Assembly (NCBI GenBank): GCA_001657395.1
Contig: LYSY01000002.1
Coordinates: forward strand, 124,001 to 188,000
DNA: 64,000 bases
Direction of reading: 5' to 3'
Source: Rhodospirillales bacterium BBD 1991-14
GTDB taxonomy: Bacteria; Pseudomonadota; Alphaproteobacteria; Kiloniellales; Kiloniellaceae
The notes below the pieces were generated by a model that saw only the letters and a list, made by a program, of their open reading frames with translations, did not search any database and was not told the DNA's origin. Shown one piece after another: positions 1-64,000 of this stretch. Positions within the stretch are counted from its first letter, which is position 1; each line of letters begins with the position of its first letter. The translations under genes and the position numbers were made by a program.

Positions 1-1214
<1,214 letters not shown>

Positions 1215-1242
1215 TCACCATCAGGGAATTGATCTGAGAGAG

Positions 1243-1280
1243 GCCCCGGATCGCGTCTGGCAATCCGGGGCTTTTTCTTT
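1243..1280 (+). terminator. Rho-independent terminator after acnA
   Basis: A 9-bp perfect stem, GCCCCGGAT at 1243-1251 and ATCCGGGGC at 1263-1271, is followed at once by TTTTTCTTT. It lies 28 bases beyond the acnA stop codon. Confidence 0.9.
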
Positions 1281-1507
1281 GGCAAGGCGAGATAGCTCCG
1301 AAATCAGAAAAGAGCAGGCTCGCACAACACGCGCGATCGAGGAGCCGACCTGGTCCGCGTAGGCCACCAGCGCCGGTCCGCCGCGCGCTCAGACAGTCAG
1401 CCGTTGCCGGGGCGGTCAGAAGGCCCCGAAGTTACCGAGGAAGCAGGCGCGCAAGCGCCGGGCGAATCCGTCTTTGGATCTGTTTCGCGTCGTCATGGAC
1501 TCGCCCA

Positions 1508-2755
1508 TCAGAGACCACCCCACTCGATCCGGAAGTGTTCCGGAAACGGGCCGCCGGCGAAGTCGATCTGGCCGCCGGGCCCGGCCTTGCGCCGCAGTCC
1601 GGGCTTCAGGACGACCTGGCGAACGGCTTCGGGAATGGCAACGTTCCCGAGGTGGCCGCCGAGACAGGCATGATGGCCAAAACCAAAATGCATGTAGGAA
1701 GACGCCGGCCGATCGCCCTTGAAGTCGTCAGGGTCTGGCATCAGGTCAGGATCGAACATCGCCGAACCTGTACAGGCGGCGACGAGCGTCCCGGCCTTGA
1801 CTGTCTGCGCATAGGGCGTGCCCGTGCCGATCTCGCGGTCGACTTCTGCGAAGCGAAACTGAATTGTGGTGATCGGATTGAATCGCAAGGCCTCGAAAAC
1901 GATGCCGTCGAAGCGCGCGATATCGTTTGCCTGCGCAGCGGCGCGCGCCTCTTCCAGACGCGACGGAACTCCGAGCAGCTGATCCACAGCCTGGACGATT
2001 GCCTGGCTCATTGTCTCGATTGTCCCAACGAGCAGGCCGCAAACGTTGCTCACGACACGGTCTGGCGCAAAAGCTGCTGCAGGCTCCCGGCTCAGGTTGA
2101 TGATGCGGCTTACCACATCGGACTCCTCGAGCGGTGCGGCCGCCCACTTTTCGGCGAGAAACGGCCAGAGCCAGGCGCGCATCTCCTCGCCTGCATCAAC
2201 GCATTTGCGGACGATGTCTGGGTCTCCGGACAGATTGCGAAACATGGCGTGTTGAGTCGCAAACGACCAAGCCAGAAGCCTATCGTCAGGAGCGGCAAAT
2301 CCGAAGTAATCCTGTACGATCCTGAGGGGTACGTGACGGCCAATCAAAGGCACGAGATCGGCTTCGCCCGTCTCGCCCTGTAATGGTTCCGCTGCGACAT
2401 CGCCCGCAAGAGCGCGCACCTTCGGGATGTCGTCCCAACGCAGGACGGCCTGCATCAGGCCCTTTTCATGCCAATTGACCTCGGTCTGGTCTCGCGCCAG
2501 CATGAACGGGCCGACCGACGGGTCCATGCTCACGCTGTTGGGGCGTACCGAGTACAGGCGTGGCTGGGACAAGACATCCAAAACATCCGTCGCTCGCGTC
2601 ACCATGGTGAAGATCGGTGCGTCGAATACCGCTCTGTTTGCCCGCAGATCCTCATACATCGCGCGCCAGTCGCCGCGCAGGTACTCAACGATATGGGCGA
2701 TACGCATTTGCGGCTGATCGGCCGGTATCGCGTCGTATTCCTCAAGAAAAGCCAA
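1508..2755 (-). CDS. Cytochrome P450
   Basis: Haem monooxygenase of 415 residues, a normal length for a soluble bacterial class I P450. The haem loop is FGFGHHACLG, with the cysteine ligand at residue 364. The K-helix ExxR is EALR, and the I-helix carries GTIETM in place of the usual AGxDTT. The start is TTG at 2755, chosen because GGAG sits six bases upstream and no ATG fits. No ferredoxin or reductase partner lies beside it, so the electron donor must be elsewhere. The substrate cannot be told from sequence. It sits between intact acnA and a relic of an acnA 3' end, which suggests it arrived by insertion or with a duplication. Confidence 0.93.
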   Translation of the reverse strand: MAFLEEYDAIPADQPQMRIAHIVEYLRGDWRAMYEDLRANRAVFDAPIFTMVTRATDVLDVLSQPRLYSVRPNSVSMDPSVGPFMLARDQTEVNWHEKGLMQAVLRWDDIPKVRALAGDVAAEPLQGETGEADLVPLIGRHVPLRIVQDYFGFAAPDDRLLAWSFATQHAMFRNLSGDPDIVRKCVDAGEEMRAWLWPFLAEKWAAAPLEESDVVSRIINLSREPAAAFAPDRVVSNVCGLLVGTIETMSQAIVQAVDQLLGVPSRLEEARAAAQANDIARFDGIVFEALRFNPITTIQFRFAEVDREIGTGTPYAQTVKAGTLVAACTGSAMFDPDLMPDPDDFKGDRPASSYMHFGFGHHACLGGHLGNVAIPEAVRQVVLKPGLRRKAGPGGQIDFAGGPFPEHFRIEWGGL

Positions 2756-2907
2756 CGTCTACTCCAAAGCTGATGGTCGCGGCGACTCGTCTGGCTGTTG
2801 AAAACGCCCGTGCCCGCACACGGAGGGCACGATCATAGAGTGAGTGGCGCACGATTCTGCGCCCTCTTTGGAGGCATGCAGCGCTCTTATTCGCTGGTGT
2901 CCCGATC

Positions 2908-3030
2908 GGCCCGCGGGTTGACGCCTGGTGGCCCCGGCACTGCCCCACCGATAGCGCAGGCGCGGTGGAGTGCAACAGGAGCCACGGCATCCTGCGCTAC
3001 GTGCTCAGGAACCCCATGATGGCGGCGTGA
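2908..3030 (+). pseudogene. Degraded duplicate of the aconitase 3' end
   Basis: Reading 2947-3030 in frame gives TDSAGAVE-CNRSHGILR-YVLRNPMMAA and a stop. This aligns without gaps to the intact aconitase end, IDTADEVE-YYKNGGILH-YVLRNLMKAA. Just upstream, PRVDA matches PRMDL of the parent, but with about 45 bases lost between the two blocks. There is no start codon or usable upstream frame, so it is a relic. The intact parent ends at 1214, and the P450 lies between the two copies. Confidence 0.8.
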
Positions 3031-3039
3031 CGTCCCGGG

Positions 3040-3903
3040 TCAGCCAGCAGCGCCAAGCGGTCCGGCGAAACGCGCGCGCAGGGACTCGACGGAAGACTGC
3101 GTCTTCGCCACCAGAAGATTGCCCTCCGTCAGGCGGCAGTCGTACGGGCCGCCGTCGATCAGTTCGGCGCGGCCACCGGCCTCCTGCACCGCGAGCACGC
3201 CGGCGGCATGGTCCCAGGCGTTCAGTTGGGCATTGACGATGAAGTCGGCGCGGCCCTGGGCGAGCAGCCGGTACTCGTGGCAGGAGCAGCGCAGGGAGGG
3301 CGCTCGGCGGAAGCCGGTCATGGCCTCGGCGATGGCGCGCCTGCGCTCGCGCGGGAAGGTGAAGAGCGGGACGAAGCCGGTCATCTCCGCCGGCGCAACG
3401 GCGGTCCCGACCGAAAGCCGGAGAGGTTCCTCCTCCGGCCGGCAGAACCAGGCGCCGCCGCCCTTGCGGGCCAGCACCCAGTCGTCGAGGAGGGGGTCGT
3501 AGAGCAGGCCGAAGACCGTCTCGCCTTCCACCGCCACGGCCATAATCACACCGAAGATCGCGAGGCCGTTGGCGAAGTTCCAGGTGCCGTCGATGGGATC
3601 GAGGATCACGGCCAGACCGCTGCCGATCCCGCTCAGCAAGGAGGGATCAGCCGAGACCGCCTCCTCCCCGATGACCGTCGCCGCCGGCAGGATCTCCCGA
3701 ACGCCCGCCGTGATGGCGGCCTCGGCGGCCAGGTCAGCCTCGGTGACGAGATCGTCGGGCGCGGTCTTGGCACGGATATCGTCCGTGGCCAGGCGGCGGA
3801 AGCGCGGCAGGATCTCCGCCTTCGCCACCTCCCGCACCAGGGCGATCAGAGCGTCCTCCTGCCGGCGCGTCAGAGCCGAAGAGTCACTGGCCAGCGCATC
3901 CAT
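3040..3903 (-). CDS. Inositol monophosphatase family phosphatase
   Basis: Mg2+-dependent phosphatase of 287 residues from the IMPase/FBPase/HisN superfamily. Metal-binding signatures are visible: IGEEA, then DPIDGTWNF (the DPxDGTxN motif) and, near the C-terminus, NAWDHAAG (WDxAAG). Substrate could be inositol phosphate, histidinol phosphate or another sugar phosphate; the sequence alone does not decide. The frame is open to 3981, but the ATG at 3903 is preferred because GGAGAG lies at a suitable distance and the family N-terminus begins about there. The stop lies ten bases past the aconitase relic. It appears to be transcribed alone. Confidence 0.9.
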   Translation of the reverse strand: MDALASDSSALTRRQEDALIALVREVAKAEILPRFRRLATDDIRAKTAPDDLVTEADLAAEAAITAGVREILPAATVIGEEAVSADPSLLSGIGSGLAVILDPIDGTWNFANGLAIFGVIMAVAVEGETVFGLLYDPLLDDWVLARKGGGAWFCRPEEEPLRLSVGTAVAPAEMTGFVPLFTFPRERRRAIAEAMTGFRRAPSLRCSCHEYRLLAQGRADFIVNAQLNAWDHAAGVLAVQEAGGRAELIDGGPYDCRLTEGNLLVAKTQSSVESLRARFAGPLGAAG

Positions 3904-4294
3904 CCTTTTTCTCTCCGCTCGCAGAGTCCGCAACAAAGGCCGGCGACCCGGCCCAATTGGCTTCTGGTCGCACAGCATCATGGAGTCTGCACGAAAATGG
4001 TGACCGTTCCGGGTCAGCCGCAGCCGGCAAAGCGAGACGGTAAAACGTAAAGCGCGATCAGGCTATCGCGCGCTTTCGGCGGCCTGCGCAAGAGGCTTCA
4101 AGGCCGGGCGTCTTGAAACAGGGGATCTCGAGGAGCGCGCGGTAGCCGGAGAACCGGTACCCCGCCAAGACCGAATTGACGCGCCCGCAGCACTTACCCC
4201 GGAACACGTTTGCCTGGGGAAAAGCGCGCGGGGCGCATCACATCAATCGCATGGAAGACCGCGCGCCAGAGCGGCGCGCGGCTGCTTCGGCAGG
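3904..4294. other. Intergenic stretch with one hairpin
   Basis: No gene is seen here. The notable structure is an imperfect inverted repeat at 4049-4076, AAAGCGCGAT against ATCGCGCGCTTT. Read on the minus strand it is followed by ACGTTTTAC, so it could be a second minus-strand terminator. The HU terminator is listed separately. Confidence 0.4.
4259..4281 (-). terminator. Hairpin after the HU-like gene
   Basis: A perfect 9-bp stem (CCGCGCGCC / GGCGCGCGG) with a 5-base loop begins 14 bases past the stop of the minus-strand HU-like gene. The T-tract on that strand is weak (TCTTCC), so termination efficiency is uncertain. Confidence 0.6.
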
Positions 4295-4660
4295 CTACTT
4301 AAGCTTCCTGGAGTACTTGCTGGCCTGGTCCTTGAGCGCCTTGCCGGCGGTGAAGCGCGGCGTCAGGGTCGCAGGCTTGGCCTTGAAGGTGGTCGGCTCG
4401 CCGGTGAAGGGGTTGGTGCCCTTGCGCGCCTTGGTCGCCGCCTTGTAGCGCATCTTAAGGCGGCCGAGGTTGCCCATCGGCACGGAGCCCGGCGTCGACT
4501 TGGTGGTGTCCTTCAGCGCCAGGTCGGACATGACCGGCCAGAGCGCGTCCAGCAGCTTGCTTGCATCCCTGCGGCTGAAGCTTGTTCCCCAGTCATCGCC
4601 GAGCGACTTGGTCAGAGCTGTAGCATAGGCATCGGCAAGCTGGGATTTCGTTACTGTCAT
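4295..4660 (-). CDS. HU/IHF-family DNA-binding protein, long form
   Basis: Nucleoid-associated protein of 121 residues, longer than the usual 90. The diagnostic DNA-binding arm is present: ARKGTNPFTGEP, then TFKAKPA and PRFTAGKALKD near the C-terminus. The N-terminal half (KSQLADAYATALTKSLG) matches the helical dimerisation part, followed by a longer linker region (SFSRRDASKLLDALWPV). HU proteins bend DNA as dimers. GAGGGGG lies just upstream of the ATG. The gene stands alone and ends in a hairpin. It may be a specialised HU paralog rather than the main hupB. Confidence 0.88.
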   Translation of the reverse strand: MTVTKSQLADAYATALTKSLGDDWGTSFSRRDASKLLDALWPVMSDLALKDTTKSTPGSVPMGNLGRLKMRYKAATKARKGTNPFTGEPTTFKAKPATLTPRFTAGKALKDQASKYSRKLK

Positions 4661-4945
4661 ATTTTCCCCCTCGTGTTGGGCCCCGCATGACTACGGGATC
4701 GAACTGAAACACCGCCGAAATAGCGGGTTTCGCCTCCTTACGCAAACGATGGTTAATGAAACGTTAAATGTTGCCGATGACCAGCGTTTTGTTTGATGCA
4801 CAGCATGCAAAAACGCGTAACCGCGCTCAGCGCAGTCGAACGCGTTCCATGTTCGGTCTGTTGAAGCAGAGGGACGACGCAGCGATAATGAACGCGGTTC
4901 CATCCACGGCACAGACAGCCGACCGCTTCCAAAGGAGGCTTTTCG
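4661..4945. promoter_or_regulatory. Divergent upstream region of HU-like and small membrane protein genes
   Basis: About 285 bases lie between two divergent genes. The middle (4745-4780) is AT-rich for this genome and includes GGTTAATGAAACGTTAAATG, a likely promoter area. I cannot assign exact -35 and -10 boxes with confidence. Confidence 0.35.
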
Positions 4946-5230
4946 ATGGACCCCCTGAATCAAATGGACCCCATGAGTCAAATCGTCGTGCTCAACATCG
5001 GCCACGTCGTCGCCTGGCTCGCGGCGATTTACCTGCGCGATGCGCTGCGCGCCCTGCCTCTGAACATCGTGATCTGTGCAACCGGGGCGTTCCTGGGCGG
5101 CCTGGCGGCAGAGCAGAGTTTCCCGGCGTCCGACAAGCCCGGCATGGTCTTCGGCGCCTTTGCCGGCGCTGTTCTGCTGCTCTCCATGACGCGCCCGGTC
5201 ACGGGCCGGCTGTTCAGGAACGGGCCGTGA
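4946..5230 (+). CDS. Small three-helix membrane protein
   Basis: Ninety-four residues with three hydrophobic stretches, roughly residues 12-30, 37-55 and 66-81, and a short basic tail (RPVTGRLFRNGP). AAAGGAGG about ten bases before the ATG is a near-perfect ribosome binding site, which supports translation. The glycine-rich second and third helices recall small GlsB/YeaQ-like membrane proteins, but no diagnostic motif is present and I do not assign a family. It converges on the LysR gene with 64 bases between stops. Confidence 0.75.
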   Translation: MDPLNQMDPMSQIVVLNIGHVVAWLAAIYLRDALRALPLNIVICATGAFLGGLAAEQSFPASDKPGMVFGAFAGAVLLLSMTRPVTGRLFRNGP

Positions 5231-5294
5231 CGTCTGACCGGAAATGATGCCGGAAGGGACTTGAAGCGTCCGCCGACCGCGGGCTGGCGGTGCG

Positions 5295-6173
5295 CTAGGT
5301 CCCCTGCCTGAGGGACTCCAGGCAGGCCGTGACCGCGACGTCTTTGGCACGGCTTTCGTGGATCGCGGCGGCCGTCACCAGGCTCAGGGGGCAGTCACGG
5401 GGCAGGGGCAGAACCGTGAGGCCACGCTGCAGCGGGATCAACTGCTGCGGCAGCAGCGCGACGCCCAGACCTGCCTGCGCCATGGCCACCGCAGCCAGAA
5501 AGCTCTCCGCCTCGACCACAATGTTCGCCGCCAGACCCCGATGCTCGGCGAAGGCGATGAGCCGGTCGTAGAACCGCGGCGCCCTGCGGCGGGGATAGAA
5601 CACGAGCGGATGGGCAAAGACCTTCCGCCAGGTGGCTCTGCGGCCGACATCGAAGAAGCCCGGGTGGAAGACGGCGCGGAAGACATCCTCCGTCAGCACC
5701 TCCGCGATCAGATCGCGTCGGTCGAGCGGCGGATGCAGAATGCCGATGTCGATCTCGCCGCTGCCCAGCGCTGCCTCCTGTTCCACGGTGCCCAGCTCGC
5801 GCACCAGCACCTGGATGTCCGGGCGCATGGCGCGGAAGGCGGCAATCCGCTCCATCAGACCGGAGACCTCCACCGCCGACGTAATGCCGATGCGGATCAG
5901 CCGCCCGCTGCCGGACACCGCCGCCTTCGCGGCACGGGTCGCCTGATCCACCCGACGCAGGACGCCCAGCGCCTCGTCGCGAAACACCGCCCCCACCTCG
6001 GTCAGGCGCACATCGCGCGTGGAGCGGATGAAGAGATCGGCGCCAAGCAGATCTTCCAGGCGTCTGATCTGAACCGACAGCACCGACTGGGTGACGCCGG
6101 CCCGCCGCGCCGCCCGGCCGAAGTGCAGCTCCTCGGCCAGCACCGAGAACAGGCGGATCGCCTTCAACTCCAT
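5295..6173 (-). CDS. LysR-family transcriptional regulator
   Basis: Length of 292 residues, standard for the family. The N-terminal winged helix (residues 1-60) shows the usual pattern: FGRAARRAGVTQSVLSVQIR, then RLEDLLGADLF. The effector domain begins near residue 90 (IRIGITSAVE) and has the two-lobe pattern of the CatM/BenM group. It is divergent from the exported beta-propeller gene at 6330. A symmetrical sequence in the shared spacer (6199-6221) is the likely binding site. The likely role is control of the propeller gene and itself in response to a small aromatic or organic-acid-like effector; the effector is a guess. Confidence 0.93.
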   Translation of the reverse strand: MELKAIRLFSVLAEELHFGRAARRAGVTQSVLSVQIRRLEDLLGADLFIRSTRDVRLTEVGAVFRDEALGVLRRVDQATRAAKAAVSGSGRLIRIGITSAVEVSGLMERIAAFRAMRPDIQVLVRELGTVEQEAALGSGEIDIGILHPPLDRRDLIAEVLTEDVFRAVFHPGFFDVGRRATWRKVFAHPLVFYPRRRAPRFYDRLIAFAEHRGLAANIVVEAESFLAAVAMAQAGLGVALLPQQLIPLQRGLTVLPLPRDCPLSLVTAAAIHESRAKDVAVTACLESLRQGT

Positions 6174-6198
6174 GCGAAATTCCGATCTCTAATTCACG

Positions 6199-6221
6199 AT
6201 TATTCGCAGATCACGAATAAT
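6199..6221. promoter_or_regulatory. Perfect inverted repeat, probable LysR operator
   Basis: ATTATTCG (6199-6206) and CGAATAAT (6214-6221) form an 8-bp perfect inverted repeat around 7 bases. It contains the T-N11-A core typical of LysR-type sites. It lies 26 bases upstream of the LysR start and 109 bases from the divergent gene. Confidence 0.75.
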
Positions 6222-6329
6222 AGAACCGGACTTTGAATTTGTCCTGCCTCTTTCCACCGCCCACGTCGCAAGCTGTGGAGCAACCGAAAGCACGCCCTGC
6301 AAAGGCGATGCACACCATGGGAAAAGAGG

Positions 6330-7643
6330 ATGAAAGACACTTACCTGACGACTTGCGCAGCCGCCTTGGCCTTCGCGGTCGGCCCGGTCCTTGCGGCGGG
6401 AACCGCCGGCGCCGAACCCGCCGGACTGCCCGGGCTTCAAGGCCGCGCCATCGTGTCGATTCACGACGGCGACATGGTCGCTTCGGCCTACGTCAACGGA
6501 CAGCTGGGCGCGCGCGAAAGCACCGACCTCCTGAGCGTGCTCTCGCTGGACGACCTTTCGCTGGCCAGCGTACCGGTCTCGAACTCGGTCGCAGGCGCGC
6601 CGACGGCCGTCGCCGTCACCCCGGACGGGCGTTTCGCCGTCGTCTCCGAGAGTTTCGGGCCGCGCCCGGACACCGGCGAGACCTTCAGGGACCTGCCGAT
6701 CGGCACCCAGGTGATCCTGGTCGACATCTCCGATCCGGCGGCGCCGCGGGTCGTCGACAGCGCCGCGGTCGGCAACCGTCTGGACGGCCTCTCCGTCAGC
6801 CCGGATGGGTCGGTTATCGCCGTCGCCCTGCACCAGACCGACGGACGCGGTATTGCCTTCGTCCAGCGCCAGGATGACGCATTGGGCGCGGTCAGCTATG
6901 CCAGCCTGCCGGCCATCGTAGCCGAGCAGCGGATCAGCCACGTGGAATGGCACCCGACCCGGGACTTCGTCGCCATTCACACCGTGGATCAGGCGATGGT
7001 TCACTTCGCCCGGGTGATCCGCGACGGCGCCGAAGTGTCTCTGGAAGCCTGGGGCAACGCCGTCCTGACCTCCAAGTACCCCTTTATGGGGCGCTTCACG
7101 CCGGACGGCGCCTACTACCTGACCGGCAATCTCTTTTGGGGTCCGGATGTACCGGGGATCTGGACGGAAGCGGTTGACGGCGACGTCATGTCGATCCGCT
7201 TCGATGCCGAGGGTGCCGGTGAGCGCGGACCGCGCCATCAGATCGTCGGGCGCTCGCCGACCGGCGCCTCGCCCGAGGGCGTTGCGATCTCCCCCGACGG
7301 CGAATGGGCCGTCACCACAAACCTGGAGGTGTCTTATGCCCCCGCGGAAGACGCCCGGCATACCCCTTACGCCTCCCTGACGCTGATCGATATCGACAGG
7401 CAAAGCGGCGCACTGACGACTGTCGGCACCTACTACTTCGACGGCATCCTGCCGGAGGCCGCGACCTTCGATGCCTCCGGCCGCTACGTCGCGGTGGTCA
7501 ATTTCGATCAGCATCTGGGCGGCGCCGAGGGCGGCTCCATCGACTTCTGGCGCCTGGTGGAAGGGCCAGAGCCGAAGCTGGTGCAGACCCGCACAAGCAT
7601 CGCCGTGCCGCACGGCCCGCACTCGACGATGCTGGTGAAATAG
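6330..7643 (+). CDS. Exported beta-propeller protein
   Basis: A 437-residue protein with a cleavable signal peptide (residues 1 to about 28, ending AGTAGAEP). The rest shows repeated blade-like units: VAVTPDGRFAVVSES, LSVSPDGSVIAVAL, GRFTPDGAYYLTGN, VAISPDGEWAVTTN and FDASGRYVAVVNFD. The SPDG turn is typical of lactonase/YVTN seven-bladed propellers. It is probably periplasmic. No catalytic residues can be named, so it may be an enzyme such as a lactonase or a binding protein. The divergent LysR gene suggests induction by a small molecule. A strong hairpin follows the stop. Confidence 0.8.
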   Translation: MKDTYLTTCAAALAFAVGPVLAAGTAGAEPAGLPGLQGRAIVSIHDGDMVASAYVNGQLGARESTDLLSVLSLDDLSLASVPVSNSVAGAPTAVAVTPDGRFAVVSESFGPRPDTGETFRDLPIGTQVILVDISDPAAPRVVDSAAVGNRLDGLSVSPDGSVIAVALHQTDGRGIAFVQRQDDALGAVSYASLPAIVAEQRISHVEWHPTRDFVAIHTVDQAMVHFARVIRDGAEVSLEAWGNAVLTSKYPFMGRFTPDGAYYLTGNLFWGPDVPGIWTEAVDGDVMSIRFDAEGAGERGPRHQIVGRSPTGASPEGVAISPDGEWAVTTNLEVSYAPAEDARHTPYASLTLIDIDRQSGALTTVGTYYFDGILPEAATFDASGRYVAVVNFDQHLGGAEGGSIDFWRLVEGPEPKLVQTRTSIAVPHGPHSTMLVK

Positions 7644-7672
7644 GGGCTGGTGAACTAGGGCCATGTGCGATT

Positions 7673-7697
7673 CTGGGGAGGGCAAAGCCCTCCCCAG
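7673..7697. terminator. Bidirectional hairpin between convergent genes
   Basis: A perfect 11-bp stem, CTGGGGAGGGC / GCCCTCCCCAG, with an AAA loop lies between two convergent stop codons. It has no T-tract on either side, so it may act as a terminator or as an mRNA 3' end stabiliser. Confidence 0.6.
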
Positions 7698-7711
7698 AAC
7701 CCGCAAGGGTC

Positions 7712-8215
7712 TCAAAGATCGCCGGCGGCGACGTGCTCGATGTCGTCCCAGTTGCGGTCGGCCTTCTCGATGTTGCCGTCCACGTCCTTCAGGAAGGTCT
7801 CGTAGATCTCCTCGTTGAGATTGAGGTAGAGCTTGCCGTCGTCGATCTTCCACAGCGTGGGATCGCCGTCGAACTTCTTGCCCACCGAAACGCCGTAGGC
7901 GCAGAAGCCGCCGTACTGCGGCGCGTAGCGGTCGGGCGCCTGCTTGAAGCGGTCGAGATTGCCCTGGCTGGCGAAGCGGTAGGCCGCACCGTCGTGAACA
8001 TGCACCAGGCTGTCGGAGCCGCGGCGCGGTTCGCCCTCGACGAAGTAGGCCACGGGGTCGTAGCCGTGGAGCGCCAGCGGCGCGCCGGCAATGGACAGGC
8101 CGGGCACGACGTTCAACTCATCGGCCGCCTCGGCAGTGGCGATGCCGCCAGCCAGGGTGGCGGATACCAAAACGGCCAGGGCGAGCTTGGAGAGGGAATT
8201 CCGGGATAGGGTCAT
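7712..8215 (-). CDS. Exported YHS-domain protein
   Basis: A 167-residue protein with a signal peptide (residues 1-30, ending ATAEAA). The mature part has the YHS-like pattern: GYDPVAYF, YRFASQGNLDRF, and YAPQYGGFCAYGVSVGKKF with a single cysteine, then WKIDDGKLYLNLN. Such proteins are small periplasmic proteins often linked to metal or redox stress, and their molecular role is poorly known. AAGGAGA precedes the ATG at a good distance. An AraC regulator gene lies upstream on the same strand, 138 bases away, and may control it. Confidence 0.85.
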   Translation of the reverse strand: MTLSRNSLSKLALAVLVSATLAGGIATAEAADELNVVPGLSIAGAPLALHGYDPVAYFVEGEPRRGSDSLVHVHDGAAYRFASQGNLDRFKQAPDRYAPQYGGFCAYGVSVGKKFDGDPTLWKIDDGKLYLNLNEEIYETFLKDVDGNIEKADRNWDDIEHVAAGDL

Positions 8216-8353
8216 TGCTGTTCTCCTTGGGTGTGCGGTGGTCCGGCGCGGCAGGCGCCGGGTCCAGCCGGATATGGGAGAACAGGCATATCAGGCAAGA
8301 AGTACGCCTCAGAACCGTATCAACGGCAGAGTCTTCCGGACGATATGCAAAGA

Positions 8354-9304
8354 CTAGGCGGGAACCTCCGCCTGGCGGACAGCTTTCGGGCTGTGGCCGT
8401 AGCGGTTGGCGAAGGCGCGGGAGAAGGCCGCCGGCGAGTGGTAGCCGACCTGCCGGGCGATCCGCTGCACCGGGTCGTTGGTGTTGGCAAGCAGCGCCTT
8501 GGCCCTGTCCAGGCGCAGGTCGGTCAGATAGCCCATGGGCGCGCAGCGCATCAGGCTCTGAAACTGCTCGGCGAAGCGGCTGCGCGAAAGGCCCACTTCC
8601 CGGGCCAGGTTCTCCAGGGTCCAGTCCTGCTCCAGGCGGCGGTGCATCAGGCCGAGGGCGCGGCCGATGCGCGGATCGCCCAGGGCGGTCAGGATGCCGC
8701 GCAGGGCCGCGTCCTGATCGGCGCCGCTGCGCACGACCTCGATGAACAGCGCTTCGGAAAGGCGGATCACCGAGGCGGTCATGCCTGGCGCCTCGGCGAA
8801 CATCTGCCGGGCGATGAGGCGCATCAGTTCGTCCAGCCAGGGATTGCGGGCGCGCCGTTCGGCATTCACCAGCAGATAGGACGGCAGCGCCCGCAGCAGC
8901 GGATGGTCCACGCCCTCGGCAAAGGTAAAGTGGCCGCAGATCAGCTTTGTTGCCGCATCCTCCTGCGCTTCACCGCCGTAGGCCAGCACCCCCTCGCCGG
9001 CGAAGCCGCTGTCTCGAAGCACGCGCTCCAGCGGTGCTGGCGCGGCCTCCGGCCGGGTGTTCGCCTCGAAGTCCGCCAGCACATGGGCGCTGCCGTTGGG
9101 AATGAGGATCAGATCCCCGGCGTTGAGCCGGACCTCGGCATCGCTGCCGACCCGCACCAGGCAGCCACCCTGGACCGCTAGGTGAAAGCGCGCCGCCCGG
9201 CCGAGCGGCGGCACCGCCACCGACCAGGGCGGGGAGAAGGCGGTGCGGAAGTAGAGGCTGCCGCGCAGTTGCAGGAGGTCGAGGATATCGCTCAGAACGT
9301 CCAT
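8354..9304 (-). CDS. AraC-family regulator with cupin sensor domain
   Basis: A 316-residue regulator. The N-terminal cupin (MDVLSDILDLL, RGSLYFRT, LNAGDLILIPNGSAH) is the sensory part. The C-terminal double helix-turn-helix starts near WTLENLAREVGLSRSRFAEQ and ends with IARQVGYHSPAAFSRAF and GHSPKAVR. The ATG at 9304 is chosen over an upstream in-frame start at 9370 because the family begins MDVLS and AAAGGGA precedes it. It probably regulates the downstream YHS gene or a distant target. The effector is unknown. Confidence 0.92.
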   Translation of the reverse strand: MDVLSDILDLLQLRGSLYFRTAFSPPWSVAVPPLGRAARFHLAVQGGCLVRVGSDAEVRLNAGDLILIPNGSAHVLADFEANTRPEAAPAPLERVLRDSGFAGEGVLAYGGEAQEDAATKLICGHFTFAEGVDHPLLRALPSYLLVNAERRARNPWLDELMRLIARQMFAEAPGMTASVIRLSEALFIEVVRSGADQDAALRGILTALGDPRIGRALGLMHRRLEQDWTLENLAREVGLSRSRFAEQFQSLMRCAPMGYLTDLRLDRAKALLANTNDPVQRIARQVGYHSPAAFSRAFANRYGHSPKAVRQAEVPA

Positions 9305-9484
9305 GGCAGAAGAGTCCCTTTCTGTTGGACGATCAGATAAGAACTGGGCCCATACTTGTCCAGAAAACATGGTTCACAGGCCCAGCAGGGGACCGGCTTT
9401 TGCGGGCCGATATCCGGCGGCAGCGCTTGAGCGGCGGACTCCCTTTCCGTTAGGATGGCGCGCCCTTCACCACGACGAGCCCCC

Positions 9485-10378
9485 ATGTCCCTGCTGTCGG
9501 TCTGCCACACGACGGTCTACCGCTATCACCGGCCCGTGACCTTCGGCGAGCATCGCCTGATGTTCCGCCCGCGCGACAGCCATGACATCCGGCTGGTGGA
9601 TACCGCGCTGACGATCTCGCCGGCGGCCGAGATCCGCTGGATGCACGACGTCTTCTCCAACTCCATCACCATCGCCTCCTTCCAGGAGGCGGCCAGCGAA
9701 CTGCGCTTCGAGAGCCGCATCGTCATCGACCACTACGGGCTCAGCTATCCGGACTTCCCGATCGAGCCCTACGCCCAGACCTATCCCTTCAGCTATCCGG
9801 CCGAGGACATCGCCGATCTGGGGCGCTCGGTGGAGCGCCACTACCCGGACCCGGAGCGCAAGGTCGACGCCTGGGTAAAGCGCTTCCTCGACAACGGCGG
9901 CCCGGTCGGCACCCAGGATCTGCTGCAGCGGATCAACACGGCGGTGCAGGCGGAGTTCGGCTACGAGCGGCGCTACGCCTTCGGGGTGCAGACGCCGGTG
10001 GAAACCCTGGAACGGGGCAGCGGCACTTGCCGCGACCTGGCGCTCTTCATGATGGGTGCCGTGCGCGCCCTCGGTTTCGCCGCCCGCTTCGTGTCCGGCT
10101 ATCTCTACGACCCGGCGACCGAGACCGGCGGTACCGCCGATACCGATCTCAAGGGCGGCGGCGACACCCACGCCTGGGTGCAGGTCTACCTGCCCGGGGC
10201 CGGCTGGGTGGAGTTCGACCCGACCAACGGCCAGGTGGGCGGCGCCAACCTGATCCGCGTCGCCGTTGCGCGCGAGCCCTTCCAGGCGCTGCCCCTGCAG
10301 GGCAGCTACTACGGTGCGGCGGAGGACTTCGTCGAGATGACCGTGGATGTCGAGGTGACCAAGCCCGAAGAAGGCTGA
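9485..10378 (+). CDS. Transglutaminase-like cysteine protease-fold protein
   Basis: A 297-residue cytoplasmic protein. An N-terminal beta region begins LSVCHTTVYRYHRPV, followed by the transglutaminase-like core. The Cys-His-Asp triad is complete: C182 in GSGTCRDL, H229 in DTHAWVQVYLPG and D245 in EFDPTNG. Bacterial members of this family are thought to be peptidases or amidases; some sit in operons with circularly permuted ATP-grasp enzymes, but no such partner is here. The ATG at 9485 matches the family N-terminus better than the in-frame start at 9455. Confidence 0.9.
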   Translation: MSLLSVCHTTVYRYHRPVTFGEHRLMFRPRDSHDIRLVDTALTISPAAEIRWMHDVFSNSITIASFQEAASELRFESRIVIDHYGLSYPDFPIEPYAQTYPFSYPAEDIADLGRSVERHYPDPERKVDAWVKRFLDNGGPVGTQDLLQRINTAVQAEFGYERRYAFGVQTPVETLERGSGTCRDLALFMMGAVRALGFAARFVSGYLYDPATETGGTADTDLKGGGDTHAWVQVYLPGAGWVEFDPTNGQVGGANLIRVAVAREPFQALPLQGSYYGAAEDFVEMTVDVEVTKPEEG

Positions 10379-10482
10379 AATTCCTACAGCCTTCAAGGCC
10401 CTAGCAGCCTTCGGGCCCCCTTGGACAGCGTCACCGGAACGTGATTAGCCAGTGAGCGCGGCGCCCCGTAACGTCCCCGCCC

Positions 10483-11310
10483 ATGGGTCGCAAATCCTTC
10501 GTATTCGGAGCCGCCGTCCTCGCTGCAGGCCTTGCAGTCTGGGCCGGTCAGGCCGTCATCAAGGCGCCGTTGCCTGTGGCCGAGGCGGCTGGGACAAACC
10601 CCCTCCAACCCGCACTTCAACTGGCCGCCGACAGCGCGGACAGCAGCCCGGTGGTGGTTGAACTCTTCACCTCCCAGGGCTGCAGTTCCTGCCCGCCGGC
10701 CGACGCCCTGCTGGACGAACTGGCCGATCAGCCCGGGCTTCTGGCGCTCTCCTTCCACGTCGACTACTGGGACTACATCGGCTGGAAGGATCCCTTCGCC
10801 TCTCCCGCGCACACCCAGCGCCAGCGCGACTACGCGCGCACCCTCGGCCTGCGTTACGTCTACACCCCCCAGATCGTGGTCGACGGGCGCCGCGACGTGG
10901 TGGGCAGCCGCCGTGGTGCGGTTGCCGAAGCCATCGAGAAGGAGGCCCGGCGCCGCAATGACATGGCGGGCCGTCTTGAGGTGCGGATGGTGGAGGACGG
11001 CGGCGGAAAGGTTACGCTTTCGGCCGGCGATGCGCCGCCGGAAGGCGCCACCGTCTATCTCGTCATGTTCGACGACGACCACGACACCGACGTGGCGCGC
11101 GGCGAGAACCGCGGCCGGTCGATCCACAACGCCAACGTGGTGAGGGAGTTCCGCACACTCGGCCGCTGGACCGGCGAGGCGATGGAGTTCCCCCTGGACT
11201 TCGCCGCCGCCCAGCGCGACGGCCGCGGCGGCTGCGCCGTCATCGTCCAGGCCGGCACCACCGGACCGGTGCTGGGCGCCGCCATCCTCGACCTCGACGA
11301 AACGAGCTGA
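10483..11310 (+). CDS. DUF1223 thioredoxin-fold exported protein
   Basis: A 275-residue protein with an N-terminal hydrophobic segment (residues 7-22) that acts as a signal or anchor. It is followed by VVELFTSQGCSSCPPADALL, the DUF1223 signature with a thioredoxin-like CSSC. Other family blocks are FHVDYWDYIGWKDPF and RYVYTPQIVVDG. It is probably a periplasmic oxidoreductase-like protein of unknown partner. It starts 104 bases after the transglutaminase-like gene on the same strand and may be co-transcribed. Confidence 0.9.
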   Translation: MGRKSFVFGAAVLAAGLAVWAGQAVIKAPLPVAEAAGTNPLQPALQLAADSADSSPVVVELFTSQGCSSCPPADALLDELADQPGLLALSFHVDYWDYIGWKDPFASPAHTQRQRDYARTLGLRYVYTPQIVVDGRRDVVGSRRGAVAEAIEKEARRRNDMAGRLEVRMVEDGGGKVTLSAGDAPPEGATVYLVMFDDDHDTDVARGENRGRSIHNANVVREFRTLGRWTGEAMEFPLDFAAAQRDGRGGCAVIVQAGTTGPVLGAAILDLDETS

Positions 11311-11381
11311 GCCGCAGCGGGCAGCGCGCTGAGGCCACCGCTGCATCCAGGCGCATTGGCGCATCCCTTCATAGCCTCCAG

Positions 11382-11492
11382 CGTCACCCTCGGGCTTGAC
11401 CCGAGGGTCCATCGAACCGCTGACCGGAGCTATGCAAGGGAGTTCCGCGGCCGCCGCAGCCATGGATACTCGGGTCAAGCCCGAGCATGACA
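11382..11492. repeat. REP/BIME-like palindromic repeat, copy 1
   Basis: Two inverted arms: GTCACCCTCGGGCTTGACC (from 11382) with the rest of its own hairpin, and a second arm ending CCCGAGCATGACA. Each arm is itself palindromic (CTCGGGCTTGACCCGAG). Similar paired elements lie at 50911-51034 and 53681-53797. It sits between the DUF1223 and htpG stops. Confidence 0.8.
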
Positions 11493-11541
11493 GCCCAGCA
11501 TGTTCTGGCTTTGAAGCACGCCAGCCGGGACCGGCTGAGCG

Positions 11542-13479
11542 TTAGCCGCCCGAGACCAGACCCTTCTCCACCAGCGCCGAGAGACGGCGGGAGAAGGCGG
11601 CGGGATCGGGCAGGGCTTCGCCCTCGATGATCCGGGCCTGGTCGAGCAGCAGCCAGGCCGCGTCCTCCACCACACCGCCGGCGCCCTCCTGGCCGATCTG
11701 GCCGGCCAGGGCGGTGATCAGGCCGTGGTCCGGATTGATCTCCAGAATGCGCGCCGAACTGTGGTCGAGCTGGCGCTGCTGCTTCAACAGGCGCTCCAGG
11801 TGCATGTCCAGATCGCCCTCGTCGGCGACGAGGCAGACCGGGCTGCTGGTGAGCCGCGCGGAGACCCGCACGTCCTTCACCTCGTCCTTGAGGGTCAGCT
11901 TCACGAAGGCGATCAAGGCATCCAGGGCCGGCGAAGGTTCGTTGGGCGCCTTTTCCCCGCCGTCGTCCTGATCGTCTTCGGCCTTGGCCACCTTCTCCAG
12001 GTCGGCGGCCCCGCGGGTGACCGACTTGAAGGGCTTGCCGTCAAAGTCCGGCACCGAGGTCAGCCAGAAGTCGTCCACCGGATCGCTCAGCAGCAGAACC
12101 TCGATCCCCTTGGCGGCGAAGCCCTCGAGCTGCGGGCTCTTGGCCAGCACCTCGGGGTTGTCGCCGGTGATGGTGTAGATCGCCTCCTGGCCGGGCTTCA
12201 TGCGCCCGACGTAATCGGCGAGACTGACCCACCCGTCTTCTGCTCCCGTCTCCTTCGCCGTGGAGCGGAAGCGGGCCAGCGACAGCAGGGTCTCGCGCTG
12301 GTTGGTATCCTCGTAGAGGCCTTCCTTCAGCACCGGGCCGAAGGCCTCCCAGAACTTGGCGTAGTCTTCCGGCGCCTTCTCCGCCTTTTTCTTGAGTTCG
12401 CTCAGCACGCGCTTGCTGAGCGCGGTGCGGATCTTGGCGAGACGCGGATTGTTCTGCAGCAGCTCGCGGCTGATGTTCAGCGGCAGGTCCTCTGTGTCGA
12501 CGATACCGCGCAGGAAACGCAGGTAGGACGGCACCAGTTCGCTGCAGTCGTCGGTGATGAAGACCCGCTTCACATAGAGCTTGATGCCGGTCTTGCGGTC
12601 CGGATGGAAGAGATCGAAGGGCTTGGCCGAGGGAATGAACAGCAGACCGGTGTACTCCAGCATGCCTTCGGCCTTGAAGTGCAGGCGCAGCCAGGGGTCG
12701 TCGAAGGTGTGCCCGACGTGGTGGTAGAACTCCTTGTACTGCTCCTCGGTGATCTCGCTCTTGGGCCGGGTCCAGAGCGCCGAGGCGGCGTTCAGGGTCT
12801 CGTCGGGCTCGTCCTCCTTGCGCGACTCCAGCACCACCGGCACGGCGATGTGGTCGGAGTAGGTGGAGACGACCTGGCGGATCCGCATGGCATCCAGGTA
12901 CTCCTCGTCGCCCTCGCGCAGGTGCAGGACGATGCGGGTGCCACGCGCCGGGGCTTCGGGGTCCTCGGCGATGGTGAAGGCGCCCTGCCCGTCGGAGGCC
13001 CAGCGCCAGCCCTCGGCCTCGCCGGCCCTGCGGGTGCTCACCTCAACCTTCTGCGCGACCATGTAGGCGGAGTAGAAGCCGACGCCGAACTGGCCGATCA
13101 GGTTGGCCCCCTCGGCCTTGCTCTCCAACTGCTCGACGAAGGCGGCAGTGCCGGAGCGGGCGATGGTCCCCAGGTTGTCGATCAGGTCCTGGCGGTTCAT
13201 GCCGATGCCGTTGTCGACGATGGTCAGGGTCCGGGCGGCGGGATCGGTCTTCAGGCGGATGGAAAAGCCGCTGTCCCCACCTGACTCATCGGGGCCCAGG
13301 AGTTCCGGCTGGGTCAGCGCCGCGTAGCGCAGGCGGTCGCAGGCGTCCGAGGCGTTGGAGATCAGCTCCCGCAGGAAGATCTCCTTCTCCGAGTAGAGCG
13401 AGTGGGCGACGATATCGAGCAGGCGGCTCACCTCCGCCTCGAACTTCAGTTCTTCCTGCTTCAGTTCTTCCTGCGCCAT
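11542..13479 (-). CDS. htpG: Molecular chaperone HtpG (Hsp90)
   Basis: ATP-dependent chaperone of 645 residues that remodels clients as a dimer in the cytoplasm. The N-terminal GHKL ATPase motifs are present: [32 protein letters not shown] and [13 protein letters not shown]. The middle domain shows [19 protein letters not shown] and NISRELLQ. The ATG at 13479 gives the family N-terminus (MAQEELK); the frame continues upstream to 13557 but without family sequence. A -35/-10-like pair at 13545-13573 is a candidate promoter. A second, heat-shock-type sigma factor (RpoH2) is encoded at 44421. Confidence 0.97.
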
Positions 13480-13544
13480 GGTCTGACTGTCCGTTTTCGG
13501 TTCTCTGCTTGCCACTCCGGCGTTCCAGAGCGGAATCGCCGAGA

Positions 13545-13573
13545 CATATGTGCGCAATCTATACTCCCTGCAA
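13545..13573 (-). promoter_or_regulatory. Candidate htpG promoter
   Basis: On the minus strand, TTGCAG (13573-13568) is spaced 17 bases from CATATG (13550-13545), about 65 bases upstream of the htpG start. The CTTG at the -35 is compatible with an RpoH-type promoter, but the -10 is not diagnostic. Confidence 0.4.
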
Positions 13574-13655
13574 GTCTTGTCTCACGATGACCCCGGGACC
13601 GGAGCGGGGCCCCGCGGGAGACCGTAGGGGAGACAGCCTCAGGGGAAAGACCGCC

Positions 13656-14387
13656 ATGGTGGAGCACGATACAGATCCGGACCGCAAGACAGCGGGGCAT
13701 CAGGCCGATCGCGCGGCGATGCTGCGCGCCATCGAAAAGGAGGCGCGCGAGGTCGCCGACTGGCTGGGCAAGGACCACCTGGACCCCAGGGTTCTGGCCG
13801 CCCTGAGCCGGGTGCCCCGGCACCGCTTCGTGCCGCTGCTGGAGGAGGGGGCGGCCTATGAAAACCGGCCCCTGCCCATCGGCGCGCGGCAGACCATCTC
13901 CCAGCCCTTCATCGTCGCGGTGATGAGCGACCAGGCCGAGATCGCGCCAGGCGCGAAGGTGCTGGAGGTGGGCACAGGCTCCGGCTATCAGGCCGCCGTG
14001 CTGGCCGAGCTCGGTGCCGAGGTCTACAGCCTGGAGGTCGTGCCCAGCCTGGCCGCCGCGGCGGCGGAGCGCCTGGCCCGCCTGGGCTACGACCGGGTGC
14101 ACTGCCGGGAAGGCGACGGCGCGGCCGGCTGGCCGGAGGCCGCGCCCTTCGACGCCATCCTGGTGACGGCCGCGGCCCACGGCGTGCCCCCCGCACTGAT
14201 CGATCAACTCGCCCCCGGCGGGCGCCTGATCATCCCGGTGGAGGAAAAGACCGGCAGGGGCCCGGCCCACTGGTTCCTGCCGGCGCAGTCCCTGCTGCGC
14301 ATCGACAAGGCGCCCGACGAAAGCATTCATGAACGCAGCCTCTTCCCCGTCGCCTTTGTGCCCCTCACCAAGCCGCAGGGCCGCTAG
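13656..14387 (+). CDS. pcm: Protein-L-isoaspartate O-methyltransferase
   Basis: Repairs isoaspartyl residues in aged proteins by SAM-dependent methylation. It has 243 residues from the ATG at 13656, which has AGGGGAAAG upstream; the frame is open further upstream but without family sequence. Signatures are [17 protein letters not shown], the SAM-binding motif [16 protein letters not shown], and [15 protein letters not shown]. It is divergent from htpG, so two protein-quality functions share one spacer. The stop is 49 bases before the helicase start. Confidence 0.95.
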
Positions 14388-14436
14388 CGCCCGTTAACCA
14401 TCTTTCGCCCGGGGCGGGCCCAGGGAATTCCTTGCA

Positions 14437-17097
14437 ATGCGCTGGAAAAGTCCCGATTCTCAGAGCATGTCGCTTCTCGCGCAGGCCCGGGAGAAGGCGA
14501 AGATCACCGCCGTTCTGGGGCCGACCAATACCGGCAAGACCTATCTGGCCATCGACCGCATGCTGGGCCACCCGAGCGGCATGATCGGCTTCCCCCTGCG
14601 GCTGCTGGCGCGGGAGAATTACGACCGCATCGTCCAGATCAAAGGGGCGGCCAAGGTCGCGCTGGTGACCGGCGAGGAGAAGATCGTGCCGCCGGGCGCG
14701 CGCTACTTCTGCTGCACGGTGGAGTCCATGCCGGTGGACCGGCCGGTCTCCTTCCTCGCCGTCGACGAGATCCAGCTCTGCGCCGATCCGGAGCGCGGCC
14801 ACGTCTTCACCGACCGGCTGCTGCATGCCCGCGGCCTGGCCGAGACCATGTTTCTGGGGGCCGAGACCATCCGCCCGGTGCTGCAGGCCCTGGTGCCGGA
14901 GGCCGAATACATCGGCCGCCCGCGCTTCTCCACCCTCACCTACACCGGCCCGCAGAAGCTGACCCGCCTGCCGCCGCGCTCCGCCGTGGTGGCCTTCTCC
15001 GCTTCGGAGGTCTATGCCACGGCGGAACTCATCCGCCGCCAGCGCGGCGGCACCGCGGTGGTGCTGGGGGCGCTCAGCCCGCGCACCCGCAACGCCCAGG
15101 TCGAGCTCTTCGAAAGCGGCGAGGTGGACTACCTGGTGGCCACGGACGCCATCGGCATGGGCCTGAACCTGAACCTCGACCACGTCGCCTTCGCCAAGCT
15201 GCGCAAGTTCGACGGGCGCGGCCAGCGCCGCCTGACGGGGCCGGAGGTGGGCCAGATCGCCGGACGCGCCGGGCGCCATATGAACGACGGCACCTTCGGC
15301 ACCACGACGGAGATCGGGCCCCTGCCCGACAGCCTGGTGGAGGCGGTGGAAAGCCACAGCTTCGATCCCCTGGCCTTCGTCCACTGGCGCAACGTCGATC
15401 TCGACTTCAGCGATCCTCTGGCGCTGCTGAAGAGCCTCGACCGCAAGCCGCCGCGGCGCGAACTGCTGCTGGCGCAGGAGGCCGACGACCAGATTGCCCT
15501 GGCCGCCCTCGCCAGGCAGGCGGAGATCGCCGCCCTGGCCACGACGCCGGAGGCGGTGGCCCTGCTCTGGGAAGTCTGCCAGGTGCCGGACTTCCGCAAG
15601 ATCCTCTCCGACCATCACGCCCAGTTGCTGGCGCAGATCTATCTGAAGCTGATGGGCAACGAGAAGCGCCTGCCCGAGGCCTGGGTGGGCGCGCAGTTGC
15701 AGCGGCTGGAGCGCAGCGACGGCGACATCGACCAGTTGATCGCGCGCCTCGCCCATATCCGCACCTGGACCTACATCACCCACCGCGGCGACTGGCTGGA
15801 CGACAGCGACCACTGGCAGAGCCGAGCAAGGGCCATCGAGGACTCCCTTTCCGACGCCCTGCACGAACGCCTGACGCAGCGTTTCGTCGACCGCCGCGCC
15901 GCCTTTCTGGTGCGCCGCCTGCGCGGCGACAGCGACCTCATCGGCGCGGTGCGCAAGAACGGCGAGGTGGTGGTGGAGGGCGAGTTCGTCGGCCGCATCG
16001 CCGGCTTCCGCTTCGAGCTGGACGAAGAGGCCCGCGGCGACGACGCCCGCCCGCTGCTGGCCGCCGCCCGCCGTGCACTGACCGGGGAAATTCCCCGGCG
16101 CATCAAACAGCTCGAACAGGACAACGACGGTGCCTTCGCCCTGGTCGGCGATGCCATCGCCTGGCGCGGCACCCCGGTGGCGCGCATCCTGGCCGGCGAT
16201 ACGGTGCTGACCCCGCGGGTGGAGGTGCTGTCCAGCGACTTCCTGGACGGCCCTGCGCGCGAACGGCTGCGAAAGCGCTGCGCGGCCTGGCTGACGCGCC
16301 ACATCCGCGCCACCCTGAAACCGCTGTTCGAAGCCCAGGCCGTGGAACTCTCGCCGCCGGGCCGCGGCCTCCTGTTCCAGCTTGTCGAGGCGCTGGGCGC
16401 CCTGCCGCGGCGCCCGCTCGCCGGCCAGATCGCGCTGCTGACCAAGGCCGACCGCAAGGCGCTGGCCGGGCTGGGTCTGAGACTGGGTGCCGCCAGCCTG
16501 TTCCTGCCGCGCCTGCAGCACCCGCGCATGCTGGCCCTGCGCGCCCGGCTCTGGGCGATCCGCGAGGGGCTGGAGATGCCGGCGCTGCCGCCTGCGGGCA
16601 CCAAGACCTTCGAGCTGAAGGACCTGGCCTTGCCGAAGACTTTGGAAGACAGCTTTTGCTGCGCCATCGGCTTTCGCCGGGTCACCCGCAAGGCAGGCCC
16701 GCCCCTTGCCGTGCGCGCCGACGTGCTGGAGCGCCTTGCGCGGGACGCCTACAAGGCCGCGGCCGAGAGCGGCGCCCTCGCGCCCTCGCCCGATCTCTGC
16801 AAGCTGGCCGACTGCGGCGAGGAGGACCTGGCCGCCCTGCTCTTCGCCCTCGGCTACCGGCGCCGCCAGGACGCCGACGGCAAGCCGTGCTTCGCACGCA
16901 AGGGCGCCCGGCCGATGCCGGCTGCCGGAGAGCAGGAGAGCGAAGCGCCGCAGGCGAAGAAGGCCGGGGGAAAATCCGGCCGGCCAAAGGCAAAGCGAAG
17001 CGCCGCGCGCAAGAAGCCGCGCAGAAGGGAGGAGGCCGAGCGCTACGCCGACTCGCCCTTTGCCGTGCTGCGCGATCTGGCGAGCGGTGGCGAGTGA
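14437..17097 (+). CDS. SUV3-type ATP-dependent RNA helicase
   Basis: An 886-residue DExH-like helicase. Walker A is GPTNTGKT (residues 28-35) and motif II is DEIQ near residue 110. Motif VI is GQIAGRAGRH, with TDAIGMGLNLNLD before it (motif V). This arrangement matches mitochondrial SUV3 and its alphaproteobacterial relatives, which act in RNA turnover. The C-terminal 60 or so residues are a basic low-complexity tail (many K, A and R), common in this bacterial group. The ATG at 14437 may be replaced by the one at 14467 (MSLLAQ). It is followed closely by the S4 protein, a linkage common in alphaproteobacteria. Confidence 0.93.
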   Translation: MRWKSPDSQSMSLLAQAREKAKITAVLGPTNTGKTYLAIDRMLGHPSGMIGFPLRLLARENYDRIVQIKGAAKVALVTGEEKIVPPGARYFCCTVESMPVDRPVSFLAVDEIQLCADPERGHVFTDRLLHARGLAETMFLGAETIRPVLQALVPEAEYIGRPRFSTLTYTGPQKLTRLPPRSAVVAFSASEVYATAELIRRQRGGTAVVLGALSPRTRNAQVELFESGEVDYLVATDAIGMGLNLNLDHVAFAKLRKFDGRGQRRLTGPEVGQIAGRAGRHMNDGTFGTTTEIGPLPDSLVEAVESHSFDPLAFVHWRNVDLDFSDPLALLKSLDRKPPRRELLLAQEADDQIALAALARQAEIAALATTPEAVALLWEVCQVPDFRKILSDHHAQLLAQIYLKLMGNEKRLPEAWVGAQLQRLERSDGDIDQLIARLAHIRTWTYITHRGDWLDDSDHWQSRARAIEDSLSDALHERLTQRFVDRRAAFLVRRLRGDSDLIGAVRKNGEVVVEGEFVGRIAGFRFELDEEARGDDARPLLAAARRALTGEIPRRIKQLEQDNDGAFALVGDAIAWRGTPVARILAGDTVLTPRVEVLSSDFLDGPARERLRKRCAAWLTRHIRATLKPLFEAQAVELSPPGRGLLFQLVEALGALPRRPLAGQIALLTKADRKALAGLGLRLGAASLFLPRLQHPRMLALRARLWAIREGLEMPALPPAGTKTFELKDLALPKTLEDSFCCAIGFRRVTRKAGPPLAVRADVLERLARDAYKAAAESGALAPSPDLCKLADCGEEDLAALLFALGYRRRQDADGKPCFARKGARPMPAAGEQESEAPQAKKAGGKSGRPKAKRSAARKKPRRREEAERYADSPFAVLRDLASGGE

Positions 17098-17147
17098 GAA
17101 CCGTGGCACATGAGGATCGTGGCGGCTGACATGAGAGACGGCGTTCT

Positions 17148-17573
17148 TTGAGCGGCGAAGCCAGAGACGCCAACGGCGGCTCCAATGATGGGCTGCGTGC
17201 CGACAAGTGGCTCTGGTACGCGCGCTTCTTCAAGACCCGCAGCCTTGCCAGCAAGGTCTGCCAGGCCGGCAAGCTGCGCCTCTCCGGCCTCGGCGTGGTC
17301 AAACCCCACCACAAAGTGAAGGTCGGCGACGTGCTGACCTTTCCCCAGGCGCGTCACATCCGCGTGGTGAAAGTGCTGGCCCTGGCGCAGCGCCGCGGCC
17401 CAGCCAGCGAGGCCCAGGCCCTCTACGAGGACCTGAAGCCGCCGGATGCCGAAAGCCGTCTGCCCCGCGGCACACCTTCACCGACCGAAGGAGCGGGCCG
17501 CCGCCAGCCCGGTGCGGGCCGCCCGACCAAACGCGAGCGCCGCGATCTCGACCGTCTGCGCGAGACGGAGTGA
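17148..17573 (+). CDS. S4-domain RNA-binding protein (HslR/Hsp15-like)
   Basis: A 141-residue protein with one S4 RNA-binding domain near residues 17-75 (LRADKWLWYARFFKTRSLAS, then GLGVVKPHHKVKVGDVL). In E. coli, Hsp15 rescues blocked 50S subunits carrying nascent chains; a similar role here is inferred. The start is TTG at 17148, because no ATG or GTG is in frame between it and the conserved domain. The C-terminal tail is basic. It lies 50 bases after the helicase and is likely co-transcribed. Confidence 0.9.
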   Translation: MSGEARDANGGSNDGLRADKWLWYARFFKTRSLASKVCQAGKLRLSGLGVVKPHHKVKVGDVLTFPQARHIRVVKVLALAQRRGPASEAQALYEDLKPPDAESRLPRGTPSPTEGAGRRQPGAGRPTKRERRDLDRLRETE

Positions 17574-17681
17574 TCCGGCAGCCGGCCGCTCCAAGAGTGG
17601 AATACGTTCTCTCCTCATTAAACCATTTGTCACGCCAGCACGACCCACCGAGGCCCCAAAGCATGCCAAAGGAGGTTTCGT

Positions 17682-18131
17682 ATGTGCGTGCAACTTTCAC
17701 GGATTCTGCCCGCGTTTCTGCTGGCGCTTGCCGTACTCCTGTCGGGCACGGCCGACGCAACGGCGCAGAACAACAAAGCCCTGACGGTGAACAAGGCTTC
17801 AATTCCTGTAGTCATGCAGGTCGATGGCGTCAGGACGACCAAGCGTTACGCCCAGCTCGACGACACCCAGCGTGGGTATTTCGACTACGTGATTTCATCG
17901 CTGAACGCCGTGGATCGCGACCTCACGCCCTTGCCGCGGGGTCTCCTGAAGATGTCCGCAGCCAATCGGGACACCGCGTCCCTGGGCTGCGGCTTCAACT
18001 CCACGGGATCAGAACCGCTTCAGTTCGGATGCTGGCTGAACGGCAATGTCTGTTACGTCTTCGTCGGCGGCGATGACGTCGTCGGCGGTGGATGTCACGC
18101 GTGCAACGGGACGAACTGCCCGAAGGACTGA
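17682..18131 (+). CDS. Small exported cysteine-rich protein, no known family
   Basis: A 149-residue protein with a signal peptide (residues 1-28, ending ADATAQ). AAAGGAGG upstream of the ATG supports translation. The mature part has six cysteines, all in the last 50 residues (LGCGF, FGCWLNGNVCYVF, GGGCHAC, TNCP), a pattern suited to three disulfides in the periplasm or outside the cell. I do not recognise the family. It stands alone between the S4 gene and a strong hairpin. Confidence 0.8.
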   Translation: MCVQLSRILPAFLLALAVLLSGTADATAQNNKALTVNKASIPVVMQVDGVRTTKRYAQLDDTQRGYFDYVISSLNAVDRDLTPLPRGLLKMSAANRDTASLGCGFNSTGSEPLQFGCWLNGNVCYVFVGGDDVVGGGCHACNGTNCPKD

Positions 18132-18183
18132 GCCCTTTTGCCCGACCGGGGTCGATCTCTCGATCCAGTCATAAGCCGAGCGT

Positions 18184-18215
18184 CCGGGCGGTTGTGGTCA
18201 GCCACGACTGCCCGG
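18184..18215. terminator. Long stem-loop after the Cys-rich gene
   Basis: A 14-bp stem with two G-T pairs (18184-18197 against 18202-18215) and a TCAG loop, 53 bases past the stop. No T-tract follows, so it could be a terminator, a 3' stabiliser or a leader structure of the next gene. Confidence 0.45.
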
Positions 18216-18337
18216 ACCGGACCCCGAGCCGGTGTTTCCGGGTCTCCCCATGCGCGCGGCGGATACGGCGCGGCGCTCTTTGCCAGGCTTCGCAACAGGA
18301 TCTAATCTGCCGCATTCCTGTTTGGGAGCTACAGCCC

Positions 18338-18985
18338 GTGATTCTCGTGGGACAGTTCGATTCCCCCTTCGTCCGCCGGGTCGCCATCGCCCTGCATCAT
18401 TACGGTCATCCTTTCGAGCGCCGCGTGCTGTCGGTGTTCAAGGACTTCGACGCGATGCTCGCGGTCAATCCGATGGGCAAGGTGCCGGCGCTGATTCTTG
18501 ACGACGGAGAGACCCTGTTCGACAGCCGCGCCATCATCGACTACCTCGACGAGATCGCCCCCTCCGAGCGGCGGCTGGCCCCGGCGCGGCAGCCGGACCG
18601 GCGCCGTGTCCTTCAGGTCGAGGTTGTAGGCATCACCCTGGCCGAGAAGATCTACGAACGCGGCATCGAGAACAGCAGGCGGGCGCCGGGCACCAGCGAT
18701 CCGGCCTGGCGGGCACGGCTGGAGCGCCAGATCGCCTCCATCTGCACCTGGCTGGAAGCGCGGCTGGAGGGTGATTGGTTCTGCGGCGGCAGCTTCACCC
18801 GCGGCGACCTGGCCGTTGCGGTGGCCATGCAGTACCTGGAGCGCGTGCTGCCGGCGGCGGAGAGCACCACGCGGTATCCGCGGCTGCAGGCGCACCGGCT
18901 GCGCTGCGAGCGCCGTGCAGCCTTCGCCGACGTTCAGGACAGCCGCGCCGAGGCCCTCAACAGCGGCTGGAACCCCGAAGCCTGA
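18338..18985 (+). CDS. Glutathione S-transferase family protein
   Basis: A 215-residue protein. The N-terminal thioredoxin-like domain starts ILVGQFDSPFVRRVAIALHH, with a serine at the usual catalytic position. The glutathione-binding block is NPMGKVPALILDDGETLFDS. The C-terminal helical domain carries FTRGDLAVAVAMQYLE. The start is GTG at 18338 with GGGAG upstream; the open frame runs back to 18092 but has no family sequence there. Substrate unknown. It converges on the LysR gene with a short gap. Confidence 0.9.
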   Translation: MILVGQFDSPFVRRVAIALHHYGHPFERRVLSVFKDFDAMLAVNPMGKVPALILDDGETLFDSRAIIDYLDEIAPSERRLAPARQPDRRRVLQVEVVGITLAEKIYERGIENSRRAPGTSDPAWRARLERQIASICTWLEARLEGDWFCGGSFTRGDLAVAVAMQYLERVLPAAESTTRYPRLQAHRLRCERRAAFADVQDSRAEALNSGWNPEA

Positions 18986-19022
18986 CCCTCAGGCTACAAA
19001 GCACGAGCGCTGAAAGACTGCC

Positions 19023-19916
19023 TCAGGCCGACCCGAGCAGCTGGCTGCGGAAGGCCTCCGCCGCGGGGGAGAGCGTCTGGCCCTTGCGGGTGATCAGACT
19101 GAGCGGCCGCGAAACCTCAGGGTCGATCAGCGGCCGGGTCTCCACGACGCGCAGCTTCGCGAAGGGCACCGTGCTGAGTTCGGAAAGCACGGATACGCCG
19201 AGCCCGTTGGCCACCAGCCCGACCGCGGTGGAAACGATCTGCGCCTCGATCCTGCCGCCGGTGCCGCGGTCCGTACCCCCGAGAAGCCTGTCGACGACGC
19301 GCCGGGTGTTCGATCCCGGCGCCACCTGGACCAGGGGCAGGCCGCGCAGCGCGGCCCAGGGGACCGCAGCCTGCCGGGTCAGGGGATGGCCGATCGGCAG
19401 GACGGCGACAAAGCGGTCCTGAAGGATCGTCGCAACGTCGAGCGCGGGACTGTCCCCGTCCGGAATGCCGAAGCCCATGTCCACTTCGCCGCGCCGGACC
19501 CGTTCGATCACTTCGGCGTTGAGGGCATCGCGGACCGTAAGCTGGATCTGCGGATAGGTCTGCGAGAACTGGGCGAGCGCCGGCGCCACAATCTCCGAGG
19601 CCGCGGACGGCAGCGCAGCGACATGCAGCTTGCCGATGCGCTTGTCCACCAGGTCGCGGACCACACCCAGCGAACTGTCGAGTTCGTAGAGCAGCCGTTG
19701 GGCGATCCCCAGATAGAGGCGGCCCACCTCGGTCAGCCGCATCCGCCGACCCGCCCGGTCGAAGAGCCGCGCGGCAAGAATGTCTTCAAGCTGCTGGATG
19801 GTCGCGCTCAGGGCGGGCTGCGAGATGCCCAGGGTCTCCGCGGCGCGGGTGAAGTTCATGGCCTCGGCAACGGTGACGAAGGCACGGAGGTGGCGGGACG
19901 ATACTTCCATAAGCAA
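19023..19916 (-). CDS. LysR-family transcriptional regulator
   Basis: Length 297 residues. The N-terminal winged helix (residues 5-65) reads FTRAAETLGISQPALSATIQ, then QLEDILAARLFDR. The effector domain starts near residue 95 (KLHVAALPSAASEIVAP). It is divergent from the TAXI-TRAP binding-protein gene at 20039, and the shared spacer contains a symmetric ATTAT-N11-ATAAT. The likely role is ligand-dependent control of the TRAP importer genes. Confidence 0.93.
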   Translation of the reverse strand: MLMEVSSRHLRAFVTVAEAMNFTRAAETLGISQPALSATIQQLEDILAARLFDRAGRRMRLTEVGRLYLGIAQRLLYELDSSLGVVRDLVDKRIGKLHVAALPSAASEIVAPALAQFSQTYPQIQLTVRDALNAEVIERVRRGEVDMGFGIPDGDSPALDVATILQDRFVAVLPIGHPLTRQAAVPWAALRGLPLVQVAPGSNTRRVVDRLLGGTDRGTGGRIEAQIVSTAVGLVANGLGVSVLSELSTVPFAKLRVVETRPLIDPEVSRPLSLITRKGQTLSPAAEAFRSQLLGSA

Positions 19917-19921
19917 ATCCG

Positions 19922-19942
19922 ATTATTTGATCCAAACATAAT
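19922..19942. promoter_or_regulatory. Candidate LysR operator
   Basis: ATTAT (19922-19926) and ATAAT (19938-19942) form a short inverted repeat around 11 bases in the spacer between the LysR gene and the TAXI gene. The flanks are AT-rich. Symmetry is limited to five pairs, so support is moderate. Confidence 0.45.
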
Positions 19943-20038
19943 ATTTCACTTATCGTAATCGTCATGCTTTTTCTTTGCGGGGAGAACCTCTGACGGCCGC
20001 CGCGGGGCGTGCGATCAGGGCAGCAAAGGGAGGAGAAT

Positions 20039-21016
20039 ATGAAGATCCAAAGCGCTCTGCGCGGCGCGCTGGTCGCCACGGTTTTCGGCTGCGCCACGGC
20101 ATTCGGTCCCGCAGCGACCGCAAGCGCGGAGACCCAGCTCAACATGGGCGGCTCGACCACCACCTCGGGCTTCTACCCCTACTACACCGCCATCGCCAAT
20201 TCGATCAGCAACGCCAGCGACGACCTGAACGTCACCGTGGTCTCCTCCGGCGGCTTCGCGAAGAACCAGGCGCTGATGATACAGGGCCAGTTGGACTTCG
20301 GCGGCATCTCGCCGGATCTCATCGCCGATGCGCAGGCCAGCGGCTTCGACGGGTTCCGCGTCCTCTGGTGGACGCTGCCGGCGATCCAGAACATTACGGC
20401 GACGAAAGACTCCGGCATCGACAACATCGCCGGCTTCGCCGGCAAGTGCTTTCATCCGGGCATGAACGGATCCTCGGGCCAGAAAAACATGATGAAGATC
20501 CTGCGCGCCCTGGATGTCGCGCCTGATCTCTACATGTCCGACCCCAAGGACGCGGCCAACGCCATCAAGAACGGCCGCTGCCTGGGCCAGATGAAGGCGA
20601 CGACCGGCCCGCGCCTGGACAGCGCGACGGCGGAGCTCAACCTGACGACGCCGCTCTGGCCCGTGGGTTACACCGAAGAGCAGATCACGGCGATCAAGGC
20701 GGCCCTGCCCTGGATGGGCTTCTACACTATGCCCGCCGGGGTGATCGACGGCGCCCCGGAGTACACGGTGCACGCCATCTGGATCGGCTTTGCCGCCACG
20801 GCCGAGATGGACGAAGCGACGGCCTATGACATCACCAAGGGCATGTACGAGGGCCTGGACCAGCAGCGCGCGGCGCTGAAGGCCATCGCCGAGGTGGACC
20901 TGGCCCGGCAGACCCTGGAGGTCTCCGAGTATCCTCTCCATGCCGGTGCGGTGCGCTTCTACCGCGAGATCGGGCTGGAGGTTCCCGAGCGGCTCATCCC
21001 CCCGGAGATGAACTAG
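20039..21016 (+). CDS. TAXI-family TRAP transporter solute-binding protein
   Basis: A 325-residue periplasmic binding protein with a signal peptide (residues 1-30, ending ASAETQ). The mature start LNMGGSTTTSGFYPYYTAIA is the typical TAXI ligand-binding opening, followed by VVSSGGFAKNQALMIQGQLD. Late blocks include GFYTMPAGVIDGAPEYTVHA. AAAGGGAGGAG precedes the ATG. It pairs with the fused permease at 21122, but a strong terminator separates them. TAXI systems import small organic acids and amino-acid-like substrates; the ligand here is unknown. Confidence 0.93.
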   Translation: MKIQSALRGALVATVFGCATAFGPAATASAETQLNMGGSTTTSGFYPYYTAIANSISNASDDLNVTVVSSGGFAKNQALMIQGQLDFGGISPDLIADAQASGFDGFRVLWWTLPAIQNITATKDSGIDNIAGFAGKCFHPGMNGSSGQKNMMKILRALDVAPDLYMSDPKDAANAIKNGRCLGQMKATTGPRLDSATAELNLTTPLWPVGYTEEQITAIKAALPWMGFYTMPAGVIDGAPEYTVHAIWIGFAATAEMDEATAYDITKGMYEGLDQQRAALKAIAEVDLARQTLEVSEYPLHAGAVRFYREIGLEVPERLIPPEMN

Positions 21017-21068
21017 AGCATGCAGCGGCCGCGCCTGCTCTGGCCACCCTTGCTCTGGCGATCCCGGC

Positions 21069-21106
21069 AGCGCGAGAGGGCCCTTCCCCCCTCTCGCGCT
21101 TTTTTT
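21069..21106 (+). terminator. Strong terminator between TAXI and permease genes
   Basis: A 12-bp stem, AGCGCGAGAGGG (21069-21080) and CCCTCTCGCGCT (21089-21100), is followed by a run of seven Ts (21100-21106). It is inside the presumed operon, 52 bases after the binding-protein stop and 15 bases before the permease start. Confidence 0.92.
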
Positions 21107-21121
21107 CCGGTTTAGAACACG

Positions 21122-22999
21122 ATGCCGGTGTTGCTGCACCCTCTGTTGCTGCCGCGTTTGTTGATGCTCTGTCTGACCGGCCTGGTCTTCCATGCCGTGC
21201 TGTTCGGACAGTTCCCCAACATCCAGCAGCGCGCCGGCGTTCTGGCGCTGGTTGCGGCGCTCGGGGTTATCGCCTTCCCTCTGCGCGCGGCCCCTCTGCC
21301 GGCGGCGCTGAGCCGGGCCCTGGACCTGGGCCTGCTCGCCGCGGTGCTGGCGGCGGTCGGCTACGTCACCTGGAACTACTGGGACATCATGCTGAACCCA
21401 GGGCTGCCGCAGACCGAGGCGCTGGTTCTCGGCGCGGCGCTTGTCCTCTGCGTCCTCGAGCTTGCCCGGCGCACCATCGGCTGGACCTTCGCGATCCTGG
21501 CCGCGGTCTTTGCGGCCTACGCGCTCAGCGGCCACCTGCTGCCCGGCCGCATCGGCCACGGCGGCGTCAGCGCCTCCATGATGGTGGACATGCTGTTCCT
21601 CTCAACCGACGGCCTCTGGGGGCAGGTGATGGACATCTTCGTCACCCTGCTGATCCTCTTCGTACTGTTCTCCAGCCTGATGATGTCCACCGGTGCAGGC
21701 CAGTCGATGATCGACCTGGCCAAGCTCTTCGGCGGGCGGATGCGCGGCGGCCCGGCCAAGATCGCCGTGATGTCCTCGGCCATGGTGGGCTCCATGACCG
21801 GCTCTTCCGTCACCAACGTCGCCATGACCGGCAACTTCACCATCCCGATGATGATCCGCCTCGGCTACCGGCCCGCGGTGGCCGGCGGCATCGAGGCGAC
21901 GGCCTCCTCAGGCGGTCAGATCACGCCGCCGCTGATGGGCGCCGGGCTGTTCCTGATGGCCGAGTTTCTCGGCATCGATCTCGGCCGCATGATGCTGATC
22001 GCCCTGGTGCCCGCCTTCCTGTTCTACGTCGGCGTGCTCTCCTCCGTGCACTTCGAGTCGCTGCGGGTCGGCGTCGGCCGCCTGCCGTCCGAAGAGCTGC
22101 CGGAGGCCGCGCGCTTTCGCCGCTTCGAGACCTGGGGGCCGCTGCTGCTGCCCTTTGCCGTGCTGATTGGCATGGTGCTGCAGGGCTTCTCCGTCGACCT
22201 GGCGATCTTCGCCGCAATCCTGACGCTGGCGGCGGCGCATCTGGCCGCCGCACGCAGTCTCATCGACCTGAAGGCTCGGCTGCGCGCGCTGCTGAAGGCC
22301 CTCGACGATGCGGTAAAGCCTCTGGTCACCCTCGGTGCGCTCTGCGCCGCCGCGGGCATCCTGATCGGGATCATCGGCTTCGTCGGCATCGGGGTAAAGT
22401 TCGCCGACGGCGTGCTCGGCCTCGCCGGCGGCCACCTGCTGCCGGCGCTGCTGCTGGCCGGCCTGGTGGTCATCGTGATCGGCATGGGCATGCCGACCAC
22501 GGCGGCCTACATCCTGGCGGTTTCCGTCATCGCCACCGCCTTCACCCAGCTCGGCATTCCCGAGCTGTCGTCCCACATGTTCATCTTCTACTTCGCGACG
22601 CTCTCCGCGATCACACCGCCGGTCTGCGCGGCGGTCTTCGTCGCCGCCGGGCTGGCGAACGCGCCCTGGCTGGCGACCGCCCTGCACACCGTCCGCTTCG
22701 CCGCCATCAAATACCTGCTGCCGTTTCTCTTCATCTTCCGGCCCGAACTGCTGCTGCAGGCGGACTGGGCCAGCGTGGTGCTTGCGATTGCCCTTTGCAC
22801 CCTGGCCACCGTGCTGATCTCTGCCGCCTTTGCCGGTTATCTTTTGCGTCCGCTCGGCCCGCTTCAAAAGGCGCTGCTGCTGGCCAGCGGCGCGCTGCTG
22901 CTCTGGCCCGACCTGCAGGTCAATCTTCTGGCGGCGCCCCCGCTGGGCTTTGCCCTGGCAAGCAACGCGGACTGGCGGGCCCTGAGGCGCCCAACATGA
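21122..22999 (+). CDS. TRAP transporter fused permease (4TM + 12TM)
   Basis: A 625-residue inner-membrane protein in which the small DctQ-like and large DctM-like subunits are fused, as is normal for TAXI-type TRAP systems. Typical DctM blocks are visible: SMTGSSVTNVAMTGNFTIPM, EATASSGGQITPPLMGAG and VIGMGMPTTAAYILAV. Transport is driven by an ion gradient with the TAXI protein delivering ligand. The start ATG at 21122 has only a weak ribosome site. The hydrolase gene follows 39 bases after the stop. Confidence 0.94.
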   Translation: MPVLLHPLLLPRLLMLCLTGLVFHAVLFGQFPNIQQRAGVLALVAALGVIAFPLRAAPLPAALSRALDLGLLAAVLAAVGYVTWNYWDIMLNPGLPQTEALVLGAALVLCVLELARRTIGWTFAILAAVFAAYALSGHLLPGRIGHGGVSASMMVDMLFLSTDGLWGQVMDIFVTLLILFVLFSSLMMSTGAGQSMIDLAKLFGGRMRGGPAKIAVMSSAMVGSMTGSSVTNVAMTGNFTIPMMIRLGYRPAVAGGIEATASSGGQITPPLMGAGLFLMAEFLGIDLGRMMLIALVPAFLFYVGVLSSVHFESLRVGVGRLPSEELPEAARFRRFETWGPLLLPFAVLIGMVLQGFSVDLAIFAAILTLAAAHLAAARSLIDLKARLRALLKALDDAVKPLVTLGALCAAAGILIGIIGFVGIGVKFADGVLGLAGGHLLPALLLAGLVVIVIGMGMPTTAAYILAVSVIATAFTQLGIPELSSHMFIFYFATLSAITPPVCAAVFVAAGLANAPWLATALHTVRFAAIKYLLPFLFIFRPELLLQADWASVVLAIALCTLATVLISAAFAGYLLRPLGPLQKALLLASGALLLWPDLQVNLLAAPPLGFALASNADWRALRRPT

Positions 23000-23037
23000 G
23001 ACGGCCGACATGAGATGGCCCGCATCAGTCAGCCCAC

Positions 23038-23925
23038 ATGAGTGAGGCCGAGCCCTTAGCGCCGCAAGGGGAAACACCGGCCCTTCAGGCCATCGATCCC
23101 CTGGACTTTGCCTATCTCGATACGCTCCCGCGGCAGGCTGCTGGGCAGGGGCGGTTGCATCTGGGCCGCGCCCTGGCAAGCGCTGCAGGGCGCGGCCCGA
23201 ACCGTCCCGTGCTGCTGTTCGTTCACGGCGCCCATCATGGCGCCTGGTGCTTCGCCGCCTACCTCGCCTTCTTCGATGCCCTCGGCATTCCCGCAGCCGC
23301 CCTCGATCTGCGCGGCCATGGCGGGCTTCCCCAGGACGCCGCCTTCTGCCGGCAGGGGGTCGCCGAGATGGCCGGGGACGTGGCCGCGGCCTGCGCCCTG
23401 CTCGGCCCGCGGGTGGTTCCGGTCGGCCACAGCGCCGGCGCCCTGATCACCGCCTTTGCCGCGATGCGCCAGCCGGTTGCCGGCCTCGGTCTGCTGGCGC
23501 CGTCGCCGCCGGGCAACCTGCCGCAAGCGGCGCGGGTCGACGCCGTGTTCGACGGATCGCCGCTGCCGGTGCCGCCGCTGGCCGCCGCGCAGGCGCGCTA
23601 CCTCGACGAGACCGCGGCGCGCGACGTCAGGCGCTTTCATGCAAGACTCTGTCCGGAAAGTCCGGCGCTGATGAACGATCGCTATGGCCTGCGGGTGCCC
23701 ATCGATCCCCGGCGGATCGCCGTACCGGGATTCTGCCTGGCCGCCGGCCGCGACAGCCCGCGCACCCATCCGCCGGGCCAGGACCGTGCCGTCGCAGACT
23801 TTTTCGGCTTCGCCTTCACCGAACTCCCCGACGCGCCGCACTGCTGCATGCTGGCGCGCGACTGGATGGTGTCCGCCCGATACATCGCGGCCTGGTACCG
23901 CTCCGCTTTTCACGGTGTGGCCTAG
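23038..23925 (+). CDS. Alpha/beta-hydrolase
   Basis: A 295-residue cytoplasmic hydrolase. The oxyanion region is FVHGAHHGAWCF, the nucleophile elbow is VGHSAGAL (S132), a likely acid is in AAGRDSPRT, and the likely catalytic His is in DAPHCCML. It starts 39 bases after the TRAP permease on the same strand, so it may act on the imported substrate, for example by opening an ester, lactone or amide. That link is inference from position only. The nearest match by feel is AB-hydrolase_6-type enzymes. Confidence 0.88.
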   Translation: MSEAEPLAPQGETPALQAIDPLDFAYLDTLPRQAAGQGRLHLGRALASAAGRGPNRPVLLFVHGAHHGAWCFAAYLAFFDALGIPAAALDLRGHGGLPQDAAFCRQGVAEMAGDVAAACALLGPRVVPVGHSAGALITAFAAMRQPVAGLGLLAPSPPGNLPQAARVDAVFDGSPLPVPPLAAAQARYLDETAARDVRRFHARLCPESPALMNDRYGLRVPIDPRRIAVPGFCLAAGRDSPRTHPPGQDRAVADFFGFAFTELPDAPHCCMLARDWMVSARYIAAWYRSAFHGVA

Positions 23926-24015
23926 AGCGGATCGGCCTCCCTTGAGCGACGTCAAGGACCGTAGGCGGCGGGCACTGCTATGGCCCGATGCAAACCCCGA
24001 CAATGGAGCCGCGCC

Positions 24016-24156
24016 ATGGGCATGTCCCCCGCCTTGTTCGTCTGCCTCTTCCTCGCCGCGCTGGGCGTCTTCTTCCTGGGAGCCGGTTGCCTGTGGTGGG
24101 GCTCGCTCCAGGCGCAGGCCCAAACACAGGCGATGAAGGCGCAACGCAAGGACTAG
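24016..24156 (+). CDS. 46-residue single-helix membrane protein
   Basis: A very short frame begins MGMSPALFVCLFLAALG and continues through a hydrophobic stretch (residues 5-28) to WWGS. A polar tail follows, rich in Q and A and ending KAQRKD. TGGAG lies about ten bases upstream of the ATG. One transmembrane helix with a cytoplasmic basic end is the simplest reading. It fits the gap between the hydrolase and the convergent racemase-fold gene. The function is unknown. It may be a small accessory subunit; chance coding is possible. Confidence 0.55.
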   Translation: MGMSPALFVCLFLAALGVFFLGAGCLWWGSLQAQAQTQAMKAQRKD

Positions 24157-24182
24157 GCAATGCCGGTTCGCCGAAAGGGACG

Positions 24183-24854
24183 CTAGCGTGCCGCCTCTTC
24201 GGCGATATCCGCCATGTGCAGCAGCGCGCAGTCGATCGCCTTGAAGCCCGGCTCCTGGCCGCCGAAGGCGAGAAACAGATCGGTGCCGCCGAGCAGCACC
24301 GCTTCGGCGCCCGCGTCCTCGGTGAGTTTGCGCCCGCTGTCGAAGAAGACCCGGCGCTGCGCCTCGGTCACCGCACCGCTGACGGCCATGTCGACATAAG
24401 CCTGGTGAACCTGGTCGAGCGCCGCCCCGGCAGGCGCCACAACCTCGATGCCTTTCAGGCGCCCGTAAAGGGCAGAGGCCATGGCGCCCTTGGTGCCCAG
24501 GATGCCGACGCTGCCGTAGCCCGCGGCTTCGAGCCGCCGGGCAACTGAGGACAGCAGGTCGATCACCGGCAGCGGTGAAACCGCCTTGAAGGCATCGATG
24601 CAGAAATGCCCGGCGATGGAAGTTACCGCCACCGCTTCCGCCCCCGCGCCCTGCAGGCGCCGGGTCAGCCGTTCGAAGATCGCCGCCTGCTCGGCCGTCT
24701 TGCCGTCGGCCAGGTGGCCCAGCAGGGTCGGGGAGTCGGCATGGGCGATCGTCAGCTCCAGGGCCTCCGGTCTCTCGGCAAAGGTCCGAATCAGCCAGCG
24801 GTAATAGTAATCCGTTGCGGCGGGGCCGATACCGCCGATCAATCCGATATGCAT
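24183..24854 (-). CDS. Aspartate/glutamate racemase-family protein lacking both catalytic cysteines
   Basis: A 223-residue protein of the Asp/Glu racemase superfamily (MHIGLIGGIGPAATDYYYRW, then HADSPTLLGHL). In PLP-independent racemases two Cys act as acid and base. Here the first position reads AVTSIAGHF (Thr) and the second LLGGTDLFLAF, where GCTE is usual (Gly). Thr at the first position is known from the E. coli YgeA-type enzyme, but loss of the second Cys is not. It may act as a lyase, isomerase or binding protein. It is the last gene of a minus-strand set with a decarboxylase and aminotransferase; 47 bases separate it from the decarboxylase stop. Confidence 0.85.
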   Translation of the reverse strand: MHIGLIGGIGPAATDYYYRWLIRTFAERPEALELTIAHADSPTLLGHLADGKTAEQAAIFERLTRRLQGAGAEAVAVTSIAGHFCIDAFKAVSPLPVIDLLSSVARRLEAAGYGSVGILGTKGAMASALYGRLKGIEVVAPAGAALDQVHQAYVDMAVSGAVTEAQRRVFFDSGRKLTEDAGAEAVLLGGTDLFLAFGGQEPGFKAIDCALLHMADIAEEAAR

Positions 24855-24901
24855 GATCTCAATGTCCTGACTTGGAGGGGGAAAGCGGCAGGCAGCCGGG
24901 G

Positions 24902-26278
24902 TCAGGCGGGCACGCCCGCAACCGACTGGCGCGCGCGGGCGAAAGCCGCGGCGGCACGGGCCAGATCTTCAGGCGTGGTCTCGACACCGCAGACCGAGAT
25001 GCGGATCACGGGTTTACCGTCCCATTGTGATCCGCCGCACCAGATCTCTCCGGAGCTTTGCAGCACCTTCAGCGTGGCCTCGGTCTCCTCAGCGCTGCCG
25101 CAGGCCACGAGCACCTGGTTGAAGACGACATCGTTGAGGATGTGAAAGCCTTCGGCGCGCAGAAGGTCGGCGATCTGGCGCGCGCCGGTGCAAAGCTGCT
25201 CGATCAGGTCAGCGACACCGTCGCGCCCCAGGGTCGCCAGGGTCGCCCAGAGGTCGATGCCGCGGGCGCGCCGCGACATGTCGGGTGTGTAGAGCATGGA
25301 CTCGCGCTGGCCGCTCCACTCCAGATAGGCACCGCTGGTCTGCAGCGCGTCCACCAGCGCGCGGCGGTCGCGGCAGAGCACGATGCCGCTGTCGTAGGGA
25401 ACGTTGAGGGTCTTGTGGGCGTCCACCGACCAGGAATCAGCGAGCGCCATGCCGTCGCAGAGGGCGCGGGTCGAAGGAGCCGCCGCCGCCCAGAGACCGA
25501 AGGCACCGTCGACATGCACCCAGGCACCGGCGGCCTTCGCGCGTTCGCAGAGCGGCGTGAAGAGATCGAAGGCGCCGCTGTTCACGTTGCCGGCGGCCAG
25601 GATCAATAGCGTTCTGTCATCAAGCGGCGGCAGCTTGTCGACCCGCATGCGCCCCTGGTCGTCGCAGGGCACCGTGACCACCCGCTCGCGGCCGAGGCCC
25701 AGCAGGGCGAGCGCCCGATAAACCGCGCCGTGGGCCTGGGCGCCCAGCACCACCGTGATCTCCGGCGCGCCGAACAGGCCCTTCGCCGCGACGTCCCAGC
25801 CCTGGCGCTGCAGCAGCGCATTGCGGGCCGCGGCGAAACCGCAGACGAGCGAAGTCGAGGTGCCGCCGACCAGGCCGGCCGCGGTGCCCTCCGGCAGATC
25901 GAGAAGCTCCGCCAGCCAGCGCTCGCAGACCTCCTCCAGCTTCGCGGCAACGGGCGACATCACATGGAATGCGGCGTTCTGGTCCCAGGCGTCGGCCAGC
26001 CAGCGCGCCGCCAGGGCCGGCGGATGAAGGCCGCCGTTGACGAAGCCGAAGTAGCGTCCGCCGCCGGTCGCCACGGCGGCCGGGGCGCCGTAGCGCTGCA
26101 GCATGTCCAGCATCGCATGGGGATCGAGACCCTGCCGGGGCAGCGGGCCGTCGAAGGCCTGCAGCCCGGCCAGCGCCGCGTCGTCGGGATAGACCCGCCG
26201 GTCGCGGACAGAGCGGAGATAGTCCCCCGCGTGATCCCGCGCCCGGTCCAGCAGCCGGGAAAAGGCCTCAAAATCCAT
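24902..26278 (-). CDS. PLP-dependent group II amino-acid decarboxylase family protein
   Basis: A 458-residue fold-type I PLP enzyme. The PLP lysine is K289 in SVDAHKTLNV. Other conserved blocks are GLVGGTSTSLVCGFAAAR, WVHVDGAFGLWAAA and YFGFVNGGLHPPALAARWL. The family includes aromatic amino-acid, glutamate, diaminobutyrate and cysteine-sulfinate decarboxylases; the substrate is not decided here. It lies between the aminotransferase (20-base gap) and the racemase-fold gene, all on the minus strand, so the three likely form an operon acting on one amino-acid-like compound. Confidence 0.92.
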   Translation of the reverse strand: MDFEAFSRLLDRARDHAGDYLRSVRDRRVYPDDAALAGLQAFDGPLPRQGLDPHAMLDMLQRYGAPAAVATGGGRYFGFVNGGLHPPALAARWLADAWDQNAAFHVMSPVAAKLEEVCERWLAELLDLPEGTAAGLVGGTSTSLVCGFAAARNALLQRQGWDVAAKGLFGAPEITVVLGAQAHGAVYRALALLGLGRERVVTVPCDDQGRMRVDKLPPLDDRTLLILAAGNVNSGAFDLFTPLCERAKAAGAWVHVDGAFGLWAAAAPSTRALCDGMALADSWSVDAHKTLNVPYDSGIVLCRDRRALVDALQTSGAYLEWSGQRESMLYTPDMSRRARGIDLWATLATLGRDGVADLIEQLCTGARQIADLLRAEGFHILNDVVFNQVLVACGSAEETEATLKVLQSSGEIWCGGSQWDGKPVIRISVCGVETTPEDLARAAAAFARARQSVAGVPA

Positions 26279-26298
26279 GATGCAGCTCCCTTGCGGTC

Positions 26299-27471
26299 TC
26301 AGGCCGCCTTTTTCTGCGCCAGCGCCAGGCAGGCCGACAGCGCCTGAAGCCCCGCGTCGAGATCGTCGATCTCCAGAAGGCCGAAGCCGAGCCGGAAGAC
26401 CCGCGCTTCGTCCCCGAACCAGGCACCGCTGGCCACCCGCACGTCGTGGCGCGCCATGGCATCATAAAAGCGTGCCACGGCAGCGTCATCAAAGGCCGTG
26501 GGCTTGAGCCGCAGGCAGCAGAGCGCACCGGCGTCCGGGCAGACCCAGTCGAGAAGATCGCCGTTCGCCTGGACCCATTCGGCGGTCCTTGCGAGGCCTT
26601 CGGAAAGGCGCCGGCGCCGTTCGCCGACGATCTCAGCCTCGCGCTGGAAGACCCGCAGCGCCAGCGCCTCGTCCGCCCGCGAGCAGGCGATGACGGTATT
26701 GAACTTGCCGAGGATCAACTGCTCGCGGAGCGCCGCATCGCGGGTGATCGCCCAGCCGAGGCGCAGGCCCGGGGCGCCGTGACACTTGGACAGCGACGCG
26801 CAGGACACCACTCTGGGGCTCAGCGTGAGCATGCTGGGGGCCGCCCGCTCGTCGCCGTAGACCGCCTGCCGGTAGGTCTCGTCGGCGATGAGGTAGGCGT
26901 CGGGAGCGCACTCCGCCATCATCGTCAGAATCCGCTGGATCGTTCCCGGCGGGATCGCAACGCCGGAGGGGTTCTGCGGCGTCGCCAGGCACACAAGTCT
27001 GGTGCGCGGCGTCAGAAGGCTGTGCAGGGCATCGGGATCAACGCAGTACCGATCCCCGAAGGTCACCGGCAGCGTTTTGACATCGGCCCCCACGGCGGTC
27101 AGCGCATTCATCGCATTGGGAAACAGCGGGCTTGTGGTGACCGCTTCGTCACCCGGCCGACAGAGGATGAACGCCAGCAGGAAGAGCGCGTGCATGCCGC
27201 CGACGGTGACGACCACGTCGTCCGCTTCGGCGCCATGTGCCGCGGCGATCGCCTGGCGCAATGCCGGATCGCCGGCCGCGGTGCCGTAGGCCAGCGCGAG
27301 ATCCCCCAGGCTTTCCCCCAGGCTCTCCGGGGCCGGGGTGGCGTTGCCACCGTTCAGAAGCGCCCGAAGCCTCAGATCCGGGCCGATGCTTTCGGCCAGA
27401 TCATAGCGCGGCGCCCCCGACGTCAGGGACATGATGTCGTTTCTGGGAAAACGGTTCAGGGTCCGGCTCAT
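26299..27471 (-). CDS. PLP-dependent class I/II aminotransferase
   Basis: A 390-residue fold-type I aminotransferase. The PLP lysine is K229 in ASLSKCHGAPGLRLGW. ATPQNPSGV and LIADETYRQAVYG are the usual substrate and cofactor blocks, and FRLGFG holds the C-terminal arginine. The ATG at 27471 has GGAAAGGAG upstream; the frame runs back to 27660 but through the regulatory spacer. It is the first gene of the minus-strand cluster, divergent from a MocR-type regulator whose probable operators lie in the 175-base spacer. Confidence 0.92.
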   Translation of the reverse strand: MSRTLNRFPRNDIMSLTSGAPRYDLAESIGPDLRLRALLNGGNATPAPESLGESLGDLALAYGTAAGDPALRQAIAAAHGAEADDVVVTVGGMHALFLLAFILCRPGDEAVTTSPLFPNAMNALTAVGADVKTLPVTFGDRYCVDPDALHSLLTPRTRLVCLATPQNPSGVAIPPGTIQRILTMMAECAPDAYLIADETYRQAVYGDERAAPSMLTLSPRVVSCASLSKCHGAPGLRLGWAITRDAALREQLILGKFNTVIACSRADEALALRVFQREAEIVGERRRRLSEGLARTAEWVQANGDLLDWVCPDAGALCCLRLKPTAFDDAAVARFYDAMARHDVRVASGAWFGDEARVFRLGFGLLEIDDLDAGLQALSACLALAQKKAA

Positions 27472-27533
27472 GGCGGCTCCTTTCCGGCAAGGCGGTTTTG
27501 CGGAACGCGGACCATGACCCAAAACTGAAAACC

Positions 27534-27593
27534 GTAACAGATACAGATTTGGACATTTGTAACCAGTACAGATAGAGTAGCAGGTATCTGTAC
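27534..27593. promoter_or_regulatory. ACAGAT repeat array, probable MocR operator
   Basis: The spacer holds GTACAGATA (27566-27574) and its inverse TATCTGTAC (27585-27593) separated by 10 bases. Two more direct half-sites, ACAGATA (27537-27543) and ACAGAT (27543-27548), sit upstream. MocR regulators commonly bind direct and inverted half-sites in a divergent spacer. Confidence 0.75.
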
Positions 27594-27646
27594 CGGGCAG
27601 TCTCCCAGCCGGAGCTCTGCGGAGTTTGAAAGGACCGGGCTTCCTC

Positions 27647-29134
27647 ATGTCTGACACCACAAGCGATCCCGCACCGGGGGCCGCACCGGGGCCCGCACCG
27701 GGGCCCCCTCCAACCCACCGCTACGAAGCGCTGGCGGAGACCATCATCACCCTGGTGGACAACGGCACCCTGCGGCCGGGCATGCGGGCACCCTCCCTGC
27801 GCCGCCTGGCGGCCCAGAACCGCGCCAGCATGTCCACCGCCCTGCAGGCCTACCGCCTGCTGGAGGATCGCGGCGTCCTGGAGGCCCGGCCCAAGTCCGG
27901 CTTCTATGTCGCAAACGGCAGCAAGGTGTCCCTGCAGACGCCTGCGGTCTCAAAGCCCCCGGCCAAGGCCGCGCCGGTGGCCGTCGGCAGCGGCGTCCTC
28001 GAACTGCTGGAGCATGCCGCCAACCCCAACCTCGTGCCCCTGGGCTGCGCCATTCCCAGCGCCGACCTGCTGGCCGCCAGCCGCCTCGACCGCTTTCTGG
28101 CCAGGGCCGCCCGGGCCCAGGGGACCGACTACAACATCTACACCGAGCCGCGCGGCGACGCGAACCTGCGCACCGAGATCGCACGGCGCGGGCTGCAGTG
28201 GGGCCAGATCCTGGCACCGCAGGACATTGCCGTCACCTGCGGCTGCACCGAGGCGCTCTCCCTGGCTCTGCGCGCGGTCACCCGGCGCGGCGACACCGTG
28301 GCCATCGAATCGCCGACCTACTTCGGCATCCTGCAGGTGCTGGAAGCGCTCGGGCTGAAAGCCCTGGAACTGCCCACCGATGCCACGGAGGGGATCGAAC
28401 TCGCGGCCCTGGAAAAGGCCCTGAAGTCGAAACGCATCAGCGTCTGCCTGCTCTCGTCCAACTTCAACAATCCCCTGGGCTTCGCCGTCAGCGCCGAAAA
28501 GAAGCAGGCGATCCTGGCGCTGCTGACCCGCCACAAGGTGCCGCTGATCGAGGACGACATCTACGGCGACATCTACTTCGGCAAGGAGCGTCCGCAGCCC
28601 TTCTCCGCCTTCATGCCGGAGGCCGACATCCTCTACTGCAGCTCCTTCTCCAAGACCCTGGCGCCGGGGTATCGCGTCGGCTGGGTCGCCTCCCGCCACC
28701 ACATGCAGCGCGTCCTCGAAGGCAAGTTCGCCACCACGCTCTGCGGCCCCGCCCTGCCCCAGGCTGCCCTGGCCGAGTTCCTGGCCACCGGCGGCTACGA
28801 CAACCACCTGCGCCGCCTGCGCCGGGTTTTCCCCGATCACATCGACCGCATGGTGCGCACCATCGACCGCAGCTTCCCGCGCTCGACCCGGGTCAGCCGA
28901 CCGGCCGGCGGCTTCGTGCTGTGGCTGGAGCTGCCCGAGGGCTTCGACAGCCGGCGTCTCTTCAGGCGGGCGCTGGAGGAAGGGATCTGCTTCGCGCCGG
29001 GCGACGCTTTCTCCGCCAGCGGGCGTTACGGCAACTGCCTGCGGCTGAGTTGCGGCCACGACTGGACACCGCGCATCGAAGCGGCGGTCGAAACCCTCGG
29101 CGCCCTGGTGAAGGAACAGCTCGGCGAAGGCTGA
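27647..29134 (+). CDS. MocR-type regulator (GntR helix-turn-helix fused to aminotransferase domain)
   Basis: A 495-residue regulator. An N-terminal winged helix, about residues 25-90 (YEALAETIITLVDNGTL, RAPSLRRLAAQ, STALQAYRLLEDRGVLEAR), is followed by a fold-type I PLP domain with K336 in SSFSKTLAPGYRVGW. These proteins bind PLP or an amino-acid adduct to control neighbouring genes. It is divergent from the aminotransferase/decarboxylase/racemase set. A low-complexity Ala-Pro-Gly insert from 12-base repeats follows the ATG. The ATG at 27647 is preferred over the in-frame TTG at 27626. Confidence 0.93.
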   Translation: MSDTTSDPAPGAAPGPAPGPPPTHRYEALAETIITLVDNGTLRPGMRAPSLRRLAAQNRASMSTALQAYRLLEDRGVLEARPKSGFYVANGSKVSLQTPAVSKPPAKAAPVAVGSGVLELLEHAANPNLVPLGCAIPSADLLAASRLDRFLARAARAQGTDYNIYTEPRGDANLRTEIARRGLQWGQILAPQDIAVTCGCTEALSLALRAVTRRGDTVAIESPTYFGILQVLEALGLKALELPTDATEGIELAALEKALKSKRISVCLLSSNFNNPLGFAVSAEKKQAILALLTRHKVPLIEDDIYGDIYFGKERPQPFSAFMPEADILYCSSFSKTLAPGYRVGWVASRHHMQRVLEGKFATTLCGPALPQAALAEFLATGGYDNHLRRLRRVFPDHIDRMVRTIDRSFPRSTRVSRPAGGFVLWLELPEGFDSRRLFRRALEEGICFAPGDAFSASGRYGNCLRLSCGHDWTPRIEAAVETLGALVKEQLGEG

Positions 29135-29192
29135 CGCCTGTTGGACTTGCGTCCATGCGGTTCCAGCCCGCTGCCGTTAACCCCGGAAAACC

Positions 29193-29588
29193 CTAAATCC
29201 CCTGGATCGGCTGGCCGTGGGTGAACTCGACGAGGTGGCCGTCGGGGTCGCGCAGCTTGCAGTGATAGCCGACGGAGCCGCCGTCGTCCCGGCTGTCCTG
29301 GGCGAGAACGCCCAGGCGCCGGCCGAGGGCGGCCTTGGCGTCGACCTCGTCGCGGCTGTCGCACTGAAAGGCGAGATGATCGAGGCGGTTCTCCACGTCG
29401 CCTTCGACCAGCACGAAGACATAGGGCGGCAGGCGGTCGGCCGGCGTCTCCGGGCCGATCCATACGCTGGTCCCCTGCTCCAGGCGCCGGTCGCGCACGA
29501 CGTCCACGCCGCAGACATCGCGGTAGAACCCGATGGAGCGTTCGAAGTTGCTGACGGTGAAGGTGATGTGGGTGAAACGCGCGGTCAT
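29193..29588 (-). CDS. VOC (glyoxalase/dioxygenase) superfamily protein
   Basis: A 131-residue single-domain VOC protein: RFTHITFTVSNFERSIGFYR at the N-terminus, RLDHLAFQCD in the middle, and KLRDPDGHLVEFTHG near the end. The His and Glu positions of the metal site (HITF, DHLAF, VEF) are kept. The ATG at 29588 is chosen because GGAGG lies six bases upstream of it, whereas the ATG six bases earlier abuts that site. The family includes glyoxalases, fosfomycin-resistance enzymes and dioxygenases; the role is open. Confidence 0.9.
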   Translation of the reverse strand: MTARFTHITFTVSNFERSIGFYRDVCGVDVVRDRRLEQGTSVWIGPETPADRLPPYVFVLVEGDVENRLDHLAFQCDSRDEVDAKAALGRRLGVLAQDSRDDGGSVGYHCKLRDPDGHLVEFTHGQPIQGI

Positions 29589-29670
29589 GAGCATCCTCCG
29601 CCGTGAATGAAGCCTTGCACCACTCTAGCACGCTGACGCAAAACGGCGGCGCAGACCACCGTGCATAAGC

Positions 29671-31083
29671 TCAGACCGGCGAGCCGCCGCGCGCTTTCAG
29701 GTTGGCGAGGAACTCGCGCCGGGTCTTCGGGCCGAAGGTGAGGAAGTGCGGGTCGGGTTGCTCCCGGTAGGCGGCGCGGCGGCGCTGCACCCGGTCGTCG
29801 CGGGCGCGCTGCAGCACCTCCTCCACATCGATGCTATAGGGCCGCGCGGCGTTGAGGCCGAAGATCTTGGCGCGCAGGCGCTCGGTAATCTTCGGGTAGC
29901 CGTGGCGTTCCTGCAATTCTTCCGAGATCTGGAAGCTGCGCAGCGCCTGGATCTGATCCTGCGGCGAGCCGTACCAGATGCAGTCGGAGCCATAGAGCAC
30001 GTTGTCTTCGCCGATGTGCTTCACCAGCTTGCCGACGATATGGGCGGCGCTGTCGGGATCGCGCATGGCAAAGCGCCAGGTGCTGCCCAGCTCGGCATAG
30101 ACGTTGGCGTTCAATCCGATGCCGTTGTCCTCCACCGAGCGGATCAGCGCGTCCACGCCCTCGCCACGCGCAGGGTCGTAGGGTCCTTCCTTCTGCCCGC
30201 TGATGAAGCCGGAGTGATAGACGAGGAAGTTCACGTCCGGATACATCCGCGCGACGATGCCGACGTCGCTGGCGATGGAGTGCTCGTAGGACTGACGCCC
30301 GAAGGGCAGGCCCTTGTGGATGCAGATGTTCTTTACGCCCAGGGCACGCGCCTTTTCGATCATCGCCAGGCCCTGGTCTTCGTGCAGGAAGAAACCGCGC
30401 CCGTCCGGTCCCCACTGGGTGTAGCACTTCCAGGCCACCACGCCCCAGGTCTCCGCCAGTTCGTCCATGCCCTCCAGGTCGCCCGGCTGGTTGGGATTGG
30501 CGCGGCCGTGAATCAGCAGGCGCTTGGTGCCGTCCATCTGATCGATGATGCGCCGGGTCTCGTCCGCCTCCTGGATGGTCAGCAGCTCCCGTTCCCTGCG
30601 CGAGGGAATGAAGGACAGCACCATCATGTCGGTGTCGGAATCGAGGAAGATGTCCTTGATGAACTGCTCGGAGTTGCCCAGGCCGGTGCGGCCGATTCCG
30701 TTGGCGCCGACGAAGTGGCCCTGAACGTCGAAGACGAACTCCCGGCCCTCCAGGCGGTCGGCCGCGACTTCCGGGTCCAGCGCCGCCGTCTGGTCCAGCT
30801 CGAAGAAGCCGCCGCTCCGTCCGGCCTCCGCATTGGCGGAATTGAAGGCCAGCAGCGTGCTGGCGGCCCCGCAGGAAGAAACCATGAAGGAGCGGCGCGA
30901 GACGCCGCGGCGCCTGGCGTTTTCGCCCGCCCGCTCCACCGCCAGGCGGTTGGCGCGGCGGTTCACCGCATCCAGGGGGACCGGCACGAACTCGCCGTTG
31001 GAGGTGGAGTCCAGCTTGATCGGCAGGCGCGTGCCGTCCGGGTCCTCAAGGAGTTTCGTGAACGGGTCGCTCTTTCGCGGCAT
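29671..31083 (-). CDS. Tat-exported amidohydrolase-family (TIM-barrel) protein
   Basis: A 470-residue protein with a twin-arginine signal set unusually far in: RRRGVSRRSFMVSS near residue 60, then a hydrophobic stretch ending FNSANAEA. The exported part has the amidohydrolase_2 pattern: FVFDVQGHFVG, ICIHKGLPFG, FLVYHSGF and VLYGSDCIWYGSP with the late Asp. It is probably a periplasmic metal-dependent hydrolase or decarboxylase. GGGAGG precedes the ATG at 31083. The roughly 60-residue leader before the Tat motif is conserved in type, not a frameshift. Confidence 0.88.
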   Translation of the reverse strand: MPRKSDPFTKLLEDPDGTRLPIKLDSTSNGEFVPVPLDAVNRRANRLAVERAGENARRRGVSRRSFMVSSCGAASTLLAFNSANAEAGRSGGFFELDQTAALDPEVAADRLEGREFVFDVQGHFVGANGIGRTGLGNSEQFIKDIFLDSDTDMMVLSFIPSRRERELLTIQEADETRRIIDQMDGTKRLLIHGRANPNQPGDLEGMDELAETWGVVAWKCYTQWGPDGRGFFLHEDQGLAMIEKARALGVKNICIHKGLPFGRQSYEHSIASDVGIVARMYPDVNFLVYHSGFISGQKEGPYDPARGEGVDALIRSVEDNGIGLNANVYAELGSTWRFAMRDPDSAAHIVGKLVKHIGEDNVLYGSDCIWYGSPQDQIQALRSFQISEELQERHGYPKITERLRAKIFGLNAARPYSIDVEEVLQRARDDRVQRRRAAYREQPDPHFLTFGPKTRREFLANLKARGGSPV

Positions 31084-31177
31084 CGGGGCCTCCCTGGATC
31101 GCGGGTGAGCGCGGCAGCCGGCGCGCCTTTCTTCACATGGCTTCACCCGGCAGCGAAGTTAAGGACGCAGGGTTGTC

Positions 31178-31684
31178 CTATTCGGCCGGCAGCGAACCCT
31201 CCTCGGCAAGCGCCCGCCCGAGCTCAGCGATCTGGTGTTCGGCAAAGACGCAGATGCCCTGCGCCTCCAGAAGCGCGGTGACGACACCCTGGCCGTCCAC
31301 CCTGTTGCCGCCGAAGGTCCCGTCATAGATGAAGGTCGCGCCGCAGGAGGGGCTGCCGTCGGTCAGCAGTGCATAGCGGCAGCCGGCCTCCCGCGCCGTT
31401 GCCAGCGCTGCCTCGGCCCCGGCGCGAAAGGCCGCCGTCACATCGCCGCCGGTGGAGTCCAAGATGCGGGCCCTGCCGGCCAGCACCGCGGCACCGCCGG
31501 CGCCCGCTTCGATCTCCGCCGGCAGGCGCGGCGTGGGCAAGCCGGCCATCACCTCCGGACAGACCGGCACCAGCCGGCCCTCCGCCTGCCAGGCCGCCAG
31601 CAGCGCGTCGTCCAGGCGCTTGCTGCCGCCGTCGTAGCGCACCGGGCGGCCGAGCAGGCAGGCGCTGACCAGGATCTTCTGCAT
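31178..31684 (-). CDS. DUF523 (YbbK-like) protein
   Basis: A 168-residue protein beginning ILVSACLLGRPVRYDGGSKR, the DUF523 signature. PVCPEVMAGLPTPRLPAEI, LLTDGSPSCG and VFAEHQIAEL follow. The function of the family is unknown. Conserved Cys residues (SACLLG, VCPE, PSCG) suggest metal or Fe-S binding. It is divergent from the ynb operon, so both may see the palindromes at 31767-31813. No close ribosome site is visible. Confidence 0.9.
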   Translation of the reverse strand: MQKILVSACLLGRPVRYDGGSKRLDDALLAAWQAEGRLVPVCPEVMAGLPTPRLPAEIEAGAGGAAVLAGRARILDSTGGDVTAAFRAGAEAALATAREAGCRYALLTDGSPSCGATFIYDGTFGGNRVDGQGVVTALLEAQGICVFAEHQIAELGRALAEEGSLPAE

Positions 31685-31766
31685 CGCTCTGGCTTAGCCG
31701 CATTCGCCGCGAATTGCATCGCCAAAGCGCCGGCGGCCGGGCACAGGCGCCATCGCAGAAAAATAT

Positions 31767-31825
31767 TGAACATCGTTCATTCATTCCCATATGCCATAAT
31801 TGAACACTGTTCATTTTACTGAACA
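31767..31825. promoter_or_regulatory. Two 13-bp palindromes before the ynb operon, TetR-type operators
   Basis: TGAACATCGTTCA (31767-31779) and TGAACACTGTTCA (31801-31813) are both TGAAC-N3-GTTCA palindromes, centred 34 bp apart. A further half-site TGAACA is at 31820-31825. A -10-like CATAAT (31795-31800) lies between them. The symmetry and size fit a TetR-family repressor. No TetR gene is in the window. Confidence 0.7.
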
Positions 31826-31838
31826 GCAGGGGATGACC

Positions 31839-32471
31839 ATGACGCTCTATGCCCTCAAGCCGCGGTTTCAGGCGCTTCTGCGGCCCCTGACCGCGCGGCT
31901 GGCCGGCGCCGGCATCACCGCCAACCAGATCACCCTGGCGGCTGCGCTGGGATCGCTGGTGACCGGCGCCCTGGTGGGCGGCACGGTCGCCTTCGCACCG
32001 GGGGCGCAGGAGGTCTTTCTGCTGATCCCGCTGTGGCTGGCGCTGCGCATGGCCATGAACGCCCTCGACGGCATGCTGGCGCGGGAGTTCGGACAGCGGA
32101 CGCCGCTGGGCGCCTATCTGAACGAGCTGGCCGATGTGATTTCCGACGCGGGCCTGATCCTGCCCTTCGCGCTGCTGGCGCCCTTCGAACCGCTGGCTGT
32201 CGCAGCGGTCGTTTTCCTGGCCGTGCTGAGCGAGTTCGCCGGCGCGCTCGGGCCCCTGGTGGGGGCGGCACGCCGCTACGAAGGTCCGCTGGGCAAAAGC
32301 GACCGGGCGCTGGTTTTCGGCGCGCTCGGCCTCGCTGCCGCCCTGCTGCCGGCGCTGCCGCCCTGGCTGGGCTGGCTGATGCCCGCCCTGGCGCTGCTGC
32401 TCTGCCTGACGGTGGTCCGCCGCGTGCGTGCCGGCCTTGCCGAACTGCACGAGCGCGGCAACGACCGATGA
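31839..32471 (+). CDS. ynbA: CDP-alcohol phosphatidyltransferase, YnbA type
   Basis: A 210-residue membrane enzyme that would transfer a phosphatidyl group from CDP-diacylglycerol to an unknown alcohol. MTLYALKPRFQALLRPLT matches the E. coli YnbA N-terminus. The active-site block is NALDGMLAREFGQRTPLG, then LNELADVISD. Two positions of the general family signature that are usually Asp are Asn here; from memory E. coli YnbA has the same change, so it is a subfamily mark. The ATG at 31839 has AGGGG six bases upstream. Several membrane helices follow. First gene of a four-gene operon. Confidence 0.88.
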   Translation: MTLYALKPRFQALLRPLTARLAGAGITANQITLAAALGSLVTGALVGGTVAFAPGAQEVFLLIPLWLALRMAMNALDGMLAREFGQRTPLGAYLNELADVISDAGLILPFALLAPFEPLAVAAVVFLAVLSEFAGALGPLVGAARRYEGPLGKSDRALVFGALGLAAALLPALPPWLGWLMPALALLLCLTVVRRVRAGLAELHERGNDR

Positions 32472-32518
32472 CCTCCACAAGCCCTTCGCCCATCCGTCGA
32501 ACCGAAAGGGAGTCCGGC

Positions 32519-34306
32519 ATGACCGAGAGACCGACCGAGAAGCGGACCTTCGTCACCGAGGACGGCACCGCGCTGTGCTACCGCCACTGGCCGGCGCAAG
32601 CGGAGCGCCGCGGCGCCCTTGTGCTGCTGCACCGCGGCCATGAGCACTCCGGCCGCATGGTGCACCTTGCCGAGGCGTTCGACCTGCCGGCATTTTCGAT
32701 CTTCGCCTGGGATGCGCGCGGCCATGGAGAGTCCCCGGGGCGGCGCGGTTACAGCCCGAGCGCAACCACCGCCATCCGCGACCTGCACGGTTTCATCGCG
32801 CACCTGACCGAGACCCACGGGATTGCGGTCGAGGACATCGTCATCGTCGGCCAAAGCATCGGCGCCACCCTCGCCGCGGCCTGGGTGCACGACTATGCCC
32901 CGCCGATCCGCGCCATGGTGCTCGCCGCTCCGGCCTTCGAGGTGAAGCTCTATGTTCCCTTTGCCCTGACCGGCCTGCGCCTGGCGCACAAACTGCGGGG
33001 AGACTTCTTCGTGAACAGCTACGTAAAGGCGCGGCTGTTGACCCATGATACTGCGCGGATCGACAGCTACGAGCGCGACCCCCTGATCTCACGCGCGATC
33101 TCGGTCGGCCTGTTGCTGGGGCTGCACGACCTCGGCGCCCGCGTGGTCAGGGATGCAGCCGCTATCACGGTGCCGACCCAGGTTCTGATCTCCGGCGCCG
33201 ACTGGGTGGTGCGCAGGAAACCGCAGCAGCGTTTCTTTGAGCGCCTGGGTACAATGCGCAAGGAAGCCCACGTCCTCGACGGCTTCTTCCACGACACATT
33301 TGGCGAGCGGGACAGGAGCATCGCCATCGACAAGGCGCGGCGCTTCATCCTCGGCTGCTTCGACGTCCCGCCCCGCCAACCCTGCCTGCTCGACGCCGAC
33401 CGGCGCGGGGCCTTCAAGAAGGAAGCGGACCGCCTGGCCCGCCCTTTCCCGGCTCTTTCCCTGCGCGGCCTTTACTGGGGCGCCGTGCGCCTGGGCCTGC
33501 GGGCCGGCGCCGCGCTGTCGGAGGGAGTGAGGATCGGGCGCGAGACCGGCTTCGATTCCGGCAGCATGCTGGACTACGTCTATCGCAACCGGCCGCAGGG
33601 CTGCGGGCCGCTGGGCCGGCTCATCGACCGCCGCTATCTCGATGCCATCGGCTGGAAAGGCATCCGCCAGCGCAAGAGCAACCTCAAGGCGCTGCTGTCC
33701 ACGGCGATGGAACGCAGCCGCCAGGACGGCCTGCCGCTGCACGTGCTGGACATCGCCGCCGGCCACGGCCGCTACGTGCTGGAGGCCATCGAAGGCGCCG
33801 ACGTGCGCCCGGAAAGCGTTCTGCTGCGCGACTACAGCGACCGCAACGTGGCGGAGGGGACTGCGCTGATCGCACAGAAGGGCCTGGACGGAATCGCCGC
33901 CTTCGAGCAGGGCGATGCCTTCGACCGGGAGAAGCTGGCACGGGTTGCGCCGCGGCCCAGCGTCGCCGTGGTCTCCGGGCTCTACGAGCTGTTTCCCGAG
34001 AACCATCTGGTGCGCCGTTCGCTCGATGGCCTTGCGGCGGCGCTGCGCCCGGGCGGCTACCTCGTCTACACCAACCAGCCCTGGCACCCGCAGCTGGAGT
34101 TCATCGCCCGCGCCCTCACCAGCCACCGCCAGGGCCGCGCCTGGGTCATGCGCCGCCGCAGCCAGGCGGAGATGGACCAGCTTGTCGCCGCGGCGGGATT
34201 CGAGAAAGTCGCCCAGCGGATCGACCCCTGGGGCATCTTCACGGTCTCCCTGGCGCGCAAGACGCCGGCTGCGTCTCTGGCGCGCCAGGCGTCGGCAGGC
34301 GCCTGA
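32519..34306 (+). CDS. ynbC: Bifunctional hydrolase/methyltransferase, YnbC type
   Basis: A 595-residue two-domain protein. The N-terminal half is an alpha/beta-hydrolase: LLHRGHEHSGRM, FAWDARGHG and VGQSIGATLAAAWVHDYAP (nucleophile Ser), with a late FFHDTFGERDR His. The C-terminal third is a SAM-dependent methyltransferase (HVLDIAAGHGRYVLEAIEG, LLRDYSDRN, GGYLVYTNQPWHPQLE). Length and order match E. coli YnbC. The ATG at 32519 has AAAGGGAG upstream; the frame is open for 480 bases before it but overlaps ynbA. It may modify a lipid head group. It is 14 bases before the acyltransferase gene. Confidence 0.9.
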   Translation: MTERPTEKRTFVTEDGTALCYRHWPAQAERRGALVLLHRGHEHSGRMVHLAEAFDLPAFSIFAWDARGHGESPGRRGYSPSATTAIRDLHGFIAHLTETHGIAVEDIVIVGQSIGATLAAAWVHDYAPPIRAMVLAAPAFEVKLYVPFALTGLRLAHKLRGDFFVNSYVKARLLTHDTARIDSYERDPLISRAISVGLLLGLHDLGARVVRDAAAITVPTQVLISGADWVVRRKPQQRFFERLGTMRKEAHVLDGFFHDTFGERDRSIAIDKARRFILGCFDVPPRQPCLLDADRRGAFKKEADRLARPFPALSLRGLYWGAVRLGLRAGAALSEGVRIGRETGFDSGSMLDYVYRNRPQGCGPLGRLIDRRYLDAIGWKGIRQRKSNLKALLSTAMERSRQDGLPLHVLDIAAGHGRYVLEAIEGADVRPESVLLRDYSDRNVAEGTALIAQKGLDGIAAFEQGDAFDREKLARVAPRPSVAVVSGLYELFPENHLVRRSLDGLAAALRPGGYLVYTNQPWHPQLEFIARALTSHRQGRAWVMRRRSQAEMDQLVAAAGFEKVAQRIDPWGIFTVSLARKTPAASLARQASAGA

Positions 34307-34320
34307 CGGAGGAGATCGCC

Positions 34321-34980
34321 ATGACGCGCTTTCTCAGGCCGCTCTGCGCGCGCCTCTCCGCACGGGCGATCGTGCTGTTTACCTGTCTGGTAACGGGAGT
34401 GCAGGCCCGCTGGACCGGCTGCGCGCCGCAAGCCACACAGCGCATCTACTTCGCCAACCATGCCAGCCATGGCGACTTCGTGCTGATCTGGACCGCGCTG
34501 CCGCAGGCGCTGCGCCGGACCGCTCGCCCGGTTGCCGGTGCCGACTACTGGCAGGCCGGGCGCCTGCGCCGCTTCATCGCGCGCGACGTTTTCGACGCCG
34601 TGTTGATCGACCGTGAGCGCCAGGCCTGCGGCCCCGACCCAATCGAGCCCATGGCCTGCGCGCTTGGCAACGGCCAGTCCCTGATCCTCTTTCCCGAGGG
34701 CACGCGCAACACCGGTGATGCGCCGCTGCTGCCTTTCAAGAGCGGGCTCTACCGCCTGGCGCGCCGCCACCCGAAGGTGGACCTGGTGCCGGTCTGGCTG
34801 GCCAACCTCAACCGCGTCCTGCCCAAGGGCGAGGTGCTGCCGGTGCCGCTGCTCTGCAGCGTCACCTTCGGCGCCCCCCTGAGACTGCTGGCGGAAGAAA
34901 GCAAGGAGGCTTTCCTGACCCGCGCGCAGGCCGCCCTGCGCGCCCTCACGCCTGCTGCAACCGAAGGGGCGCCGTCATGA
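34321..34980 (+). CDS. Lysophospholipid acyltransferase family protein (PlsC-like)
   Basis: A 219-residue membrane-associated acyltransferase. Catalytic block I is FANHASHGDFVLIW (NHxxxxD form NHASHGD), and block III is ILFPEGTRNT. It is expected to acylate lysophosphatidic acid or a related glycerolipid. GGAGGA precedes the ATG. Its last four bases overlap the start of the ynbB gene (ATGA). E. coli ynbABCD has no such gene, so this operon adds an acylation step. Confidence 0.9.
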   Translation: MTRFLRPLCARLSARAIVLFTCLVTGVQARWTGCAPQATQRIYFANHASHGDFVLIWTALPQALRRTARPVAGADYWQAGRLRRFIARDVFDAVLIDRERQACGPDPIEPMACALGNGQSLILFPEGTRNTGDAPLLPFKSGLYRLARRHPKVDLVPVWLANLNRVLPKGEVLPVPLLCSVTFGAPLRLLAEESKEAFLTRAQAALRALTPAATEGAPS

Positions 34981-35933
34981 CCGCAGACAGCCAGATCCTG
35001 CTGCTCTTCGGCGGCGTCGCCGCACTGCTCGTCGTGGCCACCTTGATCGCCCGGCTGCTGCGCCTGCGTCAGGCCGGCGGCGAAGCGCCTGCCCAGAGCT
35101 CCCCCGCGATCGAAAACCTGAATGCCCGCGTCGATGCCTGGTGGGCCATGGTGGCCTTTCTGGGCCTTGCCTTTTTCTTTGGCAGCACCGGCGTCATCGT
35201 GCTCTTCGCGCTGCTTTCGCTTGCCGCCCTCAGAGAGTTTCTCACCCTGACTCACACGCGGCGCGGCGACCACTGGGCCCTGCTGGCAACCTTCTTCCTG
35301 GCGCTGCCGGCACAGTACGGTCTGATCGCGATCGGCTGGTACGGTCTCTATGCGATCTTCATCCCGGTCTACGCCTTCCTGCTGGTGCCGGTCATCGCCG
35401 TCCTGCGCGGGGACACCCAGCGCTTTCTGGAGCGCATCAGCGAAACCCAATGGGGCCTGATGCTCTGCGTCTACTGCCTGTCGCACGTCCCTGCCCTGAC
35501 GACCCTGGAGATCGCAGGCTTCGAGGGACGCCAGTTGCTGCTGATCGCTTTTCTCGTGCTCGTCGTGCAGATGAGCGACGTGCTGCAGTACGTCTGGGGC
35601 AAGCTGATCGGACGGCGCCGAATCGCCCCCGAGGTTTCCCCCGGCAAGACCGTGGAAGGCATGGCCGGCGGCATCGCGAGCGCAACCCTGCTCGGTGCGG
35701 CGCTGTGGTGGATCACCCCCTTCCAGCCCTGGGAAGCGGCGGCACTCGCGTTTGCCGCCACGGCCATGGGCTTTGTCGGCGGCCTCGTGATGTCGGCCAT
35801 CAAGCGCGACCGCGGCGTGAAGGACTGGGGCTGGATGATCGAAGGCCACGGCGGCGTGCTCGACCGGCTCGACTCCCTGGTCTTCGCCGCGCCGATCTTC
35901 TTTCACCTCGTGCGCTACTTCTGGTCCGGGTGA
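34977..35933 (+). CDS. ynbB: Phosphatidate cytidylyltransferase, YnbB type
   Basis: A 318-residue membrane protein with about eight helices that makes CDP-diacylglycerol from phosphatidate and CTP. The signature is complete: SAIKRDRGVKDWGW, then GHGGVLDRLDS. Upstream, YVWGKLIGRRRIAPEVSPGK is the typical cytosolic loop. It resembles E. coli YnbB and would supply the CDP-lipid that YnbA uses. Start codon overlaps the acyltransferase stop (ATGA). Its 3' end overlaps the convergent nucleotidyltransferase gene by 19 bases. No ynbD gene follows. Confidence 0.9.
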   Translation: MTADSQILLLFGGVAALLVVATLIARLLRLRQAGGEAPAQSSPAIENLNARVDAWWAMVAFLGLAFFFGSTGVIVLFALLSLAALREFLTLTHTRRGDHWALLATFFLALPAQYGLIAIGWYGLYAIFIPVYAFLLVPVIAVLRGDTQRFLERISETQWGLMLCVYCLSHVPALTTLEIAGFEGRQLLLIAFLVLVVQMSDVLQYVWGKLIGRRRIAPEVSPGKTVEGMAGGIASATLLGAALWWITPFQPWEAAALAFAATAMGFVGGLVMSAIKRDRGVKDWGWMIEGHGGVLDRLDSLVFAAPIFFHLVRYFWSG

Positions 35934-36433
35934 CCGCCCGCCTGCGGTACAAGCGATGCCGGGTCCCGCCAGCGCCAGGGCTCGATGGAGCGATAGGCCG
36001 CACGGAAGTGCCGGAGGTTTTCGGCCGACACACAGAGCAGCGGTCGACCGGCAAGAAGGCCGGTTTGCGACAACGGCGCAGACCATCGGAAGGGGCAGTC
36101 GCCCCAGAACTGGGTACAGACCCGGCTGCCCTCGTGCCGCACCAGGATCACTTCGACCAGAGTTTCGCCAAACAGAAAGGCACGTTTGTGGTGAAACCGC
36201 TTGCCGGACACTTCGCGAAAATCGCTCGTGGCCGCAAGCATCGCATCGACACGGCGAAACGAGTCCGCAGGGAGCAGAAGGTCGATGTCGCCATGGGCGC
36301 GCGGCGGGGACAGGCCGAGGGCTTCCTCGGCCCAGCCGCCGAACAGCAATGTGGGGGCGTCCGCCGCCACCAAGCGGTTGAGGACTTCGGTAACGGTCGC
36401 TTCGGTCACCGGCTCAGGTTTTGGTCCCCTCAT
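35915..36433 (-). CDS. Nucleotidyltransferase-fold protein (aminoglycoside-adenylyltransferase-like)
   Basis: A 172-residue protein. LLFGGWAEEALGLSPPRAHG followed by DIDLLLPADSF is the GG...HxDID nucleotidyltransferase pattern, with the two acidic metal ligands present. FHHKRAFLFGETLVEVILV adds the third strand. Related proteins adenylylate aminoglycosides or lincosamides, but no drug specificity can be claimed here. It converges on ynbB and overlaps its end. The N-terminus (MRGPKPEPVT) has no strong ribosome site. Confidence 0.8.
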   Translation of the reverse strand: MRGPKPEPVTEATVTEVLNRLVAADAPTLLFGGWAEEALGLSPPRAHGDIDLLLPADSFRRVDAMLAATSDFREVSGKRFHHKRAFLFGETLVEVILVRHEGSRVCTQFWGDCPFRWSAPLSQTGLLAGRPLLCVSAENLRHFRAAYRSIEPWRWRDPASLVPQAGGHPDQK

Positions 36434-36533
36434 CGCCCCGCAGTGTGACCGTAAGCACGGCCTGGCAAAAGAGAGCGCTTGCCCGGCAAAGCCGGGCAAG
36501 CGCCAAAGTGGAGCTTCGGAAATAGGTTCGGGA

Positions 36534-37142
36534 TCAGCCGGCTGCGGCGACGCAGTAGCTTTCCGCGGAGTTGTCCTTCTTGCCGGCTTTTCCGCCTTCA
36601 TCGATCTGCATGTAGGGATCGATCTGGATGACGAAGCGGGCCATCCCGTTGTTCCAGGCGGAGTTGGGAATGGGAAAGCCGGCCAGATCCGCGGTCGGCC
36701 CGACCGGGAACGGGCCGAAGTCCTTCTCGACCGTCTTGGCGTAGGCCGGGGCATCGGTGAAGGTGACCCTGACCTTGAACATGCCGGCCGGCGCAGTGCC
36801 TTTGTTGACGACATGGACGGTGACGTACTTCGCGGCCCCGCCCCCCTGACTGCTGCCGCAGAAGCCGGAGTTCGGCGCCCCCGGCAGCGGTCCGTAAGGG
36901 TTCGGCAGCTTGAGTCGGAGGTTGGGGTAGTCGCCCTGATGCTGCCGGGCGCCGCCGCCTTGTTGGAGGCCGGGCCGCCGGTTGTCACCCTGCATAGAGC
37001 TGAGGCGCGGAGATCCGGCGTCGATCTTCACCCGGTCGAATGTCGTCTTCGCGCCGCCGGCAGCCGGGGCCGCATCGGAATAGGCCAGCAGTCCCATCGT
37101 GGCCACCGCCAAGCCCAGCATGCTTAACTTGCTGAACGTCAT
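36534..37142 (-). CDS. Exported tandem-family protein, copy 1
   Basis: A 202-residue protein with a signal peptide (MTFSKLSMLGLAVATMGLLA, then YSDAAPAAGG). The mature part has a disordered Gln/Gly-rich linker and then a beta domain: NSGFCG, YVTVHVVNKGTAPAGMFKV and DEGGK, ending SYCVAAAG. The two Cys could pair. The pattern suggests a CARDB-like adhesion/beta-sandwich fold, which is inference. It has two paralogs upstream in the same strand. Its leader (37143-37242) duplicates that of copy 2. Function unknown. Confidence 0.82.
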   Translation of the reverse strand: MTFSKLSMLGLAVATMGLLAYSDAAPAAGGAKTTFDRVKIDAGSPRLSSMQGDNRRPGLQQGGGARQHQGDYPNLRLKLPNPYGPLPGAPNSGFCGSSQGGGAAKYVTVHVVNKGTAPAGMFKVRVTFTDAPAYAKTVEKDFGPFPVGPTADLAGFPIPNSAWNNGMARFVIQIDPYMQIDEGGKAGKKDNSAESYCVAAAG

Positions 37143-37242
37143 TGTCTTTTCCTCTGTTTCACAGATCTGCTCCGCAGGGCGGTGAACCACGGAGCCGCGT
37201 TGTCCCCAATCATTGGGCGAACGCACTTAAGGAAAGGTTCAA
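37143..37242 (-). repeat. Duplicated leader, copy A
   Basis: About 100 bases upstream of copy 1 closely match 37830-37928 upstream of copy 2. Shared blocks on the plus strand include TTGTCTTTTCCTCT, AGATCTGCTCCGCAGGGCGG, ACCACGGAGCCGCG and GCACTTAAGGAAAGGTTCAA. It includes the ribosome site and probably the promoter. Confidence 0.85.
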
Positions 37243-37268
37243 AGGCCGAACCCAAACCCGCCCCGGCG

Positions 37269-37829
37269 TCAGCCGGCCGGGGCGACGCAGTAGCTGCTGA
37301 CGACGTTGTTCCTCTCGCCGCGGGCGCCGCCTTCTTCGACTTCATCCTTGGAGTCGAGCTGGATCTGGAAAGGCGCCATGCCGCTGCTCCAGGCATCCGC
37401 AGGGATCGGAAAGCCGGTCGACCAGGTTGCGGGGCCGGCAGCCATGGGGCCGTAGGAGGTCTCAAAGGTCTTGCCGGAAACGGTGAAAACCACCTTCACC
37501 CGGAACACCCCGGCCTCGGCGCTGCCGTCGTTACGGACCTTAACGAACACCGCCTTGGCGGCGCCCCCGCCATTGTTGGGGCCGCAGTGCCCCGATGACG
37601 GCGCGCCCTTGGGAACGCCGTTGGGGTAGGGCTGGAGATGAACCAGATCGGGAAGACGGGTTCCGCCCTGGCCGGCACCGGGTGTGGCCGCCTGCGCCTT
37701 GCCGGCGGTCGACTTGGTGCGCTCGAATTTCGTCTTCGCGCCGCCGGCTGCCGGAGCCGCATCGGAGTAGGCCAGCAGGCCTACCGTGGCCACCGCCAGG
37801 CCCAGCATGCTTAACGTGCTGAACTTCAT
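37269..37829 (-). CDS. Exported tandem-family protein, copy 2
   Basis: A 186-residue protein with a signal peptide nearly identical to copy 1 (MKFSTLSMLGLAVATVGLLA, then YSDAAPAAGG). The mature part reads TKFERTKS, LPDLVHLQPY, SSGHCGPNNGGGAAKAVFV, KVRNDGSAEAGVFRVKVVF, and ends SSYCVAPAG. It shares the two-Cys layout and the beta-domain core with its neighbours. A duplicated leader sits upstream (37830-37928). The role is unknown; export and repeated N-dG-A elements fit a surface or periplasmic binding module. Confidence 0.83.
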   Translation of the reverse strand: MKFSTLSMLGLAVATVGLLAYSDAAPAAGGAKTKFERTKSTAGKAQAATPGAGQGGTRLPDLVHLQPYPNGVPKGAPSSGHCGPNNGGGAAKAVFVKVRNDGSAEAGVFRVKVVFTVSGKTFETSYGPMAAGPATWSTGFPIPADAWSSGMAPFQIQLDSKDEVEEGGARGERNNVVSSYCVAPAG

Positions 37830-37928
37830 TGTCTTTTCCTCTTTTCTAGAGATCTGCTCCGCAGGGCGGTGGACCACGGAGCCGCGTGTTCTGGAGGATT
37901 AGACGAAGGCACTTAAGGAAAGGTTCAA
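37830..37928 (-). repeat. Duplicated leader, copy B
   Basis: Matches 37143-37242 over most of its length, with differences in the central 20 bases. It lies directly upstream of copy 2. The third family member (38070-38681) has an unrelated upstream sequence. Confidence 0.85.
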
Positions 37929-38069
37929 CGGAATGGTTCGCATTGCATGCGACTCGGGCGTCTGCAATTCAGCGGCTGCCGCAACGCGGATGGACAGCCT
38001 TGGGCGACCGGAGTGTGCCCGATCCGCCGCGCAGCACCCTTGGTCGCCCCTCGCGATTACACGCGTCTG

Positions 38070-38681
38070 TCAGGTCGCCTCGGCGACGCAATAGCCTTGC
38101 TTGCGGTTGTTTGATTCGCCCTTTCTCGACGGCGGGCCTTCGTAGACGTTGTTTGTGAAATCGATAATGATCTCGAACCGCGCCTTGCCGGCGACCCATG
38201 CTGCTGCGGGTATTTTCTTGGTTGACCCGCTGACCGTTGGCCCTTCCAGACCCGCCGAAGACATCTGAAGCTCCACACCGGCATCAGGGAAGATTATCTT
38301 GGTGTAAAAGCCTTCCGCAGCGGCCGTGCCGTCATTTCTGACCTTGATCACCACACTGTCGGATCGGCCGTCGCCATCGTTGTCGGGACCGCAGTTGCCG
38401 GACTTCGGGACACCGGTCGCGGGAACGCTCGCATAGGGCTGGACGTGGACAAGGTCGGCGTATCGGCCCACCGACGGCTTGTTCTGCGCGACCGTGGCGG
38501 GCGAGGCGGTCCGGGATTGACCGTTCCGCGCAGCGCGCTCTGCAGCTTGCGGTTCCATATTGGCGGTCGGCACGGAGCGCTCGAACCGCTCCTTGGCTTC
38601 CGTCGCTGCAGGAGCCGAAAGGGTTAAAGCCGCAGCGGACGCTGCAGCCAGGGCGAGGGCGGTTAAGCTATTGACCTTCAT
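38070..38681 (-). CDS. Exported tandem-family protein, copy 3
   Basis: A 203-residue diverged paralog. Signal peptide ends SAPAATEA. KERFERSVPT matches the KFERT block of copy 2. Then YADLVHVQPY, KSGNCGPDNDGDGRSDSVV, IKVRNDGTAAAEGFYTKIIF and GYCVAEAT follow the same order with the same two Cys. It has its own ribosome site, AGGAGA, just before the ATG. It lies 140 bases upstream of the duplicated leader of copy 2. It is likely the oldest copy, with copies 1 and 2 a later duplication. Confidence 0.83.
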   Translation of the reverse strand: MKVNSLTALALAAASAAALTLSAPAATEAKERFERSVPTANMEPQAAERAARNGQSRTASPATVAQNKPSVGRYADLVHVQPYASVPATGVPKSGNCGPDNDGDGRSDSVVIKVRNDGTAAAEGFYTKIIFPDAGVELQMSSAGLEGPTVSGSTKKIPAAAWVAGKARFEIIIDFTNNVYEGPPSRKGESNNRKQGYCVAEAT

Positions 38682-38949
38682 AATATTCTCCTAAGAATCA
38701 CGGCCACAGGCAGCCTCGCCGCCTGTGATGGGCGGTGTTTCATCCGTATGCAGGTATGGCGGGCGCAGGGGGGAAACGGTTCGCAGAATTGACGGTCGTT
38801 TGCCGTTCCCCCTAAGGCCGGGAGCCCAGCCTGAGACCAGCCCGGGCGCGGTCAGGCTCGAATGCCCGAAGCAGCTTTCCCGTGCAGCGTTGCCCGGTCT
38901 CGTCTATGCCTGAACACACCTGGGCAAGCTTCAACCGAGGAGACATCAG

Positions 38950-39267
38950 GTGATCCGACACATCGTTCTGGTTCGTTTCAGAGGCGACGTTTCGCCGGAG
39001 GAAAAGGAGTCCATCTTTCGCGAACTGAACGGCCTGCGGAACCACCTCGAGGGCATCCTGGACTTTCAGTCAGGCCCCAACATCAGCCCCGAAACGGCGC
39101 TGCTCCGCGGTTTCAACGATGGCTTCTGGGTGGACTTCCGCGACGCCGCGGCCCGCGATGCCTACCTGGAGGACGACAAGCACAGGGACGTCGGGGGCAG
39201 GCTGGTCGCCCTTGCGGAGGGCGGCCTGGACGGCATCGCCGTCGCCGACTTCACGGTTCCGGACTAA
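38950..39267 (+). CDS. Dabb-family (stress-responsive A/B barrel) protein
   Basis: A 105-residue ferredoxin-like dimeric barrel protein: MIRHIVLVRFRGDVSPEEKE, then DFRDAAARDAYLEDDKHRDV and IAVADFTV. The family holds small stress-linked proteins and some polyketide cyclases; no catalytic residue is obvious. The start is GTG at 38950 with GAGGAG upstream. Its last four bases overlap the stop of the convergent oxidase gene. Confidence 0.9.
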   Translation: MIRHIVLVRFRGDVSPEEKESIFRELNGLRNHLEGILDFQSGPNISPETALLRGFNDGFWVDFRDAAARDAYLEDDKHRDVGGRLVALAEGGLDGIAVADFTVPD

Positions 39268-40562
39268 AGCCGGTCGAGTAAAGCGTGATAGGCCATGCCG
39301 GCCACCAGGGTCGGCCAGCGCAGGAGGGGACCGCCGGGAAAGGGCGGGGTCGGCACCTCGGAGAGGAAGTCGAAGCGCTCCGGCGCACCGCCGATGGCCT
39401 CGGCAATCACCTTGCCGGCCAGGGTTGTAAGGGCCACACCCTGCCCGGAAAACCCCTGGGCATAGTAGAGATCGCCGTCGAGGCGGCCGTAGGCCGGCAG
39501 GCGGGTGCGGGTGATGGCCAGGGTGCCGCCCCAGGCATAGTCGATCTTCACGTCGGCGAGCTGGGGGAAGACCCGCAGCATGCAGCGCCGCACCAGGCCG
39601 GCGATGTCCTTGGGAAAGGTGGCGCGATAGGACTCGCCGCCGCCGAACAGCAACCGCCCGTCCGCGGACAGGCGGTAGTAGTCGAGCACGTGTTTTGAAT
39701 CGGCGACCGCGGCGTCGTTGCGGATGACGGATCGTGCGCGCTCCTCACCCAGGGGCTCGGTGGCGATGATGAAGTTGTTGATCGGCATGATGCTGCCGGC
39801 AATGCGCGGCTCCAGCCTGCCGAGATAGCCGTTGCAGGCCAGCACCAGCATGTCGGCTCTTACGTCCCCACCCGCGGTGCGCACCAGGTGGCGCCCGCCT
39901 TCGCGGGTGAGCGCGGTGGCCGCCGTGCGCTCATGGATCTTGACGCCCGCCTCCCGCGCGGCGCGGGCCAGGCCGAGCAGATAGTTCAGAGGGTGCAGGT
40001 GGCCGGCATCGGTATCGATGCAGCCGCCGTGGTAGATGTCGGTCCCGAGCATCTCCCGCATCTCCTCGCGGGAGACGGGGCGGATATGCGCATAGCCGTA
40101 GTCTTCGCGCAGCCCTTCGGCGTAGTCGAGAATCTCCTGCAGGTGGCCGGCCTTGAAGGCGGCGGCGATCAGGCCGGGCTTGAGATCGCAGTCGATGGCA
40201 TGCTGTGCGATGCGCCCGCGCACCAGTGCCTTGGCCTCCTCGGCCATGTCCCAGAGGGCGCGGGCCCGCGTCGCCCCCATGAGGCTTGTCATGACGGCCG
40301 GTTCGATGCGCTGGCCGCTGCAGAACTGACCGCCGTTGCGTCCGGAGGCGCCCCAGCCGATGCGCACGCGTTCCAGCAGCACGGTGTCCACGCCGCGCTC
40401 GGCCAGATGCAGGGCGGTGGCGACCCCGGTGTAGCCGCCGCCGATGACGCAGACATCGCAATCCAGCGCGCCGTTCAGCGGCACGGGGGGGACGAGGCCC
40501 TTGGCGGTGTCGACGTAGTAGGACCGGGGATGATCGGCGGGCACGAAGTTGTGGGGCGTCAT
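39264..40562 (-). CDS. FAD-dependent amine oxidase/dehydrogenase (PuuB-like)
   Basis: A 432-residue flavoprotein of the DAO family. The Rossmann motif is VCVIGGGYTGVATALHLAE (residues 38-56), followed by WGASGRNGGQFCSGQ. Late family blocks are YAWGGTLAITRTRLPAYG and YYAQGFSGQGVALTTLAGK. In E. coli PuuB oxidises gamma-glutamylputrescine; a similar amine substrate is likely but not certain. The ATGA overlap with DUF938 on the same strand implies co-transcription with it. Confidence 0.92.
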   Translation of the reverse strand: MTPHNFVPADHPRSYYVDTAKGLVPPVPLNGALDCDVCVIGGGYTGVATALHLAERGVDTVLLERVRIGWGASGRNGGQFCSGQRIEPAVMTSLMGATRARALWDMAEEAKALVRGRIAQHAIDCDLKPGLIAAAFKAGHLQEILDYAEGLREDYGYAHIRPVSREEMREMLGTDIYHGGCIDTDAGHLHPLNYLLGLARAAREAGVKIHERTAATALTREGGRHLVRTAGGDVRADMLVLACNGYLGRLEPRIAGSIMPINNFIIATEPLGEERARSVIRNDAAVADSKHVLDYYRLSADGRLLFGGGESYRATFPKDIAGLVRRCMLRVFPQLADVKIDYAWGGTLAITRTRLPAYGRLDGDLYYAQGFSGQGVALTTLAGKVIAEAIGGAPERFDFLSEVPTPPFPGGPLLRWPTLVAGMAYHALLDRL

Positions 40563-41320
40563 CGGTTCTCTTTGCCGCCCGGGGGCTTGGCGAACCAGAG
40601 CGCGAGGTTGTTGGCCGGCATCTCGAAGACTTCCGGCGGCGCAAGGCCGGCACCCATGGCCATGGCACTGACCGCGCCGAGATCGCGCACGCCCCAGGAG
40701 GGGTCCTGTGCACGCAGGCTGCGGTCGAAAGCCTCGTTCGACGGCGCGGTGTGCATCCCGTCACGCTTGAAGGGGCCGTAGAGGAAGAGGCCGCCGCCTG
40801 CCGCGCCAGCCCCCGCACCGGACCCCCCACCGGACCCCCCACCAACCCCGAGGTGCCTGCTGGCGCCGGCAAAGAGCCCCTCCGCCGCCGCCCAGGGCGC
40901 GATATGGATCATGTTGATGCAGACCATCGCCGTGGGCGGCGCGGCCATCCCATCCAGCGGCCAGAGCGGCGCCGTGACGTCGATGTCGAGGGGTGCGCGC
41001 AGGTTCGCGCAAGACGCCGCCAGCCGATGGGCCTCGATACTGCGGCGCAGTTGCGGGTCAGGATCGCTTGGCTGCCAGACCACGCCCGGGAAACGGGACG
41101 CGAAATAGGCGGCATGCTCGCCGGTGCCGCTGGCGAGTTCCAACACCATGCCGTTCGGCGGCAAGAGGTCGCGCAGGACAGCCGCGATGGGGTCGCGGTT
41201 GCGGGCCGTTGCCGGAGCATGGCGGCGGGCCTCCGGACCCGGGTTTGAGTCCGGCTCGGAGGGCGCGGCCGCGCCCTCTGCATGATCGTCTGGATGTCGG
41301 TCCAAGTGCTTTTCGCCCAT
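40559..41320 (-). CDS. DUF938 SAM-dependent methyltransferase-like protein
   Basis: A 253-residue protein. The SAM motif is MVLELASGTGEHAAYFASRF, with PSDPDP as the next strand. MVCINMIHIAPWAAAEGLF and PFKRDGMHTAPSNEAFD are DUF938 blocks. A 20-residue Gly/Ser/Ala stretch after RHLGV comes from repeated CCACCGGACCCC units and looks like a recent expansion. The N-terminal 40 residues are also low complexity. It overlaps the start of the downstream oxidase gene by four bases. Substrate unknown. Confidence 0.88.
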   Translation of the reverse strand: MGEKHLDRHPDDHAEGAAAPSEPDSNPGPEARRHAPATARNRDPIAAVLRDLLPPNGMVLELASGTGEHAAYFASRFPGVVWQPSDPDPQLRRSIEAHRLAASCANLRAPLDIDVTAPLWPLDGMAAPPTAMVCINMIHIAPWAAAEGLFAGASRHLGVGGGSGGGSGAGAGAAGGGLFLYGPFKRDGMHTAPSNEAFDRSLRAQDPSWGVRDLGAVSAMAMGAGLAPPEVFEMPANNLALWFAKPPGGKENR

Positions 41321-41436
41321 GGCTTGCGGAGCGTCTTCAAGGTCAACCTATGCCAGGGCCGGAACAGCCGGGCAAGCGCCAAAGACCGCACGAGACCTGG
41401 GGTTGCGCCGTCCATCCGGGGGTGATAGGCAAAGCC

Positions 41437-41949
41437 GTGCTTGACAGAATCAAAGCTTTTTTCAACGACCAACTGAACGCCGGCGAAGAGGCGGCGGGCA
41501 ACCACGGCAAGGACGAACTGCAGTTGGCTGCCGTCGCGCTTCTCGTGGAAGCCGCGCAGATGGACGACGACTTCGGCGCCGCCGAGCGCAGCAAGATCAT
41601 CGAGCTGGTGCAGCGGCGCTTCGGCGTGAGCGAAAGCGAGAGCCGGGAGCTGCTGGACGCGGCGAGCGAGAAGGTCGACCAGTCCATCCAGATCTTCGGG
41701 TTCACCCGGGTGATCGACGACGCCTTTTCCGAAGCCGAGCGGATCGAGCTGATGGAAATGCTCTGGGAAGTGGCCTATGCCGACGGCGAACTGCACGATT
41801 ACGAGGCGAACCTGATGCGGCGCCTGGCGGGTCTGCTGCACGTCACCGACCGCGACAGCGGCGAGGCCCGCAAGCGCGCGCTGGAACGCCTGGGCCCCGA
41901 TCTGGGCCCCGACCTGGGCCCGGACCTGGGCAAGAGCCGGGAATCGTAG
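41437..41949 (+). CDS. TerB-family protein
   Basis: A 170-residue all-helical protein starting VLDRIKAFFNDQL (GTG start, with GGGGGTGA upstream). QLAAVALLVEAAQMDDDFGA and WEVAYADGELHDYEANLMRR are the TerB repeats with their acidic metal-binding turns. TerB is linked to tellurite resistance and membrane stress, but single-gene TerB proteins like this are general and of unknown role. The C-terminus holds a (GPDL)x3 expansion from a 12-base repeat at 41890-41933. Confidence 0.87.
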   Translation: MLDRIKAFFNDQLNAGEEAAGNHGKDELQLAAVALLVEAAQMDDDFGAAERSKIIELVQRRFGVSESESRELLDAASEKVDQSIQIFGFTRVIDDAFSEAERIELMEMLWEVAYADGELHDYEANLMRRLAGLLHVTDRDSGEARKRALERLGPDLGPDLGPDLGKSRES

Positions 41950-42060
41950 AGCCGGGAATCCCTGAAGACAACAGACCGCCTGGCGCTGCCGCAGCGGCCA
42001 ATCGGCGGTAAAGACCAAAAGCAAGAGGCCCCAAGGCGGCCGCACGAGGAGAGTTGAGCG

Positions 42061-42405
42061 ATGACCTACGTCGTTACCGAAGCCTGCATCAAGTGCAAGT
42101 ACATGGACTGCGTCGAGGTCTGCCCCGTCGACTGTTTCTACGAGGGCGAGAACATGCTGGTCATCCACCCGGACGAGTGCATCGACTGCGGAGTCTGCGA
42201 GCCCGAGTGCCCACCGGAGGCCATCGTTCCGGATACCGACCCGCAGGCCGAGACCTGGCTGGAACTGAACCGCGAGTACAGCGACAACAAGTGGCCCAAC
42301 ATCACCCGCAAGGGCGAGGCCCCGACCGACGCCGACGAGTTCCGCGGCCAGGAAGGCAAGTACGATAAGTTCTTCTCGGCCAACCCGGGCAACACGGACG
42401 GCTAG
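42061..42405 (+). CDS. fdxA: 7Fe ferredoxin FdxA
   Basis: A 114-residue electron carrier with one 3Fe-4S and one 4Fe-4S cluster. The cysteines are in the classic FdxA spacing: C9, C17, C21, C25, then C40, C43, C46 and C50 in [14 protein letters not shown]. The C-terminal extension ([11 protein letters not shown]) is also typical. The ATG has GAGGAGAG upstream. It precedes carD by 436 bases; this pairing is widespread in alphaproteobacteria. It could serve the P450 in this window, but nothing shows that. Confidence 0.97.
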
Positions 42406-42841
42406 GGTCGCAAGGCCTTGCAATCGTGCCCTTCAGGGGCGGGAGTCTTTCTACGAATTTTATCCTATCCCGGGAACGGTAGCGGCCGGCCGGCCTGTTA
42501 ACGTTGTTCGCCCAGGCAGGCTCTCAGTCCTAGGCAAACCGGGCCTTTCGCACCTGCGGTAGTTGTTTTTTGCCGCGATATGTGATAATTAGATGACATG
42601 ATGTGCAGTTAACGAGGGACGCGCCACCGCGGTAAACAGGGGGCGTGGCCGTTGTGTTTGTGCTTGGTTCCCGGAAGGCACCGGGATCGCGGTATGGACA
42701 CGGTGTTTATTTGGCGACCTGGCATCGCTTTATGCGACGGTCCCAGATTAGGCGTTCCTTTGTTCCGGTTGCTGAAGAGCCCGTGCCAGGGCTGTCTGGG
42801 GAGCCGCTGCCGGACCGGATGCCGATTGGAGAGAGCGGAGC
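42406..42841. promoter_or_regulatory. 436-base spacer with candidate carD promoter
   Basis: No gene is seen. Just after fdxA lie GCAAGGCCTTGC (a 12-base palindrome) and a small GCCC/GGGC hairpin, perhaps a weak terminator. TTGTTT (42563-42568) and TGTGATAAT (to 42589) are a candidate extended -10 promoter, though the 15-base spacing is short. The likely transcript would carry a leader of about 240 bases before carD. Confidence 0.45.
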
Positions 42842-43333
42842 ATGGCAAAAAGCGAATACGATGAAGGCGATTACGTTGTCTATCCGACCCATGGCGTGGG
42901 TCGAGTCATGGGCATCGAGACCCAGGAAGTGGCAGGCATCACCCTGGATCTGATCGTCATCAAGTTTGAAAAGGACCGTATGACCTTGCGGGTCCCGGTG
43001 GAGAAGGCCGCGAATTCCGGCCTGCGCAAGCTCTCCAGCCGCAAGATGATGGATACCGCGCTGACAACCCTGAAGGGGCGCAGCCGGGCCAAGCGGACCA
43101 TGTGGAGCCGCCGTGCCCAGGAGTACGAGGCCAAGATCAACTCCGGCGATCCGGTCTCGATCGCCGAGGTGGTCCGCGATCTGCACCGCAGCGCCGACCA
43201 GCCCGATCAGTCCTACAGTGAACGTCAGATGTACCAGGCGGCCCTCGATCGCCTGGCCCGCGAGCTGGCGGCCGTCGAGAAGATCGACGAGACCGCGGCG
43301 GCCAACAAGCTGGAAAAGCTGCTGGCGGCCTGA
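42842..43333 (+). CDS. carD: CarD-family transcription regulator
   Basis: A 163-residue protein that binds RNA polymerase beta and stabilises open complexes. The N-terminal Tudor-like RNAP-interaction domain is YDEGDYVVYPTHGVGRVMGI, then LIVIKFEKDRMTLRVPVEK. The C-terminal helical DNA-contact domain contains MWSRRAQEYEAKINSGD, then RDLHRSADQPDQSYSERQMY. GGAG lies upstream of the ATG. It is followed by a degenerate phosphatase-fold gene and rpoH2. Confidence 0.95.
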   Translation: MAKSEYDEGDYVVYPTHGVGRVMGIETQEVAGITLDLIVIKFEKDRMTLRVPVEKAANSGLRKLSSRKMMDTALTTLKGRSRAKRTMWSRRAQEYEAKINSGDPVSIAEVVRDLHRSADQPDQSYSERQMYQAALDRLARELAAVEKIDETAAANKLEKLLAA

Positions 43334-43476
43334 CCGGCTTTCCGATACCGCGGGTGCCGGACCTACAATCCTGTATAACCCGGCGCCCGCGGATCGCAGC
43401 CATTCCAAAGGCCCCGCGCCCAGGGCCCCCGCAGTCTCAAGAGTGGGCAGTCTTTTAAGAGTGGAAGGCCGGAACC

Positions 43477-44304
43477 ATGGAGAATCGGCATAAGTTTGCG
43501 ATTCTCCGCGGCTGTCGGCGCATCTGGGCCGTGGGGTCGATCCACGCCGATGCGGCCCGGCTGGACGGCCTTCATCATGCGCTGACGCGCCGCTTGGCCT
43601 TCGGCGACCGCCTGATCTATCTCGGCAACCTCATCGGCCGCGGCGGCGACACGCTGGCTACTCTGGACTCGCTGCTGCGGTTCCGCAGCCTCTTCATGGC
43701 CCGCCCCGACGCCTTTGCCTGCGATGTCGTCTTTCTGCGCGGCAGCCAGGAGGAGATGTGGCAGAAGCTGCTGCAGTTGCAGTTCGCCACCGATCCTAAG
43801 GGCGTGCTGCAGTGGATGCTGGACCAGGGTGTGGCCGCATCGCTGGAAGCCTATGGCATCGATCCGCGCGAGGGTCTGCGCGAGGCGGCTGCGGGGCCGC
43901 GCCAGCTGACGCGCTGGACGTCCTCCCTGCGGCAGACCATCAAGAACCATCCCGGCCACTACGAGCTGCTGGGAATCCTCCGCCGCGCCGCCTACACGCA
44001 GCGAGGCACTCCTGAAACCGCTCATGCGCCCAATGGGCTGCTCTTCGTCAACGCAGGCCTCGACCCCAGCCGGCCGCTGGAAGCGCAGAAGGACAGCTTC
44101 TGGTGGGGCGGGGCGGCCTTCGGCGACCTGCCCCAGCCCTATGGCGGCTTCGCCCGGGTCGTGCGCGGCGCGAGCCCCGACCGCCCCGGTCTCGCCCTCG
44201 GCCGCCACACCGCTACGGTCGATGCCGGCTGCGGCCATGGCGGCGCCCTGTTGGCGGTCTGTTTCGGGCTCGACGGCAGCGTGGCAGACCAGGTTGAAGC
44301 CTAA
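43477..44304 (+). CDS. Calcineurin-like phosphoesterase-fold protein with degenerate metal site
   Basis: A 275-residue protein with the layout of PP2A/ApaH-type metallophosphatases but most metal ligands changed. GDxHG reads GSIHA (G20-A24), GDxxDRG reads GNLIGRG (residues 50-56), and GNHE reads GSQEE. The C-terminal block VDAGCGHGGALLAV still resembles the family end. It is therefore probably not a phosphatase and may bind a nucleotide, phosphoprotein or sigma/CarD partner. It sits between carD and rpoH2 on the same strand with 143 and 116 base gaps. Confidence 0.78.
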   Translation: MENRHKFAILRGCRRIWAVGSIHADAARLDGLHHALTRRLAFGDRLIYLGNLIGRGGDTLATLDSLLRFRSLFMARPDAFACDVVFLRGSQEEMWQKLLQLQFATDPKGVLQWMLDQGVAASLEAYGIDPREGLREAAAGPRQLTRWTSSLRQTIKNHPGHYELLGILRRAAYTQRGTPETAHAPNGLLFVNAGLDPSRPLEAQKDSFWWGGAAFGDLPQPYGGFARVVRGASPDRPGLALGRHTATVDAGCGHGGALLAVCFGLDGSVADQVEA

Positions 44305-44420
44305 GGTATTCGCCGACTCACAGCCGATATTAGAATTTCTCAAATTTCCGGTGATCCGCCCCCAGACCCTGCCCGTAAGTAAAAGCAGAGACTGGTGCTA
44401 CCAAAGCGAAAGGGCGGTCA

Positions 44421-45305
44421 ATGCCTCTTTACGAAGATTCCGCTTCGCAGCGCGCGCAGGCACGTTTCATCCGGCAGTCGATGTCCGAACGGCTGCTTTC
44501 GCGCGAGGAGGAATACCAGCTCGCCCGGTCGTGGCGCGAAGACGGGGACGAAGCCTCCCTGCAGGAATTGATTCGCTCCTACACCCGCCTGGTCGTCTCC
44601 CTGGCCGCTAAATTCCGCAACTACGGCCTGCCGATGAGCGATCTCATCCAGGAAGGCACCCTGGGCCTGCTGCAGGCCGCAAGCCGCTTCGAGCCGGAGC
44701 GCAACGTGCGCTTTTCCACCTACGCATCCTGGTGGATCCGCTCGGCCATGCAGGACTTCATTCTGCGCAACTGGTCGATCGTGCGTACCGGCACCACGGC
44801 GGCGCAAAAAACACTGTTCTTCAACTTCCGCCGTCTGCGCGCCCGCATAGAGGACGCCTCCGGCAGGCCTTTCGACGAAGACGGCCGCCGCTACGTCGCC
44901 GAACAGCTTTCAGTGCCGCTGCACGACGTCAATCACATGGAAAGCCGGCTCTCCGCATCCGACCAGTCGCTCAACGCGCGGACCGGTGAAGACAGCGGCG
45001 ACGAATGGCAGGACCACCTGACCGACGAGCGGGAGAGCCCCGAGGATCTGGTGATTTCCTTCCACGACAGCGTGACCCGCAACGAATGGATCGAACAGGC
45101 TGTGCTGGAACTCAGCCAGCGCGAACAGACCATCATCCGCGCGCGCCGGCTCAGCGACGACTCGGCAACGCTTGAGGAACTGGGCCGCGACCTTGGTGTC
45201 AGCAAGGAACGGGTGCGCCAGCTTGAACAGCGCGCCTTGCAGAAAATGAAGTCGCTGCTGATGGACCGCTTCCGGCGCCCGACCGATCTGCTCTGCGAGG
45301 CGTAA
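44421..45305 (+). CDS. rpoH2: RNA polymerase sigma-32 family factor, RpoH2 type
   Basis: A 294-residue alternative sigma factor. Region 2 is complete: SDLIQEGTLGLLQAASRFEP, then FSTYASWWIRSAMQDFILRN. The RpoH signature follows as AAQKTLFFNFRRLR. Region 4 ends with TLEELGRDLGVSKERVRQLE. Alphaproteobacteria often carry two RpoH proteins; the second type is usually tied to photo-oxidative and general stress. This one is called RpoH2 from its place beside carD and its sequence, not by direct comparison. The ATG at 44421 has a weak upstream site. Confidence 0.93.
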   Translation: MPLYEDSASQRAQARFIRQSMSERLLSREEEYQLARSWREDGDEASLQELIRSYTRLVVSLAAKFRNYGLPMSDLIQEGTLGLLQAASRFEPERNVRFSTYASWWIRSAMQDFILRNWSIVRTGTTAAQKTLFFNFRRLRARIEDASGRPFDEDGRRYVAEQLSVPLHDVNHMESRLSASDQSLNARTGEDSGDEWQDHLTDERESPEDLVISFHDSVTRNEWIEQAVLELSQREQTIIRARRLSDDSATLEELGRDLGVSKERVRQLEQRALQKMKSLLMDRFRRPTDLLCEA

Positions 45306-45361
45306 AACGCGCTGTCTAGGCACCGGCAGGCCGCGCGCCCGCGACGGCAGGGGCCGCCGGC

Positions 45362-47266
45362 CTAGCCCAGAAGCTTGAAGACCTTGATCTGGCCGCTGCG
45401 CCCGCGCATCTCGTGCAGGCCCAGATCCTCAACCGAAAAACTTTCGTCAAGGCCGCTGCGCGTGGCCTGTGACACCAGGATGATGGTGGGTCCGACTTCG
45501 TCCGCGGTGCCGCCCACCTGCTTGCCAAAGGCCTCCAGCCGGTTGGCCAGGTTCACGGTGTCGCCGATCAGGGTGTAGTTGACCCGTCCCGGGGCTCCGA
45601 TGTTGCCGACAACCGCTGCGCCGGAATGGATGCCGATGCGCAGATGAACCTCCGGCAGGCCCTCGGCGGCGCGCTTCTTGTTGTCCGCCTTGAGAGCGGC
45701 GGCGATGTTCAGCGCCGCCCGGCAGGCCCGCGCAGCGTGGTCGGGCTGCTCGTCCGGCGCGCCCCAGAAGGCCATCACCGAATCGCCGATGTACTTGTCG
45801 ACGGTCCCGCCGGTCGCCTCCACCTCCGCCGCCAGCAGTGCGAAGTGGTGGTTGAGGAAGTCGGCGAGCTGATGCGCGGTCATGTTCTGGCTCGCACCCG
45901 TGAAACCGACGATGTCCGTGAAGATCACGCTGACCTGCCGCTCCTCGGAGCGGATCGCGTCCTCGCCCAAACGGATCAGCCGCAATACGAGGGCGCGCGG
46001 CACGTAGGTCTCGAACCAGCGCAGGCCGTTGAGCATGGAGTTGAAGGCGCCTGAGGCGCTGTCGAGTTCGCGAAAGGCGCTGCCCTTGGCCGGCGGCACG
46101 CGGCGGAAATCGAAACTGCTGATGGCCCGGGCAGCCTCGGCCAGATCGCGCACCGGGCGCGCGATGCCACGGCTCAGCACCACGGCTGTCAGAAGCGCCA
46201 GGGCCAGAACGCCGAGCCCGACCCAGCCGGCGAGCACCAGGCGTTCGAATTCCGTCTGGTCGATCTCGTCGTCGCTGGCGTGGACGCCCATGTAGAGCTG
46301 CTCCGGCCCGTAGCCGCCGACCACGCGGTAGAGAAAGAAGATCTCGTCGCCGTCGCGGATCACCAGGTGGCCCAGCAGCGAACTCCTCGAGTCCTCCAGC
46401 AGATCGATGCGCCGCTTGCCCTCGGACCAGATTGCGGCGAGTTGGCCGTCGCCGACTTCGTCGAGGCCCGGCAAAGGTTTGTCGGGACCGAGGCCGGCGA
46501 CGCTGTCGACAAGGGACCCATGGGCGAGCACGCGGTCGCGGCCATAGAGGACGAAGGCGTGCAAACCGCTTTGAATCTCGAAGTTCTGCACCGAGTCCGA
46601 GAGCACCTGCACGGAGACCACGGAGGAAATGGTACCGAGATAGCGTCCCTCGCGAAACAGCGGCGTCGTCACCGTCAGGTGCGGCTGTTCCAGGGAGGGC
46701 ACCCAGTGCACGCCGCCCCAGAAAGTGCTGCTGCTGTCCGCGGAGTTCAAAACCATCTGGCGGATGGAGGGGTCCGGTTCGACCTCGTCATAAATCCGCA
46801 TAACCCCTTCGGGGCCGCGCCCGACCCTCAGCGACCAGCCGTCGACAGAAAAGTAGCCGATGCCGGTGACCTGCGGCGCTGCCGCCAGCGCCCCCATCAT
46901 GGCGTCGCCCAGCGCCTGGCGATCCTCGACGTCGACCTCACCGCGGGCAACGACCCCGGCCAGGAATTCGGATTGCTGGCGCGCGGCGCCCAGATAGAAG
47001 CCGATCTCGCCGATCAGACTCTCGACCGTGAGTTCCGCCGTCTGGCGCAGCAGGGACATGGTGTTCTTCCCCGCCGTGCTGAGCGAAACCCACATCACCA
47101 GGGAAACGGCGACCAGGACCAACAGGCCGAAGCCGACACTCAGCACCGCGGCGATGGTCGGCCGCCAGCGCCGCCGGCTTGGCGGCGCGCCATTGGCCGC
47201 AGGAGCAGCCGGCAGGGCGTCGGGCAACGGCTGGGTTGGGGTCCCGGGATCGGGTATCGACGTCAT
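45362..47266 (-). CDS. Membrane class III adenylate/guanylate cyclase
   Basis: A 634-residue receptor cyclase. A Pro/Ala-rich start is followed by a membrane helix (residues 37-62), a periplasmic Cache-like sensor (to about residue 345), a second helix, a HAMP segment (RPVRDLAEAARAISSFDF) and the cyclase domain. Both metal Asp are present: IFTDIVGFTGA and DKYIGDSVMAFWGAP. RIGIHSGAAVVGNIGAPGR and TLIGDTVNLANRLE complete the active site. It should make cAMP (or cGMP) in response to an outside ligand. Confidence 0.93.
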   Translation of the reverse strand: MTSIPDPGTPTQPLPDALPAAPAANGAPPSRRRWRPTIAAVLSVGFGLLVLVAVSLVMWVSLSTAGKNTMSLLRQTAELTVESLIGEIGFYLGAARQQSEFLAGVVARGEVDVEDRQALGDAMMGALAAAPQVTGIGYFSVDGWSLRVGRGPEGVMRIYDEVEPDPSIRQMVLNSADSSSTFWGGVHWVPSLEQPHLTVTTPLFREGRYLGTISSVVSVQVLSDSVQNFEIQSGLHAFVLYGRDRVLAHGSLVDSVAGLGPDKPLPGLDEVGDGQLAAIWSEGKRRIDLLEDSRSSLLGHLVIRDGDEIFFLYRVVGGYGPEQLYMGVHASDDEIDQTEFERLVLAGWVGLGVLALALLTAVVLSRGIARPVRDLAEAARAISSFDFRRVPPAKGSAFRELDSASGAFNSMLNGLRWFETYVPRALVLRLIRLGEDAIRSEERQVSVIFTDIVGFTGASQNMTAHQLADFLNHHFALLAAEVEATGGTVDKYIGDSVMAFWGAPDEQPDHAARACRAALNIAAALKADNKKRAAEGLPEVHLRIGIHSGAAVVGNIGAPGRVNYTLIGDTVNLANRLEAFGKQVGGTADEVGPTIILVSQATRSGLDESFSVEDLGLHEMRGRSGQIKVFKLLG

Positions 47267-47275
47267 GGCCTTTGC

Positions 47276-48775
47276 CTATTCACTGACGATCTTCACACGC
47301 TGGCCGCTGCGCAGGGTCACGTTCTCGTCGAAGCCGTTCAGCACCAGAAAGCGCTTCAGCTTGGCTTCGGCAAAGGGCATGCGTGCCGCAATGCTGGTGG
47401 GTGTATCGCCTGCCCTCACCTGGTAGATCCGCACACGATGGGGCTTCAGGGCTGCGGCCTCCGCATCGTTCAGCTTGCGGAAGCTGTAGGTGGTCTCGCG
47501 GAACGGCCGGTTCAGCGAGGCCGTGCGCTCGGAGGCGGACTGAAAAATGAAGCGATAGATCGTCGTGGCGTCGTAGCGGATCGCCAGCAGACGCAGGTCA
47601 CCGTTCCTGGCGTTGGCAACCTGACCGGTCGCCGCCTCCAGGCCGTTGATGGTGATCGCCTCGACGCCGGTCAGCTGGGCCTTGGCGCCCCAGGACCGTG
47701 TCAGATAGTCGGTCATCGAACCGCGGTAGTCTTTGGGCCCGCGGTCGAACTGGATGGCCGCCTTGCGGTCGCCGCTCAACGCCAACACGCGCCGCGCCTG
47801 GTTGTAGAGCCGGAAGCCCTCGGGAACCTCGAAAGCGAACTTCAGAACCGGATGGGCGAAGCTCCGCCCGCGGATGAAGCCTTCCTCCGGCTTGTCGCCA
47901 TAGGGCATACCGTCGATTTTGTCGAAGTAGATGTCCTGGGCGACGATGGGGTCGTCCACCGTGTTGGCCCCGGCCTGCGCCAGCGCCCGGTTGATGCGGT
48001 CGGCCGTGCGCGGGTGGGTCTGCATGATGTTGAAGGCATCCGCCTTCTCCGGCTGGCCGGCCAGTTCCGCTTCCAGGCGCGCGTGGGCCTGAAGCTGGCT
48101 GAGAAAGCCGGCCATGGCCCCGGTGTCGTAGCGCGCCCGGCCGAGGTAGCGGCCGCCCAGCATGTCGGCCTCGAACTCCTGATCGCGGGAATAGCTGCGC
48201 ACCAGCAGTGCACCAAGCGTGCCGCCGGCCTGCGCCGCCGGGCCGCCGAGCAGCACGCCGAGGCCGAGGCCCGCGACATTGGCCGCCATGGTCTGCCCGT
48301 AGCGCTCCGCCGAGTGGCGGGCCGTGACATGGCCGATCTCGTGGGCCAGGACGCCCGCCATCTCCGCCTCGTTCTCCGCCAGGGCCAGCAGCCCGCGGGT
48401 GATGTAGACGTAGCCGCCGGGCAGGGCGAAGGCGTTGACGACCGGCGAGTCGAGGATCGTGAAGGTGAACTTCAGGTCCGGCAGTTCGGAGGTCTGCACC
48501 AGAAGGTTGCCCACCGAGGAGACGTAGGCGTTGAGCGCCGGGTCCTCGTAGGCGCCGCCGAACTGGGCCATCACCTTGGGGTGCTCCTGGCGGCCCAGGT
48601 CGGCCTCGCCCTGTTCGCTCAGACCCCCGGTGAAAATGGTCCGGCCGGTTCCCGGCGCCGTCGCGCAGGCGGCGACCAGCGGCAGCACGGCCAGCGCGAA
48701 GACCAATCCCCGAAAGCCGCGCTTCAGGAAGGGCGGCGTCGACCAACCTAACCAGGACAAAGCTCCGGACATCAT
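47276..48775 (-). CDS. M48-family metalloprotease lipoprotein (BepA-like)
   Basis: A 499-residue protein. A signal peptide ends in a lipobox (LPLVAAC), so it is probably an outer-membrane lipoprotein. The zinc site is VLAHEIGHVTARHS, with EFEADMLGGRYL as the third ligand. The C-terminal part has a LysM-like stretch (VRAGDTPTSIAARMP, FLVLNGF). BepA-type proteases check outer-membrane protein assembly. Its first four bases overlap the end of the upstream nuclease-fold gene. In many alphaproteobacteria this gene sits near carD and rpoH2. Confidence 0.92.
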   Translation of the reverse strand: MMSGALSWLGWSTPPFLKRGFRGLVFALAVLPLVAACATAPGTGRTIFTGGLSEQGEADLGRQEHPKVMAQFGGAYEDPALNAYVSSVGNLLVQTSELPDLKFTFTILDSPVVNAFALPGGYVYITRGLLALAENEAEMAGVLAHEIGHVTARHSAERYGQTMAANVAGLGLGVLLGGPAAQAGGTLGALLVRSYSRDQEFEADMLGGRYLGRARYDTGAMAGFLSQLQAHARLEAELAGQPEKADAFNIMQTHPRTADRINRALAQAGANTVDDPIVAQDIYFDKIDGMPYGDKPEEGFIRGRSFAHPVLKFAFEVPEGFRLYNQARRVLALSGDRKAAIQFDRGPKDYRGSMTDYLTRSWGAKAQLTGVEAITINGLEAATGQVANARNGDLRLLAIRYDATTIYRFIFQSASERTASLNRPFRETTYSFRKLNDAEAAALKPHRVRIYQVRAGDTPTSIAARMPFAEAKLKRFLVLNGFDENVTLRSGQRVKIVSE

Positions 48776-49650
48776 TCCTCCAACAGCTCGATCTGCTCGG
48801 GGTGCGTCGCCTCGATCATGGGGCCATTGCGGGATTTTAGCCAGCCCCGCACCCGCAAAAGGCGGCCCTCGTAGGCTTTGAGATCAATCCCTTCGGCCTC
48901 GAAAAGGCGCCGGGCCGCGGGATCGAGAGCAACGGTGAAGTCGCTGCGCCAGTCGGCCCCGAAGTTGAGGTAGGCGCGCCGCCGCACGAGCCCCACGGAG
49001 AGCACCCGCCCCTCCACCAGCTCGAAGCCGCCGAGCCACCGCCCGGCCTGTTCTGCACTGCGCAGGGCGTAGTAGTCCAGAGCCCAGATGCCGCGGCGCG
49101 CATCCCGCGCCCGGCGTTCCAAAACCAGCATCTCGGCGATCAGTCTGCGGTTGTCGTCGAAGCTGTACACGCGGGCGAGGCCGGCCTCGAGAAGGACCCC
49201 CTGGATCCAGCGTCCCTCGGCATCGAAAAGGTGAGCCAGAACGCGGCCGTGACGGTCGCCGCGCCGCCCGCCGAAGCCCGGCGTCACGGTCTTGCCCAGG
49301 GTCAGTGCCGCCAGCAGGGCCTTGGCCTCCTCGGCCAGCGGCCAGGGCGTGAAGCCGGCCCGGCCGAGGGGCAGCTTCGGTGCCTGGATGCCGACCAGAC
49401 GCACCTCGCGCCCGTCGGCCAGCACCAGGGTGTCGCCGTCGACGATCTCGGTCACTTCACCGGGTTTGCCGAGCGCAAGCTGGTCGGCCGGCCCCGGCGG
49501 TTGCGCGTCCGCGAGGGCGCCGGCCCCGGACAGCGAACCGGACAGCAGACCTGCGATCAACACCCCGGCCAGCCGCAGGCCCGCCCGCCTCCCGCGGGGG
49601 CGAAGACGAGACAGTGCAACTACCTTAGGGATGCGCCAGGACCAAAGCAT
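48772..49650 (-). CDS. Exported thermonuclease-like (SNase-fold) protein
   Basis: A 292-residue protein with an N-terminal hydrophobic leader (RLAGVLIAGLLSGSLSG). The SNase fold is seen as EIVDGDTLVLADGREVRLVG, RRGDRHGRVLAHLF and LEAGLARVYSF. The C-terminal part is an extra OB-like segment (EGRLLRVRGWLKSRNGPMIE). The ATG at 49650 is preferred; a GTG at 49686 is possible. Stop overlaps the M48 gene by four bases, so the two are co-transcribed. Activity on nucleic acid or a structural role are both possible. Confidence 0.86.
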   Translation of the reverse strand: MLWSWRIPKVVALSRLRPRGRRAGLRLAGVLIAGLLSGSLSGAGALADAQPPGPADQLALGKPGEVTEIVDGDTLVLADGREVRLVGIQAPKLPLGRAGFTPWPLAEEAKALLAALTLGKTVTPGFGGRRGDRHGRVLAHLFDAEGRWIQGVLLEAGLARVYSFDDNRRLIAEMLVLERRARDARRGIWALDYYALRSAEQAGRWLGGFELVEGRVLSVGLVRRRAYLNFGADWRSDFTVALDPAARRLFEAEGIDLKAYEGRLLRVRGWLKSRNGPMIEATHPEQIELLEE

Positions 49651-49915
49651 TGCCGCCAGTCTTACAGGCCCGGCGCGGTCGGGCACAAGGCGGCTGCGGC
49701 GTGTCTGCCCCGGAGATGGCGTACCCGGAACCGGTTGAACCGCGGGCCGGCTGGCCCTTATTTGGGGTGGCGGGGCCCTGCCGGCTGCGATAAGACGATG
49801 GCGGCCGCTTCAAGGCCGGGACCAAGGCGCCGGAAAAGCAGACGGCAAAGCCGACGACAAGGCGGACGACAAGAAGCCGGGCGGCAAGGCAGACGACAAG
49901 GAAGAGGCTGGGCGC

Positions 49916-50866
49916 ATGCTGGCGCAGGACATGTTCTCGCTCATCGAGCCCTATCAGACCGGGCGGCTCCAGCTTGACGATACGCACAGCATGTACTGGG
50001 AGGTCTCGGGCAATCCCAACGGCCGGCCCATCGTCTTCCTGCATGGCGGGCCGGGGGCCGGGGCCGGGCCGGACCATCGGCGCTTCTTCGATCCGCGCCA
50101 CTACCGCATCGTCGTCTTCGACCAGCGCGGCGCCGGGCGCTCGACACCGCTGGGCGAGCTGGCCGACAACACCACCCAGCACCTGATCGCCGATATCGAG
50201 CGGCTGCGCGACCACCTGGGCATCATGCGCTGGCATGTCTTCGGCGGGTCCTGGGGCTCCACCCTGTCGCTCGCCTATGCCCAGGCCCATCCGGAGCGGG
50301 TCTCCGCGCTGATCGTGCGCGGCATCTTCCTGGGCAGCCAGGCGGAGATCGACTGGTTCCTCTACGGCATGGGCAAGGTCTTCCCGGAGAACTGGCGCAA
50401 CTTCGCCGCGGCGGTGCCGGAGAGCGAGCGCCACGACCTGCTGGCGGCCTACCGCAAACGCCTCAACGACCCCGACCCCAAGGTGCACCTGCCGGCCGCA
50501 CGGGCCTGGAGCATCTACGAGGGCAGTTGTTCCACCCTGCTGCCGAACCCGCAGACCGTGGCGGCCTTCGGCGAGGAACGCCACGCCCTGGGCCTGTCGC
50601 GCATCGAGGCGCACTACTTCGAGAACCACATCTTCCTGGCCGAGAACGCCCTGATGGACGGGCTGAACCGGATCCGCAACATCCCGGCGATCATCATCCA
50701 GGGGCGCTACGACCTGGTCTGCCCCATCGCGACAGCCGATGCCCTGCACCGCGCCTGGCCCGAGGCCGACTACCTGGTGGTGCCCGATGCCGGCCACTCG
50801 GCCATGGAGCCCGGCATCCGCCGCGCCCTGGTCGCCGCCACCGAACGCTTCAAGGGCATGGAGTAG
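49916..50866 (+). CDS. pip: Proline iminopeptidase
   Basis: A 316-residue alpha/beta-hydrolase that removes N-terminal proline from peptides. HGGPGAGAGPDHRRFFDP is the family oxyanion block and DQRGAGRSTP follows. The nucleophile is in FGGSWGSTLSLAYA, the acid in IQGRYDLVCP and the His in DAGHSAMEPG. The ATG at 49916 has AAGGAAGAG upstream; 49931 (MFSLIEPY) is the other choice. Upstream, an in-frame run of ADDK-like repeats without a start codon is present at 49840-49915. Confidence 0.93.
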   Translation: MLAQDMFSLIEPYQTGRLQLDDTHSMYWEVSGNPNGRPIVFLHGGPGAGAGPDHRRFFDPRHYRIVVFDQRGAGRSTPLGELADNTTQHLIADIERLRDHLGIMRWHVFGGSWGSTLSLAYAQAHPERVSALIVRGIFLGSQAEIDWFLYGMGKVFPENWRNFAAAVPESERHDLLAAYRKRLNDPDPKVHLPAARAWSIYEGSCSTLLPNPQTVAAFGEERHALGLSRIEAHYFENHIFLAENALMDGLNRIRNIPAIIIQGRYDLVCPIATADALHRAWPEADYLVVPDAGHSAMEPGIRRALVAATERFKGME

Positions 50867-50910
50867 GCTGCGCCGGCAGTAGAGCATGCCAAGCGCGACC
50901 GTTACCCCGG

Positions 50911-51034
50911 CCGTCATCCCGGGCCGTCATCCCGGGCCTGACCCGGGATCCATTGCGCCGCTTGCATGATGTCTCCAGGCAGGGACCGGACACGGCGCCG
51001 GCATGGACCCCGGATCAAGTCCGGGGTGACAGCA
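50911..51034. repeat. REP/BIME-like palindromic repeat, copy 2
   Basis: Left arm CCGTCATCCCGGGCCTGACC with CCGGGATCCATTG, and right arm ATGGACCCCGGATCAAG with TCCGGGGTGACA, are inverted to each other about 45 bases apart. The left arm has a short extra partial copy (CCGTCATCCCGGG). It sits between pip and the tRNA gene. Confidence 0.82.
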
Positions 51035-51134
51035 TGGTTGATCCAGGCGCTTCGGACTCCGCCTCCATTGCGCAAGCCACCGCTTTGGCCTATCTCTGGG
51101 GCGCGTTCCCGGGCACCGGGAACGGCCGCTGCGT

Positions 51135-51211
51135 GGCCCCGTAGCTCAGCCGGATAGAGCGGCAGATTCCTAATCTGTAGGTCGCAGGTTCGAATCCTGC
51201 CGGGGTCACCA
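51135..51211 (+). tRNA. tRNA-Arg (anticodon CCT)
   Basis: A 77-base cloverleaf. Acceptor arms GGCCCCG and CGGGGTC pair with one G-T. The D-arm has TAGCTCAGCCGGATAGAGC. The anticodon loop TTCCTAA gives CCT, and the T-arm is GCAGGTTCGAATCCTGC. CCA is encoded at 51209-51211. Confidence 0.97.
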
Positions 51212-51278
51212 CCTTTCAGCCGACATCCGAAACGAGTGCGCCTGGGAGCGCCCTGCCAACCATGATGCGTCTCCAGCC

Positions 51279-51665
51279 ATGATGATGCGTCTTCTGTGGA
51301 TCGCCTTCGGGCTGCTGGGGGCCGGGGCGGTGGCGCTGGGCGCCTACGGCAGCCATGGCGCCGCCTTTGCCGATGCCTATGCCGCCGAGCTGTTCGACAC
51401 GGCGCTGCGCTTTCACCTCTTCCATCTGGCGCCGCTGGGTTTGGCGGCGCTGACCGGCAGTTTCGCACCCCAGGTCGCCCGGCGCGCGGCCCTGGCCGCC
51501 CTGGCGCTGATCGCCGGCATGGCGCTGTTCAGCGGGACGCTCTACCTGCGAGCGCTCGGCCTGGCGGAGACCACGCTACCCCTGCCGCCGGCCGGCGGCT
51601 TTGCGCTGATGGCCGGCTGGCTGCTGCTGGCCTGGGCCGGCCTCGGCAGCCTTGCAAGACGCTGA
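51279..51665 (+). CDS. DUF423 (YgdD-like) membrane protein
   Basis: A 128-residue protein with four hydrophobic helices. LLGAGAVALGAYGSHG and FDTALRFHLFHLAPL are the DUF423 blocks, and MALFSGTLYLRALG, then PAGGFALMAGWLLLAWAG complete it. The function of the family is unknown. Three ATG codons lie together near the start (51279, 51282 and a GTC-separated one upstream), so the first residue is uncertain. It ends 13 bases before the next gene's start. Confidence 0.9.
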   Translation: MMMRLLWIAFGLLGAGAVALGAYGSHGAAFADAYAAELFDTALRFHLFHLAPLGLAALTGSFAPQVARRAALAALALIAGMALFSGTLYLRALGLAETTLPLPPAGGFALMAGWLLLAWAGLGSLARR

Positions 51666-51678
51666 GGGAGGAGTCTTC

Positions 51679-52257
51679 GTGGCGCGGATCCTGTTCATCA
51701 CCCATCCCGAGGTGGTCATCGACCCGGAGGTCCCGGTGCCGGACTGGCCGCTCTCCGAAACCGGCATCGCCCGCATGACCGCCTTCGCCGAAAGCCCGGC
51801 CGTGGCCGGGGTGACGGCGGTCTGGTCCAGCGCCGAACGCAAGGCCCGCGACGGAGCGGCAATCCTGGCGCGGGCCCTGGGCCTGACACCGCAGGTGGAG
51901 CCGGACCTGCATGAGAACGACCGCTCGGCCACCGGTTTCCTGCCGCCGGATGCCTTCTGGCCGGTGGTCGAGCGTTTCTTTGCCGAGCCGGAGACCAGCG
52001 TCGAGGGCTGGGAACGGGCGGTGGACGCCCAGGCCCGGGTCGTCACGGCGATCGAGCGGATTCGCACCGCGGAGAAGACCCCGGGCGACATCGCCCTGGT
52101 CGCCCACGGCGGGGTCGGCGCCCTGGCGCTGGCCCACTTCAGCGGCAAGGCCATCGGCCGCGCCCACGACCAGCCGGGCGGCGGCGGCGGCAACCTCTTC
52201 GTCCTCGAGCGGGACAGCACCCACCTGCTGCAGGGCTGGCGCAGCATCGACGGCTGA
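51679..52257 (+). CDS. Histidine phosphatase family protein
   Basis: A 192-residue member of the phosphoglycerate-mutase-like superfamily. The usual N-terminal RHG is replaced: ILFITHPEVVIDPEVPVPDW, with His kept and Arg lost. WPLSETGIARMTAFA and VWSSAERKARDGAAILA follow the family, and IALVAHGGVGAL gives the second His. The start is GTG at 51679 with GGGAGGAG upstream. Activity is likely weakened or altered. It is the second gene of a small plus-strand set with DUF423. Confidence 0.84.
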   Translation: MARILFITHPEVVIDPEVPVPDWPLSETGIARMTAFAESPAVAGVTAVWSSAERKARDGAAILARALGLTPQVEPDLHENDRSATGFLPPDAFWPVVERFFAEPETSVEGWERAVDAQARVVTAIERIRTAEKTPGDIALVAHGGVGALALAHFSGKAIGRAHDQPGGGGGNLFVLERDSTHLLQGWRSIDG

Positions 52258-52361
52258 TTTCCCTGAACGCCACGCGCCGCAGCCGGGACTTCATTTTTTT
52301 GCCGATCCGCGCCAGGGTCCCAGCAGCGTCGCATGAGGCGCAGCGGGAGCGAGGCGGGGCG

Positions 52362-52700
52362 ATGGATCTGAGCCTGAAACGGGTGATCATCTTCACCAGC
52401 GACATGGAGGCGCTGGCGCGCTTCTACGGCGGGACCCTGGGGCTGCCGGCCCTGGAGGACACACCGCGCTGGAAGCGCTTCGGCGCCGGGGCCATGGAGA
52501 TCGCCCTGCACAATGGCTCTTCGATGCTGGGACGGCGCCCGCCGAAGCTGGTGTTCTACGCCGCCGACGTCGCAGCCGCCCGCACGGCACTCAATGCCCG
52601 CGGGGCCGGGCTGGGCGCGGTGAAGGAGGCCGCCGGCTTTCAGATCTGCGACGGCAAGGACCCGGACGGCAATCCGATTCAGATCTCCAGCCGGCCGTAG
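52362..52700 (+). CDS. VOC-superfamily protein
   Basis: A 112-residue single-domain protein of the glyoxalase/bleomycin-resistance fold: VIIFTSDMEALARFYGGTLG, then GAMEIALHNG, LVFYAADVAAAR and ICDGKDPDGNPIQISS. The metal-ligand positions are partly altered (VIIF, IALH), so it may be a binding protein. The ATG at 52362 follows GGGAGCGAGGCGGGG. No operon partner is clear; it is 104 bases past the phosphatase-family gene. Confidence 0.85.
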   Translation: MDLSLKRVIIFTSDMEALARFYGGTLGLPALEDTPRWKRFGAGAMEIALHNGSSMLGRRPPKLVFYAADVAAARTALNARGAGLGAVKEAAGFQICDGKDPDGNPIQISSRP

Positions 52701-52807
52701 GTTGGACGCGCGTCAAGTGGGGCTCGTCAGGGCTGGGACGCTCTGCTATAGAGCGCGCGCTCGCAAACCGAATTCAAGTGAGTTCAAGTTTAGGGGGGAA
52801 AGAAGCG

Positions 52808-53566
52808 ATGGATGTAAAGGGGTTGGCCGCGGTGGTCACCGGCGGCGGATCGGGTCTGGGCGCGGAGACGGCGCACCATCTGGCCAAGGCCGGGGCCAAG
52901 GTGACGGCACTGGACCTGAACGGCGAGGCCGCGGAAACCGTCGCGAAAGAGATCGGCGGCCTGGGCCTGGCCTGCGACGTCGCCAGCGCCGAGAGCGCGG
53001 AGGCCGCAATGGCCCAGGCGCGCGAGGCCCACGGCCCCTGCCGGGTGCTGGTGAACTGCGCCGGGATCGCCCCGGCCAAGCGCATCGTCGGGCGCGACGG
53101 GCCGATGCCCCTGGAGTTCTTCGAGAACGTCATCAAGGTCAATCTGATCGGCAGCTTCAACCTGCTGCGCCTGGCCGCCGCGGAGATGCTGGGCGCCGAG
53201 CCGGTGAACGAAGACGGCGAGCGCGGCGTGGTGATCTCCACCGCCTCCATCGCCGCGGTGGAAGGCCAGCTCGGCCAGGTCGCCTACGCCGCCTCCAAGG
53301 CCGGGATCAACGGCATGATGCTGCCGGCAGCGCGGGAGTTCGCCAAGAACGGCGTGCGCGTGCTGACCATCGCCCCCGGCCTGATCGGGACCCCGCTGCT
53401 GCTGAACATGCCCCAGGAGGTGCAGGACAACCTGGCCGGCCAGGTGCCCTTCCCGCACCGCTTCGGCCACCCGGGCGAGTTCGCCCGCCTGGTGATCCAC
53501 ATCTGCGAAAACACCATGTTGAACGCCGACACCATCCGCCTGGATGGCGCCATGCGCATGCAGTAG
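52808..53566 (+). CDS. SDR-family 3-hydroxyacyl-CoA dehydrogenase-like protein
   Basis: A 252-residue short-chain dehydrogenase. The NAD-binding motif is VVTGGGSGLGAETAHHLAKA and the NAG equivalent is VNCAGIAPAKR. The active site is STASIAAVEGQLGQ, then YAASKAGING (Ser, Tyr, Lys). The ending RLDGAMRMQ and overall order match type-2 3-hydroxyacyl-CoA dehydrogenase (HSD10-like). The ATG at 52808 has AGGGGGGAAAG upstream. Transcribed alone, upstream of a palindromic repeat. Confidence 0.9.
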   Translation: MDVKGLAAVVTGGGSGLGAETAHHLAKAGAKVTALDLNGEAAETVAKEIGGLGLACDVASAESAEAAMAQAREAHGPCRVLVNCAGIAPAKRIVGRDGPMPLEFFENVIKVNLIGSFNLLRLAAAEMLGAEPVNEDGERGVVISTASIAAVEGQLGQVAYAASKAGINGMMLPAAREFAKNGVRVLTIAPGLIGTPLLLNMPQEVQDNLAGQVPFPHRFGHPGEFARLVIHICENTMLNADTIRLDGAMRMQ

Positions 53567-53680
53567 GGCTTCGCGGAGACCCGCGGCACATCAAGCGCGC
53601 AGAGGTGCACCTCTCCCTCCTGCAGACGGTGCTTTGCGTCTGCCGGTGTCGGGAACGCAGCACCGCTAGCCCCATGCTTT

Positions 53681-53797
53681 GTCCGTCATACTCGGGCTTG
53701 TCTCGGGTATCCATGGCGGCGGCGGTCCTGGACTTCTTCGGCAGGGGTTCCGGCGGGCGGTCCAATGGACCCTCGGGACAAGCCCGAGGGTGACAGC
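53681..53797. repeat. REP/BIME-like palindromic repeat, copy 3
   Basis: Left arm GTCATACTCGGGCTTGTC with TCGGGTATCCATGG, right arm CCAATGGACCCTCGGGAC with AAGCCCGAGGGTGACAG. The arms are inverted to each other, about 44 bases apart, as in copies 1 and 2. The spacers of the three copies are unrelated. Confidence 0.83.
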
Positions 53798-53866
53798 CAG
53801 AAAGAATGAGCGTCTTGCAACACTCCACACCCCCTCCCGGCTGAGGAGAGCAACACCCGGGCCCAA

Positions 53867-54157
53867 TCAGCCGGCGTAGGCCTCGATGCGCTTGGCCAGC
53901 GTGACGTCGAGTTCGGAGAGGCCGCCGCAGTCGTGGGTCGTCAGGGTGATCTCCACACGATTGTAAACGTTGAACCATTCCGGGTGATGGTTGAGTTTCT
54001 CGGCCGCCAGGGCGACCCGGTTCATGAAGCCCCAGGCCTGGTTAAAGGACTTGAACTGGAATGTCTTTTTGAGGGCATCGCGGCCCTCGACCGGGGCCCA
54101 TCCGGGCAGCACCTCCGGCAGAGAGGCCCGCTCCTCCTGGCTTAGCTTCTCGACCAT
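53867..54157 (-). CDS. 4a-hydroxytetrahydrobiopterin dehydratase (PCD/DCoH)
   Basis: A 96-residue pterin-4a-carbinolamine dehydratase that recycles pterin cofactor. The signature is intact: [20 protein letters not shown], then [38 protein letters not shown] is the helical core. The ATG at 54157 is chosen with GGGGAG upstream; a GTG at 54172 is in frame. No aromatic amino-acid hydroxylase is nearby, which is common for this family. Confidence 0.94.
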
Positions 54158-54272
54158 GGTCTGGCTCCCCACGAAAAAGTTGGCCGGGTTAAGGTTAATC
54201 GAAAGTGACTCTGCTTGGACTCCCGGTCAAGGCAGGCTAGGGTGGCCCCAGAGAGAGGCGATAGGAACCGTT

Positions 54273-54701
54273 ATGGCACGCTTGCACGACATCGGGCGCT
54301 ACACCACCCCGCCCGAGACCCAGCACCTGGAGGCCCTGGCCCGCGAGGCCTATGCCACCATCCCCGCGGACCTGCGCGATGCGCTGGGCAACGTGGTGAT
54401 CCATGTCCTGGATTTCCCCGACGACGAGACGTTGGAGGAGATGGATTGCGAGTCGCCTTTCGACCTGCTGGGGCTCTACCGCGGCACCAACCTGCTGACG
54501 AAGTCCTCCATGGATTCGCCGGAAGACATGGACATGATCTTCCTCTATCGCCGACCGATCCTGGACTACTGGTGCGACAGCGGCGAGGACCTGGCCGACG
54601 TGGTCAAGCATGTGCTGATCCACGAGATCGGCCACCACTTCGGCTTCTCCGACGACGACATGGAGCACATCGAGCGCTATCCCGGCGGCGCCGCGTCCTG
54701 A
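54273..54701 (+). CDS. Zincin-type metallopeptidase family protein
   Basis: A 142-residue small metallopeptidase-like protein. The zinc motif is LIHEIGHHFGFSDDDMEHIE (HExxH, with the third ligand in the following acidic turn). VIHVLDFPDDETLEEMD and DLLGLYRGTNL are family blocks. Substrate unknown. The frame is open upstream to 53991 but the ATG at 54273 matches the family start (MARLHDIGRYTTPP). Its stop is the first TGA of a 14-base tandem repeat. Confidence 0.9.
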   Translation: MARLHDIGRYTTPPETQHLEALAREAYATIPADLRDALGNVVIHVLDFPDDETLEEMDCESPFDLLGLYRGTNLLTKSSMDSPEDMDMIFLYRRPILDYWCDSGEDLADVVKHVLIHEIGHHFGFSDDDMEHIERYPGGAAS

Positions 54702-54765
54702 CCGCCAGCTCCTGACCGACGGCTCCTGACAGCCGGCTCCTGACAGCCGGCTCCTGACAGCCGGT
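54696..54765. repeat. 14-bp tandem repeat over a stop codon
   Basis: Five units of TCCTGACAGCCGGC-type sequence (54696, 54710, 54724, 54738, 54752) plus a decayed sixth. The first contains the stop codon of the zincin gene, and each unit repeats that TCC-TGA context. Confidence 0.93.
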
Positions 54766-54780
54766 TCCCGACAAACAGCC

Positions 54781-54814
54781 AAACGGCCCGCCTGACGGAC
54801 GGGCCGTTTTCCTT
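54781..54814 (+). terminator. Terminator after the zincin gene
   Basis: A perfect 10-bp stem, AAACGGCCCG / CGGGCCGTTT, with a 9-base loop and a TTTTCCTTT tail. A C-rich/G-rich intergenic stretch of REP-like character follows (about 54858-54942). Confidence 0.88.
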
Positions 54815-54980
54815 TGCAGGGGTGACGCGCGCCCTGTTTTAGGCGAGCGGAAAAGACCCCCCTCCCCGGACCTCTCGTCGAGACGGGGAGAGGGAAGGAC
54901 CCGCCCCTGGTGAAAATCGGGCGGGAGGGTGAGGGGGAGAGCGCGGATTGCAGGGTCCCCGCGGTCCTCACCCGTTTGGA

Positions 54981-56636
54981 TCAGCTCTCCGCTGCGACGA
55001 ACCCCAGGGCCTGCTGCGCCGTGCGCTTGCTGTGCTTGCGTTTCAGGGGTTCGTGCAGGAAGCGGTTCACCGCCGCCAGCATGTCCGCCGCCCAGGGCGC
55101 CGCCGGATCGGCGGTGATCTCCTCCTTGGCCGCCGAGAGCAGCTTCACCAGGTGGACCGAGACGATGTACTCCGGCTGCGCATGGTCGAAGAGGGCGCGC
55201 ATTTCGCGCTCGAAGAAGGCGTCCGGATCGTCGACCTGCCAGCGTCCGGCATCGTAGCTGCGGTCGACGTAGGCCGCGTTGCGGCCGATGAAGCAGCCGA
55301 TCTGCAGCAGCCCCTGCGGCCAGAGCCGGGGATGGCGGCTGCAGAGCACCCGCACAGCGTTGCTGAAAGTTATCGCGTGGGTGAAATCCAGCCAGCCGAC
55401 GTTGTGGGAGACGCCCCGGTCGGTGGCATCGGCGACCGGCAGGTCGAACTGCAGGAAGTCAGCCGAGGCGGCCCCCACCAGCGCGTCGTACAAGGCCTTG
55501 CGGTTGCCCGAGGAGCGCAGGATGCGCTGCATCACCTTGGGCACGGAAAGCCGGCGCAGGTCCTCCGCCGTGACCGCTTCGCCGCCTTTCCCATCCCAGG
55601 CCGACAGCGCCTCGCCGTAGGCGCGGAACTCAGGGATCAGGTCTTCGCGCGTCGCATAGACCAGGGAGCGCACGAGATTGCAGAGCAGCGGCTCGGCGCT
55701 GGCCGGGCCCAGGCGGTCGATGAACTGGCCGGTCTTGTAGACGTAGATCGCGGCATGGCCGAAGTCCTGGTAGTGGGCCAGGGCGGCTTCGGCCAGCGGC
55801 GCCTCCAGGTCGCGGAAACCGAGCCCCTTGTCGAGGGCGCCGCGCAGCAGCGCGATGGCCGCCGCCTCGTCCTCCGCCTCGATGGCGGCAACGAGAGACG
55901 CCGGGTCGTAGGGCCGGCTCTCCGTCGGGAAGGGATAGCTGGGCTCGCGCAGAGAGTCCCAGGCCAGGTGGCCGACGACCTCCAAGAGCGGCACCAGGCG
56001 CTCCGGCTCGCTGGCGGCCAGATCGTCGCGCAGAGCCAGCCAGTCGGGCGCGGCAGCGTGGGCATGGGTGGTGCCGAACTCGAAGCGGTCGGCGGTCCAG
56101 TCCAGCGCACCGCGCAGCCCGTCCAGCGGGTCCGCCTTGGCCTGCTGCAGGCGCGACAGCTCGCGCGCCATGCGGTCGTATTCGTGGCGCCTGAAGGAAC
56201 GGCGCAGACTCTCCAGTGCCGCGGCCCGGCGTTCCTCCAGCGGCGGATCGCTGAGGTCGAGCCAGACTTCTCCGTCAACGATCTCCACCGGGTAGCGCCG
56301 CAATTTGTCGCCGCCCACCAGGGTCTCGCCGCCCTCCAGATCGAATTTCCAGTTGTGCCAGTTGCAGGTGAGGATGCAGCCCCCGCCGTCCGCACCTTGG
56401 GTAAGCTTGCCTTCCATCAGGGGAAAGCCCTCGTGCGGGCAGCGGTTGTTGCAGGCGTAGACACCGCTTTCGCCGGCGAAGACGGCGATCTGCTTGCTGC
56501 CGGTCTTCAGCAGATGCCGGCCCTTGGCCTGCAGCTCCGCAAGCGTGCCGACCCTGATGCGGTTGCCGGGCGCGGCTTCATGCGCGGGCTTGCTTCGATC
56601 TTCGGTCGCGGGGGTGTCGGCAGCGAGCGCGCACAT
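54981..56636 (-). CDS. Rieske [2Fe-2S] domain protein with large helical domain
   Basis: A 551-residue protein. The N-terminal Rieske domain (residues 25-130) has both ligand boxes: CNNRCPHEGFPL and LTCNWHNWKFDLEGG. The remaining 420 residues are helical, with no motif I can name (blocks LDFTHAITFSNAVRVLC and QIGCFIGRNAAYVDRSYD). It is not a typical ring-hydroxylating oxygenase alpha subunit, as no catalytic His-His-Asp pattern is visible. CAGGAGA precedes the ATG. It is divergent from a SufR-like regulator, and an inverted repeat lies between them. Confidence 0.85.
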   Translation of the reverse strand: MCALAADTPATEDRSKPAHEAAPGNRIRVGTLAELQAKGRHLLKTGSKQIAVFAGESGVYACNNRCPHEGFPLMEGKLTQGADGGGCILTCNWHNWKFDLEGGETLVGGDKLRRYPVEIVDGEVWLDLSDPPLEERRAAALESLRRSFRRHEYDRMARELSRLQQAKADPLDGLRGALDWTADRFEFGTTHAHAAAPDWLALRDDLAASEPERLVPLLEVVGHLAWDSLREPSYPFPTESRPYDPASLVAAIEAEDEAAAIALLRGALDKGLGFRDLEAPLAEAALAHYQDFGHAAIYVYKTGQFIDRLGPASAEPLLCNLVRSLVYATREDLIPEFRAYGEALSAWDGKGGEAVTAEDLRRLSVPKVMQRILRSSGNRKALYDALVGAASADFLQFDLPVADATDRGVSHNVGWLDFTHAITFSNAVRVLCSRHPRLWPQGLLQIGCFIGRNAAYVDRSYDAGRWQVDDPDAFFEREMRALFDHAQPEYIVSVHLVKLLSAAKEEITADPAAPWAADMLAAVNRFLHEPLKRKHSKRTAQQALGFVAAES

Positions 56637-56677
56637 CGGGGCAGTCTCCTGAGTCTCGGTGGGCCGATATTCAAAAG

Positions 56678-56730
56678 GTTTTTCTTGAGAAATACTCTAG
56701 GCGCCGCCCTTGCCTTTCTCAAGAAAAAAC
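56678..56730. promoter_or_regulatory. Inverted repeat between Rieske and SufR-like genes
   Basis: GTTTTTCTTGAGAAA (56678-56692) and TTTCTCAAGAAAAAAC (56715-56730) are near-perfect inverted arms around 22 bases. On the minus strand, TTGAGA and TAGAGT spaced by 17 bases form a candidate promoter for the Rieske gene overlapping the repeat, so binding could block transcription. Confidence 0.72.
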
Positions 56731-56744
56731 TTTAGGTAATTGCC

Positions 56745-57437
56745 ATGCCAAAAACCGCGGCCAAATCCAAGACCGGGTCCAAACCCAAAACTGGGTCCAA
56801 ACCCAAAACCGGCAACAAACGCAGCCGGCGCGCCATCATCGACGCGCTGAAGCACAACGGCCCGCAGGACGCCGCCCGCCTGGCCGAGGGGCTCGGCATC
56901 TCCGCCATGGCCGTGCGCCAGCATCTCTACGAGCTGGAGGCCGAAGGTCTTGTGGACCACGCCGCCGAGGCGCGGCCGCTCGGACGCCCGGCGAAGCTCT
57001 GGGCGCTGACCCCTGCGGCCGACCGCTTCTTTCCCGACGGCCATGCGGAGCTGACCCTCGGCCTGATCGACTCCATGAAGCAGGCCTTCGGCGCCGAGGG
57101 CCTGGAGAAGCTGCTGGCAGTACGCGCGAAGGAGCAGGTCGCCGCCTACGGCGCGCGCATCGACCGTCAGCGCAGCCTTGCGGGAAAGCTGCGCGCCCTG
57201 GCCGAGATCCGCAGCGAGGAAGGCTATATGGCCGCGGTCGAGAAAACCGCGGAGGGCTACCTTTTCATCGAGAACCACTGCCCCGTCTGCTCGGCGGCCG
57301 CGGCCTGTGCCGGGCTCTGCAAGTCGGAGCTGGAGGTCTTCCGCGCGGCCCTGGGCGACGGGGTGACGGTCGAGCGCACCGACCACATCCTCGCCGGCGC
57401 CCGCCGCTGCGCCTACCGCGTCACACGGCGCGGCTGA
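56745..57437 (+). CDS. SufR-like Fe-S transcriptional regulator
   Basis: A 230-residue DeoR/MarR-like winged-helix regulator. The HTH is NGPQDAARLAEGLGISAMAV, then RQHLYELEAEGLV. The C-terminal part carries the SufR-type cysteine cluster ENHCPVCSAAAACAGLCKSE, followed by ILAGARRCAYRV. Such a set binds a [4Fe-4S] cluster that senses Fe-S status or oxidants. The N-terminus has a (SKPKTG) repeat from an 18-base unit. It is divergent from the Rieske gene, its likely target. Confidence 0.88.
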   Translation: MPKTAAKSKTGSKPKTGSKPKTGNKRSRRAIIDALKHNGPQDAARLAEGLGISAMAVRQHLYELEAEGLVDHAAEARPLGRPAKLWALTPAADRFFPDGHAELTLGLIDSMKQAFGAEGLEKLLAVRAKEQVAAYGARIDRQRSLAGKLRALAEIRSEEGYMAAVEKTAEGYLFIENHCPVCSAAAACAGLCKSELEVFRAALGDGVTVERTDHILAGARRCAYRVTRRG

Positions 57438-57459
57438 AGACGCGGCTGGAGGCGCGGTT

Positions 57460-58104
57460 TCAGACCAGCTTGCCGACCCGCTTGCGCAGCTCCGGCAGCA
57501 GGTCGCTTTCGAACCAGGGGTTCTTTTTCAGCCAGGCGGTGTTGCGCCAGCTCGGGTGCGGCAGGGGCAGGAATTCCGGCAGGTAGTCGCGCCAGTGGCG
57601 CACTGTCTCCGTCAGCGTCTTCTGCCGCCGCCTGCCGAGGTACTGGGTCTGGGCGTACATGCCGACCAGCAGCGTCAGCTCCACATCCGGCAGGGCCGCG
57701 CGCAGCGGCGGATGCCAGAGCGGCGCGCACTCCGGGCGCGGCGGCTTGTCGCCGCCCTTGGCATCGACGCCGGGGTAGCAGAAGCCCATGGGCACGATGG
57801 CGACGCGTGTGGCGTCGTAGAAGACCTCCTCCTCCATCGCCAGCCAGTCGCGCAGGCGCAGGCCCGAACGGTCGTTCCAGGGAATGCCGCTTTCGTGCAC
57901 CCGCGTGCCCGGCGCCTGGCCGATGATCATCAGCCGCGCCGCCGGTTCCGCCCGCAGCACCGGTCGCGGACCCAGCGGCAGATGCGCGGCGCAGACGCGG
58001 CAGGCGCGCGCCGCCGCGACGATCTCCGCCAGGCCGGCGTCTGCATCGAAGACCGGCGGCGCTGGGGCCTTCCCCGAGGTCTTGGTTTTTGTCTTACCAG
58101 CCAT
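57460..58104 (-). CDS. Uracil-DNA-glycosylase family protein
   Basis: A 214-residue protein of the UDG superfamily. The catalytic block is MIIGQAPGTRVHESGIPWND, then RSGLRLRDWLAM. The late block is LPLPHPSWRNTAWLKKNPWF. A Cys pair near the N-terminus (ACRVCAAH) is not a full Fe-S set. It belongs to the less studied bacterial group near YqfH/family 4-type proteins, so true uracil excision is not assured. It overlaps the end of the sirtuin gene by 11 bases, so both are likely co-transcribed. Confidence 0.87.
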   Translation of the reverse strand: MAGKTKTKTSGKAPAPPVFDADAGLAEIVAAARACRVCAAHLPLGPRPVLRAEPAARLMIIGQAPGTRVHESGIPWNDRSGLRLRDWLAMEEEVFYDATRVAIVPMGFCYPGVDAKGGDKPPRPECAPLWHPPLRAALPDVELTLLVGMYAQTQYLGRRRQKTLTETVRHWRDYLPEFLPLPHPSWRNTAWLKKNPWFESDLLPELRKRVGKLV

Positions 58105-58816
58105 CTTTCAGGATCCGCTCGACAAAGGCCGGCACGACCTCGGTCGCCGGCCCGTAGTGGGCCTCATCGAACAGCGGATGCCCTTCGGAGGGTTCCAGGT
58201 TCAGTTCCACCGTGTGCGCCCGCCCGTTGCTTCGCGCCTCCGCCACGAAGCCGGAGGCCGGGTAGACGTTGCCGGAGGTGCCGATCGATACGAAGAGGTC
58301 GCAGACACCCAGCGCGTCGTAGATGCGTTCCATTTCCATCGGCATCTCGCCGAACCAGACCACGTTCACCCTGAGGGTGCCGGCGGTGCCGCAGGCGGGA
58401 CAGAGGCTGGCCAGTGTCATCGGCTCGTGCCAGGGACTGACGGCGCCGCAGGCCAGGCAGCGGGCTTTCAGCAGCTCGCCGTGCATGTGGATCAGCCCCT
58501 TGGAGCCGGCGCGCTCGTGCAGATCGTCGATGTTCTGGGTCACAAGAAGCATCTCGCCCGGCCAGTCCCGCTCCAGGCGGGCCAGGGCCTCGTGCGCGGC
58601 GTTCGGCACCACGGTCTGCGCCAGCAGACCGGCCCGGCGGTGATTGTAGAAGGCGTGTACCCGCTCCGGATTGCGGGCGAAGGCCTCCGGCGTGGCGACG
58701 TCCTCGATGCGCACCTGGGCCCAGATGCCGTCGGGGTCGCGGAAGGTGTCGAGGCCCGACTCCTTGGAGATGCCCGCCCCCGTTAGGATAACAATCCGCC
58801 GCTCTTCCATCTCCAA
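58094..58816 (-). CDS. cobB: NAD-dependent protein deacylase, sirtuin (CobB)
   Basis: A 240-residue sirtuin. The NAD motif is VILTGAGISKESGLDTFRD, the active-site block is TQNIDDLHERAGS, and HMHGEL holds the catalytic His. A zinc site is formed by CLACG and CPACG. Tyr and Arg in FYNHRRA indicate a class III-type pocket, so desuccinylation is possible beside deacetylation. Two Met codons at the start (58816, 58810) are close. The nuclease-fold UDG gene follows with overlap. Confidence 0.95.
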   Translation of the reverse strand: MEMEERRIVILTGAGISKESGLDTFRDPDGIWAQVRIEDVATPEAFARNPERVHAFYNHRRAGLLAQTVVPNAAHEALARLERDWPGEMLLVTQNIDDLHERAGSKGLIHMHGELLKARCLACGAVSPWHEPMTLASLCPACGTAGTLRVNVVWFGEMPMEMERIYDALGVCDLFVSIGTSGNVYPASGFVAEARSNGRAHTVELNLEPSEGHPLFDEAHYGPATEVVPAFVERILKDGW

Positions 58817-58930
58817 CCTCAGCCCCGGGTCAAACGCCTGTCCGGGAGCCCCGAGTGCGGCGATTCCTTGCGGACACGATCCGCGGATGATAGATCACAA
58901 CGGCCCGCAGGGGGCATCACCAATTCGTTT

Positions 58931-59497
58931 GTGACATCTTTAGATAGAATTCGCGTCCTGATCGTCTGCACGGGGAACATCTGCCGTTCGCCGACGGCGG
59001 AGGCGTTGCTGCGACACCATCTGGCGCAGGCCGGCCTCGATGACCGCGTTCATCTCGATTCCGCAGGGTTGGACGACTATCACGTCGGCGAAGCGCCATC
59101 GCACGAGGCCGTCGTCTGCGCCGCCGCGCGCGGCTATGACATCGGCGCGCTGCGGGCGCGGGCGTTGACGATCAGGGACTTTCACGACTTCGACCTGATC
59201 CTGGCCATGGACCGGGGCCATCTGCGCAGGCTGCAGCGGCTCTGCCCGGCAGGGGCGGGCTGCCGCCTCGGCCTGTTCCTCGACGTGCGGGCACAGGGCG
59301 GCCCAGGGGGCGGCCCAGGGGGCGGCCCAGAGACCGGCGAAGTCGCCGATCCCTACTACGGAACCCTGGCCGACTACGAAGTCATGCTGGACTTGATCGA
59401 GGCCGCGACGCCACTCTGGGTCGAGGCGTTCAAACGAAACGCTTCGGCCAAACAGAACGATCCGGCAGGCGATGGATTCCCCCTCGGGCGCAGCTAG
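58931..59497 (+). CDS. Low-molecular-weight protein tyrosine phosphatase
   Basis: A 188-residue LMW-PTP. The P-loop VCTGNICRSPTAEALLRHH has the catalytic Cys and Arg, and DPYYGTLADYEVML supplies the general acid Asp. A Gly/Pro insert between them (GGPGGGPGGGPETGE) comes from a 12-base repeat and is not usual in the family. The GTG start at 58931 is uncertain. It overlaps the kinase-fold gene by 26 bases, a pairing that matches protein-deglycation modules, where the phosphatase acts on ribulosamine 5-phosphate. Confidence 0.9.
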   Translation: MTSLDRIRVLIVCTGNICRSPTAEALLRHHLAQAGLDDRVHLDSAGLDDYHVGEAPSHEAVVCAAARGYDIGALRARALTIRDFHDFDLILAMDRGHLRRLQRLCPAGAGCRLGLFLDVRAQGGPGGGPGGGPETGEVADPYYGTLADYEVMLDLIEAATPLWVEAFKRNASAKQNDPAGDGFPLGRS

Positions 59498-60356
59498 CCC
59501 CTCTCCCGACCTCTCCCTCGAAGACCGCATCGCGGCGCTCACCGGCAGCCGCGTGACGGCGCTGACCCCGCTGCTGGGCGGCTGCGTGGCGGAGGTCCTG
59601 CGGGTTGACCTGGAGAACGCCGCGCCGATGGTTGCAAAGGTCGCCGCCGAGGGCGGCCTCGCCGTCGAGGGCTTCATGCTCGGCTACCTGGCCGAGCGCA
59701 GCGCCCTGCCCGTACCGCGGACGCACGAAGTCTCCGAAACCCTTCTGCTGATGGACTTCGTCGAGAATGATGGCGCCGGCGATCCGCTCGCCGCGGAGGA
59801 GCACGCAGCCGACTGCCTTGCCGCCCTCCACGCCGTCACCGCCCCCGCCTTCGGTTTCGAGCGCGACACGGTCATCGGCGCGCTGCCCCAGCCCAACCCC
59901 TGGACCGAGAACTGGTGCGACTTCTACCGCGACCAGCGCCTGCTCGCCATGGGCCGCATCGCGATGGACTCCGGGCGCCTGCCCCTGGAGACCTTCCGGC
60001 GGCTGGAGGCCTTCTGCGGCAGGCTGGAGCGCTTCATCGAGCAGCCGCCGCGGCCGGGTCTGGTGCACGGCGACGTCTGGGCCGGCAACGTCCTCTTCAA
60101 AAGCGGCCGGGTCGCCGCCTTCATCGACCCAGCACTCTACTTCGCCGATCCCGAGGTGGAGATCGCCTACATCGAGTGGCTGTCCACCTTCGGGCCGGCC
60201 TTCCACCGGCGTTACCAGGCCCAGCGCCCGATGCGGCCCGGCTATCGCGAAGCCCGGCGCGACATCTACAACCTCTTTCCTACGCTCGTTCACACGCAGA
60301 TCTGTGGACCCCCCTATGCGCAAATGGTGGGAGACATCCTGAAGCGCTACGGCTAG
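59472..60356 (+). CDS. Fructosamine/ribulosamine-3-kinase family protein
   Basis: A 294-residue aminoglycoside-phosphotransferase-fold kinase. The nucleotide-binding part is LLGGCVAEVLRVDLENAAPM, and LVHGDVWAGNVLFKSG holds the catalytic Asp and Asn. AFIDPALYFADPEVEIAYIE completes the metal site and matches fructosamine-3-kinases. The family removes sugar adducts from proteins; bacterial forms prefer ribulosamine. Start is inside the end of the phosphatase gene, so translation may be coupled. The DMT transporter follows 8 bases later. Confidence 0.92.
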   Translation: MDSPSGAASPSPDLSLEDRIAALTGSRVTALTPLLGGCVAEVLRVDLENAAPMVAKVAAEGGLAVEGFMLGYLAERSALPVPRTHEVSETLLLMDFVENDGAGDPLAAEEHAADCLAALHAVTAPAFGFERDTVIGALPQPNPWTENWCDFYRDQRLLAMGRIAMDSGRLPLETFRRLEAFCGRLERFIEQPPRPGLVHGDVWAGNVLFKSGRVAAFIDPALYFADPEVEIAYIEWLSTFGPAFHRRYQAQRPMRPGYREARRDIYNLFPTLVHTQICGPPYAQMVGDILKRYG

Positions 60357-60364
60357 ACAGGGGT

Positions 60365-61294
60365 ATGAGCCAGGGTGCAGCACAGCCCGCGGCCGGCGAT
60401 CGGGTCGGTTTCGGCATTGCCTGCGCCGTCATCGGCCTGTTCGGCATGGCGGTGATGGATGCCTGTGCCAAGTTCCTGGGCGCGGGCTATGCCATCAGCC
60501 AGATCATCCTGGCGCGCAACGCCATCGGCCTCCTTACCATCCTGGCCTTTGTGCTGGTCGCCGGCGGCGGTCTCGCCAGCCTGAGGCCAAAGCGCCCGTC
60601 GCTGCTGATCGCCCGCTCCGCCGCCAACCTGGGCGCCGCCTTCCTGTTCTTCACAGGGCTGCGCTACCTGCCGCTGGCCGACGCCTTTGCCATCGCCTTT
60701 GCCGCACCGCTGTTCATCACCGCGCTGTCTGTGCCGGTGCTGGGCGAGCATGTCGGCATCCGGCGCTGGGCAGCCGTCGTTTTCGGCTTCATCGGCGTGC
60801 TGGTGGTCGTTCAGCCGGGCACCGCCACCTTCCGCGTCGAGGCGCTGCTGCCCCTGGGCGCGGCGCTGAGCTACGCCATCGCCATGCTGATCGGGCGCAA
60901 ACAGACCAAGTACCTCACCACCTCGGCGATCCTCTTCTGGCCCAGCCTGATCGCCGTCGGCGTGACCGCGCTGATGATGCCGGTCCAGTGGCAGACACCA
61001 AGTCTGCCGGACTTCGGGCTCTTCGTGTTCATGGGTGTGATCGGGACCGCAGGGATGATGCTGATCACCCAGGGCTACCGCTTCGCCCCTGCAGCGGTCA
61101 TTGCGCCCTTCGACTATTCGGTTCTGCTCTGGGGCGTCATTTTCGGCTGGGTGATCTGGCGCGACGTGCCCGGCCCCAATGTCTGGATCGGCTCGGCCAT
61201 TCTGATCGCCAGCGGCCTCTACATCCTGCACCGCGAGACCCGCAAGCCCAAGCCGGTGCAGCCGTCGGCAGGACCGCTGGGTCCCACCTCCTGA
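60365..61294 (+). CDS. DMT-family (EamA) transporter
   Basis: A 309-residue inner-membrane protein with about ten helices in two EamA halves. The N-terminal half includes ILARNAIGLLTILAFV, and the second half has ALSYAIAMLIGRK, then TAGMMLITQGYRFAPAAVIA and FDYSVLLWGVIFGWV. The family exports small metabolites. The ATG at 60365 is eight bases past the kinase stop, so it may be co-transcribed with the deglycation pair and could export a breakdown product; that is inference. Confidence 0.92.
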   Translation: MSQGAAQPAAGDRVGFGIACAVIGLFGMAVMDACAKFLGAGYAISQIILARNAIGLLTILAFVLVAGGGLASLRPKRPSLLIARSAANLGAAFLFFTGLRYLPLADAFAIAFAAPLFITALSVPVLGEHVGIRRWAAVVFGFIGVLVVVQPGTATFRVEALLPLGAALSYAIAMLIGRKQTKYLTTSAILFWPSLIAVGVTALMMPVQWQTPSLPDFGLFVFMGVIGTAGMMLITQGYRFAPAAVIAPFDYSVLLWGVIFGWVIWRDVPGPNVWIGSAILIASGLYILHRETRKPKPVQPSAGPLGPTS

Positions 61295-61323
61295 AGCGCT
61301 GGGTATCAAGCGAATCCGGCAGT

Positions 61324-61347
61324 GCCGGGACGGAAACCCGCCCCGGC
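61324..61347. terminator. Weak hairpin between convergent genes
   Basis: GCCGGG and CCCGGC pair around a 12-base interior with a small second stem (CGG/CCG). It lies between the stops of the DMT and RTX genes and lacks a T-tract. Confidence 0.35.
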
Positions 61348-61371
61348 GCCTGCCATTCACTACGGTAAGCG

Positions 61372-62838
61372 CTAGACCGCCGTGTTCAGCAACACCGTGA
61401 TGTCGTCGTCGATGGAGACCTGAACACCGGCATCGTTGACATAGGTGCTGAAACCAGCGACCGAGCCCTGCAGCCCCCAGGTCCCGCCGGCACCGCTGTT
61501 GAGGGCCACCATGTCGCCAACATCGCCGGCAATCTCCAGCACGCCGTCGCCGACCATGGAGAGAATGTCGCCGGCATCCAGCGCAATCGCGTCGTCACCG
61601 GCGGCGTCGGTCATCTCGATGCGTTCGAAGCCCGACCAGACGTCGGTGAGGGCGGAGAAGTCGATGACACCGTCGAGCGATCCGTCCTCGCGGTCGTTGG
61701 CCGGCAGCAGGTCGACGAGCAGGGTGTCGACACCGGCGCCGCCGTCGACGGTTCCTCCGGCCCCGGCGTTGTGATCTTCGGCATCGAAGACCACGCGGTC
61801 GCTTCCCGCGCCGCCGTCGATCTGGTCGACCCCGGCGCCGCCGTCGATCAGGTCCTGGCCGCCGCCGCCGTAGACGCTGTCGGCCCCGTCACCGCCGAAG
61901 AGGGCATCGTCGCCGCCATTCTCTTCGCTGCCGTTGGCATCGCCGAACATCAGATCGTCGCCCGCACCACCGAGCAGCGTGTCGTCGCCGCCGTTTTCGG
62001 AAGTGGCCGCCCCGGCCCCCAGGACCAGGCCGTCGCCGGCGAGGGTGTCGTTGCCCTCACCACCGTCGATGAGGTCGTTGCCGCCGTCGTACGACACGGC
62101 ACTGGCGCCCTGCAGGGCCAAGACATCACCGGCGACGAGATCATCGCCGATGCCGCCCCTAAGAGTGTCGTTGCCGCCCGCGACCGCCAAGGCCCAACCA
62201 CCGGCCTCTTCGCCCATGGCCAGCACGTCGCCGGACAGCGTGTCCGCGCCGCCGCCGCCGATTATGGTGTCAAAGCCCCCATTGTAGGACGTCGCGTGGG
62301 GGCCGTAGCGGCTCAGCGCCTCGCCTGCGATGGCATCGCCGTCAGCGGCGCCTCTGATGGAGTCGTGTCCCCCGCCGTCGACAAAGGCATGACCGTAGAC
62401 GCCCAGGGCATCGCCGGCCGCGATCGTTATGCCGGTGCCACCCAGAATGGTGTCGTTCCCGCCGTTCGTGACATCTGCGGCGCCGACCCCGGCCCCGTCG
62501 CCTGAGATCCAGTCCATTCCGGCAAAGCCGTAGATGGTGTTATCGATACCGTCGTTCATCACGACATCGCCGAAGACCGTATCTTCGCCGAGAAAGTTGT
62601 CGAACTGGTCGCCCCAGATGAGGGCCATCGCCTGTTGGACAGGCGGGTTCTGGAGGATGTCGAGGTCGGGCTGCGGCGCGTCGGCGAGCGGTGGAACGAT
62701 GATCGTGGCCTGAGCAACAGTCTCAGGTTTGTCAGGGAGATCAGGCAGAACCACAAGAGAGCTGCTGCCGGGCAAGGCTACTGCATCATCCTCAAGCCAT
62801 GGAAAGAGGATGTCCGGGTAGATATAGACATCTGTCAT
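61372..62838 (-). CDS. Secreted RTX calcium-binding protein, copy 1
   Basis: A 488-residue acidic protein without a Sec signal, as expected of type I secreted proteins. After a 65-residue N-terminal region (PDILFPWLEDDAVALPG) come about ten RTX-type nonapeptides, such as GGNDTLRGGIGDDLVAGD, GGEGNDTLAGDG and GGAGDDLMFGD, which bind Ca2+. The C-terminal domain (VWSGFERIEMTDAAGDDAI) ends TVLLNTAV, a possible secretion signal. AGGAA lies upstream of the ATG. No HlyB/HlyD genes are in the window. Confidence 0.9.
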   Translation of the reverse strand: MTDVYIYPDILFPWLEDDAVALPGSSSLVVLPDLPDKPETVAQATIIVPPLADAPQPDLDILQNPPVQQAMALIWGDQFDNFLGEDTVFGDVVMNDGIDNTIYGFAGMDWISGDGAGVGAADVTNGGNDTILGGTGITIAAGDALGVYGHAFVDGGGHDSIRGAADGDAIAGEALSRYGPHATSYNGGFDTIIGGGGADTLSGDVLAMGEEAGGWALAVAGGNDTLRGGIGDDLVAGDVLALQGASAVSYDGGNDLIDGGEGNDTLAGDGLVLGAGAATSENGGDDTLLGGAGDDLMFGDANGSEENGGDDALFGGDGADSVYGGGGQDLIDGGAGVDQIDGGAGSDRVVFDAEDHNAGAGGTVDGGAGVDTLLVDLLPANDREDGSLDGVIDFSALTDVWSGFERIEMTDAAGDDAIALDAGDILSMVGDGVLEIAGDVGDMVALNSGAGGTWGLQGSVAGFSTYVNDAGVQVSIDDDITVLLNTAV

Positions 62839-63122
62839 GCATCGGTTCCTGGGTTGACCAGCAAAGCCAGGGTGCTTTGCTGGGGCGCCTATCCCGGTCG
62901 GCGACTTTGGTAGTCCACCCCTGGAACCTCAGGTTGGATAAACCCTTCCTGCCTCGACATCAAGGGAACAGCAAGTCCGCTGCCATTTCTTTCGTGGTAG
63001 TGGCTCGGCCTCCGCAGGCTTTGTCGACACGTCGTCCCTTACGCCCAGCCCACACAGGACACAGATGACCCCGGCCCCGAAGCAGAAACTCCGGGGCCGG
63101 ACCGTCGGCGCGCTAAAGCAAT
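62839..63122. other. Spacer between RTX genes
   Basis: Almost 285 bases with no gene. CCGGCCCCG and CGGGGCCGG (63071-63100) form a 9-bp hairpin that may end the downstream-edge RTX transcript, though no T-tract follows. The rest contains the upstream region of the copy-1 RTX gene. Confidence 0.5.
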
Positions 63123-64000
63123 CTACACAACGGTGTTCAGCATCACGGTGAGTTCGTTTTCGACGAGAAGCTGTACACCGCCGCCGTTCACATAGGTCGT
63201 GTAGGCGGCACCGACGTTCTGCACGTCCCAGTCGCCGGCCACACCGCTCTGCAGATAAACGCTGTCCCCGATGTCGCCTTGGATCTCCAGGACCGCACCA
63301 TCGCCCATGTCGAGGATGTCGGCGGCATCGAGGGCCAGGGCATCGCCACCCGCCCCATCGGTCATGCTGATCCGCTCGAAGCCTGACCAGGCGTTGTTCA
63401 AAGCAGACAGGTCGACGATCCCGTCGAGCGTCCCATCCGCACCGTCGTTGGCATTGTTCAGATCGACAAGGAGCGTGTCGAAGTCGCTGCCGCCGTCGAC
63501 GGCATCTGCGCCGCCAAGGTGGTCGTCGGCATCGAAGACGATATGATCCGCACCACCGTCACCAATGATGCGGTCGATTCCCGCGCCGCCATCGAGAATA
63601 TCCGTCTCGACTCCGCCCTCCAGGGTATCGTCGCCGTCGCCGCCGAAGAGCTGCTCGTTGGCGCCGGCGCCGGCGGCCAGGAAGTCGTTGCCGCCGCCGC
63701 CGAACAGCGTGTCGGTCCCGAAACCGCCGATGATGGAGTCATCACCACCATTCGCGTCAGTCCCGTTCGAGTCGCCATAGATCAAGTCGTTGCCCGAACC
63801 GCCCCACAGCGTATCGTTGCCGCCATCGGTCGAAGCAGCGGATCCGCCGGTTCCGGCATAGGCATCCCCTGCAATGGTATCGTTGCCCCAACCGCCGTAA
63901 ATGAAGTCGTCACCGCCGTTCTCGGAAACCGCGTTGTCGCCATCCAATGCAAGCGCTTCCCCGGACAGCAGGTCGTCGTCTTCACCACCGTCGATGAAAT
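63123..64000 (-). CDS. Secreted RTX calcium-binding protein, copy 2 (N-terminus outside window)
   Basis: The frame stays open to the right edge, so at least 292 C-terminal residues are present. RTX units such as GGWGNDTIAGDAY, GGSGNDLIYGDS and GGDGDDTLEGG are visible. The C-terminal domain (AWSGFERISMTDGAGGDALA, ending LTVMLNTVV) is closely related to that of copy 1, so the two are tandem paralogs. Internal starts near 63947 and 63988 are not the real start. Transcription reads toward copy 1. Confidence 0.88.
   Translation of the reverse strand, partial: FIDGGEDDDLLSGEALALDGDNAVSENGGDDFIYGGWGNDTIAGDAYAGTGGSAASTDGGNDTLWGGSGNDLIYGDSNGTDANGGDDSIIGGFGTDTLFGGGGNDFLAAGAGANEQLFGGDGDDTLEGGVETDILDGGAGIDRIIGDGGADHIVFDADDHLGGADAVDGGSDFDTLLVDLNNANDGADGTLDGIVDLSALNNAWSGFERISMTDGAGGDALALDAADILDMGDGAVLEIQGDIGDSVYLQSGVAGDWDVQNVGAAYTTYVNGGGVQLLVENELTVMLNTVV

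What the first reader, a model, noticed from the sequence alone, without database searches (positions are those of the whole stretch)
31839..35933. ynbA-ynbC-plsC-ynbB lipid operon with an added acyltransferase
Four tightly packed genes encode a CDP-alcohol transferase (YnbA type), a hydrolase-methyltransferase (YnbC type), a lysophospholipid acyltransferase and a phosphatidate cytidylyltransferase (YnbB type). Together these could build phosphatidate, activate it with CTP, attach an unknown alcohol head group and modify it. The E. coli ynb genes have, to my knowledge, no defined product. Compared with E. coli, this operon gains a PlsC-like gene, changes gene order and lacks ynbD. The product lipid is a candidate for undescribed biology.
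Basis: partly seen in the sequence, partly recalled or inferred. Interest (0 to 1): 0.82.

Follow-up and report, generated by a model that had tools for sequence, protein, structure and literature searches.

The report
Uncharacterised ynb phospholipid-making gene cluster
Four packed genes look like a side pathway that builds and then edits an unknown membrane lipid; the cluster is widespread in bacteria, its key enzyme breaks a rule of its family, and here it may be switched together with the cell's lipid-repair machine.

Summary
Observation confirmed: ynbA, ynbC, a plsC-like gene and ynbB are packed at 31839-35933. The evolutionary reading is mostly reversed: of 100 surveyed ynbC loci (60 titled Pseudomonas), 94 have a plsC-like gene in or beside the cluster and 77 read A-C-D-x-plsC-B, so plsC was not gained here; E. 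coli is the odd one. ynbD is absent from the locus, and no DSPc match exists in the genome. Added findings: (1) YnbA has the PIP-synthase fold, but signature aspartates D1 and D3 (metal ligands) are Asn in 100 of 100 aligned rows and 8 further loci. (2) Twin TGAAC-N3-GTTCA palindromes precede ynbA; other exact sites in 5.5 Mb are a pair before an MFS-PlsC-Aas lysophospholipid acyltransferase, one before a TetR gene and one inside an ORF; one sister genome repeats the three promoters, but ynb loci of three other relatives lack the sites. (3) YnbA, YnbB and a plsC-like gene stay together in three relatives whose ynbC lies elsewhere. Best reading: a dedicated minor-phospholipid pathway linked to lysophospholipid stress. 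Product and reactions are untested.

The parts
31767..31779 (.). operator-like palindrome 1 (TGAAC-N3-GTTCA), distal
   Evidence: twin palindromes at the same place in L037 and L166; binding not shown
31801..31813 (.). operator-like palindrome 2 (TGAAC-N3-GTTCA), proximal, 34 bp after the first
   Evidence: binding not shown
31839..32471 (+). ynbA-type CDP-alcohol phosphatidyltransferase homologue, 210 aa; signature N74-x2-D77-G-x2-A-R-x8-G91-x3-N95-x3-D99
32519..34306 (+). ynbC-type fusion, 595 aa: monoglyceride-lipase-like hydrolase (S113, D228, H258) + class I SAM methyltransferase domain
34321..34980 (+). PlsC-like lysophospholipid acyltransferase, 219 aa, NHASHGD and FPEGTR motifs
34977..35933 (+). 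ynbB-type CDP-diacylglycerol synthase paralogue, 318 aa
31178..31684 (-). divergent neighbour, 2-thiouracil desulfurase-like (PF04463); not thought to belong to the operon

Best explanation
The operon encodes a dedicated, accessory side branch of glycerophospholipid synthesis. The PlsC-like protein acylates lysophosphatidate, or a related lyso-lipid, to phosphatidate; YnbB turns it into CDP-diacylglycerol; YnbA moves the phosphatidyl group to an acceptor that most likely carries a phosphate; YnbC then edits the product with its lipase-like and methyltransferase domains. Where ynbD exists, its phosphatase domains would remove the acceptor phosphate; here another phosphatase must do so, or the phosphate stays. 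In this genus a TetR-family regulator probably switches the operon together with an MFS-PlsC-Aas lysophospholipid acyltransferase, so the lipid is most likely made when lysophospholipids or acyl chains signal membrane damage. Shown by sequence: gene identity, packing, conservation, co-occurrence, active-site residues, repeated palindromes. Inferred: every reaction, the phosphorylated acceptor, binding of the TetR protein, the stress role. The acceptor alcohol and the methyl target are unknown.
For: Domain calls over Pfam cut-offs. Linkage: of 100 loci 98 hold ynbA, 96 ynbB, 94 plsC, 94 ynbD. YnbA, YnbB and a PlsC-like gene form a packed trio in G438, G439 and G444, whose ynbC lies elsewhere, and in G441, which has no ynbC. 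True YnbA (E <= 1e-74) was found in 6 of 6 chosen relatives with ynbC and 1 of 8 without. Acceptor phosphate: best curated matches are archaetidylinositol-phosphate and PIP synthases, below cut-off; best solved matches are mycobacterial PIP synthases; YnbA R156 (100 of 100) and R195 (96 of 96 rows without a gap there) align with the phosphate-binding arginines of PIP synthase (roles from PMC4634129, passages). E. coli YnbD passes the DSPc cut-off and matches PAP2 below cut-off; its CxxxxxR and PAP2 His/Asp residues are invariant in 100 of 100 rows. YnbC: lipase triad in 108 of 108 rows, monoglyceride-lipase fold. Regulation: six exact TGAACRNYGTTCA places in 5.5 Mb: two at ynbA, two at the Aas protein (NCBIfam NF005291, 1433.9 bits, cut-off 1349), one before a TetR gene, one inside an ORF; the reversed control pattern gave none. 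G451 repeats the three promoters; G447 and G452, which lack ynbC, keep the pair at Aas.
Against: No biochemistry, lipid or expression data. D1 and D3 of the signature are Asn, so YnbA may not catalyse the usual reaction. PIP-synthase residue R94 (always K/R, PMC6506517) is V/I/L/M in 100 of 100 YnbA rows, and the genome has no PF07994 inositol-phosphate synthase, so inositol phosphate is unlikely. L118 and L120 have A, C and D without B or plsC in the stretch, and L129 has only A and C. The plsC-like genes of the second arrangement are only 30-36% identical to the window's and do not group firmly with it, so the acyltransferase may have been recruited more than once. E. coli YnbB overproduction did not replace CdsA (PMC6362211), though a review says it makes CDP-DAG in vitro (PMC7018664). 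Operators: found at only 2 of 100 upstream regions (window, L037), plus L166; no exact site in the ynb stretches of G438, G439 and G444 although G438 and G444 have a TetR relative with a site; three of six genus sisters searched (G448, G449, G453) have no TTGAACRNYGTTCA site; in L037's genome no site lies at an Aas gene, and its one further site is near an enoyl-CoA hydratase, with the control pattern matching as often as half the sites. With two mismatches allowed, the window count (8) was reached by 4 of the shuffles.
Confidence: 0.5

Rival explanations
1. Lyso-lipid salvage: the cluster mainly recycles damaged lipids. The YnbC lipase domain clears monoacylglycerol or lysophospholipid, PlsC re-acylates lysophosphatidate, and YnbB returns it as CDP-DAG; YnbA makes an ordinary lipid from it.
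For: Monoglyceride-lipase fold and intact triad; palindromes shared with the MFS-PlsC-Aas protein.
Against: Does not explain the methyltransferase domain, the YnbD phosphatases, or a YnbA unlike PgsA/PssA. E. coli keeps ynbABCD without plsC; L129 keeps only A and C.
Confidence: 0.2
2. Pyrophosphate-linked glycolipid: YnbB supplies CDP-DAG for an MPIase-like lipid and YnbA joins the phosphatidyl group to a sugar phosphate or another phosphate nucleophile.
For: E. coli YnbB overproduction raises MPIase (PMC6362211). A phosphate nucleophile needs less activation, which would fit the loss of acidic residues at D1 and D3 (inference); phosphate-binding arginines kept.
Against: The catalytic-base position D4 is kept in 100 of 100 rows. 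The E. coli ynbB knockout has no significant MPIase change. No further gene recurs beside the cluster in more than 4 of 32 stretches clustered; the flanks were not annotated gene by gene.
Confidence: 0.12
3. YnbA is a non-catalytic CDP-alcohol transferase homologue that binds CDP-DAG as a partner or sensor for YnbB and YnbC.
For: Two of four metal ligands are replaced in every sequence examined.
Against: D2, D4 and the other signature residues, N29, T32 and R156 are invariant in 100 of 100 rows, and the protein is the most constant partner of YnbC (98 of 100), which is unusual for a dead enzyme.
Confidence: 0.12

Closest known systems
E. coli K-12 ynbA-ynbB-ynbC-ynbD (b1408-b1411)
   Same: Orthologous YnbA (48%), YnbC (53%), YnbB (38%); same Asn-for-Asp changes in YnbA
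   Different: E. coli has ynbD and no plsC, order A-B-C-D; in the tree its YnbB lies with the A-B-plsC arrangement, outside the window-type group (node 0.69)
Bacterial phosphatidylinositol-phosphate synthase (6h53/6h5a, 6wm5/6wmv, 5d91)
   Same: Fold (Foldseek probability 1.00, TM 0.66-0.73 on the query), signature spacing, phosphate-binding arginines
   Different: D1 and D3 are Asn; R94 position hydrophobic; about 20% identity; no inositol-phosphate synthase in the genome
LplT-Aas lysophospholipid recycling (NF005291 acyl-[ACP]--phospholipid O-acyltransferase)
   Same: Probably co-regulated in this genus; also holds a PlsC-type domain
   Different: A separate gene on another contig; LplT-Aas flips and re-acylates lysophospholipids and makes no new head group; the paper says that single-ORF fusions like this one are uncharacterised (PMC11416262, abstract and passages)
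MPIase pathway (CdsA/YnbB, E. coli)
   Same: YnbB family
   Different: No evidence for MPIase in this organism; YnbA and YnbC are not mentioned in PMC6362211 (0 occurrences)

Membership tests
CDP-alcohol phosphotransferase (canonical signature D1xxD2G..AR..GxxxD3xxxD4) | PF01066 score over cut-off and family fold | tested here: met
   32.9 vs 22 bits; AlphaFold2 model pLDDT 95; the 19 best Foldseek rows are CDP-APs
CDP-alcohol phosphotransferase (canonical signature D1xxD2G..AR..GxxxD3xxxD4) | All eight signature residues, called absolutely conserved in PMC4634129 (passages) | tested here: not met
   6 of 8 kept; D1 is N74 and D3 is N95 in 100 of 100 aligned rows and in 8 of 8 further loci. 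Filed as a homologue, not a canonical member
Phosphatidylinositol-phosphate synthase | Curated NCBIfam cut-off | tested here: not met
   NF045883 34.6 bits, cut-off 170; the archaeal NF040950 69.9 bits, cut-off 180
Phosphatidylinositol-phosphate synthase | Positively charged residue after D4 (Mt R94) | tested here: not met
   V100 here; V/I/L/M in 100 of 100 rows; rule from PMC6506517 (passages)
ynb gene cluster (YnbA, YnbC, YnbB types together) | Orthologues of YnbA, YnbB and YnbC in one operon | tested here: met
ynb gene cluster (YnbA, YnbC, YnbB types together) | Presence of ynbD (94 of 100 loci; common, not universal, so not defining) | tested here: not met
   None at the locus; no DSPc match at E <= 0.001 in the genome. 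The DSPc model is weak on some YnbD (26.6 bits for L046), so a diverged copy could be missed
CDP-diacylglycerol synthase (CdsA) | Cytidylyltransferase domain | tested here: met
   PF01148 216 bits
CDP-diacylglycerol synthase (CdsA) | Belongs to the housekeeping CdsA group | tested here: not met
   32 YnbB sequences form one group apart from two CdsA (0.97); NF008635 91.9 bits, cut-off 385
1-acylglycerol-3-phosphate acyltransferase (PlsC) | NHx4D and FPEGTR motifs | tested here: met
   N, H and D kept in 102 of 103 rows (the other row reads X); P, E, G and R in 103 of 103
1-acylglycerol-3-phosphate acyltransferase (PlsC) | Activity on lysophosphatidate | not testable with these tools
   TIGR00530 43.6 bits, below its 103-bit cut-off; 28% identity to E. 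coli PlsC over 153 columns
Monoglyceride lipase | Fold and Ser-Asp-His triad | tested here: met
   6eic and 3hju among the top hits; S113, D228, H258 in 108 of 108 rows. HRGHEH is invariant too; that this departs from the usual HG motif is recalled, so the substrate may differ

The most novel reading that the evidence does not exclude
YnbA founds a separate branch of CDP-alcohol transferases that works without the canonical four-aspartate two-metal site and transfers a phosphatidyl group to a phosphorylated acceptor to make a lipid class not yet described, which YnbC methylates and trims; the lipid is part of a conserved response to lysophospholipid damage in many Gram-negative bacteria, E. 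coli K-12 included.
Probability: 0.2. Interest if true: 0.85.

Novelty: new variant of a known kind. Interest (0 to 1): 0.55.

Why it matters
The ynb genes are an orphan pathway that even E. coli K-12 carries: lipid-chemistry genes for which the searches made here found no defined product. The survey says which genes belong to the set (A, C, usually plsC and B, usually D and a small membrane protein x), which residues to mutate (N74, N95, D99 in YnbA; S113 in YnbC), and, through the palindromes, when to look: when lysophospholipid recycling is switched on. If YnbA is active, a rule of a well-studied enzyme family has a natural exception.

Tried and rejected
Rejected: plsC as a local addition. 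Inositol lipid by the usual route: no PF07994 in the genome. Anti-phage system: PADLOC gave only a weak methyltransferase match of YnbC (mad2, 23.2 bits). A conserved extra partner gene: clustering of ORFs from 31 loci plus part of the window (22-46 kb) gave large clusters that sit inside the core genes, most on the opposite strand, which I read as shadow ORFs; outside the core the widest was one long gene in 4 stretches (L045, L053, L116, L122), then families in 3 (first 25 clusters printed). Promoter scan: no sigma-70-type site found in 31600-36200, so no promoter is claimed. The site at C1:1042899 lies inside an ORF that looks MarR-like by eye; the C6 site of G447 lies in a similar stretch; both treated as chance. 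Chance of operators: six simulated 5.5-Mb sequences (3rd-order Markov of the window) gave 0-3 sites and no pair within 40 bp; the genome has 6 places and two pairs. The model comes from the window alone.

The 20 unnamed loci are 20 of the 26 non-own positives; G146, G237, G286, G310, G344 and G393 were not fetched with flanks. For one search I dropped matches under 45 bits, except for x, and kept the best match per family and locus. L038 and L064 are short contigs, so their missing genes mean little. Weak nodes: 0.33, 0.69 and 0.69 in the YnbB tree, 0.195 in the PlsC tree (its lowest: it decides whether the two PlsC subtypes belong together); the support for E. coli YnbB's exact place was not printed. 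The MFS part of the Aas protein is called LplT by inference.
Full report
WHAT IS THERE. The window is G000:C15:124001-188000 of a 5.5-Mb genome. Four + strand genes run from 31839 to 35933: YnbA type (31839-32471), YnbC type (32519-34306), PlsC-like (34321-34980), YnbB type (34977-35933). Gaps are 47 and 14 bp, then a 4-bp overlap, so they are very probably one transcript (inference). Upstream, the divergent gene 31178-31684 is a 2-thiouracil desulfurase-like protein. The genome has six CDP-OH_P_transf matches and two CTP_transf_1 matches, YnbB and one other, so these two functions of the operon are extra to a housekeeping copy.

IS PLSC NEW? Not here. E. coli K-12 reads ynbA-ynbB-ynbC-ynbD. 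Orders: named, A-C-D-x-P-B 67, A-C-D-P-B 7, A-C-P-B 2, A-C-x-P-B 1, A-C-D-x-B 1, B-C 1, C-D 1 (the last two on short contigs); unnamed, A-C-D-x-P-B 10, A-C-D-P-B 5, A'-C-D 2, and A-C-P-B, A-C, B'-P'-A-C-D one each (a prime marks the opposite strand). P = PlsC-like; x = a small protein, of which one representative had no Pfam match. So a plsC-like gene is in or beside the cluster in 94 of 100. In the seven further loci of the same order the arrangements were D'-C 3, C-D-P'-B'-A' 2, C-P'-B'-A' 1 and A-C-P-B 1, and four genomes hold A-B-P as a separate packed trio: G438, G439, G444 with ynbC elsewhere, G441 without ynbC. This second arrangement has its own plsC-like gene, only 30-36% identical to the window's, and the tree does not settle whether the two plsC types are one lineage (0.195). 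In the YnbB tree E. coli lies with this second arrangement, outside the window-type group (0.69). The simplest reading is that E. coli's form descends from it and lost plsC (inference; separate recruitment of plsC is not excluded). The window's four-gene form without D is shared with L037, L097, L127 and L166.

DISTRIBUTION. In the same order 8 of 61 genomes have YnbC; in the own genus 2 of 8 (this one and G451). A search with the YnbA alignment found true YnbA (E <= 1e-74) in 6 of 6 chosen relatives with ynbC and in 1 of 8 without (G441). The pathway is accessory, and YnbA and YnbC come and go almost together.

YNBA. It passes PF01066; the nearest curated models are archaetidylinositol-phosphate and PIP synthases, both below cut-off. 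The model (pLDDT 95) matches mycobacterial PIP synthases best. The CDP-AP signature D1xxD2GxxAR...GxxxD3xxxD4 is described as eight absolutely conserved residues, D1-D3 holding metal and D4 the likely base; D4N nearly abolished activity of the mycobacterial enzyme (PMC4634129, passages; ligands of a two-metal site D1-D4 in PMC6506517, passages). In YnbA D1 is N74 and D3 is N95 in 100 of 100 aligned rows (98 loci, window, E. coli) and in eight further loci; D2 and D4 are kept. Four of the five other CDP-OH_P_transf proteins of this genome could be read by pattern (L001-L004) and have Asp at both; L005 could not. R156 and R195 align with the phosphate-binding arginines of PIP synthase (R156 in the 5d91 alignment; the 6h53 alignment is off by one there). 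The residue after D4, always K/R in PIP synthases, is V/I/L/M. I infer a phosphorylated acceptor that is not inositol phosphate.

YNBC. In the numbering (frame from 32510), residues 32-268 are a Hydrolase_4 domain of monoglyceride-lipase type and 277-584 Methyltransf_20. In the numbering from 32519, S113, D228, H258 and HRGHEH are invariant in 108 of 108 rows; so are A413, G415, G417 of the SAM motif, with D411 in 105. The model is moderate (pLDDT 79). Substrate and methyl target are unknown.

YNBD AND X. E. coli YnbD passes DSPc (96.6 bits, cut-off 33.5) and matches PAP2 below cut-off; L046's copy is below both cut-offs, yet the catalytic residues are invariant in 100 of 100 rows. E. coli ynbD did not complement strains that depend on PG-phosphate or C55-PP phosphatases (PMC7413402, passages). 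This genome has no DSPc match.

REGULATION. Two palindromes, TGAACATCGTTCA and TGAACACTGTTCA, lie 34 bp apart before ynbA (with two mismatches allowed the window holds 8 matches against a mean of 3.5 in shuffles, so the exact matches carry the argument). In the whole genome TGAACRNYGTTCA occurs at six places, control none: these two; a pair 30 bp apart before an 1144-aa MFS-PlsC-AMP-binding protein that passes the NCBIfam cut-off for acyl-[ACP]--phospholipid O-acyltransferase; one before a TetR gene on C9; one inside an ORF. That TetR is the genome's best match (E 5e-32, 36%) to the TetR divergent from ynbA in L037, where twin palindromes stand in the same place. In the genus, G451 repeats all three promoters (its Aas gene is cut by the contig end); G447 and G452, without ynbC, keep the pair at Aas, and G447 keeps the TetR site; G448, G449 and G453 gave no match to TTGAACRNYGTTCA; G450 was not searched. 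Simulations gave 0-3 sites and no pair. Against: the ynb stretches of G438, G439 and G444 hold no exact site, although G438 and G444 have a TetR relative beside a site; L037's genome has no site at an Aas gene, and its extra site near an enoyl-CoA hydratase may be chance, as the control pattern also matched there. Binding is not shown. LplT-Aas takes up and re-acylates lysophospholipids; fused single-ORF forms are called uncharacterised (PMC11416262, abstract and passages). A paper states that E. [quoted passage not shown] its source was not held), which would also be an envelope-stress link. A 2026 paper on lysophospholipid signalling in E. coli does not mention ynb (PMC13170283, passages).

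LITERATURE. Full-text searches of the held library for ynbA/B/C, ynbD with family names, and the family names together showed no paper that defines the product. In one search only 40 of 84 papers were listed, and most subscription papers are not held. Known: an old choline-phosphotransferase guess for YnbA was removed from EcoCyc (PMC3781023, passage); YnbB is linked to MPIase on overproduction (PMC6362211, passages; PMC7018664, passages); ynbB was not needed for phosphoglyceride-linked ECA (PMC8609368, passage).

VERDICT. A real, conserved, uncharacterised lipid operon, correctly spotted, with its evolutionary story mostly reversed. The most surprising features are the invariant Asn pair in YnbA and the palindromes shared with a lysophospholipid acyltransferase.

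Noticed in passing
L199:3069-3137 (G444): Three TGAAC-N3-GTTCA palindromes stand before a PspA/IM30-family gene (2349-3050, -) in a genome that also has ynbC, suggesting a wider membrane-stress regulon.
   Followed up: partly
L158:4401-5237 (own genome C9): A lyso-lipid acyltransferase-like gene (best NCBIfam hits OlsF and GlsA, below cut-off) lies convergent to the TetR gene that has the palindrome.
   Followed up: partly
L079:12052-12471 and matches in 79 of 100 loci: Small conserved, hydrophobic protein (gene x) between ynbD and plsC; the one copy scanned had no Pfam match; absent from the window.
   Followed up: partly
L135:7208-9361: A 717-aa apparently exported protein is inserted between ynbC and ynbD in one genome.
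   Followed up: no
window 36534-38681 (-): Three tandem, similar genes for proteins of about 200 aa that begin like secreted proteins (36534-37226, 37269-37877, 38070-38681, judged by eye).
   Followed up: no
window 29671-31146 (-): Amidohydrolase-family protein with a twin-arginine-like N-terminus (RRSFMVSS, judged by eye).
   Followed up: no
L130 and L118/L120: Rearranged clusters: B-P turned away from A-C-D in L130, A turned away from C-D in L118 and L120, hinting that A/B/P and C/D are two working units.
   Followed up: partly
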